Origin: Candidatus Moraniibacteriota bacterium
GTDB lineage: Bacteria > Patescibacteriota > Minisyncoccia > Moranbacterales > GCA-2747515
Direction: 5' to 3'
Assembly (NCBI GenBank): GCA_947311515.1
Contig: CAMZLB010000005.1
Location: 1 to 40,430 of the forward strand
DNA: 40,430 nucleotides
The notes under the pieces are model-generated. The model was not told the DNA's origin and made no database searches. It saw only the letters and a program-made list of their open reading frames with translations. The translations under genes were made by a program, and so were the position numbers. Shown here piece after piece: positions 1 through 40,430 of the stretch (positions within the stretch are counted from its first letter, which is position 1; each line of letters opens with the position of its first letter).

Positions 1-1
1 A

Positions 2-229
2 TTGAAGATAGATTTAAAAGCGTTGGGTGATGAACACCCAAATGTTGCGACTCGTTACAACAACCTCGGCTCGGCGTGGTATTCCAAAGGCGAATACGAC
101 AAAGCGATTGAGTATTATAAAAAAGCGTTGGAGATATTACGAAAAGTCTACCCAAACGGGCATCCACATGTTGATACTGTGGAAAAACACTTGGAGATGG
201 CGAGACAAAAGAAAGGTATAGACTTATAG
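2..229 (+). CDS. C-terminal end of a tetratricopeptide-repeat protein (partial)
   Basis: The visible 75 residues contain the last part of a TPR array of the kinesin-light-chain type: HPNVATRYNNLGSAWYSKG, then EYDKAIEYYKKALEI, then a partial repeat beginning HPHVDTVEKHL. TPR solenoids bind protein partners; no catalytic domain is visible. The frame is open to the left edge, so the TTG at position 2 is not a credible start and the gene begins outside the window. The base composition is clearly richer in G and C than everything downstream (codons such as GCG, CTC, GGC, ACG), which may reflect a recently acquired or recently duplicated repeat array. The function of the whole protein cannot be told from this fragment. 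Confidence 0.8.
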   Translation: MKIDLKALGDEHPNVATRYNNLGSAWYSKGEYDKAIEYYKKALEILRKVYPNGHPHVDTVEKHLEMARQKKGIDL

Positions 230-282
230 TAAATAAAGATAATGAAAAATTATTCAAAGAATATGTAGATGAGATTAAATTG

Positions 283-519
283 ATGTTACCACGGAATAAA
301 GATATTCAAAAATTTTTATTTGGAGCATCTAAAAATATTGCCGCTGCACTTATTTTTAAAACAATAGGAATAGACAATTTATTTTATGGTGCACTAATAG
401 GATCTGCTGGTGATATATTTTACGATAAATTCAAAAAGAATTTAGAGCAGGTGAATTTCAATCAGCTAATTAGTTACTCAGACTTTCTAAAAAGTGATGG
501 TACTCAAATTATTATGTAA
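283..519 (+). CDS. Small hypothetical protein, possibly a gene remnant
   Basis: A 78-residue frame starting at the ATG at 283 (a TTG lies just before it). It has a central hydrophobic, glycine-containing stretch (about residues 17-45, with NIAAALIF and FYGALIGSAGDIFY) and a polar C-terminus. I recognise no family. The same frame is open back to 175 without a good start and reads LFKEYVDEIKL just before the ATG, so this may be the tail of a longer, broken gene rather than an intact small protein. No Shine-Dalgarno precedes it. Confidence 0.35.
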   Translation: MLPRNKDIQKFLFGASKNIAAALIFKTIGIDNLFYGALIGSAGDIFYDKFKKNLEQVNFNQLISYSDFLKSDGTQIIM

Positions 520-564
520 TACTAGTGAAAGATGATTGTATAGCAAAGAATTTTTTATTTTTTG

Positions 565-593
565 TTGTGATAAAAAGTTATTTAATTTAATAC
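565..593 (+). promoter_or_regulatory. Possible sigma70-type promoter of the NUDIX gene
   Basis: TTGTGA (565-570), a 17-base spacer and TAATAC (588-593). The ATG at 600 lies only seven bases after the -10 hexamer, so a transcript from here would be leaderless or nearly so. The -10 match is weak. Confidence 0.3.
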
Positions 594-599
594 AAATAT

Positions 600-1088
600 A
601 TGATAAAAGTTATTTATAGAGATATTAATGGTAAAAAGGGAAAGGTTGATGCGGATAAATTATTTTTTCGCCCGTCTGTTTATGGTGTTCTGATTGAAGA
701 GGGTAAAATATTGTTAGTGCCCCAGTGGGATGGGTATGACTTTCCTGGTGGTGGAATGGAGGTAGGAGAGACGATTGAAGAGGCATTACAGAGAGAATTT
801 TGGGAGGAAACAGGATTGAGAGTTGAAATTGGAGAAATTATTACCTGTGAATCAAACTTTTTTAAATTGCCTTATGGTGAGAGCAAAAAACAATATTGTA
901 ATTCAATTACGATGTATTATACATGCAAAAGAATCGGTGGGGAATTGTCAACGGATAATTTTGATAAGTATGAAAAAGAATATGCTAAAATGGCAGAGTG
1001 GATTGATTTAAATGATGTTAATAAATTAAAATTTTATACTTCTGTTGATAATTTGGAAATAATTAAAAAAGGAAGAGAATTAAATTAA
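600..1088 (+). CDS. NUDIX hydrolase
   Basis: A 162-residue NUDIX-fold protein. The Nudix box is complete: GGGMEVGETIEEALQREF followed by WEETGL (about residues 50-73), giving the G-x5-E-x7-REUxEExGU pattern whose glutamates bind the Mg2+ that drives hydrolysis of a nucleoside diphosphate linked to another group. The start of the domain (YGVLIEEGKILLVPQWDGYDFPGG) and the C-terminal part are typical of ADP-ribose, dNTP or nucleotide-sugar hydrolases of this general family, and the substrate cannot be assigned. ATG at 600 is the natural start; the leader is AT-rich without a Shine-Dalgarno. A 43-codon fragment follows five bases after the stop. A role in nucleotide housekeeping is inferred. Confidence 0.9.
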   Translation: MIKVIYRDINGKKGKVDADKLFFRPSVYGVLIEEGKILLVPQWDGYDFPGGGMEVGETIEEALQREFWEETGLRVEIGEIITCESNFFKLPYGESKKQYCNSITMYYTCKRIGGELSTDNFDKYEKEYAKMAEWIDLNDVNKLKFYTSVDNLEIIKKGRELN

Positions 1089-1093
1089 AATAG

Positions 1094-1225
1094 ATGCAAA
1101 ATATTAACCCCTTTATAAAAGAAGGGATACTTGGTGAAAAATTTTCAAGATATATTAAGTGGAAGTTATTTAGAAGTAGTATTAAATATAAGTTATTAAG
1201 AAATGGTAGTAATTTGCATATTTAA
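1094..1225 (+). pseudogene. 43-codon fragment, possibly the N-terminus of a lost acyltransferase
   Basis: An ATG-to-TAA frame five bases after the NUDIX gene. It encodes a basic peptide with IKYKLLRNGSNLHI at its end. Hexapeptide-repeat (left-handed beta-helix) acyltransferases often begin with a segment of this kind just before their first repeat, but the frame stops exactly there and nothing after it continues the fold. It is therefore best read as a gene fragment. The family link is a weak inference from one short segment, and a real 43-residue protein cannot be excluded. Confidence 0.25.
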
Positions 1226-1251
1226 TGATTAAATTTAGATAAATTTTGTAA

Positions 1252-2150
1252 TTATTTATTACAAAAGATTTTGGTTTTTATAAAATTCCATCCCTTTTCT
1301 ACAGTTTTATCAAAACTTACTTTAGGTTTACAGCTCAATTCCTTTCTAATTTTCGAAGAGTCAAAATATCGTGTTTAAGCTGAACTTTATTGATGAAGGA
1401 GATAAAAAAGTTTTTTTACCAAATATAAAAAGAACATTTTCTGTTATAGTTAATCCAACTTCGTAAGAGAGGAGAATTCATTTTGAAAAGCAATTTTTTA
1501 TTTTTTTAGAATTAAGTATAATAGCTATCCTATTAAACATATCAATGCAAGGAATAAATTCTTCTGCAACAATATAATTTTCTTCTTTTTTACTGTTTTT
1601 CATGATTAATAGATATGCATCAATAGTATCTTCAATAGAAACAACAGCGTTACCTCCTGGAGGTGAAAATTTCATTTCCTGTTCTTTTATTTTTTTATAA
1701 CTTTTCCAATGTATATTTTTATATTTTTTAAAGTCAAAGGTAGATTTTTCATTGAGCGGAAATTTTTTATTTTCTGGAATTCCAATGACTGCTGTTGATG
1801 CAGTTACAACTACTTTTTTAACATTTAGCTTTTTTTGCTATTTCAAGTATATTTTTAATTCCATTAACATGTGTTGTAAACATATAGTTATTATATAACT
1901 TATTATATGAAACAACTCCTGCTACTTGAAAAATAAAATCATAGCCATCCATTGCTTTAAGAACATCTGTTTTATTTCTAAATCTCTCTTTATCTATATT
2001 TTTTGTAGAGGAGGAAGCTTTAATTATTATAGAATCTATAATAGTAGCTTCTTTATGAATATAACCTTTTTCTTTAAATATTTTATTTACTTTTTTGAGT
2101 AAATTGATAAAAGCTTGTAAAACTGTCTCCTGAACTATAGTAATAAATTC
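1252..2150 (-). pseudogene. Frameshifted NAD-dependent epimerase/dihydroflavonol-reductase-type SDR
   Basis: Read on the minus strand, successive frames rebuild an extended short-chain dehydrogenase. From about 1990 to 1835 one frame reads MDGYDFIFQVAGVVSY and HVNGIKNILEIAKKA. A shift near 1830 gives VKKVVVTASTAVIGIPENK, and the same frame runs through FSPPGGNAVVSIEDTIDAYL and EFIPCIDMFNRIA to a stop at 1478. Farther on, other frames give GKKTFLSPSSIKFSLN and then RYFDSSKIRKELSCKPKVSF up to a stop at 1252-1254. These match, in order, the substrate-binding half of the dihydroflavonol-4-reductase-like family, which acts on sugar nucleotides or similar ketones. The N-terminal glycine-rich Rossmann motif is degraded and no start is visible. 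At least three frame changes make a working enzyme very unlikely. The 65-residue open piece at 1478-1675 is part of it. Confidence 0.8.
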
Positions 2151-2167
2151 AGCGGTATATACTTATA

Positions 2168-2701
2168 TTAACTTTTCTGTTTGTATATCATTTTCTCGCT
2201 AAAAATAAAAAGTTCATGCTTTGCATTTTCTATAATTTGTTCCATATTGTCAACTTTCTCTTCGTCTCTGATTTTTAATAAAGATTCATGCAGTATAATT
2301 AGTTTTGGTAATAGATTATTATAAAATTCATTTTGCATTTCATTTCCAAAGTATAATTTAATATAAATTGGATTTAATAAATTTTCTTTATTCCATAATT
2401 TAACTGTGTACATGTAATTTTCCCACGATCGTATTAGTACAGTTTGATTTTCTTTTGCTAGGTTATTATTGTAATAATTTTCAGCTTGGTAAATTTTACT
2501 TTGACCTAATTTAACAAAGTTTTTAATAAAATTTGTCTGTTGATTTATTAATTCTTGTTGTATGATTTCACTTCTATTAATTTTTTGAAGTCTATTATTA
2601 ATGTAATAATGACCGACGGATAAAGTTATTATGAGTAAAGTAAAATTTGAAATAAAATGATATACATTCTCTTTCGTTGGTAAGTATTTCTTTATGTTCA
2701 T
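2168..2701 (-). CDS. Membrane-anchored protein of unknown function
   Basis: A 177-residue protein with one N-terminal membrane segment (about residues 17-36, ISNFTLLIITLSVGHYYI) after a short basic head. This predicts a single-pass anchor with a large helical, Asn- and Lys-rich domain outside or inside the membrane. The soluble part (about 40-177) looks all-alpha with repeated amphipathic stretches, as in LINQQTNFIKNFVKLG and MEQIIENAKHELFIF. I recognise no domain and see no catalytic motif. The next gene-like sequence on this strand is the broken epimerase downstream; there is no obvious partner. The start ATG is the only one at the head of the frame, with an AT-rich leader and no Shine-Dalgarno. 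Confidence 0.65.
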   Translation of the reverse strand: MNIKKYLPTKENVYHFISNFTLLIITLSVGHYYINNRLQKINRSEIIQQELINQQTNFIKNFVKLGQSKIYQAENYYNNNLAKENQTVLIRSWENYMYTVKLWNKENLLNPIYIKLYFGNEMQNEFYNNLLPKLIILHESLLKIRDEEKVDNMEQIIENAKHELFIFSEKMIYKQKS

Positions 2702-2745
2702 AATATAATATTGAAAAATAATTATTTACAATAATAAAAAACTAT

Positions 2746-2838
2746 TTATAATTTATAAGCTTTTAATATACTTTTTGCATCTGCATCAGTACCTAAAGAT
2801 ATTCTTTCCATAAACTCACTATTTGAATTTATAGTCAT
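2746..2838 (-). CDS. Possible 30-residue peptide or gene fragment
   Basis: A short minus-strand frame upstream of the membrane-anchored protein. It reads SEFMERISLGTDADAKSILK, a protein-like helical sequence rather than random AT-rich translation. It has no recognisable family and no ribosome-binding signal. It may be the remaining end of a decayed gene. Confidence 0.2.
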   Translation of the reverse strand: MTINSNSEFMERISLGTDADAKSILKAYKL

Positions 2839-3050
2839 ATTGATGATGCTGTAAGTTAATCTGTTTTGTTAGTGTAAAATGTAATTTGAATTATACTTAA
2901 CGTTTATTATATATGATATTTTGTGGAATGCAATGGAGCAAAGCCTAAGTTCAACAATTACTTGCAACACTCTAAATAAATATTAAACTAATTAAATAAT
3001 AATTAGAAAATATTTATGAGTAAAAAAAGAAAAAAACCATGATTGAGCAT

Positions 3051-3193
3051 AGGAGATGTTTGCAAAACTACAAAAATACTCTTTTTGATATTTTTCTTGA
3101 AATACAACTTACAAAAAACTCTATAAATGAAAGCTTTTGGAAATATATTTTATAATTATTTTATCAATTTTTGCCAATAAGTTAGTTTTGTGG
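3051..3193 (+). repeat. Dispersed AT-rich repeat, copy 1
   Basis: Shares, in order, the blocks AAAACT-CAAAAAT-ACTCTTTTT, AAATACAACTTACAAAAAACT, TTTTGGAAATATATTTT, TTATCAATTTTTGCC and GTTAGTTTTGTGG with copies at 26153, 32091, 34693 and 38910. The flanking gap (2839-3265) holds nothing else that I can name. Confidence 0.7.
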
Positions 3194-3265
3194 TTTTTTC
3201 TTGGTTTAGTATTGAGGCAAGTTGTTTAGTTGAGGTTATTTAGGGATAAGTTTAATTATCTAAAG

Positions 3266-3751
3266 CTATTTTAAAAGTTCTTTTAGAGTAATTTCAATTT
3301 CGTCAATTCCTTTTTTACCACCACAAGATTCATTTTGAACCTTGCCTTTTTTATCAAGAATTATCCAAGAAGGAATATAACCACATTCTCGTCCTGTAAT
3401 TTTTTCAAAATCTAGATTTGCATCAACTCCTTGTTTTATGCGTTTTTGCTCAAATTTTCCTTTGTCTACAACATTTACAAAAATATTAACATCTTTATTG
3501 TATTTATCCCAGATTTTTGTTTCAAATTCAGGCATGCTTTTTACACAATGAGGACAAAAAGTACCTGCAAGTATTATAACAGTAGGTTTTCCAAGGAACT
3601 TTTCTATGCTTTTGTTTTTTTCTACAGTTTTAATTTCTTTTGATTCTATTGCAGGCACTATTTTTTTATCATTATCTTTTGATTGATTTGTGGCACAGCC
3701 AGCTAAGGTTATAGTCGTAAATAGAATTACTATACTAAATATATTTTTCAT
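3266..3751 (-). CDS. Thioredoxin-like (TlpA/ResA-type) lipoprotein
   Basis: A 161-residue lipoprotein with a thioredoxin fold. The signal peptide ends in the lipobox LAGC (Cys19), which predicts lipid anchoring to the outer face of the membrane. A polar linker (about 20-50) is followed by the fold: PTVIILAGTFCPHCVKSMPE carries the redox site CPHC (residues 66-69), and CGYIPSWIILDKKGK carries the expected cis-proline loop and following beta strand. The family reduces or oxidises disulfides of exported proteins, often for cytochrome maturation, but no cytochrome genes are nearby. Extra cysteines near 120 and 145 are unusual and may form a second disulfide. A 29-residue membrane peptide is encoded 126 bases upstream on the same strand and probably shares its transcript. 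Confidence 0.85.
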   Translation of the reverse strand: MKNIFSIVILFTTITLAGCATNQSKDNDKKIVPAIESKEIKTVEKNKSIEKFLGKPTVIILAGTFCPHCVKSMPEFETKIWDKYNKDVNIFVNVVDKGKFEQKRIKQGVDANLDFEKITGRECGYIPSWIILDKKGKVQNESCGGKKGIDEIEITLKELLK

Positions 3752-3877
3752 ATATGTTATTTTTATTAATTAAATTTCACAAAACACTATGAATTTCTTC
3801 ATAACTTGCTTAATATTTTAGTTTCATTAATAATATTATTTGCAGATGTTTTGGTTTGGATGAGTAAATTCTAGTTC

Positions 3878-3967
3878 TTACATAGAAATAAACCAATTCA
3901 AGGAAAATACAAGTGCTATCATAGTTGTAATTGCACCAATTATAAAAGTAGTCTCTTTTGATTTCAT
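3878..3967 (-). CDS. 29-residue single-pass membrane peptide
   Basis: A complete ATG-to-TAA frame encoding MKSKETTF followed by one hydrophobic helix (about residues 8-27, IIGAITTMIALVFSLNWF) and a three-residue tail. A consensus extended -10 lies about 35 bases upstream, and the thioredoxin-like lipoprotein gene follows in the same direction. The position suggests a small membrane partner or leader peptide of that lipoprotein, which is inference. A chance frame is possible because of the length, but the sharp hydrophobic block and the promoter support it. Confidence 0.5.
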   Translation of the reverse strand: MKSKETTFIIGAITTMIALVFSLNWFISM

Positions 3968-4001
3968 TTTTTCTTTTTAATTATTGTGATTTTATATAAA
4001 T

Positions 4002-4010
4002 ATTATACCA
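4002..4010 (-). promoter_or_regulatory. Extended -10 promoter for the 29-residue peptide and lipoprotein
   Basis: On the minus strand the sequence is TGGTATAAT, an exact TGnTATAAT extended -10. No good -35 hexamer is seen 16-18 bases upstream, as expected for extended -10 promoters. Transcription would begin near 3995. Confidence 0.55.
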
Positions 4011-4741
4011 CAGATATAAAAAATGCCTATATTTTTTCTAAATGTTTTAAGTGGTCTATGTATTTATTTAATAAGAAATCTATTTATTCTTATAATGAGA
4101 CAATGAATCCTAATTCAAATAAAATATATGATAATTTTTTAAAATTAGAGTAAAGGCAAAAAAAGATAAATGATTTTTTGAAAACTAAGCTTTAGGGTAA
4201 GTCTTTTATTCTATTAGTGAACAGTCAAAGAGAAAGCGAGAAGTGAACTATTTAGTAGGACGTGTCTAAAATTTCGCAAAAATCAATAGATTTTAGATAG
4301 GTTTTTATGATTTTTTTAAAAGGTTGGGTGATTATTAGAGATATGAACAAAGTAAAAGAAGACTTTTTAATAGAAATATTTTATGAATATTCCTAAGTAC
4401 AAAAGATAAGGATGTGAAATAAATCTATCAAGAATTATAAATTTTTTTAAAAGCCTGTGTTTCATATCAATTGCAGATTTCTTAGTTTAAATAGTAAATA
4501 CAGTAATTAAATTATTTTTGCAATTAATTTCTTTTTATAAGTATCAAGATTTTCCTTTAAGTAATCAATTACATCACAGTATATAATTTTTTAGATTATT
4601 TCTAAAATCTTTACTTATAGGTAAATAATCGCAATATTATCCATGGTTTATACACTTAGAATTGCTTGTGCAGCGTCCAATTTGCATAGCTCTCTTATGA
4701 GGTTATTTTGAGCAAAAATAAACTTAACAAGGTGTTTGTAA
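4011..4741. other. Gene-poor gap with a decayed coding remnant
   Basis: There is no intact gene in this stretch. On the minus strand about 4670-4710 reads AQNNLIRELCKLDAAQAILSV before a stop, and further pieces at 4540-4620 (DYLKENLDTYKKKLIAKI) look protein-like. They suggest a decayed gene that I cannot identify. Near 4266-4300 an 8-base inverted repeat (TCTAAAAT / ATTTTAGA) is present. The rest is AT-rich and featureless. Confidence 0.35.
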
Positions 4742-4770
4742 GGATACTAATTATTACGAGTATCCTTTTT
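4742..4770 (+). terminator. Rho-independent terminator without an obvious gene
   Basis: GGATACT (4742-4748) pairs with AGTATCC (4759-4765) around a 10-base loop, followed by TTTTTA. The T run is on the plus strand, so it would end a plus-strand transcript, yet no plus-strand gene precedes it within several kilobases. Confidence 0.55.
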
Positions 4771-4840
4771 ATGGTCGTAGTTATTTTTATAACAATTTAA
4801 TTGTAATATATATAATTCTATCTAAATAGATAGTCAAAGA

Positions 4841-6841
4841 TTACGTTATATTTATAGGATCTATATCTATTTTCCAATTGTTATCTAATGAGATTAGTTT
4901 TGTTTTAAGTTTTTGTGGAATTATATTTTCACTAGATTGGTTTAATAATTTTTTGATAGTTATTATAAACTGTATTTTATACATTGCTCTTACTTTATTT
5001 ACAAGAGGGTCATGAGGTTCTGATATTTTTAAATCAAAGTCTCTACAAATGTCTACAAGTTTGTCAGTCAAAAGATCAGTTTGTTTTTTTGCAGTATCTT
5101 TATATTTTGACTCATAGGTAATTTTTATCATTTGAGAATATGGTGGTAAATTAAGTAATTTTCTAGTGGATAACTCTTCTTCAGTAAATTCAATCCATGA
5201 ATTATTTTTGGCAAATTCTATTACTGGATGCATAGAATTATAAGTTTGAATTAATAATTCTCCATACATACCAACTTTTGAACCTAATTGAAGTATGTGA
5301 GCAAATGCTTTTTCGTCTGTATCATAATCAGTACTGCTTAATAATTGGTCCATATCAATTATTGCAGCTAGCGATAGATTTTGAGTATACCATCCCTTAG
5401 TAGTCATTTGTGTACCTATTAAAATATCAATTTTTCCAGTATAAAAATTTTTGAATAATTTATCATATGAAGTAGGCTTTGACATGCTATTATTATCAGC
5501 TCTTGCTATGTTGTGATCAGGGAATAACTTATTTAAATCTTCTTCTAATTGTTCAGTTCCTATGCCAACATTTATAAATGAGATATTTCTGCAATTAAAG
5601 CATTTTGGAAATATATTTGATGAAAAATTACAATGTAAACACGAAAAAGAACCATTAGTTCGTTCTACTAAGGCTCGTTCACACAATTTACATCTGAAGA
5701 CAGTTTTACACTTAGAGCATATTGAAAAAGAATTTTTTCCTTGTCTGTTTATAAATATCAGAACTTGCTTATTTTTTGATAACGTTTTTCTAATAGCTTG
5801 TAGAAGTTCTTCTGAAAGAATAGGTCTTTTTTTTATATGTTTATTTTTGTTTTTTTTATAATACTCTAATTTCATATCAATCACTGTTATTTTAGGAATA
5901 TTGTTTTCAGGTAGCGTAACTAAAGTTTTATTTTTTTTTGCAATTTCAAAATCAGAAATTTTTGGTGAAAAAGAAGTAGATAAAAATTTAGCACCATGAA
6001 ATTCTGCAATTTTTTTTGCACAAACTCTCACGTCATATCTAGGGGCTTTTGCCCATTGTTTGTGAGATATATCATGAGAATCCACTATTATTACAAGAGA
6101 TAGATTTGTAAATGGTGCAAATAAACCTATTCTAGTTGTTAGAATTATCTTAACTTTATTGACTTTGATATTTTCCCATCTCTTAAAAAGATGACCTTTT
6201 GTGATAGTTGAGGATAGTGTAATTAAGATATCTTCTTGAAAATATTGTAATAATAAATTTTGATAAACTGGAAGTAATGTTTTCTCAGGTACAAAAATTA
6301 CAATTGATTTATTTTCTTTTATTTCTTTATTTATTATTTTTATCAAAACTTCAGCAAAAAATGCATTATAAGTTGTTTTTAAGGTACAATTATTATTAGT
6401 ATTAAATATTTTTTCTATATCGGATATACAAGTTTTTTCAATTTTTGGAATATTTGGTAAATTTTTTATAATTTGCTTTGAATCCTTATGTTTTGTTTTT
6501 GAGTTTACAATCTTTGGTAAAAAAAGTTTTATTACTACACCGAGAGAGGTGTAGTAATAAGATGATATGTATTTAGCTAATTTATATTGATTTTCAGTTA
6601 TATAGCTCTCTTTTATGATTGATTCTATGGATTTTAATTGTATCCCTTTAATTCTAGAAAAATCTTTTTTTGATTTAAGGACTATGCCTTTGACATTTTT
6701 ATTGCCTATAGAGATATTAACAAAAGAACCAAAAGGAATCTGGTTCTTTGATGTATAAAAAAAATATTGATCACGCGTAAGTGGTAGGCGAATCAAGGGA
6801 ATCACTGAAACTAAAAATTTTTCTGACTCACTGATTTGCAT
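4841..6841 (-). CDS. priA: PriA-like primosomal protein with degenerate helicase motifs
   Basis: A 666-residue protein collinear with PriA, the superfamily 2 helicase that recognises stalled forks and reloads DnaB. The 3'-DNA-binding domain (about 1-105), helicase lobes and C-terminal domain are all present. All eight zinc-binding cysteines are kept (375, 378, 384, 387, 401, 404, 414, 417), as are the motif V-like segments VGIGTEQLEEDLNKLFPDHN and ILIGTQMTTKGW. The ATPase core is not: the Walker A position reads NNCTLKTTYN (about 151-160) instead of GxTGSGKT, the DEEH box reads DSHD (254-257), and QVAGRAGR of motif VI reads QLGSKVGMYG (518-527). A fork-binding or DnaB-loading role without unwinding is inferred. 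It is the last gene of the dnaB cluster, 9 bases after the coiled-coil gene. A sequencing artefact is unlikely because the frame is intact throughout. Confidence 0.88.
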   Translation of the reverse strand: MQISESEKFLVSVIPLIRLPLTRDQYFFYTSKNQIPFGSFVNISIGNKNVKGIVLKSKKDFSRIKGIQLKSIESIIKESYITENQYKLAKYISSYYYTSLGVVIKLFLPKIVNSKTKHKDSKQIIKNLPNIPKIEKTCISDIEKIFNTNNNCTLKTTYNAFFAEVLIKIINKEIKENKSIVIFVPEKTLLPVYQNLLLQYFQEDILITLSSTITKGHLFKRWENIKVNKVKIILTTRIGLFAPFTNLSLVIIVDSHDISHKQWAKAPRYDVRVCAKKIAEFHGAKFLSTSFSPKISDFEIAKKNKTLVTLPENNIPKITVIDMKLEYYKKNKNKHIKKRPILSEELLQAIRKTLSKNKQVLIFINRQGKNSFSICSKCKTVFRCKLCERALVERTNGSFSCLHCNFSSNIFPKCFNCRNISFINVGIGTEQLEEDLNKLFPDHNIARADNNSMSKPTSYDKLFKNFYTGKIDILIGTQMTTKGWYTQNLSLAAIIDMDQLLSSTDYDTDEKAFAHILQLGSKVGMYGELLIQTYNSMHPVIEFAKNNSWIEFTEEELSTRKLLNLPPYSQMIKITYESKYKDTAKKQTDLLTDKLVDICRDFDLKISEPHDPLVNKVRAMYKIQFIITIKKLLNQSSENIIPQKLKTKLISLDNNWKIDIDPINIT

Positions 6842-6850
6842 TTGTTTGAT

Positions 6851-7204
6851 TTATTTAGTTTTTTTGAATGATATATTGTAATTTGGTTCATAAAGTGTAT
6901 CATAAGCATCCCTTACTTCCACAGTTTCACCTTTCATAAGGTTTGTAAGTGATATATCAGAAATCATTTCTTTGATAGACTTTTCTTCAGCCTTTAAGTC
7001 TTCAAGTTGTTCCCATCTAGAACCCATATCACGTTGAGCAGACATTTCATGCTGTTTCTTTTCTTCTTTGATTTCATTTATTTTCTCTACTAATTCTGCA
7101 TATTCTGAATCATGTGATAGTGAGTCTTTATATTCTTTGCGAATTTCTTTGATTTCTTTCTTTGTTTCTTGCAATTCATTGAAAACTTCTTGTAAATCTT
7201 TCAT
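6851..7204 (-). CDS. Coiled-coil protein between dnaB and priA
   Basis: A 117-residue, highly charged protein. About residues 1-90 are continuous heptad-like helix (ELQETKKEIKEIRKEYKD, then KINEIKEEKKQHEM, then EDLKAEEKSIKEM), predicting a two-helix antiparallel coiled coil with a turn near DMGSRWEQ. The C-terminal 30 residues are a short non-helical tail (GETVEVRDAYDTLYEPNY). No signal peptide or membrane segment is present, so it is cytoplasmic. It lies 40 bases after dnaB and 9 before priA on the same strand, which implies cotranscription with replication genes. A structural or adaptor role is plausible but not shown by the sequence. I do not recognise the family by name. Confidence 0.75.
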   Translation of the reverse strand: MKDLQEVFNELQETKKEIKEIRKEYKDSLSHDSEYAELVEKINEIKEEKKQHEMSAQRDMGSRWEQLEDLKAEEKSIKEMISDISLTNLMKGETVEVRDAYDTLYEPNYNISFKKTK

Positions 7205-7244
7205 TGGTATTTTTTAAATATATTATAATCATATTATAGCATAT

Positions 7245-8603
7245 TTATTCGTGTGTTTCAGGTGAATTAGTATGTACTTGCTCAAGTGTTTTGTATGAAG
7301 CAGATTCTTGGTGAAAAAACATTGGAACGCTTCCTACGGGACCATTACGATGTTTTGCAATGATTATATCAGCCATTCCCTTGTTTTCAGAATCAGGATT
7401 GACTCGGTCCTCTCTGTAAATAAACATAACCACATCAGCATCTTGCTCAATAGAACCAGATTCACGGAGGTCAGAAAGTTTTGGACGTTGATCAGTGCGA
7501 GACTCGATTGCACGAGATAACTGAGAAAGAGCTAGTATCGGAATATTTAATTCTTTTGCTAGATTTTTGAGACCACGAGAAATTTCAGAAATTTCTTGTA
7601 CACGATTTTCATTTCCTCTACCTTCCATCAGTTGTAAATAGTCAATAATTATAAGTCCAAGACTATGTTCAGACTGTAAGCGTCTTGCCATTGTTCGCAT
7701 TTCCATAATATTTGCACTAGAGGCATCATCTATAAATATAGGAGCTTCTGATAGTTTGCCTAGAGTTTCGCTAATTTTTGCAAAGTCTGAATCTTTCATA
7801 TTTCCAGTCCTGAGTTTCCATAGATCTATATTTGCTTCAGCTGCTATCATTCTATCTACTAACTGGTCAGCGGACATCTCTAATGAAAATATCCCAACTG
7901 GTACATTATGTTGTGTGGCTGCTTGACGTGCAATATCTAAAGCTAGAGAAGTCTTACCAACAGATGGACGTGCTGCAAGTATGAGTAAATCAGATTTTTG
8001 AAATCCAGAAAGGAGTTTGTCTAAATCTATAAATCCTGTAGGTATTCCACGCATTTGTCCTTTATTATTATGAAGTTCGTCAAGTCTATCGAACGCTTCT
8101 CCAAGAATCTTTTGTATAGGTGTAAATTCTTGTTTAATTGATTTTTGTGAAATGGCAAATAGTTTCTGCTCTGCTTCATCGAGTAATTTATCAATTTCTT
8201 CCGCTTCATTATAACCCAGTTCACCAATTTCTGTTGCTGTGCTTATGAGTTTTCTAAGTATTGATTTTTTCTTTACTACTTTTGCGTAATAAGTTATATT
8301 TGACGCGCTTGGTACACTTGCAACAAGCTCTGCTATAGAAGATGCTCCGCCTAACTCATCCATTTTATTGGTTTCCTCTAAAGTATTTGCAATACTTAGT
8401 ACATCTATAGGGTCATTATTACCATAAAGAGTTAGAGCTGCTTCGTATAAATAGTTATGTTTATCAAAATAAAAATCACCTATATCTAAAATATCAGCAA
8501 TTTTCGTTATAGCTTCCTTGTCAAGCATTAGAGCTCCTAAAACTGAACGTTCGGCACTTTCTGAGTGAGGAGGTACTCGAATTGAATTATCTGATTTTGT
8601 CAT
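7245..8603 (-). CDS. dnaB: Replicative DNA helicase DnaB
   Basis: A 452-residue hexameric helicase that unwinds DNA at the fork. The DnaB N-terminal domain (about 10-110) begins with PPHSESAERSVLGALMLD. A linker helix leads to the RecA-type ATPase (about 185-435): Walker A ARPSVGKTS (211-219, normally GRPxMGKTS), Walker B LIIIDYLQLM (317-326), sensor ALSQLSR (358-364), SDLRESGSIEQDAD (377-390) and the arginine-finger region AKHRNGPVG (416-424). Length and motif order are those of a normal active DnaB, with no intein. It is the first gene of a three-gene minus-strand cluster with the coiled-coil gene and the priA-like gene. A promoter lies 26 bases upstream. The start codon context lacks a Shine-Dalgarno. 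Confidence 0.97.
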   Translation of the reverse strand: MTKSDNSIRVPPHSESAERSVLGALMLDKEAITKIADILDIGDFYFDKHNYLYEAALTLYGNNDPIDVLSIANTLEETNKMDELGGASSIAELVASVPSASNITYYAKVVKKKSILRKLISTATEIGELGYNEAEEIDKLLDEAEQKLFAISQKSIKQEFTPIQKILGEAFDRLDELHNNKGQMRGIPTGFIDLDKLLSGFQKSDLLILAARPSVGKTSLALDIARQAATQHNVPVGIFSLEMSADQLVDRMIAAEANIDLWKLRTGNMKDSDFAKISETLGKLSEAPIFIDDASSANIMEMRTMARRLQSEHSLGLIIIDYLQLMEGRGNENRVQEISEISRGLKNLAKELNIPILALSQLSRAIESRTDQRPKLSDLRESGSIEQDADVVMFIYREDRVNPDSENKGMADIIIAKHRNGPVGSVPMFFHQESASYKTLEQVHTNSPETHE

Positions 8604-8628
8604 AAATATTTTTTAGTTTATTATATTT

Positions 8629-8657
8629 AGTATAGGATAAATAAGTTTTTAAATCAA
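8629..8657 (-). promoter_or_regulatory. Promoter of the dnaB cluster
   Basis: Minus strand: TTGATT (8652-8657), a 17-base spacer, TATACT (8629-8634). Good spacing and a good -10. It is divergent from the promoter of the lipoprotein gene. Confidence 0.6.
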
Positions 8658-8664
8658 ATTTATA

Positions 8665-8694
8665 TTGGAATATTTTCGTAGTTAAATGTATAAT
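8665..8694 (+). promoter_or_regulatory. Promoter of the broken lipoprotein gene
   Basis: TTGGAA (8665-8670), an 18-base spacer and a perfect TATAAT (8689-8694). The ATG at 8729 lies 34 bases after the -10. Confidence 0.55.
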
Positions 8695-8728
8695 ATATTT
8701 ATAGTTAAGTTATTATTTAAATTAAAAT

Positions 8729-9680
8729 ATGAAAAATTTGCATAAAATAATGTTTGTGTTGGGTTTATGTATTATATTAACAGGATGTTCTGATTCTGAT
8801 AGTAAAATAAAAATATAGATAATTCAGAAGAACATGGATTTGTATATGACGGCGAAATGATGTGTCAAGCTAATGACTTAGAAACCAAAATAAACAAAAA
8901 AATAAAGCTTACAATCACTACTCCAGACGGCAAAAAAAATCAAAAGAAAAATATTCAATTGGTGAAATTCATAAATCTCAATATGAAAACAAAATAACCG
9001 AAGCACTTGATAAAGGAGTGATTTTGGCAGTTGGTTTATGCAGTGATAGAAAAAAAATTGACACTTGGAAATTAGAAGATAGGGCAAATTATGAAAAAGT
9101 TTCAAAATTAGGACAGACGAATATAGCTTTTTTTGAGAATCTTGATCTTAATTTAGGAAAATATCAATTATACGGATATTATTCATTTGACGGTAAAAAA
9201 TGGTATATTAATGATAAGATAGAATTTGAAGTTGTGGATAACAGTATTTTAGACGAGGAGATAGAAATAGGGACAATTAAAGAAATATATGTAGAAGCTA
9301 AGGGTGGAAAATTATCAGTAGGACAAAATTCTCACATTGGAGAAACCAATCGCAATGGAGAAAAATGTGTGGAGGCTTATTTAGGTGAGGCTGGTGCAAA
9401 ATTGGAATACAGAGTAGATACTACCTTAGGAGGAGAATATGAATTATTAGTGAGATTAAATGATGATGCGGTTCATTCTGATAATAGTAGAAATGCAACA
9501 ATTTATATAAATGAGACCAATGTAAAATATGTGCATAAATCAGAAGATACAAAAGGATGGAAATGGTATTCTCTAGGTAGTATTAATTTAGAGATTGGAG
9601 AAAATATCATAATAATTAGAAAAGACAAAACTACATCTGCTGCATTTATAATAGATGCATTTAAATTTGTAAAAAAATAA
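8729..9680 (+). pseudogene. Lipoprotein gene interrupted by two frameshifts in poly-A runs
   Basis: The ATG at 8729 opens a lipoprotein signal peptide with lipobox LTGC, and the frame ends at a TAG at 8816. One frame over the protein continues (NSEEHGFVYDGEMMCQAND, then KIKLTITTPDGKKNQ), and a second shift near 8935-8945 joins it to the frame that runs to 9680 (EKYSIGEIHKSQYENKITEA and onward). Both shifts fall in A-rich runs (AAAATAAAAATA; an A8 run followed by TCAAAAGAAAAA). The final domain (about 9285-9677) is a beta-sandwich-like segment ending GWKWYSLGSINLEIGENI and FIIDAFKFV, similar in shape to carbohydrate-binding modules. As read it yields a 29-residue peptide. It may be a pseudogene, a slippage-controlled gene, or homopolymer sequencing error. 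If intact it would be a surface lipoprotein of about 315 residues. Confidence 0.75.
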
Positions 9681-9802
9681 TTTTAAAAAACTAAAAATTT
9701 GTCTAAAATGCTATACTTCAGCCAAAATATCTATATTTTTGTAATAAAAAATTAAAATTATGTTATAGATTTTTCAAAAACTCCATTAAAATATCATATT
9801 TT

Positions 9803-9830
9803 AACTATAAACATTTTTTATAGTTTTTTT
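9803..9830 (+). terminator. Rho-independent terminator after the lipoprotein gene
   Basis: AACTATAAA (9803-9811) pairs with TTTATAGTT, followed by a run of T. It lies about 120 bases after the stop of the lipoprotein gene, in a 352-base gap that otherwise holds only a possible promoter. Confidence 0.6.
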
Positions 9831-9980
9831 AAAAAAAGAGGTTTAATAGAAGAAAACATGTCTGTTTATTAATTTATATTTGGAGTTTTACAAATCTTTT
9901 TTGAAGTTGTGTTTGTAGATGAGTAAGTATTTTAGGATAAGGGTGTTCATTTTTTGGGTCTTATATTGCCAAAAGATATA

Positions 9981-10010
9981 TTGAAACGTACAATGTAGGT
10001 AGAGTATGTG
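9981..10010 (+). promoter_or_regulatory. Possible promoter of the surface-glycan cluster
   Basis: TTGAAA (9981-9986), an 18-base spacer and TATGTG (10005-10010), followed by the ATG at 10033. The -35 is good and the -10 weak. Confidence 0.35.
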
Positions 10011-10032
10011 ATAAAAATTAATTTTTAGATAT

Positions 10033-11685
10033 ATGAAAAAATCTTGGAAAGTTTTACTCATTATAATTATCGTTGTACTTGTTTCTATTATTGGTTTTGG
10101 GTATTTATATGTAATTAACAATAAAGATGTAGTAACACAAAAAGCAATTGATATTGCATTGAATAATATTGATAAATTAGAAATATCTCCTGAAATCCAA
10201 AGCGAAGTAGAAATATTTGCTCAAATGGCAAAGAAAATAATAAAAATTGATGGAGTAACTCGTAACTATTTGGTACTACTTCAAAACAATATGGAATTGA
10301 GACCCGGAGGAGGATTTCTTGGTCAATTTGCAACAGTGGAAGTATTGAATGCAAAAATTGTTTCTTTGGAAGTGCGAGATGCGAATCATTTAGATAAAGA
10401 AATAAAAGAAGATATTCCAGCTCCTGAAACATTTAAAAAATGGCTAGGAGTGGATACTATGAAATTTCGTGATTCTAATTGGGAGCTAGATTTTCCTACA
10501 AATGCAAAGAATGCAATGAAACTCTATAATTTAGGAGATAAACAAAAAGAATTCGATGGTGTTTTTGCAGTAAATGGAAGAATTATAGAAGATTTATTGG
10601 GTATCACTGGTCCAATTAGCGTAGAAAAATTTGAAGAATATGGCGAATTTAAAGAAGGTTTTGCTATGATTCAACTGGAAGATATCGTAGAGCGACCAGT
10701 TTTTTTGCATAAACAAAGAAAAGCTTGTAGAAAAAGAGAAAAGAAAACTGGCATAGAGGAGATATGCAATACTGACTTTGAAACAGGTGAGAAAATTAAA
10801 AAATTAACTCATGCTGATATAGTTTTTCGCAAAAAAATTCTCCCATTATTAACAGAGGCTATTGGAATTAAATTATTTGGAACAAGTGAAGACTCTTGGA
10901 AGGAACGTTATAAAAAAATAAAAAACGTAGTTCCGAAGTTACTTATATTAGTTGTAGACAATCTAGGGGATAGAGATTTGCAAATGTGGTTTAAAGATTC
11001 TGAGTTACAATTAAAAGTTATTGAAAATAATTGGGGAACTGTCTTAGATACTACATGGAAAGGTGATTATTTAGCTGTAATTGATGCAAATATTGGAGCT
11101 CTTAAGTCTGATTATTATATAAAGAGAAAATTAGAATATACAGTAGATTTCACTGGGAATAGTGCAGAAAAAAATGATGTAAATGCTGGAAGAATGATTA
11201 GATATTTGACACCAAGTATCAAAAAAGCGGTTATGGCAGGAACATTTAAGACAACTAGTCCATTGGCTACTATGAAAATGAGTTATACACATACTGCTGA
11301 AAAAGAAAATTATAGAACAAGTGATTATCATGCCTATACTAGACTTTATACGCCAGTAGGTACGAAATGGTATGTAAGAGAATGGTTTTTTTCACCTGAT
11401 GAAGAAAATGATGTAAACAAAAAGATATATGCATATAAATTTGATATTTTCATAGGAGACACACTTCCTACTATGCTCCAATATACATTACCAGATAAAA
11501 TAAAAGAGACTAATTACTCATTAAAAATTCAGAAACAATCAGGAATAGAGAGTGTTCCTACTACAGTCAAAATTATTACAAATGAGGGGAAAGAGTTAAA
11601 AATTGATTTTACTTTAATAAGGGATGTTATAGTAGATTTAGTTGATACAGGCACTGAAAAAAAGTTAATTATTAAATATTTATAA
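10033..11685 (+). CDS. DUF4012 membrane protein of the surface-glycan cluster
   Basis: A 550-residue protein with one N-terminal membrane helix (about 5-27, WKVLLIIIIVVLVSIIGFGY) and a large exported domain. The DUF4012 core is clear: NNMELRPGGGFLGQF (about 85-99), DSNWELDFPTNAKNAMKLY (about 147-165) and FDGVFAVNGRIIEDLLGITG. DUF4012 is common in CPR bacteria and in Gram-positive exopolysaccharide loci. Its biochemical role is unknown; its context points to assembly or attachment of surface polysaccharide. Here it heads a plus-strand unit: its stop TAA overlaps the ATG of the next gene, a two-domain glycosyltransferase, by one base (TAATG), so translation is probably coupled. The start ATG immediately precedes the basic residues of the anchor, with an AT-rich leader and no Shine-Dalgarno. 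Confidence 0.88.
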   Translation: MKKSWKVLLIIIIVVLVSIIGFGYLYVINNKDVVTQKAIDIALNNIDKLEISPEIQSEVEIFAQMAKKIIKIDGVTRNYLVLLQNNMELRPGGGFLGQFATVEVLNAKIVSLEVRDANHLDKEIKEDIPAPETFKKWLGVDTMKFRDSNWELDFPTNAKNAMKLYNLGDKQKEFDGVFAVNGRIIEDLLGITGPISVEKFEEYGEFKEGFAMIQLEDIVERPVFLHKQRKACRKREKKTGIEEICNTDFETGEKIKKLTHADIVFRKKILPLLTEAIGIKLFGTSEDSWKERYKKIKNVVPKLLILVVDNLGDRDLQMWFKDSELQLKVIENNWGTVLDTTWKGDYLAVIDANIGALKSDYYIKRKLEYTVDFTGNSAEKNDVNAGRMIRYLTPSIKKAVMAGTFKTTSPLATMKMSYTHTAEKENYRTSDYHAYTRLYTPVGTKWYVREWFFSPDEENDVNKKIYAYKFDIFIGDTLPTMLQYTLPDKIKETNYSLKIQKQSGIESVPTTVKIITNEGKELKIDFTLIRDVIVDLVDTGTEKKLIIKYL

Positions 11686-13949
11686 TGGATAGAATTTTTA
11701 ATAAGATTGGTAAGGTATGGAGTATGATTCGTCAGGATGGCTTATTTAATTCAATAAGTAGAATTCTCAAGATGATGCGTGTTCTTTTTAAGTCCACAGG
11801 AAACGGTGAAGTGTTGATAATTACAAGTGGCTTAGGTGATAGTGCGCTTTATAGAGGTAGACATGTCGCAGAAGAATTATCAGAACATGGATTTGTTGCA
11901 AAAACTACCACTCAAGATAATCTATTTTTACTTAAAAGTTTGGATAGGTTCGATGTTTTTGTACTTCATAGAGTGACTTGTTCGGTAAAAATCGAACAGT
12001 TTTTGAAATTAGCGAAAGAAAAGGGAAAAACTGTTCTATTTGAAACGGATGATTTGACTTTTGATATTGCTTATATTAAAAACTCAAATGCTTTTGAAAA
12101 TATGAACGCATTTGAAAAATCTCAATATGATGAGAAAAAAATTAAATGTTTATTTAATAATTCTCAAATTAAATATGCAACTACCACAACAGAAAAACTT
12201 TTTAGGCATTTAAATAAAAAAAATAAAAATGTTTTTATAGTTCCAAATAAGTTATCAAAGGCTGATGTAAAAGTTGCTGATAAAATTCTTAATAAAAATA
12301 AAAATAATGAGGTTATTATAGGTTATTTTAGTGGCTCAGCTTCACATGATAGAGATTTTACTGTTGTTTCTAATGTGCTCATTAGAGTCCTTAAGGAATA
12401 TAAACAAGTCAAATTATTTATAGGAGGACCTATTAAGTTGGGAGATGAATTTGAAAAATTTTCAAATAGAATAGTGTATAAAACTTATACTGAAAGACAT
12501 AAACATTTTGAAAATGTTGCTAGTTGTGATATAAATATCGCACCACTTGAAATTGGAGACGATTTTTGTGAGTCAAAAAGTGAAATAAAGTTTACAGAAG
12601 CAGGATTATTGCAAGTTCCAACTGTGGCAAGTTCTACGGAGGTATTTAAAAAAGCTATAAGAAATGGGGAAAATGGTTTTGTAGCAGAATCAGAAAATGA
12701 ATGGTATTTTATGTTAAAGAGTTTAATAGAAAATAAAAAATTACGTACAACCATTGCTGCAGAAGCTAGAAAAACAATTCTTAATAAATATTTAACAATA
12801 TCAGATGGAAATAAAGAATATTATAATTTTTTAAGACAAAAGATTAACGGAAGTACTCTTGAAAATATAGAATCATTAAAAAATATTGAAAAAGAAGTGG
12901 ATACTGCAGTTATAATTGCAAATTGGAATGGCAAAGAATATTTATCAGTTTGTCTAAAAGCTTTAAGAAAGCAAATTGATAAGAATTTTTGTACTATTTT
13001 AGTGGATAATGGATCATCAGACGGATCTCTGGAATACATCAAAGAAAATTACCCAGAGGTTTCATGGATTAAATTAAAGGAGAATACAGGTTTTGCTCAT
13101 GCTAATAATGTAGGTATTCGAGTAGCTTTTACTATGAAACAAATTAAATATATTATAACACTCAATAATGATACAGATTTAGATAGGGAATATATAAAAA
13201 TATTGAGAGAATATATAAAAAATGCACCTAAAAATGTAGTTGCATTGCAGCCAAAAGTTTTAAATTTCTATAATAAAGATAACATAGATGCAACAGGGAT
13301 ACTTACAAGTATAGAAATGAGTGCTGTAAATAGAGGAAAAGATGAAAAAGATGAAGGGCAGTATGATGAGCAAGTAAATATTTTTGGTCCTAGTGCGAGT
13401 GCTGCGATGTATAAAAGAAGTATGTTAGAAGAAATTAAATTATCAGGTGCAAGTTATTTTGATAAAGATTATTTTGCTTACTATGAAGATGTAGATTTGG
13501 CATGGCGCTTTCACTTGAAAGGTTATGAGTCTAGATTTGTGCCAGATGCAATTGTGTATCATGTGCACAGTGCAACAGGTCAAAATTTCTCATCATTTAA
13601 GGCTTTTCATATACATAGAAATCATTATTATAATATTATAAAAAATGCTCCTTTTTGCATAATGTTGAATATTTTATTTATTTTAATACCAATTAGATAT
13701 CTGTTACTTATTGTTAGTGTTCTAAAGGGAAGTGGTGCATCTGCAAAACTTAAAGAGGGAGCTAGAAATAAAAAACAGGAAGGCATTATAAGTATAGTAT
13801 TTAGATCTTGGATTCAGATAATTAGACAATTACCAAATTTAATAAGAAAAAGAAGAGAAATACAAATGGGAGTTGTGTGTGGTCATAAAATATTTTTTAA
13901 AATTATGAAAAAACATTATGTAAAACTTAGAAAGGTTGTGTTTGGATAA
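11685..13949 (+). CDS. Two-domain glycosyltransferase: GT4-like plus GT2 (rhamnosyltransferase type)
   Basis: A 754-residue fusion of two glycosyltransferases. Residues about 30-390 form a GT-B, group-1 type domain: IGYFSGSASHDRDFTVV, then FIGGPIKLG, then the sugar-nucleotide region SEIKFTEAGLLQVPTVASS. Residues about 403-650 form a GT-A family 2 domain: TAVIIANWNGKEYLSVCLKA, VDNGSSDGSLEYIKENYPEV, a metal-binding NNDTD (about 493), GPSASAAMYKRSML and FAYYEDVDLAWRF with the acidic base. A membrane helix (about 657-680, MLNILFILIPIRYLLLIV) and a basic tail follow, so it sits on the inner face of the membrane. Two domains imply two successive sugar additions to a lipid-linked glycan. The sugars are unknown; the GT2 half resembles WbbL-type rhamnosyltransferases. 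The start overlaps the DUF4012 stop. Confidence 0.9.
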   Translation: MDRIFNKIGKVWSMIRQDGLFNSISRILKMMRVLFKSTGNGEVLIITSGLGDSALYRGRHVAEELSEHGFVAKTTTQDNLFLLKSLDRFDVFVLHRVTCSVKIEQFLKLAKEKGKTVLFETDDLTFDIAYIKNSNAFENMNAFEKSQYDEKKIKCLFNNSQIKYATTTTEKLFRHLNKKNKNVFIVPNKLSKADVKVADKILNKNKNNEVIIGYFSGSASHDRDFTVVSNVLIRVLKEYKQVKLFIGGPIKLGDEFEKFSNRIVYKTYTERHKHFENVASCDINIAPLEIGDDFCESKSEIKFTEAGLLQVPTVASSTEVFKKAIRNGENGFVAESENEWYFMLKSLIENKKLRTTIAAEARKTILNKYLTISDGNKEYYNFLRQKINGSTLENIESLKNIEKEVDTAVIIANWNGKEYLSVCLKALRKQIDKNFCTILVDNGSSDGSLEYIKENYPEVSWIKLKENTGFAHANNVGIRVAFTMKQIKYIITLNNDTDLDREYIKILREYIKNAPKNVVALQPKVLNFYNKDNIDATGILTSIEMSAVNRGKDEKDEGQYDEQVNIFGPSASAAMYKRSMLEEIKLSGASYFDKDYFAYYEDVDLAWRFHLKGYESRFVPDAIVYHVHSATGQNFSSFKAFHIHRNHYYNIIKNAPFCIMLNILFILIPIRYLLLIVSVLKGSGASAKLKEGARNKKQEGIISIVFRSWIQIIRQLPNLIRKRREIQMGVVCGHKIFFKIMKKHYVKLRKVVFG

Positions 13950-13950
13950 T

Positions 13951-13979
13951 TTGACAAATTATTATATAGTCGTTATAGT
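13951..13979 (+). promoter_or_regulatory. Strong promoter before the Wzz-like gene
   Basis: A perfect TTGACA (13951-13956), a 17-base spacer and TATAGT (13974-13979), directly after the stop of the glycosyltransferase gene. The ATG at 14003 is 23 bases past the -10. The Wzz-like gene can thus be expressed apart from the upstream pair. Confidence 0.75.
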
Positions 13980-14002
13980 TTTAATATATTAAAAATAAAT
14001 TT

Positions 14003-14662
14003 ATGAATCAGAGTACGATAGTGATAGGAATCATTGTGGGAGTTGTGTTAAGTGCGGGTGTTATTTTCTATAATAGTGCAATAAATAAAACAATTATCAG
14101 AACTGACTTACAAATTGTGCAACAGACAGAAACAGAAGATTTTTATTCTATGTTTAAAGGAAGTGAATATATTGCAAACGCTATAGGTGAAATGGTAGAA
14201 AGTGAGGAGTTAATGAATAAAATAATAAAAAAAGAAGAAAAATTAGAAAGTTATCTATCAGAAGAAAGATTGGAAAAAAAATTAAAAAAATGGAATGAAA
14301 TGGTTTATGTAGATGATGTGACAGTGCATGGAAGAATGAGTATTTATGTAAAAAATGATGATGTTAGTTTTGCAAAATCATTATCACTAAATGTGGCAGA
14401 TACTATCATAAATAATAATGGTATGTATCAAGGTGAAATAACTAAAAAAAGAAAAATAGTAATAGTAAAAAATCAAGAAGGAGATATAATTGAAGAGTAT
14501 GAAGAAGATGATGGAAATTATGGAGCTCATATTACAATAAGAAGAATTTCGGGGCCTTTTGTGGTGCAAGATAATAAATTTATGCCTATTATAATTGGAA
14601 TTTTTGGATTTATCACTGTGATATTTATAGGTTATTTGAGGAAGGTTTCTCAGTCTCTTTAG
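14003..14662 (+). CDS. Wzz-like protein with two membrane helices
   Basis: A 219-residue protein with one helix at each end (about 5-27, VIGIIVGVVLSAGVIFY; about 190-211, PIIIGIFGFITVIFIGYL) and an exported middle domain of about 160 residues with a charged helical segment (EEKLESYLSEERLEKKLKKW). This N-in, C-in arrangement is that of polysaccharide chain-length regulators (Wzz/PCP family), which set the length of polymers made by Wzy-type polymerases. A proline-rich Wzz signature before the second helix is only weakly present (SGPFVV), so the call rests on topology and context. It faces the O-antigen-ligase/Wzy-like gene on the other strand, and the two coding ends overlap by 38 bases. Confidence 0.6.
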   Translation: MNQSTIVIGIIVGVVLSAGVIFYNSAINKTIIRTDLQIVQQTETEDFYSMFKGSEYIANAIGEMVESEELMNKIIKKEEKLESYLSEERLEKKLKKWNEMVYVDDVTVHGRMSIYVKNDDVSFAKSLSLNVADTIINNNGMYQGEITKKRKIVIVKNQEGDIIEEYEEDDGNYGAHITIRRISGPFVVQDNKFMPIIIGIFGFITVIFIGYLRKVSQSL

Positions 14663-15884
14663 TAGTGTTTGTTATTGAAAAAGCTCCACCAATTATTGCC
14701 ATAAGTATCCACTGTAAAGGAGTAGAAAGGAAAATATGATCACTTAAACTTGCAATAGTTAAACTGATAAAAAGTATACTTAATATAAAAAATATATTTC
14801 TACCTGTTTTATCTTTGACTTTTGTTATATTTATTATAAAAATGACAGTAAAAGAAGTAATATATATAATAAAGACGATAAGTCCAAGTAGTCCATTTTC
14901 TACAAAAGTTTTTACAAATTCATTATGAGGTTCCAAATCTCCAAAAAGATGTCCTCTAATATTTTCCGCAAATTCCATAAAGGTGCCAGTTCCATTTCCA
15001 AATAAGACATCATTATTACTTATAGTGTAAAAAATAGTGTCATGCCATAGATTAAATCTCCAAATAAGTGAGCTATCGGGAGAAAGAATTGTTGCTTCTG
15101 TTATCCTTTCATGAATCTGAGGAATTGTGATATAAGAAAATATTATTATTACAAATAATGGAATGGCTAAGATACGTTTTTTTATAAGTATAAATGATAC
15201 TATTATAAATAATCCCATAAGCCATGCAATTCTAGTGAATGTAAGTGTTAAAAAAAAGAATTCAACTCCAAGTAATACTATTAAAAATAAAGTTTCTTTT
15301 TTTGATTTGGAAAGAATTAATCCTATTAATATTGATGCAATAATAACAAGTAGGTATGTTCCATATACATTAGGATGGGTAAAGGCACCAAAAATTCTTA
15401 ATTCTGAAAAAGCAACGTCAGTATATCCTATGTCAGATATTAATTGAATTATGGCGAAAATTATTGAAATAAAGGAAGCACCTATTATATAGTATATTAA
15501 TTTTTTAAAAAGTTCATAAGAAGTTATGCTTATATAAGAAAGAACATAGATAAAAATAATACTAAGGATTCTAAAGGATTCTATTGTAGCACTTATTATA
15601 TTTGAAATAGGTGTAATTGGAATTGTTATAACATTTATTATTATGATTAAAAATAATGTATGTACCAGAGGTGTCTCTAAGACTTTTTTTTGATAATAAA
15701 AAATAAATAATATTGTAATCGGAATTAATGTTAATGCAAAAAGCTTTGATAGAGAAGTTTCTCCAAATATTGGTAAATTAATATTAACGAATAACCCCAT
15801 ATAATCAATACTTACACGAATTGTTAAAAGTATAATAAGAGTTTTGAATAATATTTTTTTATAATTTCTATTTAAAATTTGCAT
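14625..15884 (-). CDS. O-antigen ligase/polymerase (Wzy/WaaL) family membrane protein
   Basis: A 419-residue polytopic protein with about ten to twelve membrane helices. The family's large outer loop is recognisable: ATILSPDSSLIWRFNLWHD, GNGTGTFMEF and FGDLEPHNEFVKTFVENGLL, with the conserved R and the H of PHNEF. The segment FGAFTHPNVYGTYLLVIIAS is also typical. Such proteins polymerise repeat units or ligate finished glycan to an acceptor on the outer face of the membrane; polymerase and ligase cannot be told apart from sequence. It is the only minus-strand gene in the glycan cluster. Its 3' end overlaps the Wzz-like gene by 38 bases, and its 5' side is divergent from the next glycosyltransferase. 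There is no lipopolysaccharide machinery in view, so the polymerase role seems more likely. Confidence 0.85.
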   Translation of the reverse strand: MQILNRNYKKILFKTLIILLTIRVSIDYMGLFVNINLPIFGETSLSKLFALTLIPITILFIFYYQKKVLETPLVHTLFLIIIINVITIPITPISNIISATIESFRILSIIFIYVLSYISITSYELFKKLIYYIIGASFISIIFAIIQLISDIGYTDVAFSELRIFGAFTHPNVYGTYLLVIIASILIGLILSKSKKETLFLIVLLGVEFFFLTLTFTRIAWLMGLFIIVSFILIKKRILAIPLFVIIIFSYITIPQIHERITEATILSPDSSLIWRFNLWHDTIFYTISNNDVLFGNGTGTFMEFAENIRGHLFGDLEPHNEFVKTFVENGLLGLIVFIIYITSFTVIFIINITKVKDKTGRNIFFILSILFISLTIASLSDHIFLSTPLQWILMAIIGGAFSITNTTKETEKPSSNNL

Positions 15885-15888
15885 AATG

Positions 15889-15897
15889 TGATATAAT
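15889..15897 (+). promoter_or_regulatory. Extended -10 for the downstream glycosyltransferase pair
   Basis: TGATATAAT, an exact TGnTATAAT, just beyond the start of the divergent O-antigen-ligase gene. It would give a leader of about 105 bases to the ATG at 16007. Confidence 0.45.
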
Positions 15898-16006
15898 TGT
15901 ATTGTCTTAGTGAGAGTCTTTGTTAGATTTGAAATGTTTAAGTTTAAGAAGCGTTAATTAAATGTTATCATAAGCTTAACATCAAAACAAATTTATAGTA
16001 ATAATA

Positions 16007-17239
16007 ATGAAAATTTTGTTAATAGATAAGTTTCATCATGTTTTTGGTGGAGCTGAGAGAGCATACTTTGATACTGCAAGTATTCTTGAAAATAATGGGC
16101 ATGAAGTAGCATTTTTTTCAATGCATCATGAAAATAATGAGAAAACAATATGGTCAAAATATTTTGTAAATAATGTAGATTTAAGGAATGAAGAGTATTC
16201 ATTTTTTAAAAAAATGAATATTGCTTTTAGAATAATATGGAATTTTGAAGCTCAAAAAAAATTAAATTCTTTGCTAGATGAATTTAAGCCAGATATTGTG
16301 CATATGCATTTAATTTATCATCAATTATCTCCTTCAATTATTTGGACGCTAAAAAAACGAAAAATTCCTATGGTTATGACACTTCATGACTTTAAACATG
16401 TTTCTCCAAATTATAATATGCTAGTTAGAGGAAAAATATGGGAAAAATCACCTTGGAAGTGTGTAGGCGATAGATGTATAAAAGATTCAATGTTAAAAAG
16501 TATTATTTGTACAATAGAACATTATTTTCATAAACTTATAGGAACATTTGAAAAAGTTGATGTATATATCGCACCTAGTAAATTCCTCGCAAAAAAATAT
16601 AAGGAATTAGGTTTTAAAAAAGAAATAAAACATGTTCCTCAACCGCTTCATAAAAGTTTTTTTAAACCTTGTGAACTCGTAAAAAATGAAAATGCATTTC
16701 CAGAAGAGTATATACTTTATTTTGGAAGGCTTTCTTATGAAAAAGGATTAACTGCTTTGATTAGGTCTTTTGCTCAATCAAAAGGTAGAAATCTTGTTTT
16801 TGTGGGGAAGGGTCCTGAAAGAGGTGTACTAGAGCAACTAGTAAAACAACTAAAAATTAATGATAAAGTTTATTTTATTGGATATAAAAGTGGTGCAGAG
16901 CTTAAATCTTGGATATGTAATGCAAGGGCTACCGTTATGTCGAGTACATGTTATGAAAATATGCCGTATACTCTTCTTGAGGCACTTGCATCAGGAGTTA
17001 TGGTGATAGCTGCAAACATAGGAGGAATGCCTGAGAGAATAAATGATGGTGTGAATGGTTTTTTATATGATCCAAATGACATAGAGGATTTGACAAGAAA
17101 AATAAATGAAGTGATGTTAATAAATAAAAATAAAATTTCTAGAAATGCAAAATTAAGCGTAAAAGATTTGACTTATAGTGCATATTATGATAATATATTT
17201 TATATATATAATATTGCAAAAAATAAAAATATTAGATGA
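16007..17239 (+). CDS. Family 4 glycosyltransferase
   Basis: A 410-residue GT-B enzyme, probably at the cytoplasmic face of the membrane, that adds a sugar from a nucleotide donor to a growing glycan lipid. The acceptor-side loop HHVFGGAERAYFDTASIL (about 10-28) and HMHLIYHQLSP are typical of GT4. The donor domain shows ILYFGRLSYEKGLTALIRSF (about 236-255), VFVGKGPERGVLE, and the EX7E-like region CYENMPYTLLEALASGVMVI, then GGMPERINDGVNGFLYDPND. Several cysteines around 152-168 are unusual but not in an obvious metal motif. The stop is TGA and overlaps the next ATG (ATGA, 17236-17239), so the next gene is translationally coupled. The sugar specificity is unknown. Confidence 0.92.
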   Translation: MKILLIDKFHHVFGGAERAYFDTASILENNGHEVAFFSMHHENNEKTIWSKYFVNNVDLRNEEYSFFKKMNIAFRIIWNFEAQKKLNSLLDEFKPDIVHMHLIYHQLSPSIIWTLKKRKIPMVMTLHDFKHVSPNYNMLVRGKIWEKSPWKCVGDRCIKDSMLKSIICTIEHYFHKLIGTFEKVDVYIAPSKFLAKKYKELGFKKEIKHVPQPLHKSFFKPCELVKNENAFPEEYILYFGRLSYEKGLTALIRSFAQSKGRNLVFVGKGPERGVLEQLVKQLKINDKVYFIGYKSGAELKSWICNARATVMSSTCYENMPYTLLEALASGVMVIAANIGGMPERINDGVNGFLYDPNDIEDLTRKINEVMLINKNKISRNAKLSVKDLTYSAYYDNIFYIYNIAKNKNIR

Positions 17240-19278
17240 AAATAATATTCATAGGACAAAAGGGTATAGGAGAAGTTTTAGGTGGTGTAGAAAAGCATGT
17301 CGAAGCTCTTTCTCTTAATTTTGCAAAAAAAGGACACGAAGTAGTAGTTTATGCTAAGAAGCATCTTTTTAATAAAAAAATAAAGAATTTCCATGGTGTA
17401 AAACTTATATATTTAAATACTATCAAATCAAAACATTTAGATACGATAATTCATACATTTTTTACAATTGTTCATGTATTCGTATTTCAAAAAAAAGTAG
17501 ATATCATTCATTTTCATTCTATAGGACCATCAGCATTGCTTTGGTTGATGAAAATATTAAAACCAAAAACAAAATTAATTGTTACGATGCATGCAAAATG
17601 CTATGAACATAGTAAGTGGGGTGCATTTGCAACTACATATTTAAAATTATCTGAATTTTTGTGTTGTAAAATTGCAACTGATATTATAGTAATTTCAAAA
17701 GAGTTGAAAATATATACAAAGGAAAAATACGGTAATGATGTTAAATATATACCAAATGGAGCTAAAGAGTTAAGTGAGAGAAATTCAGTCGAAATATTGC
17801 ATAAATTAAACATAAAAGAAGGGGAATACTTTTTATTTGTAGGTAGACTCATTCCTGGAAAAAAAGTAGATATTTTAATCGAAGCATATAAAATACTTAA
17901 TACAGAAAAGAAATTGGTAATTGTGGGGGAGATTTCTTATACAGATAAGTATCTAACGTTGCTTTATAAATTATCTAACGAAAGTAAGAATATAGTTTTT
18001 GCAGGTTTTAGAAATTCGCAAGAGATAAGTAATCTCATGAAAAATGCATTTATATTTATATTTCCAAGTGAAAGTGAAGGTATGAGTTTAGTTTTATTGG
18101 AAGCAATGGCATCTAAACTACCAATACTAGCTACAAATATTGTAGGCAATAGATCATTATTGAATAAAGATTTATGTACTTTTTTTGAAGTAAATGATAT
18201 GGATTCCTTATTAAAAGCGATGGAATATTCATTATATAATTATGATGAAATTAAAAGAAAAAGTGATTTAGCTTATGATGAATTCACACATAAATATTCT
18301 TGGGATAAAATATCCGACATAACATTTAATTATTACAAAATGAAATTAGAAGATAATCACAAAAAAACAAGTTTTTTGCATAAATTATTTTTACATGATA
18401 AATGGAATATTGGTATAGCTAAAATTTCTACAAAATCTATTATAAGTAATTTTAAAATTTCAGATAAAGATATGGTTTGGATGCCAGAAGAACATGGATA
18501 TTATTTTGCAGATTCGTTTTTGTATGAATATAATGGACAAACTTGGCTTTTTTATGAAAAATTTACATACAATACTAATTCTGCAGGATTGTCTGTTGTA
18601 GAGATTTTGAATAATAATGGGGAGATTAGTTACGGTGAATCAATAGATATTTTAAAATCAAAATTTCATCAATCATATCCATACGTTTTTGAAGAAGATG
18701 GGAGTATATATATTATTCCAGAGCAATCTGAGTCAGGTAATGTTGTATTATATGAAGCTATAAATTTTCCAAGTGAATGGAAAGAATCTAAGATTTTATT
18801 GAAAAATTTTTCAGGAGTAGATGCAACACCTTTTAAATATGACAACATGTGGTGGATGTTTGTATCAGAACTAGGAGATAATGAAAATAAACAATTAGAG
18901 TTATATTATGCGAATGAATTAAAAGGTGAATGGAGAAAACATAAGTTTAGTCCTATTCTTAATACAAGAAAGGGAGCTAGAATGGCTGGTAATATAGTTA
19001 ATGATAATGGAATATTGTATAGATTTGGTCAAGATTGTTCAGAAACTTATGGAGGAGGTATTGTGGTCTTTGAAATAGAAGAACTAACGGTGAATAATTA
19101 TAAAGAAAAGAAAATTGGTGAGATAAAATCTTTTGGTAAATATTCAAAAGGATTTCATACAATAGGAAGTATTTCAAATAATCAAAGTATTGTGGCAATA
19201 GATGCAAAGAGGTGGGCAGGTCCAGTTGAAGTTATTGTTAAAATGATGGCTATTATTAAAAATAAATTTAAGAATTAA
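17236..19278 (+). CDS. Fusion of a GT4 glycosyltransferase and a GINT1_N-type propeller domain
   Basis: A 680-residue two-domain protein. Residues 1-370 are a GT4: GEVLGGVEKHVEALSLNFAK, HFHSIGPSALLWLM, FVGRLIPGKKVDILIEAYK and SEGMSLVLLEAMASKLPILA with the EX7E glutamates. Residues about 388-680 are a beta-propeller with the signature of the GINT1 N-terminal (glucosamine inositolphosphorylceramide transferase-like) family: YYFADSFLYEYNGQTWLFYE, FHQSYPYVFEEDGSIYIIPE, DATPFKYDNMWWMFVSELGD, ELYYANELKGEWRKH, ARMAGNIV, LYRFGQDCSETYGGG and KGFHTIGSI. In other bacteria this domain occurs in glycan and formyltransferase contexts, with a proposed link to sugar transfer or recognition. The two activities probably act in consecutive steps on one surface glycan; this is inference. 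It is coupled by ATGA to the preceding GT4. Confidence 0.85.
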   Translation: MKIIFIGQKGIGEVLGGVEKHVEALSLNFAKKGHEVVVYAKKHLFNKKIKNFHGVKLIYLNTIKSKHLDTIIHTFFTIVHVFVFQKKVDIIHFHSIGPSALLWLMKILKPKTKLIVTMHAKCYEHSKWGAFATTYLKLSEFLCCKIATDIIVISKELKIYTKEKYGNDVKYIPNGAKELSERNSVEILHKLNIKEGEYFLFVGRLIPGKKVDILIEAYKILNTEKKLVIVGEISYTDKYLTLLYKLSNESKNIVFAGFRNSQEISNLMKNAFIFIFPSESEGMSLVLLEAMASKLPILATNIVGNRSLLNKDLCTFFEVNDMDSLLKAMEYSLYNYDEIKRKSDLAYDEFTHKYSWDKISDITFNYYKMKLEDNHKKTSFLHKLFLHDKWNIGIAKISTKSIISNFKISDKDMVWMPEEHGYYFADSFLYEYNGQTWLFYEKFTYNTNSAGLSVVEILNNNGEISYGESIDILKSKFHQSYPYVFEEDGSIYIIPEQSESGNVVLYEAINFPSEWKESKILLKNFSGVDATPFKYDNMWWMFVSELGDNENKQLELYYANELKGEWRKHKFSPILNTRKGARMAGNIVNDNGILYRFGQDCSETYGGGIVVFEIEELTVNNYKEKKIGEIKSFGKYSKGFHTIGSISNNQSIVAIDAKRWAGPVEVIVKMMAIIKNKFKN

Positions 19279-19302
19279 CAAAAAAATATTGTACTATATA
19301 AT
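19275..19302 (+). promoter_or_regulatory. Promoter of the isolated unknown gene
   Basis: TTAACA (19275-19280), a 16-base spacer and a perfect TATAAT (19297-19302). The leader to the ATG at 19396 would be about 87 bases and contains the palindrome GACTAGTC near 19350. Confidence 0.6.
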
Positions 19303-19395
19303 GTAAGTGGATATAAAGTTATCCAAGAGCTGATTATGGGCTATTTTCGACTAGTCAAAAATAAAAAAATTAGTTCTTTAAAAAAAGGATCGTAA

Positions 19396-19863
19396 ATGAA
19401 AATATACCTAGAGGGAATCATTGAAAAAAATGGTAAGTTATTTATGGAAATTTGGAGAGAAGAAAGATATTTCTCAAAAAAAGATAAACTGTTTCTCAAG
19501 GGAACAAAGATAGTATGTAATAACTCGAAAAAATGGAGTAAGGAAGATAAAGAAAGAATACTTCAACTCAAAAAAACGGACTTGAAGGCGGTTTCACTGT
19601 CAGTCTTTGAAAAAATAGGTGAGGAATTTTCTTTTTTTGACACTAAGGATGAACTGAAGGAGAAAGGGGAATTCGTTGAAAAAAACGGATTCAAACTTGA
19701 AAGGACCGGTCCTGAAGGGAGGATATATTGGAATTGGAAAGAGTTATCTTTGTACTATAAAGATAGATTTTGCTGTTCCATTAAGGGATGGAACAGTATG
19801 GCGTATGCAGTAATCAAAATTAAGAGAAAGTATGAAAGCAAAAAATATATTGCACTAATATAG
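19396..19863 (+). CDS. Protein of unknown function in a self-contained transcription unit
   Basis: A 155-residue, basic and aromatic-rich soluble protein without signal peptide or membrane helix. It begins with a beta-rich part (KIYLEGIIEKNGKLFMEIWR) and ends with a part rich in Trp, Tyr and Lys (GRIYWNWKELSLYYKDRF, KGWNSMAYAVIKIKRKYE). The family is not recognised. Three things set it apart from its neighbours: it has a clear Shine-Dalgarno-like AAAGGAT about seven bases before the ATG, where most other genes here have none; it is somewhat less AT-rich; and it carries its own promoter and a near-perfect terminator. An IS630 remnant begins directly after that terminator. Acquisition by transfer is a reasonable inference. 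Nucleic-acid binding is possible from its charge but is not shown. Confidence 0.7.
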   Translation: MKIYLEGIIEKNGKLFMEIWREERYFSKKDKLFLKGTKIVCNNSKKWSKEDKERILQLKKTDLKAVSLSVFEKIGEEFSFFDTKDELKEKGEFVEKNGFKLERTGPEGRIYWNWKELSLYYKDRFCCSIKGWNSMAYAVIKIKRKYESKKYIALI

Positions 19864-19878
19864 CTCCTTTTTAACAAG

Positions 19879-19917
19879 AGCTCCTTGAAAGAAACGACTT
19901 TCAAGGAGCTTTTTTTA
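19879..19917 (+). terminator. Strong rho-independent terminator
   Basis: A perfect 13-base-pair stem, AGCTCCTTGAAAG (19879-19891) with CTTTCAAGGAGCT (19898-19910), a six-base loop AAACGA, and a T7 run. It ends the isolated unknown gene and is by far the strongest intrinsic terminator in the window. Confidence 0.95.
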
Positions 19918-20600
19918 TTTTTTCATGATAATTGCAATCAAAAAATAAAGAATGAAGGTCAAAAAAAATGTCTACGTGCAATAATTAAATTAAAAAAAGA
20001 TGTTACATATACATCTTTGATTAAGGAATTAGTAATAAGTAGAAATAAGGAAGAGGATGAAAAATCTTTGTTAGAGCATCCAAGGAGGTCATCCAAAGGG
20101 AAAATTAAACTGGAATAAAAATATATTTAAAAGATTATCAAAAGAGCCTAAAAAAAGTGAAAAATGTTGGTCGTTATAATTAATGTAAGATTAGATAAGA
20201 TAGAAAGATAAAAAGTTATATCTATAAAAACTATTTGGTATCCTATAGAGATTTTAGGATAATTAAGACTATATCCTTACCTTTGAAACAAAGAAAAGTA
20301 AAAAACTTTTAAAAAGAGGATTTGAAACACTTTATGGATAAAAAGATACTATGATATATTTTCAAAATAATTAAGAAGAAGTTGGCCTCCTAAAGGAATA
20401 ACATTAATATATCTCCCCATTGTATTTTTTAAAGGTTAATCCAATAGAGAGATATTTTGAAGAAACTAAAAGAATTACAGCTAATAGAATATTTAAAAGT
20501 TTAGATAAATGTAAAGAATTAATTACTGAAGCAATTTAAAAATGCAGTGATCTAGATAGGTTAAAGAAACTACTTGGATATATTGGATAGTGAAATAATG
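19915..20600 (+). mobile_element. Decayed IS630-family transposase
   Basis: The N-terminal helix-turn-helix half is read in one frame to 20118: QKKCLRAIIKLKKDVTYTSL and LLEHPRRSSKGKIKLE, as in the HTH region of IS630/Tc1-type transposases. After several stops, the catalytic core reappears: SWPPKGITLIYLP near 20390 and, from 20438, NPIERYFEETKRITANRIF, then SLDKCKELITEAI and DRLKKLLGYIG. The NPIER(Y/F)F motif, carrying the third acidic residue, is diagnostic of the DDE_3 domain. Many stops and frameshifts mean it is inactive. The open frame starting at 19885 begins inside the terminator of the previous gene, so its first ten codons are not real. No terminal inverted repeats could be defined by eye. 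Confidence 0.8.
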
Positions 20601-20694
20601 GGGAGAGGTTATTTAGAAATGTTATAAAGTAGTATATATTAGTTTAATTGGCTTATGAAAGTAAGACAAGTTTTCGCTACATAGACTTTTTTAG

Positions 20695-20778
20695 TGCCTC
20701 GGGAGAGACTTGAACTCTCACTGTATTGCTACAATTGGATTTTGAGTCCAACGCGTCTACCGATTCCGCCACCGAGGC
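20695..20778 (-). tRNA. tRNA-Leu (anticodon CAA)
   Basis: Minus strand: acceptor arm GCCTCGG at 20778 pairs with CCGAGGC at the 3' end, followed by discriminator A. The anticodon stem is TTGGA/TCCAA with loop CTCAAAA, giving anticodon CAA for UUG codons. The long variable arm (about 13 bases) and a T arm with GTTCAAGTC fit a class II leucine tRNA. The 3' CCA is not encoded; CTA follows. Confidence 0.95.
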
Positions 20779-20857
20779 TTGTGTTTAAATGATAAAAACT
20801 TTATTTGAATCATTGCTATTACTATTTTAACGTAGAGATTTATTATTGTCAATTATA

Positions 20858-20866
20858 TGCTATAAT
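20858..20866 (+). promoter_or_regulatory. Extended -10 promoter of parAB
   Basis: TGCTATAAT, an exact TGnTATAAT, ending eight bases before the parA ATG at 20875. Transcription would start within a few bases of the ATG, so the message is probably leaderless. No Shine-Dalgarno is present. Confidence 0.6.
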
Positions 20867-20874
20867 ATATTTAT

Positions 20875-21654
20875 ATGGCAAAAATAATATCATTTATAAA
20901 TCAAAAAGGAGGTGTGGGAAAAACTACTAGTGCGATAAATACAGCTAGTTATCTTGCAGAATTAGGAAAGTTTGTATTACTTGTAGATTTGGATCCACAA
21001 GGAAATGCAACAAGTGGACTAGGAATAAATCAAGATAAAATAAAAAATAGTCTGTATAATGCAATGGTTGAGGAAAAAGATGTAGAAGATACTATAATTA
21101 GAACTGAAACTGTGGGTCTTAGTATAATTCCATCAACTAGTGATTTAGCAGGAGCAAATATAGATTTAGTTGAAATGAAGGAAAGAGAATTTAAACTTAA
21201 AAAAGTTCTTGATAATTTAAGATATGATTATGATTATATAATTATTGATTCACCACCCAGCCTTGGAATTCTTGCGATAAATGGACTTACGGCATCAGAT
21301 AGTCTAATAATTCCAGTGCAGGCTGAATATTATGCATTAGAAGGACTTGGACAACTACTAAAAACTATAGAGCTAGTCAAAGGTAATTTGCATCCCGAAT
21401 TAGAGATAATGGGTGCACTAATAACAATGTATGATAAACGAAATAGATTAGCTAGGGGTGTTATGAATGACATAAATAGACATTTTCCAAGTCACGTATT
21501 TAAATCAGTAATTCCTAGAAGCGTTCGACTTGCTGAAGCACCTAGTTTTGGACAAACAATTAATATATTTGATAAGTTTAATAAAGGTGCAAGAGCTTAT
21601 AAATTTTTAGCAAAAGAAATAATAGAATTAGAAAATAAACAATATGATAAGTAA
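20875..21654 (+). CDS. parA: Chromosome-partitioning ATPase ParA (Soj)
   Basis: A 259-residue P-loop ATPase that binds the nucleoid in its ATP form and moves ParB-parS complexes, separating new origins. The deviant Walker A is NQKGGVGKTTS (residues 9-19) with the signature lysine of the ParA/MinD family. Other motifs: VLLVDLDPQGNATSGLG (switch I), YIIIDSPPSLGILAINGL (Walker B) and IPVQAEYYALEGLGQLL. The length is that of chromosomal Soj without an N-terminal DNA-binding extension, so it is not a plasmid type Ia protein. It overlaps parB by 11 bases. The extended -10 is so close to the ATG that translation probably starts on a leaderless message. Confidence 0.97.
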   Translation: MAKIISFINQKGGVGKTTSAINTASYLAELGKFVLLVDLDPQGNATSGLGINQDKIKNSLYNAMVEEKDVEDTIIRTETVGLSIIPSTSDLAGANIDLVEMKEREFKLKKVLDNLRYDYDYIIIDSPPSLGILAINGLTASDSLIIPVQAEYYALEGLGQLLKTIELVKGNLHPELEIMGALITMYDKRNRLARGVMNDINRHFPSHVFKSVIPRSVRLAEAPSFGQTINIFDKFNKGARAYKFLAKEIIELENKQYDK

Positions 21655-22588
21655 ATACGGACTCGGGAAGGGGCTATCTTCACTTATTCCTCAAAAAAAG
21701 AAGGTAGAAAATTCTGAAAATATTTCTAATAAATATACGAAAACAAATAACATTTCAAATACCAATGAGGAAGATAAAATCAAGAAACAGAAGGGTTTGA
21801 AAGTTATTGGGGCAGATGTTAGTAAAATAAAACCAAATAAGCAACAACCTAGGATGTATTTTGAAGAAGAATCTCTGAGGGAACTTGCTAATTCTATAAA
21901 AGAGCATGGTATTTTACAACCTCTTATCGTGATTAAGTCAGGAGAGTGTTATGAACTTATAGCAGGAGAAAGACGTCTTAGAGCTTCAAAAATTGCAGGA
22001 CTAAAAAAAGTTCCAGTTATAGTAAGAGAGGGAATAGAAGAACAAAAAAAGCTAGAGTTTGCAATTATAGAAAATGTACAAAGACATGATTTAAACATAA
22101 TAGAAGAGGCTAAAGCATATAAAAAACTGGCAACTGAGTTTAATTTATCACAAGATGAAATTGCTAATAAAACTGGAAAAAGTAGAAGTGTAGTAGCAAA
22201 TAGAATAAGACTTACTCAATTACCAATAGAGATTCAAAGAGCTATAATTGATAAACAAATTTCTGAAGGACATGCAAAGGTAATTCTTTCCTTGCAAAAC
22301 ATAGAGAAACAAAGGGTATTATTTAATACAATAATATCAGGAAAATTAAGTGTGAGAGATAGTGAAAAAGTACTTAAAAACGTAGGTTATTCCAATAATA
22401 CTACTGAATCTAAGGTTGTAAATTTCCACAAAATTTCATTAAGAGAGAGAAATTTAGAAGAAGATCTAACAGCTCATTTTGGAACAAGAGTTAAAATAAA
22501 GACTAAAAACAATGGAGGTGGTAATATAAATATTTCTTTTTATTCAAATGACGAACTAAATGAAATTTTAAAAAAACTAAATTTTTAG
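21644..22588 (+). CDS. parB: Chromosome-partitioning protein ParB (Spo0J)
   Basis: A 314-residue centromere-binding protein and CTPase clamp that loads at parS and works with ParA. The N-terminal MISKYGLGKGLSSLIP is the basic segment that contacts and stimulates ParA. A polar linker (about 20-50) leads to the ParB/Srx domain with IKPNKQQPRMYFEEESL, the CTP-binding GERRLRASK (108-116) and ENVQRHDLN (143-151). The helix-turn-helix is at about 168-190 (NLSQDEIANKTGKSRSVVAN), and a C-terminal dimerisation part ends the protein. Its start lies inside the end of parA, so the two are coupled. A parS-like palindrome is found at 27438-27453; no perfect parS occurs in the window. Confidence 0.97.
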   Translation: MISKYGLGKGLSSLIPQKKKVENSENISNKYTKTNNISNTNEEDKIKKQKGLKVIGADVSKIKPNKQQPRMYFEEESLRELANSIKEHGILQPLIVIKSGECYELIAGERRLRASKIAGLKKVPVIVREGIEEQKKLEFAIIENVQRHDLNIIEEAKAYKKLATEFNLSQDEIANKTGKSRSVVANRIRLTQLPIEIQRAIIDKQISEGHAKVILSLQNIEKQRVLFNTIISGKLSVRDSEKVLKNVGYSNNTTESKVVNFHKISLRERNLEEDLTAHFGTRVKIKTKNNGGGNINISFYSNDELNEILKKLNF

Positions 22589-22929
22589 TAATCAAACATA
22601 AAAACATAAATCAGTTTTGTAAGCTATTTTTTGTTTGATATAGTTAACTGGTGAATGTACTTAAAATTAGGTTATTTTTATAATACTCCTAAAAATAAAA
22701 AGATAAAATTTTTTTCTCAAATATGCTAACGTAGATGTTTTTTAGGATGCTTATTTTTAGTGATAACAGCTGATAATAGGAGATTTTTAGAATTTTTGAA
22801 AATTTAGATAAACTCAAAAATTACTAGTTAATGCTATTTAAAAATAGAAAATTTTATTAAACTAAAGTTGTTATTTAGACATTAAGTAAAATTAAGACAA
22901 TAGTAAGAAGTTGCTTAGGAATAGCATTA
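22589..22929. other. Gap between parB and the D-aminoacylase-like gene
   Basis: The gap contains an imperfect stem-loop at 22591-22639 (ATCAAACA pairing with TGTTTGAT, extended by A/T pairs after one mismatch), placed as a terminator of parB but lacking a T run. A stretch at 22680-22720 resembles the dispersed AT-rich repeat only loosely. I see no gene. Confidence 0.4.
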
Positions 22930-24504
22930 TTAGCTTCTCAATACTTTCCCCGGTCTTATTCCAGTTGTTTTATTGTTATCTATTACCATAATTCCATTAA
23001 TAAAAACATAATCTATGCCTGTAGAATATTGCATAGGTTCTCTTATTGTAGCATTATCTTTAATGTTTTTTGGATCTAATACTAAAATATCAGCATGATA
23101 ATTTTTCATAAGTAATCCGCGTTTTTTAAGTCCGATATGAGAGGCAGGCTTTCCTGTTGATTTGTGTATTGCAGTCTCCCAAGATAAAACTTTTTTTTCC
23201 TCCACATAACGTTTGAATAATCTAGGAAAACTCCCAAATGACCTTGGATGGACGATATTTCTTAAATGTTCTTTAGAAAGTGTGTAGCCAGGAGCATTTG
23301 AAGTGATAATTGAATAAGGATGACTTATTTCTGTTTTTATATTTTCTTCGCTTAGTGTATTAAAGAGAGCTATAACTCTTCCCTCAGATGCAAGAAGTAT
23401 TTCGAGAACTGTTTCTGCAATAGATAATTCTTTCTTTTTTGCTATTTCTCCTATTGTTTTACCTTGCAATGAATTATTATTGTGTGCAATAGAAATTATT
23501 GCATTTTCAAATATATTAGTAGATCTTTTTTCAAGTTCTTTTACGGTATAATTATAGAGTTTCTTTTTTTTGAGTCTTGATAACATCATTTTCTTACCTC
23601 CATCAGTTAGCCATCTTGGTAAAAACGTGTAAAGAACTGAGCCTGTGTGAGTGTAGGGATAAACATCAAATGATATATCTGAACCAGAATTTCTAGCGTC
23701 TTCTATGATTCTTAAAGCTTCCTTTAAACTAGACCAATTTCTTTTTCCAACTGCCTTTAAATGAGTTATATGCGTTCTAACCTTTGTTTTTTTTGTTACA
23801 TCAATAATTTCATGCAATGATTCTATTAAATTGTCTTCTTCATCACGTAAATGCGCTACTAATAATCCATTTTTAGATTTTATAATTTCCGAAATTTGCT
23901 CTAATTCTTGAACTGTTGTGTTTTGTGCATGAGTGTATAGTAAACCAATAGACATCCCAAATGCTCCTGCTTCTATTCCTTCGCACACATGTTTACTCAT
24001 AGAAGTTATTTCATCTGTTGAGAGAGGTCTCATTTCATCCCCAGTTAAACCTCTTCTTAGAGTTGCATGTCCAATAAAAGTTCCAAAATTAACACTTAAG
24101 TGTCTAGATTCAACAACATTCAAAAAATCTGTAACTGTTTCCCAATTGGCATTTATGTCTCTAATACTCGCCCATTTTTGAATTGAAAGAAACATATGAT
24201 TATTATAAATTGGAGCAAGGGAAGATCCTGAGTTACCTCCAATTATTGTCGTTATTCCTTGTCGTAAAAGACTTTCTAGCAAAGGGTCTTTGAAAATCCT
24301 CCAATATACATCACTTCTATTTGAAATATCAATAAATCCTGGTGTTACATATTTATCCTTAGCATCAATTTCTCTAGTGGCAGACTCTTCTTTTAAATTT
24401 CCAATTTTTATTATAACGCCTTCATTGACAGCAATGTCAGCTTTAAACATCTCATTACCTGTTCCATCTATAATAGTACCATTCCTAATGATTAAATCAT
24501 TCAT
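22930..24504 (-). CDS. D-aminoacylase-like amidohydrolase lacking metal ligands
   Basis: A 524-residue protein collinear with N-acyl-D-amino-acid deacylases of the amidohydrolase superfamily. The start (LIIRNGTIIDGTGNEMFKAD), centre (GAFGMSIGLLYTHAQNTTVQ; HITHLKAVGKRNW) and end (HPRSFGSFPRLFKRYVEE; GLKKRGLLMKNYHADILVLD) match well. The active site does not: PGFID-x-H-x-H-x-D reads PGFIDISNRSD (55-65), so both histidines are gone; the metal-bridging Cys of the GNCG loop is Ser92 (GGNSGS); the catalytic Asp of the SDG motif is Asn403 (TSNAPG). Only His248 of the TH-x-x-HLK region remains. It is probably a non-catalytic binding protein or has a changed chemistry. No signal peptide is present. 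The frame is intact over its full length, so it appears to be under selection. Confidence 0.85.
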   Translation of the reverse strand: MNDLIIRNGTIIDGTGNEMFKADIAVNEGVIIKIGNLKEESATREIDAKDKYVTPGFIDISNRSDVYWRIFKDPLLESLLRQGITTIIGGNSGSSLAPIYNNHMFLSIQKWASIRDINANWETVTDFLNVVESRHLSVNFGTFIGHATLRRGLTGDEMRPLSTDEITSMSKHVCEGIEAGAFGMSIGLLYTHAQNTTVQELEQISEIIKSKNGLLVAHLRDEEDNLIESLHEIIDVTKKTKVRTHITHLKAVGKRNWSSLKEALRIIEDARNSGSDISFDVYPYTHTGSVLYTFLPRWLTDGGKKMMLSRLKKKKLYNYTVKELEKRSTNIFENAIISIAHNNNSLQGKTIGEIAKKKELSIAETVLEILLASEGRVIALFNTLSEENIKTEISHPYSIITSNAPGYTLSKEHLRNIVHPRSFGSFPRLFKRYVEEKKVLSWETAIHKSTGKPASHIGLKKRGLLMKNYHADILVLDPKNIKDNATIREPMQYSTGIDYVFINGIMVIDNNKTTGIRPGKVLRS

Positions 24505-24631
24505 ATATATTTTTTATATTACTTCTTATATATATTGTACGCCTACAATAATTTTTTTGCAATTTTTGTGCTATTATATAAGATATATTCAGAATATTTC
24601 TGAAATAAAAATATTTAAATTGAAAGAAAAT

Positions 24632-26143
24632 ATGTTAGTAAATGAAACCGAAACACTTACCATAAAGGATGTTTTATCTGCTTTTCCTATTCATCCTAAA
24701 AGTTCAGGAAAAAAACTCATACTAAGAACTTATGAATTTTCGCGTAAAGCACACGAAGGTCAGAAAAGAGCGAGTGGAATTCCTTACATTCAGCATTGTT
24801 TGGCGACTGCAAAAGTTTTAGCAACAATTGGCATGGATGCTCGTACAGTTTCTGCTGGACTTTTACATGATGTACCAGAAGATACAGAAATTACGATAGC
24901 TGAAATAGAGAAGAAATTTGGAGAAGATATTGCTTTTATGATTGAAGGGATAACTAAATTGGGAAAAATGAAGCTTAAAATAGATGCTCAAGAAGCTAAG
25001 CTTGAGAATTGGCGACGAATGTTTCTTGCAATGGGTAAAGATATAAGAACTGTCGTTATAAAGCTTGCTGATAGACTGCATAACATGCATACACTGAAAC
25101 ATTTAAGACCAGAAAAACAAAGACGAATCGCAAATGAAACTATGGAGATATTTGTTCCAATTGCTAATAGACTTGGAATTAGTAAAATAAAAGTTGAGCT
25201 ATCGGAGCTTTGTTTTATGTATTTAAAGCCTGATGATTATAAGAAGACTAAAGAATTGCGTGATAGATTGGTGTGTGAAAGTGAAGAATACATTGAGACT
25301 ACAGTAAAGCTATTCAAAAAACAATTAAAAGATAGTAACATAGAAGTAATTGATATTTATGGAAGAGTAAAAGAATTGTATAGTTTATATAATAAGTTAG
25401 AAAAATATAATGGAAATATAAATCGTATATATGATATACTAGCTTTTAGAATTATCGTAAAGAATGAAGTTATGTGTTATAGAGTTTTTGGTGAAATACA
25501 TAAAAATTATAAGCCAATGGTTCGAAGGATTAAAGATTATATTGCTCTTCCAAAGCCGAATGGATACAAATCCATACATACTATTGTATTTGGTCCAAAT
25601 GGTAGACGTATAGAGATACAAATAAGGACACAGGAAATGCATTTTGAGGCAGAACATGGAATAGCTTCGCATTGGCTTTACAAAGAAAAAACTAAAGGTA
25701 GTTGGAGGCAATACTTAAGTCATAAAAAGCAAGAAAAAGAGGATGAAAAACAAGTTGAATGGGCAAAAAAACTAAAAGATTGGCAAAAAGATCTTGGAAA
25801 TAATCCAGATGAATTTATAGAGGGGTTGCAAGTTGATTTTCTTAAAAATCATATATTTGCTTTTACGCCAAAGGGAGATATAATAGAATTAGCAGAGGGC
25901 TCTAGTATTATAGACTTTGCATATGCAATCCATACTGAAATGGGAAATACAGTTACAGGAGCGAGAGTTGATGGGACTATGGCATCATTAGATAGCACGA
26001 TTACAAATGGAAGTGTTATAGAGATTTTGACTGATAAAAATAGAAAGGGACCAAATATTGATTGGTTAAAATTTGTAAAAACTTCTCATGCTAAAAATGC
26101 AATCAGAAAATATATAAAAAATTCTGAACAGTTACTTAGTTAA
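24632..26143 (+). CDS. rel: Bifunctional (p)ppGpp synthetase/hydrolase, short Rel
   Basis: A 503-residue RelA/SpoT homologue controlling the stringent response. The HD hydrolase domain keeps its metal residues: His55 (YIQHCLA), His79-Asp80 in LLHDVPEDTE, and Asp147 (KLADRLHNM). The synthetase domain has RVKELYSLYNKL, YDILAFRIIV, RRIKDYIALPKPNGYKSIHT (about 298-317) and EIQIRTQEMHFEAEHGIASH. A TGS domain follows (about 404-468). The protein ends about 200 residues earlier than standard Rel and has no zinc-finger or ACT domain, so ribosome sensing is probably altered. The start is the ATG at 24632: an open frame extends upstream to 24290 but lies antisense to the D-aminoacylase-like gene and contains no domain. 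The leader has GAAAGAAAA, at best a weak Shine-Dalgarno. Confidence 0.93.
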   Translation: MLVNETETLTIKDVLSAFPIHPKSSGKKLILRTYEFSRKAHEGQKRASGIPYIQHCLATAKVLATIGMDARTVSAGLLHDVPEDTEITIAEIEKKFGEDIAFMIEGITKLGKMKLKIDAQEAKLENWRRMFLAMGKDIRTVVIKLADRLHNMHTLKHLRPEKQRRIANETMEIFVPIANRLGISKIKVELSELCFMYLKPDDYKKTKELRDRLVCESEEYIETTVKLFKKQLKDSNIEVIDIYGRVKELYSLYNKLEKYNGNINRIYDILAFRIIVKNEVMCYRVFGEIHKNYKPMVRRIKDYIALPKPNGYKSIHTIVFGPNGRRIEIQIRTQEMHFEAEHGIASHWLYKEKTKGSWRQYLSHKKQEKEDEKQVEWAKKLKDWQKDLGNNPDEFIEGLQVDFLKNHIFAFTPKGDIIELAEGSSIIDFAYAIHTEMGNTVTGARVDGTMASLDSTITNGSVIEILTDKNRKGPNIDWLKFVKTSHAKNAIRKYIKNSEQLLS

Positions 26144-26152
26144 GGAAAGATT

Positions 26153-26335
26153 ATAGAACTCCAATAATTACTTTTTTTTATTTTTTCAAAATATAACTTA
26201 CAAAAATCCTGTAGATAAAATCTTTTAAATCCGAATTGTATTTCGTCAGATAAGTATTTATGTAAAAGATACATTTATTCCAAAAGTGATTCAAAAATTA
26301 CATAGAAAGTAATAATTTAATAATTACTAAATTTT
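26153..26335 (+). repeat. Dispersed AT-rich repeat, copy 5, with a second repeat block
   Basis: 26153-26235 matches the first half of the repeat family (AACTCCAATAATTAC, a T-rich run, CAAAATATAACTTACAAAAA). 26246-26335 matches 30035-30120 (for example CAAAAGTGATTCAAA against CAAAAGTGAATCAAA, with similar spacing on both sides). The gap 26144-26444 holds these and the promoter of the zinc-ribbon gene. Confidence 0.55.
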
Positions 26336-26406
26336 AAGAGGTCTTATTTCTACCTAAAAATTATCTATGATATTTATATTGACAATTGACAGTATTCAGA
26401 TAAGTA

Positions 26407-26435
26407 TTGCTAAAATATGATAAATGAGTTATGAT
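26407..26435 (+). promoter_or_regulatory. Promoter of the zinc-ribbon and bL25 genes
   Basis: TTGCTA (26407-26412), a 17-base spacer and TATGAT (26430-26435). The ATG at 26445 is ten bases past the -10, so the message would be nearly leaderless. Confidence 0.5.
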
Positions 26436-26444
26436 AGTTAAAGT

Positions 26445-26765
26445 ATGAAGGCACAACATCAACAACAGATTATTCCGCAGACGTGTCCAGTTTGTGATGC
26501 ACCTCGGAAATATCTATCGTACGTACCTTTGGTACAAAAAAGTATAGTACATATTACTTGTAAAAAATGTTCTGGTAACGTACTTGCTTTTTTGTCGCAT
26601 AATGATATAGGTACTATGAGTGTAGGAATTGTTACAGATTTGTCTGTAGATGAAGCACAGAAGTTTATGTCTTCTGAATCAGTAGATTTTGATGATGTTC
26701 TTGTACTTCATGAAATATCTATGTGTAATGGATTGACTATAAAAGATTTGTTGCAGGAAAAATAA
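26445..26765 (+). CDS. Small zinc-ribbon protein upstream of bL25
   Basis: A 106-residue protein with two CxxC knuckles, CPVC (14-17) and CKKC (39-42), spaced as in zinc ribbons. The C-terminal half is acidic and beta/alpha-like (GIVTDLSVDEAQKFMSSE; DVLVLHEISMCNG). It has no signal peptide and should be cytoplasmic. It lies 20 bases before the gene for ribosomal protein bL25 on the same strand, and the two probably share a promoter. A role near the ribosome or in transcription is suggested only by this position. I do not recognise a named family, though the arrangement looks like a conserved CPR protein. Confidence 0.75.
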   Translation: MKAQHQQQIIPQTCPVCDAPRKYLSYVPLVQKSIVHITCKKCSGNVLAFLSHNDIGTMSVGIVTDLSVDEAQKFMSSESVDFDDVLVLHEISMCNGLTIKDLLQEK

Positions 26766-26785
26766 TATATTTAAATTTTAAGCAT

Positions 26786-27439
26786 ATGGCAAAAGTTATT
26801 ACTCTGAACTCTGAAAAACGTGAAATAACAGGTAGAAAGATAAGAAAGATTGAAAATCGAAAAATTCCAGCTATTATATATGGACATGGAATTGAAAATA
26901 AAAATATTTGGGTTGATGCTAATAAATTTTCACATGTTTTTGCTGAGACTGGAGAGAGTACAATTGTGCAATTGAAAGTTGATGGAGAGAAGATTAATGT
27001 TTTAATACATGATTATCAAGTAGACCCTATTTTGGATAATATAATACATGTAGACTTTTTTCAGGTTCGCATGGATGAAAAAGTAATATCAGATGTTTCT
27101 ATAGTATTTACTGGTGAGGCTCCAGCTGTAAAAGCAATGGGAGGAACACTTACAACTACAGATTCTATATCTGTGAGATCGTTACCGGGAGATTTGCCTT
27201 CTGAAATTACTGTGGATATAAGTGTGCTTAAAGATTTTGATACTTCTATAAATGTTAAGGATTTGAAAATTCCAGATAAGGTTGAGGTTTTATTGGAAGA
27301 AACACAAACAATTGCATCAGTTTCTGCTCCACGCACACAAGCTGAACTTGATGCTACTGATGAAGAAGTGAATGCAGATATATCTCAGGTTGAAGGTGCT
27401 TCTGAGGATAATGAAAAGAAAGAAGAGGAGTCTAAATAG
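26786..27439 (+). CDS. rplY: 50S ribosomal protein bL25 (CTC type)
   Basis: A 217-residue long form of bL25, which binds 5S rRNA in the large ribosomal subunit. The RNA-binding N-terminal domain (about 1-92) has KREITGRKIRKIENRKIPAI and YGHGIENKNIWV, then HDYQVDPILDNIIHVDFFQV. The C-terminal CTC domain (about 95-185) has SIVFTGEAPAVKAMGGTLTT and SLPGDLPSEITVDISVLKDF. The last 30 residues are acidic and disordered-looking (SEDNEKKEEESK), a common tail in this family. It follows the zinc-ribbon gene and is closed by a stem-loop terminator at 27461-27505. Confidence 0.95.
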   Translation: MAKVITLNSEKREITGRKIRKIENRKIPAIIYGHGIENKNIWVDANKFSHVFAETGESTIVQLKVDGEKINVLIHDYQVDPILDNIIHVDFFQVRMDEKVISDVSIVFTGEAPAVKAMGGTLTTTDSISVRSLPGDLPSEITVDISVLKDFDTSINVKDLKIPDKVEVLLEETQTIASVSAPRTQAELDATDEEVNADISQVEGASEDNEKKEEESK

Positions 27440-27453
27440 TCTCACGTGAGGCA
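27438..27453. promoter_or_regulatory. parS-like palindrome
   Basis: AGTCTCACGTGAGGCA has the CACGTG core and matches 12 of 16 positions of the consensus TGTTTCACGTGAAACA. CTCACGTGAG is a perfect 10-base palindrome. It is the only CACGTG I find in the window and lies about 5 kb from parB, immediately after the bL25 stop. It could be a ParB-binding site or a chance palindrome. Confidence 0.35.
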
Positions 27454-27460
27454 GTGAATA

Positions 27461-27505
27461 GGCGTTCGTTATATAAGTTGAATATTTATATAGCAACGTC
27501 TTTTT
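27461..27505 (+). terminator. Rho-independent terminator after bL25
   Basis: GGCGTT plus GTTATATAA pair with TTATATAGC plus AACGTC (one bulged C, about 15 pairs in all), followed by TTTTTA. It separates bL25 from the membrane glycosyltransferase. Confidence 0.7.
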
Positions 27506-27530
27506 ATTTAAATTTATTAAATTGTTAGTA

Positions 27531-29330
27531 ATGGACAAATTTTATAAATATAGAGTTTTAATTATTTTGATCTGTATAGTGGCTGTAGGTAGTTTTTTGC
27601 GTTTATATAATGCAGAAAAATGGATGCATTACGAATTAGATCAAGTAAGGGATTATAAAGTGGTACATACTGCCATAGAGAAGGGTATTACTTATTTACC
27701 ATTACAGGGACCTAGAGCTGCAGGAAGTGTTGTTCTGCCTGACGCTGAAGAATATGGATATGGAGGCAAAACAACACTTAGATTAGGTCCTTTATTTTAT
27801 TATATTGAATATTTTAGTGCTGTTATATTTGGAGATACACCATTTGGGAGTATTACTTTGATTATAATCTTATCAATTTTATCAATACCTATATTTTACT
27901 TATTAATTATAGAATTTTTTGATAAAAAAATATCACTAGGTATGACTGCTATTTTTGCAACATCATTATTTCTTGTAAGTTATTCTAGATTTAGTTGGAA
28001 TCCAAATCTCATTCCATTTTTTCTATTAACCTCTTTATTTGGATTACTTCAGGTAGTAAAATTTCAGAAAAATAAGGGTGGTTGGTGGTTGATTCTAGTT
28101 GGAGTATTATTTGCATTTCTTTCAAATATGCATTTTTTAGCACTTATTGCATTTGGAATTATTTCAGTTACATTTCTTATAATTAGTAGACCAAAAATTC
28201 CTATTAAGTTCTGGATAGCATCCATTGCAATTTTTATAGTATTTAATATACCGCTTATTATAAATGATGTAAAAACTAGGGGAGAAAATACAAAGGCATT
28301 CATAGTTTCGATTACAACCTCTAATAAGGGTGATAATTCTTTTTTTGAAAAAGTTATTAGAGAAGTATTAATTTTTTCTAGATATAACTGGATTTCTATA
28401 ACTGGGCACCAAAGAGCGGAAATTCCGATAATTAAAAGTGATGAAATAATATGTGATAATAATTGTAAGGAGGGCTTAGTTTATGGAATTTTATCATTGA
28501 TGATATTATTTTTAGGATTTATTCGTATTATATTTTTATACAAGAAAACACAAGACAAACAAAGGAGAAATTTTTTGCTTCTTATGCTCATTTGGGCTGG
28601 TGGTGTTTCTATACTATATTTACCTCTTGTTTATGATTTTGTTGGTAGATTTTTCCTATTATTCATACCAATTTCAATAATATTTGTAGGTATAATTCTA
28701 CATGAAATACAAAGTTTTAAATATGGAAATTTTATTGTAAATACTATCATCCTAGCTTTAATCGGAAGTAATTTCATATTTACATCTATCTATTTTTATG
28801 AATTAAAACAATCAAGTGTTGATATGAACTTTGATAATAGAAGTGATTATATATTAGGAGAAAAAACTCGTATTACGTATGCACAAATATCTGAAATTTT
28901 TGATTATATGATATTAATTCAGAAAAAAAATGATTTTCCTATATTTTTGCATGGGCAGTCAGAATTTGAAAGGGTGTTTAGGAAATTTAATTATGAAGAA
29001 AATATATTGAGGAGGATACCAAGGGATTTAAATCCTTTGTATAAGGATGCAAATTATTTTTTTATAATTAGAACACAATCAGATTTTAAAAGGACTCTTA
29101 AAAATTACAGGAAAGCATTCGAAATAATAAAAGAAAAGAACTTTGGAACATTGACAATTTATCATGTGAAACCAAAGGAAGAATTTATAACAGGTCAAAA
29201 AGTTGAGTTTGCAAAGTTTAAATATACTGATCCAGTTTTTGCTAAGCATAGGCAAGTGAGATATCTATGGCATCAAATTTTTTCAGGATGTAGATACGAC
29301 TATATGACAAAAAAATGCGAAAAAAAATAA
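27531..29330 (+). CDS. PMT-like (GT-C) membrane glycosyltransferase
   Basis: A 599-residue polytopic protein of the dolichyl-phosphate-mannose mannosyltransferase/ArnT-like GT-C group, which uses polyprenyl-phosphate sugars on the outer side of the membrane. The first helix (about 9-25, VLIILICIVAVGSFLRLY) is followed by the outer loop with the acidic pair in MHYELDQVRDYK (about 34-45), the place of the catalytic Asp in this fold. A GGKTTLRLGPLFYYIEYFSA segment and about ten further helices follow, then a C-terminal soluble domain (about 450-599) rich in Lys and Phe that I cannot assign. The ATG at 27531 is preferred to the in-frame TTG nine bases upstream. The acceptor may be surface protein or glycan. 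It lies apart from the main glycan cluster. Confidence 0.8.
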   Translation: MDKFYKYRVLIILICIVAVGSFLRLYNAEKWMHYELDQVRDYKVVHTAIEKGITYLPLQGPRAAGSVVLPDAEEYGYGGKTTLRLGPLFYYIEYFSAVIFGDTPFGSITLIIILSILSIPIFYLLIIEFFDKKISLGMTAIFATSLFLVSYSRFSWNPNLIPFFLLTSLFGLLQVVKFQKNKGGWWLILVGVLFAFLSNMHFLALIAFGIISVTFLIISRPKIPIKFWIASIAIFIVFNIPLIINDVKTRGENTKAFIVSITTSNKGDNSFFEKVIREVLIFSRYNWISITGHQRAEIPIIKSDEIICDNNCKEGLVYGILSLMILFLGFIRIIFLYKKTQDKQRRNFLLLMLIWAGGVSILYLPLVYDFVGRFFLLFIPISIIFVGIILHEIQSFKYGNFIVNTIILALIGSNFIFTSIYFYELKQSSVDMNFDNRSDYILGEKTRITYAQISEIFDYMILIQKKNDFPIFLHGQSEFERVFRKFNYEENILRRIPRDLNPLYKDANYFFIIRTQSDFKRTLKNYRKAFEIIKEKNFGTLTIYHVKPKEEFITGQKVEFAKFKYTDPVFAKHRQVRYLWHQIFSGCRYDYMTKKCEKK

Positions 29331-29909
29331 AATTATTGCCATTGATAATAATAAGGTATAAGTACTCAATAGAAATATAATATCTTACAAAATATAAAGA
29401 TAATTTAATAATTGTAGATTTTATGTAAAATTAGTATACTTATGATAAGTAAGAATGCATAAAGATAGTAAATTATCAAGGAATTATTTAATACTAAAAT
29501 TAAAAATGAACAGTTTTAAATTAAACTCAGACTTTTTATGATACTTGGAAATATTTTAGAGCTAGGGAGCTTCAGATAGAAAAAGGATTTAGCATTGTGA
29601 AAAAAAAACAGAGAAAGAAAAAGGTATTTTTCTAGACGATAACGTAGATAAAGTTATAGCTAAATGTTTTAGTTTGAGTTGTGTTGAAATTTTTAAAAAA
29701 AGTGCATTGAGGTCAAAAAATTTGAAAATTTGTATGATGAACTGAGTTTATAAGAAAAATAAAATTTGAATAATATTTTTTTCTATAAAAAATGGAGTGA
29801 ATGATTAGAAATGATTATGTAATTTAGTTCAAAATGAGTTCTGGTAATTGCTTGAAATTCAGAAGGATACACTTTTAAGTGTTGTTGTGTAATCTTTGAG
29901 GAATATTTA

Positions 29910-30030
29910 GGTGACAAGATTTAGATTTATAAAAAAATGCTAAATATTTGAATTTTGAAAAGGTCGCAGGAAAAACTAAAAAGAATGATGTAAAATTGAT
30001 AGCGATAATTAAAGTTTAGTAAAATTATAT
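29910..30030 (+). repeat. Repeat pair B, copy 1
   Basis: Aligns with 34517-34641. Shared blocks include TAAATATTTGAATTTT, AAAATCAAAAA/AAAACTAAAAA followed by AATGATGTAAAATTGATAG, then TGATAATTA and AAAATTATATTT. Both copies can be read as KKNDVKLI-IIS/K, so the pair may be remnants of one coding element. Confidence 0.6.
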
Positions 30031-30034
30031 TTAG

Positions 30035-30120
30035 TCAGTTATCTACTCATTTATAAAGTATAGTTATTTCAAAAGTGAATCAAATATTATACAAAAAGTA
30101 AAAATTTAACAATTTATAAA
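30035..30120 (+). repeat. Repeat pair C, copy 2
   Basis: Aligns with 26246-26335: TTATTTCAAAAGTGAATCAAA here against TTATTCCAAAAGTGATTCAAA there, then AAAGTAAAAATTTAA against AAAGTAATAATTTAA. Confidence 0.5.
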
Positions 30121-30282
30121 TTCAGAAATATAAAAATGTTAAATTGTTTTTATAAAAATAATTTTATGCGTTAGGATTTTTGAGGAGTTTATTGTATTGA
30201 GGTGAATATGCTTCACACGCCTTTATTATAATGATGTTATTTAAAAAATTAATTTTAAAAGTATCACTATTTAGCTCTGTGT

Positions 30283-31992
30283 TTAATCAGTTTTTAAAAT
30301 TGCTCCAGTACTTGCGTTTGTTACTAATTGTCTATATTGTTTAAGCCAAGTAGAGTTTATATCTTTTTTGACTGGAATAAATTTCTTTCTTCTGTCTTTT
30401 AATTCGTCGTCACTAACTCGTAATTCTAAAATAAATTTGTCTACGTCTATAAATATTTCATCACCATCAGCTATAAGTCCTATTACACCACCTTCAGCAG
30501 CTTCAGGACTTATATGTCCGATACATGCACCGCGAGTACCTCCAGAAAATCTACCATCCGTTATGAGGGCTATGGATTTATCAAGTCCCATTCCAACCAC
30601 TAAAGAAGTTGGAGATAGCATTTCCTGCATTCCAGGACCACCCTTAGGACCTTCGTATCGTATTACTACTACATGTCCTTTAATAACATCTCCTTTAGAA
30701 ATTCTATCAACAGCTTCTTCTTGAGAATTAAAACAAATAGCTTTTCCAGTAAATTGTCTCATAGATTCATCAACTCCTGCAGTTTTTATTACTGAACCTT
30801 CCCTTGCTAAGTTACCATATAAAATTGCAAGTCCGCCGACTTTAGAAAAGGAATCTTCATTTCTGCGAATTACATTTTCATCTAATATTTTAGAATCCTT
30901 AATTCTTTCAAGTAGAGTCTTACCTTCAATGACTAGGTTATCCATTACAGGAGCAGTAGAAGAATCATTCAATTCATTCAAAAGAGCACTTATTCCACCA
31001 GCTTTGTCAATATCTTCTATATGAATTTCTGGGCGTGAAGGAGATACTTTCAAAATATTTGGAACTAATTTATTTATTTTATTTATATCGGATAATTTGA
31101 AGTCAATTCCTGCTTCTTTTGCAATAGCTAGCATATGTAAAACAGTATTTGTGCTACCTCCCATAGCCATATCAGCAATAAATGAATTTTTTATAGCGTT
31201 TTCTGTTATTATATTTTTAATTCTGAACTTTTCTGTTAAATTTTCACTTTTTGCTATTTCACAAATTCTTTTAGCTGATGCTCTTATTATTCGCTCTTCA
31301 CGTTGTTTAGTTTGTGCTAAAATTGTACCGTTGCCTTTTAAGGCTATTCCCATAACTTCTGCAAGAATATTCATACTATTAGCTGTGAACATACCTGAAC
31401 ATGAGCCACCTGAAGGACAAGCACTTTTTTCAATTTCTTCTAAATTTTTCTGTGTAATCTCTCCCTTTTTATATTGACCAACGGCCTCAAATACAGTTAT
31501 TAAATCAGTTGTGGTAGTTTTATTACAAGTATCTGCGACGGGACATTTACCAGCTTTCATAGGACCGCCTGTTGCAAAAATAGTTGGAATATTGATTCGA
31601 AGTGCTCCCATAATCATACCTGGAGTTATTTTATCACAATTGGATACACAAATCATAGCGTCAAATTTATGAGCATTTACCATTGTTTCCACGGAATTTG
31701 CAATAAGTTCTCTGCTTGGCAGAGAATATAGCATTCCATTGTGACCCATAGCAATTCCGTCACATATTGCTATCGTATTAAATTCAAATGGGACACATCC
31801 ATTTTTTATAATTTCATCTTTTATAATTTTTCCGTAGTCATTTAAAAAAAAATGACCAGGAACAACTGAGGTATAGGAATTAGCAATTGCTACAAAGGGT
31901 TTTTTGAAATCAGAATCTTTAAGTCCCGTAGCTCTAAGTAAGCTTCTTTGAGGTGCTTTACTAGCTCCTTTTTTTATATTATTACTTCTCAT
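30283..31992 (-). CDS. ilvD: Dihydroxy-acid dehydratase
   Basis: A 569-residue Fe-S dehydratase that converts 2,3-dihydroxy-3-methylbutanoate to 2-oxoisovalerate (and the isoleucine analogue), the third common step of branched-chain amino acid synthesis. The sequence is complete: [10 protein letters not shown] (38-47), [20 protein letters not shown] with Cys77 and Asp78, [10 protein letters not shown] with Cys119, Asp120 and Lys121, and [17 protein letters not shown] with Cys192 and Cys198. The VPGH form of the first motif is as in the E. coli enzyme rather than the plant-type PCN form. No ilvB, ilvC or ilvE gene is in the window, so it stands alone on the minus strand with repeats on both sides. 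Either the other enzymes are elsewhere or it acts on an imported intermediate or another sugar acid. Confidence 0.95.
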
Positions 31993-32090
31993 GTAGAAAA
32001 ATTGAATAATTATTTAGTATAGTTTCTATAATATAACAATATCACATAATATAAATACTTCAAAATTATACAAGGAAATGTATTTAAGTA

Positions 32091-32245
32091 GAGACTGTAA
32101 AGCTAATTTATTAGTAAAAATTAAGAAAATAGATTTGAATATATTTCCTAAAGTCTTTAGTTTGTATGGTTTTTGTAAATTGTATTTTGAGAAAAAATAA
32201 CAAAAATAATAATTTTTAAAGTTTTACAGATACTCCTTAAAACCT
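32091..32245 (-). repeat. Dispersed AT-rich repeat, copy 3 (inverted)
   Basis: On the minus strand it reads, in order, AAAACTTTAAAAATTATTATTTTT, CAAAATACAATTTACAAAAA, TTAGGAAATATATTC, TTTTCTTAATTTTTACTAATA and TTAGCTTTACAG, in register with copies 1 and 2. It occupies most of the first half of the 475-base gap before the FG-GAP gene. Confidence 0.7.
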
Positions 32246-32405
32246 ATAAAAAAATGGCATAGTTGGTATTTAGGAATAGATTCAGTATTTAAATATAATT
32301 AGTAATTCAAATTTCTTTATAATTCATACTAAAAATTGTTTTACAAGTTCTTTTATTTTTATGATGCAATACTTATTTTGATAATTGATAAAAATGGAAT
32401 AAAAT

Positions 32406-32434
32406 TTGACAAAATCTAAATGATTTGTTATGAT
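32406..32434 (+). promoter_or_regulatory. Strong promoter of the FG-GAP/DUF5648 gene
   Basis: A perfect TTGACA (32406-32411), a 17-base spacer and TATGAT (32429-32434); the ATG at 32468 is 33 bases beyond the -10. Confidence 0.75.
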
Positions 32435-32467
32435 GACCTTATTAAGTAATTAGTTTAAGCATAATAT

Positions 32468-34285
32468 ATGAAATATTTAGTAAGTGTCTTGAGTATAGTT
32501 AGTTCGTTAGCTATATTTATGACATCTGTTCATGCTTCTGAAGGAGATGTAAACATAAAGGATAGAGTGATATTTGAAGGCTCAACTTCAAATGGAGCTA
32601 GTTTGCATAATGATGATAGATATGGAACATCTGTTGCAAATATTGGTGATTTAAATGGCGATGGTGTAGATGATTTTGCAATTGGTGCTGTACTTGGTGA
32701 TGATAAAAATGGAGAAATTCATATTCATTTTATGAAGCAAAATGGTGATATAGAGCGAACAGTGGAGATTAATTCAAAAACCAAAAATTCAGGATTGACA
32801 TATGGTGAATATAATAGATACGGTTCTTCTATCGTAGGACTTGGAGATATTGATGGTGATAATATAAATGATATAGCTGTAGGAGCAGAAGGTGAGTTTG
32901 ATTTAGAGGAAAAAACAAGAGGTGCAGTATATTTACATTTGATGAATAAAAATGGTAGCATAAAAGAAACTAAAAAAATTATCTCTACTGAGGAAAATAA
33001 ATATAATGGAGATATGTTTGGTTCAGCATTAGCTAGCGCAGATTATAATAATGACGGAAATATGGATTTAGCAGTTGGTGCAAAAGGAAATGATGAAGGA
33101 TATGTAACTTTTTTATTTTTAAAGTCAAATGGAGATGTTAAAGAAATATTTGAAATAAGTAATTCGACTGAAAATGGTGCGAGTAGTTTAGCTGAAAATG
33201 CAATGTACGGTTCTTCTATTGCTAATTTGGGAGATATTGATGGTGATGGGGTAAATGATATAGCTGTAGGAGCTCCAAATGATATAGGGAGCAAAGAAAA
33301 GGATGAGTGCGATAAAGGGAAGTACTGTCAGCAAGGTTCTGTATATGTGCATTTAATGAATGATGATGCTAGTATTAAAAAAACAATTTTATTGCACTCA
33401 GAAAATTTGCAGATTGATACGCTAGAATTGGGAGATCGTTACGGAGTGTCTGTTGCAGGAGGTGATTTCAATAAAGATGGTGTGATGGATATAGCTGTAG
33501 GAGCATCTGGAAAGTGGAGTGATGAAGGAGTTGTTTATTTGCATATTTTAAATGAAGATATTGAAATCGTAGAAACTGAAGCTATAGATGATAATACACC
33601 AAAAGGAGCTAGAGAAAATGATGGAGATGATTTTTATGGAGCTGCTATAGCGAATATTGGAGATTTTAATAATGATGACATAGAAGACTTATTAGTGGGT
33701 TCATATGGATTTGAGGGCGGAATGGCTTACTTGCATTTTTTGAATAAGAGTTTGGCAGAAAGTCAAAATACAAAAAAAGAGATAAATAGTTCTGGAGATA
33801 TTTGTGATGTTTCTAGTATAGAATATTCACCAATTTATAGATTATACAATACTACTACAGGATTTCACCTATACACCAGAGGAGAGGAAGATAGAGATAA
33901 AATTTTAAATAGATGGAATGCTTTTGAATTTACTGATCAGGGACCAGCATTTTATGCAAGTTTGGATGAAACGTGTGAAAACACTACTCCGATTTATAGG
34001 CTTTATAATAACAAAACAGGTGCTCATCTGTATACCAGAGGAGTAGAAGATAGAGATAAAATCCTTAATAAATATTCAGATTTTGAGTATACTGATTGGG
34101 GACCAGCATTTTATGCAAGTCTTACAGATGATGGAACTACTCCAATTTACAGATTATACAACACAAAGACTGGTGTTCATCTATATACAAGAGGTAAGGA
34201 AGATAGAGATAAAGTTATGAATAAATGGCCAGAATTTGAATTCACAGACGGATATCCTGCATTTTATGCAAGACTCTCTAATTAG
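32468..34285 (+). CDS. Secreted FG-GAP repeat protein with three C-terminal DUF5648 repeats
   Basis: A 605-residue exported protein. A signal peptide (1-23, ending SVHAS) is followed by six FG-GAP/integrin-alpha-like repeats with Ca2+-binding loops DLNGDGVDD (61), DIDGDNIND (127), DYNNDGNMD (192), DIDGDGVND (256), DFNKDGVMD (333) and DFNNDDIED (399), each preceded by a YG- or FG-containing strand and followed by AVGA or similar. They should form a beta-propeller. Three tandem repeats of about 45-50 residues then follow (454-499, 507-552, 558-603), each of the form PIYRLYN-x4-G-x-HLYTRG-x-EDRDK with PAFYA at the end: the DUF5648 family. A Cys pair may close a loop (281, 287). There is no membrane anchor, so it is secreted or held by the glycan. 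Host attachment is a plausible inference. It has its own promoter and a terminator hairpin. Confidence 0.9.
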   Translation: MKYLVSVLSIVSSLAIFMTSVHASEGDVNIKDRVIFEGSTSNGASLHNDDRYGTSVANIGDLNGDGVDDFAIGAVLGDDKNGEIHIHFMKQNGDIERTVEINSKTKNSGLTYGEYNRYGSSIVGLGDIDGDNINDIAVGAEGEFDLEEKTRGAVYLHLMNKNGSIKETKKIISTEENKYNGDMFGSALASADYNNDGNMDLAVGAKGNDEGYVTFLFLKSNGDVKEIFEISNSTENGASSLAENAMYGSSIANLGDIDGDGVNDIAVGAPNDIGSKEKDECDKGKYCQQGSVYVHLMNDDASIKKTILLHSENLQIDTLELGDRYGVSVAGGDFNKDGVMDIAVGASGKWSDEGVVYLHILNEDIEIVETEAIDDNTPKGARENDGDDFYGAAIANIGDFNNDDIEDLLVGSYGFEGGMAYLHFLNKSLAESQNTKKEINSSGDICDVSSIEYSPIYRLYNTTTGFHLYTRGEEDRDKILNRWNAFEFTDQGPAFYASLDETCENTTPIYRLYNNKTGAHLYTRGVEDRDKILNKYSDFEYTDWGPAFYASLTDDGTTPIYRLYNTKTGVHLYTRGKEDRDKVMNKWPEFEFTDGYPAFYARLSN

Positions 34286-34317
34286 TTAACTCTTTCTAGA
34301 CTTATTTCGAGATCGTG

Positions 34318-34357
34318 TAAAATATCATATTTTTATTTATAAAAATATGATATTTTA
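34318..34357 (+). terminator. Long AT hairpin after the FG-GAP gene
   Basis: An 18-base perfect inverted repeat, TAAAATATCATATTTTTA (34318-34335) with TAAAAATATGATATTTTA (34340-34357), and a four-base loop. The distal arm ends in TTTTA. It lies 33 bases after the stop and probably ends transcription in both directions. Confidence 0.65.
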
Positions 34358-34516
34358 TTAAATAGTAAAAAAACAAATTAATTGTCGCACAAGAAACTGA
34401 AAGTGTTTCTTCTGAATATGTAATATTTTATGATATGTTTAGAGATGATTTTTAAAGCAATCAAAAAAATAAATTATCAAATATATTTTTATCTTGAAGA
34501 AATATGAATAATTCAG

Positions 34517-34641
34517 ATGTTAAGATTTGAATTTGTAAAATTTTAAATATTTGAATTTTTTTTAAAAAAAACATAGATTAAAATCAAAAAAAATGATGTA
34601 AAATTGATAGTGATAATTAGTGCTAAATAAAATTATATTTT
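34517..34641 (+). repeat. Repeat pair B, copy 2
   Basis: Aligns with 29910-30030 over its whole length with small gaps (see that entry). It lies in the 556-base gap between the FG-GAP gene and the alaS cluster, which holds no intact gene. Confidence 0.6.
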
Positions 34642-34692
34642 CCTTTGATAATTTTTTTGCAATTTTACAATAATGTAAATTAACTTTATACT

Positions 34693-34806
34693 TAAGGAGG
34701 AGATATAAAGCTAAATGCTTAGTAAATATCAAGAAAATAAATCTAAATTATATTTTACAAAAATATAATAAAAAAGAATAATTTTTGGAGTTTTTCAGGC
34801 ACTCCC
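34693..34806 (-). repeat. Dispersed AT-rich repeat, copy 4 (inverted, shorter)
   Basis: On the minus strand it reads GAAAAACTCCAAAAATTATTC, a T-rich run, GTAAAATATAATTTA, TTTTCTTGATATTTACTAA and TTTAGCTTTATA. The middle block present in copies 1-3 is deleted. It directly precedes the alaS cluster. Confidence 0.65.
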
Positions 34807-34841
34807 TAAACAAAGAATTAATTTTTAATAGTATAAAATAT

Positions 34842-35138
34842 ATGGTGTATTCTGATAGTAACTTAAGCAATGCAGAAAAACAAGCTAAAAAAAGACGTCT
34901 AGTGTTACAACAATTGGCATTTAATTCTGATTTGAAAAAAAATGAGAGAGAGCAAGAAAATATACTATCTGAAAATAGAGTAATAAAACTGAAAATAAGC
35001 AGGTTAAGAGCAGATAAGGATATCAATGATAAAAAATTAAAAAAAATAGAAGAAGAGAGATTTTTTCTAAAAAATAAATTAAGACATTTAAAAAAAGAGA
35101 TTATGGATATTCGGCATTTTTTAAGAGATGATGTATAA
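34842..35138 (+). CDS. Small coiled-coil protein at the head of the alaS cluster
   Basis: A 98-residue, strongly basic and charged protein, almost entirely helical: LSNAEKQAKKRRLVLQQLAF, then NEREQENILSENRVIKLK, then KKLKKIEEERFFLKNKLRHL. This predicts a long coiled coil or helical hairpin without membrane segment. I use the ATG at 34842; the same frame opens upstream at a TTG at 34785, but that part lies inside a dispersed repeat and is not protein-like. It comes 32 bases before another small gene and alaS in the same direction. Family and function are unknown. Confidence 0.6.
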   Translation: MVYSDSNLSNAEKQAKKRRLVLQQLAFNSDLKKNEREQENILSENRVIKLKISRLRADKDINDKKLKKIEEERFFLKNKLRHLKKEIMDIRHFLRDDV

Positions 35139-35170
35139 TAAATTGAGGCAGAGTAATATAGTATAAAATT

Positions 35171-35410
35171 ATGGGATACAATAAATTGGGAGATATGTTT
35201 GAAGAATTGCTTAGTAAAAAGAATTTTTCATCTAGAACTAGAGATAAATTAAATAGATTTGTTTCAGAATTGAATAGTAATGTTAAGAATAAAGATGATT
35301 TAAGGAGCATAGTTAATTCTGCTAATCTTTTAAAAAGTTTACTAAAAAAAGAGGGCATTATAAATTCGGAGTTTGATAATATTATAAATAATATATCTAA
35401 AAAATTGTAG
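35171..35410 (+). CDS. Small helical protein directly before alaS
   Basis: A 79-residue, Asn-, Ser- and Lys-rich soluble protein predicted to be all alpha (KLGDMFEELLSKKNFSSRTR; NSANLLKSLLKKEGI). Its stop (TAG) is one base before the alaS ATG, so the two are very likely cotranscribed and translationally coupled. No known domain is recognised. Its place next to a tRNA synthetase may only reflect operon economy. Confidence 0.6.
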   Translation: MGYNKLGDMFEELLSKKNFSSRTRDKLNRFVSELNSNVKNKDDLRSIVNSANLLKSLLKKEGIINSEFDNIINNISKKL

Positions 35411-35411
35411 T

Positions 35412-37289
35412 ATGAAAGTTTCAGAGATTAAGAAGAAATATTTAGAATTTTGTAAAAAAAATGGTCATGTAATAGTTCCATCAGATGCACTTGTGCCAGA
35501 TAATGATTCAACGACATTATTTACTGGATCTGGAATGCAACCGCAGATCTCATATTTATTAGGAGAGGCTCATCCAGAAGGAGCTAGAATAGCAAATAGT
35601 CAAAAATGTTTTCGTACAGAGGATATAGATGAAGTAGGTGATAATAGACATACAACTTTTTTTGAGATGCTTGGAAATTGGTCTTTTGGTGATTATTTTA
35701 AAAAAGAGCAATTAAGATGGATATTTACATTTTTGGTAGATGAAGTAGGTTTAGACCCAAAAAAAATATATATAACATGTTTTATAGGAGATAAGAGTAA
35801 TGATATACCACAAGATTTTGAATCAGTAGAAATTTGGAAGAAATTATTTAAAGAGAAAGGTGTTGAAGACGTAAAGGTTGTAGAGTTGGGAACTGAAGCT
35901 CAAGGATATAAAAAAGGAATGCAAGGAGGTAGGATTTTTTATTATGATGCATCAAAAAATTGGTGGTCTAGAAGTGGAAGGCCTGATAAAATGCCTCAGG
36001 GAGAGCTTGGTGGACCAGATAGTGAAATGTTTTATGATTTTGGAAATGAGCATGATACTAAATGGGGCAAAGAATGTCATCCAAATTGTGATTGTGGCAG
36101 ATTTATGGAGATAGGTAATAATGTTTTTTTGGAATATATAAAAAATAATGATGGAACATTTGACTTGTTGCCTAAAAAAAATGTAGATTTTGGTGGTGGA
36201 CTTGAAAGAATTGCTGCTGCTTCAAATGACGACGCGGATATGTATAAAATAGATGTACTAAAAAATATAATAGTAAAAATAGAAGAAATAAGTGGTATAA
36301 GTAGTGAAAAAGAGAAATTTAAATTTCGTGTAATTGCTGACCACATAAGAGGTGCAATTCATATGATTTCTGATGGAGTAATTCCCTTAAACAAAGAACA
36401 AGGGTATATCCTCAGAAGACTTCTTAGACGAGCATTTTTTTATGCTACAAAAATTGGATTTAAACAAGGTGATATTTGTAAACTTGTACCACAGATTATT
36501 GAATATTATTCTGAAGAGTATCCGAAAGTTTTGGAAAATAAAGATAGCATTATCCAAGAAATAAAAGAAGAAGAAGATAAATTTCATAATACATTAGTAA
36601 AGGGTTTGAAAAAGTTGGAGAAAATACTAAATAACGATGGAGAGATTTCAGGTAAAGATGCATTTATACTTTTTACAACATATGGTTTTCCATTAGAGTT
36701 GACTCTTGAAATTGTAGAGGAAAGAGGCTTGAAAATAGATAGAGATGTATATAATATTGAATTTGAAAAACATAGAGAGTTATCACGAACTGCTTCGTCT
36801 GGAAAATTTAAGGGAGGATTAGCTGATAGTAGTGAACAAACCACAGCACTTCATACATGTACACATCTTATGCTTGCAGGACTTAGAAAGGAGTTAGGAA
36901 ATGATGTTCACCAAGTAGGCTCAAATATTACAGCGGATAGAACTAGATTTGATTTTACTCATGGAGAAAAAGTTGAGCGTAAAGTTTTGGATAAGGTAGA
37001 GGATTACGTGAATGGTGCAATACAAAATACTGCAAAAATTTCATTATCTAGAATGTCAAAAGAAGAAGCAATAGAAAAAGGTATTGAGGGTAGTTTTTGG
37101 GAGAGATATCCCGACATTGTAAATGTGTATGTAATTGAAGATATGAAAGGTAATATATATTCCCGGGAACTTTGCGGAGGTCCTCATTTAGGTGATTTGT
37201 CAGAGATAAAAGAAAAAACATTTAAGATCTTAAATGAAAAATCTTCTTCTTCGGGAGTTAGGAGGATAAAAGCAGTGTTATCTAATTAA
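35412..37289 (+). CDS. alaS: Alanyl-tRNA synthetase without the C-Ala domain
   Basis: A 625-residue class II synthetase that charges tRNA-Ala. The catalytic domain has TTLFTGSGMQPQISYLLGE, NSQKCFRTEDIDEVGDNRHT (motif 1/2 region) and FGGGLERIAAAS (motif 3, about 260-271). The tRNA-recognition domain follows (VIADHIRGAIHMISDGVIP; GYILRRLLRRAFFYA). The editing domain keeps its zinc-site residues: HTCTH (481-485) and CGGPH (588-592, usually CGGTH). The protein ends there: the oligomerisation/C-Ala domain of the usual 870-residue form is absent, as is common in CPR bacteria. A cysteine-rich insertion CHPNCDCGRF (about 222-231) is typical of bacterial enzymes. It is cotranscribed with the preceding small gene and with hisS, 12 bases downstream. 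Confidence 0.96.
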   Translation: MKVSEIKKKYLEFCKKNGHVIVPSDALVPDNDSTTLFTGSGMQPQISYLLGEAHPEGARIANSQKCFRTEDIDEVGDNRHTTFFEMLGNWSFGDYFKKEQLRWIFTFLVDEVGLDPKKIYITCFIGDKSNDIPQDFESVEIWKKLFKEKGVEDVKVVELGTEAQGYKKGMQGGRIFYYDASKNWWSRSGRPDKMPQGELGGPDSEMFYDFGNEHDTKWGKECHPNCDCGRFMEIGNNVFLEYIKNNDGTFDLLPKKNVDFGGGLERIAAASNDDADMYKIDVLKNIIVKIEEISGISSEKEKFKFRVIADHIRGAIHMISDGVIPLNKEQGYILRRLLRRAFFYATKIGFKQGDICKLVPQIIEYYSEEYPKVLENKDSIIQEIKEEEDKFHNTLVKGLKKLEKILNNDGEISGKDAFILFTTYGFPLELTLEIVEERGLKIDRDVYNIEFEKHRELSRTASSGKFKGGLADSSEQTTALHTCTHLMLAGLRKELGNDVHQVGSNITADRTRFDFTHGEKVERKVLDKVEDYVNGAIQNTAKISLSRMSKEEAIEKGIEGSFWERYPDIVNVYVIEDMKGNIYSRELCGGPHLGDLSEIKEKTFKILNEKSSSSGVRRIKAVLSN

Positions 37290-37301
37290 ATAAAAATAAA
37301 T

Positions 37302-38840
37302 ATGTCAGTACTATCACAAAAACCACCAAAAGGAACTCTTGACTGGACTCCTAATGAATTTAAAATTCGTTCATATATCTTTGATAAATGGAGGGAAGTT
37401 TGTCTTAGTTATGGATATAGAGAATATCTTACTCCTATAGTAGAGAGTGCAGAGTTGTATCGTGCGAAATCTGGAGAGGATGTAGGAGGTAATGAGCTTG
37501 TGACTTTTCTTGATAGAGGTGGTAGAGAACTTTGTATAAGACCTGAGATGACTCCAAGTGTTACTAGAATGGTTAGTAAATTTTATGGAACAACACAAAA
37601 GCCAATAAGATTGTTCTCTATTGCGAATTTTATGAGAAATGAGAGACCTCAAAGAGGTAGAAATAGAGAATTTTGGCAATTAAATGTTGATATGTTTGGT
37701 CTTTCTAGTGAAGAATCTGATTTAGAAATTATTGAGATTAGTTTGGAAATAATGTTAGCATTTAATCCACCAAAAAATTCATTTGAAGTTCATATAAATC
37801 ATAGAGGTATTATAGATATTATATTAAGTGAAATAGGTGTTAATGATGATGATAAAGTTAAAATTTCAAGAATTTTAGATAAATGGCACAAGCTTGATGA
37901 TACAAAACTTAAAGAAATGTTAAATGAGATTGTATTAGAAGATGAGGCGTATGTAATTTTGAATAAGTTTATGAATTCTTCTTCATGTGATGAATTAGAA
38001 GATATTTTACCGAATATTAAAACAAATGAGTCATTTGTAGAAATGAAAAATATAATAAAGAATCTTTCAGAAAGAGGTTATGGTGAATATATAAAGTTTA
38101 AGCCTGATATTATAAGAGGCTTTGATTATTATGACGGTGTTATATTCGAGGTATTTGATAATCATCCTGATAATAATAGAGCATTATTTGGAGGTGGTAG
38201 ATATAATGGATTAGCAAGTTTATTTGGTCTTGAGAGTTTTCCATCTATAGGATTTGCTCCAGGTGATGAACCTATAAAATTATTTTTAGAGAGTTATGGA
38301 ATGATAGAAGAGGTGCTCGAGTTTAAAAAAGAAGATCTTTATTATATTCCAATGATAGATGATACTGTTAGTTCCTATGTTTATACTGTAGCACGAAGCC
38401 TCAGAAAGGAAGGAAAATCTGTTGTATGTGGACATATCAAGCAAACTATAGGTAAGGCTATAGATTACGCAGAAAAAGGTGATTTCTCTCATATAGTTAT
38501 AGTAGGAGCAAAAGAAAAAGAAAATGAAAAATATAAAATATGTGAGTTTAGATCTCATAAAAGCATAGATTTAAAAGGAGTTGAGGGCGGGGAAGTTTCT
38601 AATAATCTTAAAAATGAAATTATTGAAGACAAAGAAATTTCTAATAAAAACTCTGCAAAAGTCCAGGAAGAAGAAGTTATTGATGGAAGTATGGATGATA
38701 GCATAAAAAAAGAGGAGAATCTAAGAAATGATAAATCTTTTAAATTAAGTGAGAAAGCTACTGTGTTGAGTGATAAAATAAATTCTGTAAAAGAAGAAGG
38801 AAATTCTCACTTTTTTGATGTAGAAAAAGATTCTAAATAA
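37302..38840 (+). CDS. hisS: Histidyl-tRNA synthetase with a charged C-terminal tail
   Basis: A 512-residue class II synthetase. It begins PKGTLDWTPNEFKIRSYIFD; RPEMTPSVTRMV (about 80-91) and motif 2, RNERPQRGRNREFWQLNVD (112-130), are intact. The histidine-specific loops RGFDYYDGVIFEV (272-284) and GGGRYNGLASLFG (297-309) are present. The anticodon-binding domain is short (about 345-420, YIPMIDDTVSSYVYTVARSL; DFSHIVIVGAKEKENEKY). Residues about 425-512 form an extra acidic, Lys/Glu/Ser-rich tail (NNLKNEIIEDKEISNKNSAK; VQEEEVIDGSMDDSIKKEEN) that ordinary HisRS lacks and that looks disordered. Its role is unknown. The gene follows alaS by 12 bases with no Shine-Dalgarno. Confidence 0.95.
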   Translation: MSVLSQKPPKGTLDWTPNEFKIRSYIFDKWREVCLSYGYREYLTPIVESAELYRAKSGEDVGGNELVTFLDRGGRELCIRPEMTPSVTRMVSKFYGTTQKPIRLFSIANFMRNERPQRGRNREFWQLNVDMFGLSSEESDLEIIEISLEIMLAFNPPKNSFEVHINHRGIIDIILSEIGVNDDDKVKISRILDKWHKLDDTKLKEMLNEIVLEDEAYVILNKFMNSSSCDELEDILPNIKTNESFVEMKNIIKNLSERGYGEYIKFKPDIIRGFDYYDGVIFEVFDNHPDNNRALFGGGRYNGLASLFGLESFPSIGFAPGDEPIKLFLESYGMIEEVLEFKKEDLYYIPMIDDTVSSYVYTVARSLRKEGKSVVCGHIKQTIGKAIDYAEKGDFSHIVIVGAKEKENEKYKICEFRSHKSIDLKGVEGGEVSNNLKNEIIEDKEISNKNSAKVQEEEVIDGSMDDSIKKEENLRNDKSFKLSEKATVLSDKINSVKEEGNSHFFDVEKDSK

Positions 38841-38909
38841 GTTTGTATGCATTGTAAAAAAGTGTAACATAATACGAATCACAAATTTAAAATATAGTTT
38901 TTGCTTAAA

Positions 38910-39050
38910 AAAGGTCTTTAAAACTTCAAAAATTACTCTTTTTATTTTTTATAAAATGCAATTTACAGAAAACTATGTAAGTAAAGGTTTTTGGAAATAT
39001 TTTTTAGAGTAATTTTCTTAATTTTTTACTAATAGTTAGTTTTGTAGGTT
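38910..39050 (+). repeat. Dispersed AT-rich repeat, copy 2
   Basis: Reads AAAACTTCAAAAATTACTCTTTT, AAAATGCAATTTACAGAAAACTATG, TTTTTGGAAATATTTTT, TTTTCTTAATTTTTTACTAATA and GTTAGTTTTGTAGG, in register with copy 1 at 3051. It starts about 70 bases after hisS and lies upstream of the IS1595-type remnant. Confidence 0.7.
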
Positions 39051-39174
39051 TTCATTGATAATATTATTTTTGGGTCTAAAATACTTTAGCGAGAAAATAT
39101 GCTAAAACACCTAGTGATTAAATCCAAAAAACAATTATTTAGCCCATATACACATTTCTTAGTGCAAATTAGGG

Positions 39175-39470
39175 AAGTTTACGGTATTTTTGCGCAGATA
39201 AAACAGCGTAAAAAATTTCCCATTATACAAAAGTAAGTAGAAAAACAACTACCAAAATATTTAATTTAGTATGAAAAAGAATACTGGAATCAACAATTAA
39301 AAATTATCAAAAAATATCAGGAGAGATAGAATTAGATAAAAGTTATTTTGGACCAAAAAAACAAGGAATAAAAGAGGTGAGGGAGCAGGTTATAAGATAC
39401 AAAATATCAGTATGTATAGACAGACCTTATTTTTTAGATATAGGATTATCTATTTTAAAAGATAGACTGT
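39175..39470 (+). mobile_element. Decayed IS1595-type (ISXO2-like) transposase
   Basis: A plus-strand frame with stops reads LRYFCADKTA, SRKTTTKIFNLV and KRILESTIKNYQKI, then the diagnostic SGEIELDKSYFGPKKQ (from about 39317). One base over, RGEGAGYKIQ follows. Together they match the conserved G-E-x-E-x-DES-YFG followed by KRGRGAxGK of the ISXO2-like DDE domain. At least two stops and a frameshift show it is dead. No inverted repeats or target duplication could be defined. Confidence 0.7.
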
Positions 39471-40098
39471 AAAAATACATAAATCAACCCAAGTTCTAAA
39501 AATTTATTTCAAAAGAAGTTAATTTTATTTAATTTAAAATAAGATGTACTTTTCTGCTATTTATTACTCTTAATCTATGAATGTTATTTAAAGGAATAAC
39601 TTTTTCTATTTCTTCCAAAAAAAATTTGCTACTATATTTTTTTTAAGTATCATATTGTTTTGTTTTTATTATGCGTATAGTATATTATTATGAATATATC
39701 ACGTTATCTACATTTCTTCAGGATAAAAATAATGTATTGTAGTAATTTAAAAATATTTATTAATTCTTTTTAACTATGTTAAATATTTCTAAATTTAGTT
39801 TTGTTATGTCGCGTTTCCATTAAAATTTTAATAACTCGTTTAGTCTTAATATTTTCAAAGACGTTTATTTTTGTAAATCTTTGTTCAATATCAATCATTA
39901 CTCTCGCATGTCAACAAAAAAGCGTGTTTTTTATTATTTCCGTTATATTAGAGTTAATTATCAATTAATTTTTGTGATTCTCCCTTTGTTTTTGTACTGA
40001 TTACATTGTGAAATTAAGTATTTCTTAGTTTTTATATGTTTCATATATTATCTGTAAAGTACTATTTTAATAGTGCTTTTTAAGAAATAGATTTTTTG
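39471..40098. other. AT-rich gap before tRNA-Glu
   Basis: No intact gene is present. On the minus strand near 39545-39650 two frames give NIVANFFLEEIEKVIPLNN and VINSRKVHLILN, which faintly resemble the start of an IS5-type transposase. Near 39790-39900, also minus, a 40-codon frame reads EQRFTKINVFENIKTKRVIK and MTRHNK-like residues without a known match. I looked for DnaA boxes (TTATNCACA) here because dnaA is adjacent and found none convincing. Confidence 0.35.
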
Positions 40099-40170
40099 TA
40101 TCGCCAGGGGGAATCGAACCCCCGTTACCAGGATGAAAACCTGGCGTCCTAACCACTAGACGATGGCGAC
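40099..40170 (-). tRNA. tRNA-Glu (anticodon UUC)
   Basis: Minus strand: GTCGCCA at the 5' end pairs with TGGCGAT at the 3' end (first pair G-U), then discriminator A. The D arm contains AGTGGTTAGGA, the anticodon stem CCAGG/CCTGG holds loop TTTTCAT with anticodon TTC, and the T arm is GGGGG-TTCGATT-CCCCC. CCA is not encoded; CAA follows. Confidence 0.95.
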
Positions 40171-40197
40171 TCGTCTCAATACATAAAGAACGAGCAA

Positions 40198-40225
40198 ATT
40201 CTAAGAATAAAAAGAACTCTGTCAA
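40198..40225 (-). promoter_or_regulatory. Promoter of tRNA-Glu
   Basis: Minus strand: a perfect TTGACA (40220-40225), a 16-base spacer and TAGAAT (40198-40203), between the dnaA stop and the tRNA, 28 bases upstream of its 5' end. Confidence 0.65.
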
Positions 40226-40241
40226 AAAATTTCGCGGGATT

Positions 40242-40430
40242 TTATTTAATACCTAAATCTTTTTTCAAAGCATGAATATGCCGTGCAGTCGTTGTATCTG
40301 TTCGTTTTAGTTTCTGGATTTTTTTTATTCCGTGCATGATTGTGGTGTGATTTTTTCCACCAAAATCTTTTCCAATTGCTTCATAACTCATTCGCAAAAC
40401 ATCTTTACATAACAACCACGCAATTTGTCG
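40242..40430 (-). CDS. dnaA: Replication initiator DnaA, C-terminal end (partial)
   Basis: The last 62 codons and stop of dnaA run in from the right edge on the minus strand. They form most of domain IV, the DNA-binding domain that reads DnaA boxes at the origin: RQIAWLLCKDVLRMSYEAIG, then KDFGGKNHTTIMHGIKKIQK. The signature is normally GRDHTTV; here Lys and Asn replace Arg and Asp (GKNHTTI), while the two threonines that touch the bases are kept. The tail (TARHIHALKKDLGI) is the final helix. The sequence is clean and in frame to the window edge, so the gene is very probably intact outside. Ending dnaA here, with parAB, dnaB and priA nearby, points to an origin-proximal region. Confidence 0.93.
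   Translation of the reverse strand, partial: RQIAWLLCKDVLRMSYEAIGKDFGGKNHTTIMHGIKKIQKLKRTDTTTARHIHALKKDLGIK

Follow-up and report, generated by a model that had tools for sequence, protein, structure and literature searches.

The window, a stretch of 40,430 nucleotides that is contig C5 of a 1.2 Mb, 96% complete assembly of a Candidatus Moraniibacteriota bacterium, encodes what its sequence identifies as a PriA orthologue without a helicase, not a PriA helicase. The gene (4841..6841, minus strand) runs for 666 codons without interruption, encodes 666 aa, and is the sole PriA found in the genome. The best explanation, which we regard as likely, is that a true PriA orthologue has turned pseudohelicase and now acts in ATP-independent fork recognition and recruitment of the replicative helicase, probably with DciA. 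Since the DNA-gripping and zinc parts are kept and the ATP motifs are lost, the protein probably marks broken forks and recruits the helicase without unwinding. What is new is the extent of the erosion and its spread through Patescibacteria, as the pseudohelicase kind of PriA is already known. No paper on a helicase-less PriA in Patescibacteria was found in the literature searched, which was incomplete.

Retained architecture and eroded ATP motifs

The initial annotation of this DNA, made from the letters alone, held that the full-length frame aligns with PriA, and profile searches agree. TIGR00595 (priA) matches residues 164-663 with 315 bits against a curated cut-off of 230. Also above their curated cut-offs are the 3'-DNA-binding domain (PF17764; 6515..6787, minus strand; 53 bits vs. 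22.7) and the PriA C-terminal domain (PF18074; 4856..5143, minus strand; 32.7 bits vs. 26.9), both of which are kept. Eight zinc cysteines had also been claimed, and all eight (C375, C378, C384, C387, C401, C404, C414 and C417) align with those of E. coli PriA, in a zinc-binding region (5591..5719, minus strand) that forms an insertion in helicase lobe 2. By the same kind of alignment, F27, Y29, G46 and K70 are the equivalents of E. coli F16, Y18, G37 and K61, which we take to be the 3'-end pocket. A second, intact PriA elsewhere in the genome would have changed the picture, and a TIGR00595 profile search found none in the 96% complete, 1.2 Mb assembly. Three weaker matches to this profile were considered as extra PriAs and rejected: two of them, including the second-best, lie in UvrB and one in another helicase-like frame.

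Using the window protein aligned with 44 PriAs as input, AlphaFold2 returned a model with a mean pLDDT of 90.9 and a pTM of 0.90. When this model was compared with the PDB by Foldseek, the nine best matches were all PriA chains, the best being 8fak, a fork-bound E. coli PriA (TM 0.82/0.85, E 1.8e-48). The model is a confident PriA fold that matches the E. coli protein. Besides the fold, the window PriA shares with E. coli PriA (8fak, 6dcr; TIGR00595) the domain order and the equivalents of F16, Y18 and K61. The E. coli protein is, however, an active 3'-5' SF2 helicase, to which the window PriA is only about 24% identical and from which it differs in all ATP motifs.

The register of these motifs was set by alignment to E. 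coli K-12 PriA and to other PriAs of the order. At the Walker A position (residues 156-163; 6353..6376, minus strand) the window PriA reads TTYNAFFA vs. GVTGSGKT in E. coli (224-231), so that the Walker A lysine K230 is replaced by F162. The Walker B/DEEH position (residues 253-256; 6074..6085, minus strand) reads VDSH vs. DEEH (320-323), and the motif III position (residues 288-293; 5963..5980, minus strand) reads STSFSP vs. LGSATP. At the motif VI position (from residue 518; 5267..5290, minus strand) we find QLGSKVG-- vs. QVAGRAGR, with both arginines of GRxGR absent. Motifs I, II, III and VI, by which an SF2 ATPase and 3'-5' helicase is recognized, are thus all missing. The initial annotation was correct that Walker A, DEEH and motif VI are lost, but two of the strings it quoted were shifted by a few residues: NNCTLKTTYN, given as Walker A, starts at residue 150, and the residues aligned with DEEH are VDSH rather than DSHD. 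It had also raised the possibility of a shifted, complete Walker A or DEEH elsewhere in the protein. A pattern search through all 666 aa found no GK[ST], [AG]xxxxGK[ST], DExH/DExQ or GRxxR, and therefore no displaced ATP motif.

We then compared the motifs with the rest of the protein, using 114 alignment columns in which conservation reaches 90% or more across 64 intact PriAs from the order. Of these fixed positions, the window PriA keeps 79 of the 98 that lie outside the ATP motifs (I, II, III and VI), vs. 2 of the 16 inside them (Fisher p = 2e-7). Conservation is nearly complete in the 3'-DNA-binding domain (15/16) and the C-terminal domain (11/11; together 26/27), and nothing is kept in motif I (0/6) or motif II (0/4). 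For the 43 helicase-less PriAs of the order taken together, 3230 of 4214 fixed positions are kept outside the ATP motifs vs. 167 of 688 inside. The erosion of PriA is aimed at the ATP site. These counts, with the eight cysteines, bear out the earlier claim that the ATPase core is gone and the DNA-binding and zinc parts are kept.

Could nucleotide still be used in some unusual way, via a non-canonical pocket? The lobe fold is kept, as are the PE of motif Ia and the GTQM and TR of other motifs. However, substitutions have removed the phosphate loop (GSGK), the acidic pair that binds Mg and the two arginine fingers, and in E. coli PriA the single substitution K230R abolishes both ATPase and helicase activity (PMC4504706). 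We consider such a pocket highly improbable; ATPase activity is very likely absent from the window PriA.

A PriA of this kind has been biochemically proven in D. radiodurans, where it was named a pseudohelicase: it shows no ATPase activity and no unwinding, and it binds ssDNA (Kd 215 nM), forks (109 nM) and DnaB (PMC4504706). E. coli priA alleles without ATPase are viable and still assemble primosomes (PMC4504706). Like D. radiodurans PriA, the window PriA is complete in its architecture and retains its zinc and DNA-binding parts, with Walker A and B spoiled, and it is the only PriA of its genome. In Deinococcus-Thermus PriAs, Walker A GKT has become GRT and Walker B is a poor match (PMC4504706), whereas in the window PriA, from an unrelated phylum, the P-loop, DEEH, motif III and motif VI have all been replaced. 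By these sequence features the window PriA is of the same kind as the D. radiodurans pseudohelicase, with deeper erosion. Actinobacterial PriA (NCBIfam PRK14873), annotated as 'probable, probably no helicase activity', has to our knowledge no recognizable helicase motifs. The match of the window PriA to that profile is weak, at most 93 bits, and is a lead only.

Motor loss among relatives

The initial annotation treated the gene as a single odd case. The state is in fact widespread in Patescibacteria, and this gene is one instance of it. The Walker A GK[T/S] is missing from all 15 PriAs of the window's family (f1) and from 43 of the 107 PriAs of the order. By family, the PriAs without GK[T/S] are 15/15 in f1, 8/8 in f11, 19/20 in f10 and 1/10 in f4, and GK[T/S] is retained in families f3, f5, f6, f7, f8 and f9. 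Beyond the order, 19 of 47 other Patescibacteria families in our phylum sample have only PriAs without GK[T/S], and 28 have only intact ones. In sequences this amounts to 26 without GK[T/S] vs. 41 intact, and most of the 26 retain the eight cysteines. Some f1 PriAs without GK[T/S] (e.g. L003-L005, L007, L008 and L028) retain DEAH or DEEH, while the window PriA has neither, so a graded decay is visible. A misassembly, sequencing error or misalignment, with an intact motor existing after all, is hardly credible: no Walker A pattern occurs anywhere in the window PriA, no second PriA was found, and the same loss is seen in 14 other independently assembled f1 genomes.

One contig of the window's family, DYDB01000001.1 (L118), was deposited as Micavibrio sp. 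and is apparently a mislabelled MAG. Further reduced PriA-like proteins of about 537 aa, with the zinc cysteines absent in the alignment, were seen in two other families (L280 in f29 and L282 in f49).

At E <= 1e-20, 68 of 145 sampled Patescibacteria genomes gave no PriA match, a number in which loss and divergence are mixed together. Within the same order, no recognizable PriA was found in any of the six genomes of genus g21 (G029, G051 and G070-G073), which are 90-100% complete, some of them 99-100%. Complete loss of priA from this genus is possible. DciA is present in both g21 genomes tested. The existence of relatives without any priA indicates that the lineage can live without the gene, and it also fits a slow route to loss.

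How many times the motor was lost is not settled by the gene tree. With the motif columns left out of the alignment, a PriA tree of the order requires three state changes, but a topology that places all helicase-less PriAs in one clade is not rejected (AU p = 0.55), and the tree carries long branches, which attract. The stronger argument comes from f4 and f10, families defined from whole genomes: each holds both intact and helicase-less PriAs, a pattern that speaks for repeated loss or for transfer of the gene.

We see an even chance that motor loss has been repeated across Patescibacteria, with many lineages retaining PriA as a fork beacon for DciA-DnaB that needs no ATP, and some later discarding it altogether. 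The helicase motifs of PriA are conserved in most bacteria, and the activity is dispensable in laboratory E. coli. If the repeated loss is true, PriA helicase activity would be dispensable in nature at the scale of a phylum, and separable from the loading role. A large number of natural PriAs stand at graded stages of motor loss, from Walker A gone with DEEH kept, through all motifs gone, to the gene absent. With such a set one can ask directly which part of restart depends on unwinding and for which part it is enough to recognize the fork and recruit the helicase, and it bears on how stalled forks are restarted in the reduced genomes of Patescibacteria.

Selection on helicase-less PriAs

The uninterrupted frame had been taken to imply selection for a non-helicase function. 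A maintained non-helicase function is indeed the best reading, given that the loss is family-wide and that helicase-less relatives are under strong purifying selection. As proof of selection in this genome alone, the open frame does not suffice, because the nearest relatives of the window priA are about 40% identical, with dS of 1.3-1.8, near saturation. For the same reason the dN/dS that the initial annotation had called for can be given for helicase-less relatives and not for the window priA itself, and the selection argument rests on the family. By the Nei-Gojobori method, close helicase-less pairs have dN/dS of 0.16 (L003/L004, 94% identical), 0.13 (L092/L093), 0.12 (L068/L070) and 0.16 (L065/L078). 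Most such pairs fall at about 0.1-0.2, inside the range of intact pairs more than 70% identical (about 0.07-0.25), which indicates maintained proteins rather than pseudogenes.

These values weigh against a decaying pseudogene heading to loss, whose frame would be open only since the decay is recent. The eroded ATP motifs and the relatives without detectable PriA would fit such a gene. Against it, besides the dN/dS of 0.12-0.19 in most close helicase-less pairs, the helicase-less state is found throughout f1, in members that are about 27-43% identical to the window protein, the fixed positions of the 3'-DNA-binding and C-terminal domains are almost all kept, and the full fold is predicted confidently. 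We judge a pseudogene very unlikely.

Partner genes and a possible route to restart

The gene for the cognate replicative helicase, dnaB (7245..8603, minus strand), lies upstream of priA on the same strand, separated from it by an ORF for a lysine- and glutamate-rich protein of 117 aa (6851..7204, minus strand), so that both closely precede priA. Marking forks or loading the adjacent DnaB had been suggested as possible functions. We rejected a dnaB-priA operon as functional evidence because the adjacency is unique to this genome: among 74 related loci (flanks of 1.5-6 kb, some ended by contig ends), none has dnaB or a homologue of the 117-aa ORF beside priA. The 117-aa product is charged and probably coiled-coil, with no family match above cut-off.

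Other candidate partners are encoded elsewhere in the genome. A 96-aa DciA-like ORF directly follows dnaN, near dnaA. Its Pfam match (22.1 bits) is below the cut-off of 24, and it is its position beside dnaN and dnaA that makes it likely to be DciA. The genome also encodes an SSB with an acidic tail ending in EDVPF, as well as a UvrD-type helicase whose GAGSGKT is intact. DnaD was not found in the genome, and a DnaC/DnaI-type loader was rejected, as the only IstB/DnaC-type match is DnaA.

With these components, the window PriA would most likely still initiate replication restart, but as a protein that lacks its motor. Recognition of the branched fork would be the task of the 3'-binding domain together with the folded helicase lobes, and SSB is a likely partner. 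In E. coli PriA the zinc domain serves primosome assembly; here it may, together with the C-terminal platform, help to bring DnaB, which would probably be opened and placed by DciA. Clearance of the lagging strand could fall to another helicase, e.g. the UvrD-type enzyme, or be unneeded. We infer each of these elements: the absence of ATPase, fork binding, recruitment of DnaB and DciA, and replacement by another helicase.

A maintained PriA-derived protein might instead have a job other than restart, e.g. as a structural or regulatory binder of forks or SSB in repair. The missing motor would suit such a role, and the absence of priA from some relatives means that PriA-based restart may be inessential there. 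However, none of the PriA domains is missing, the zinc domain included, and binding to DnaB persists in the Deinococcus pseudohelicase (PMC4504706). We find a non-restart job unlikely, though less so than the other alternatives, and favor a pseudohelicase that recruits the replicative helicase to forks.

The coding strand of priA also contains, about 280 bases from the start (6529-6560, minus strand), a hairpin of 13 perfect base pairs (-17.4 kcal/mol) and, after it, AACTTTTTTT. The hairpin is absent at the same place in the 13 relatives checked, and none of 20,000 synonymous recodings folds as well. Together, the hairpin and AACTTTTTTT resemble an intrinsic terminator or attenuator.
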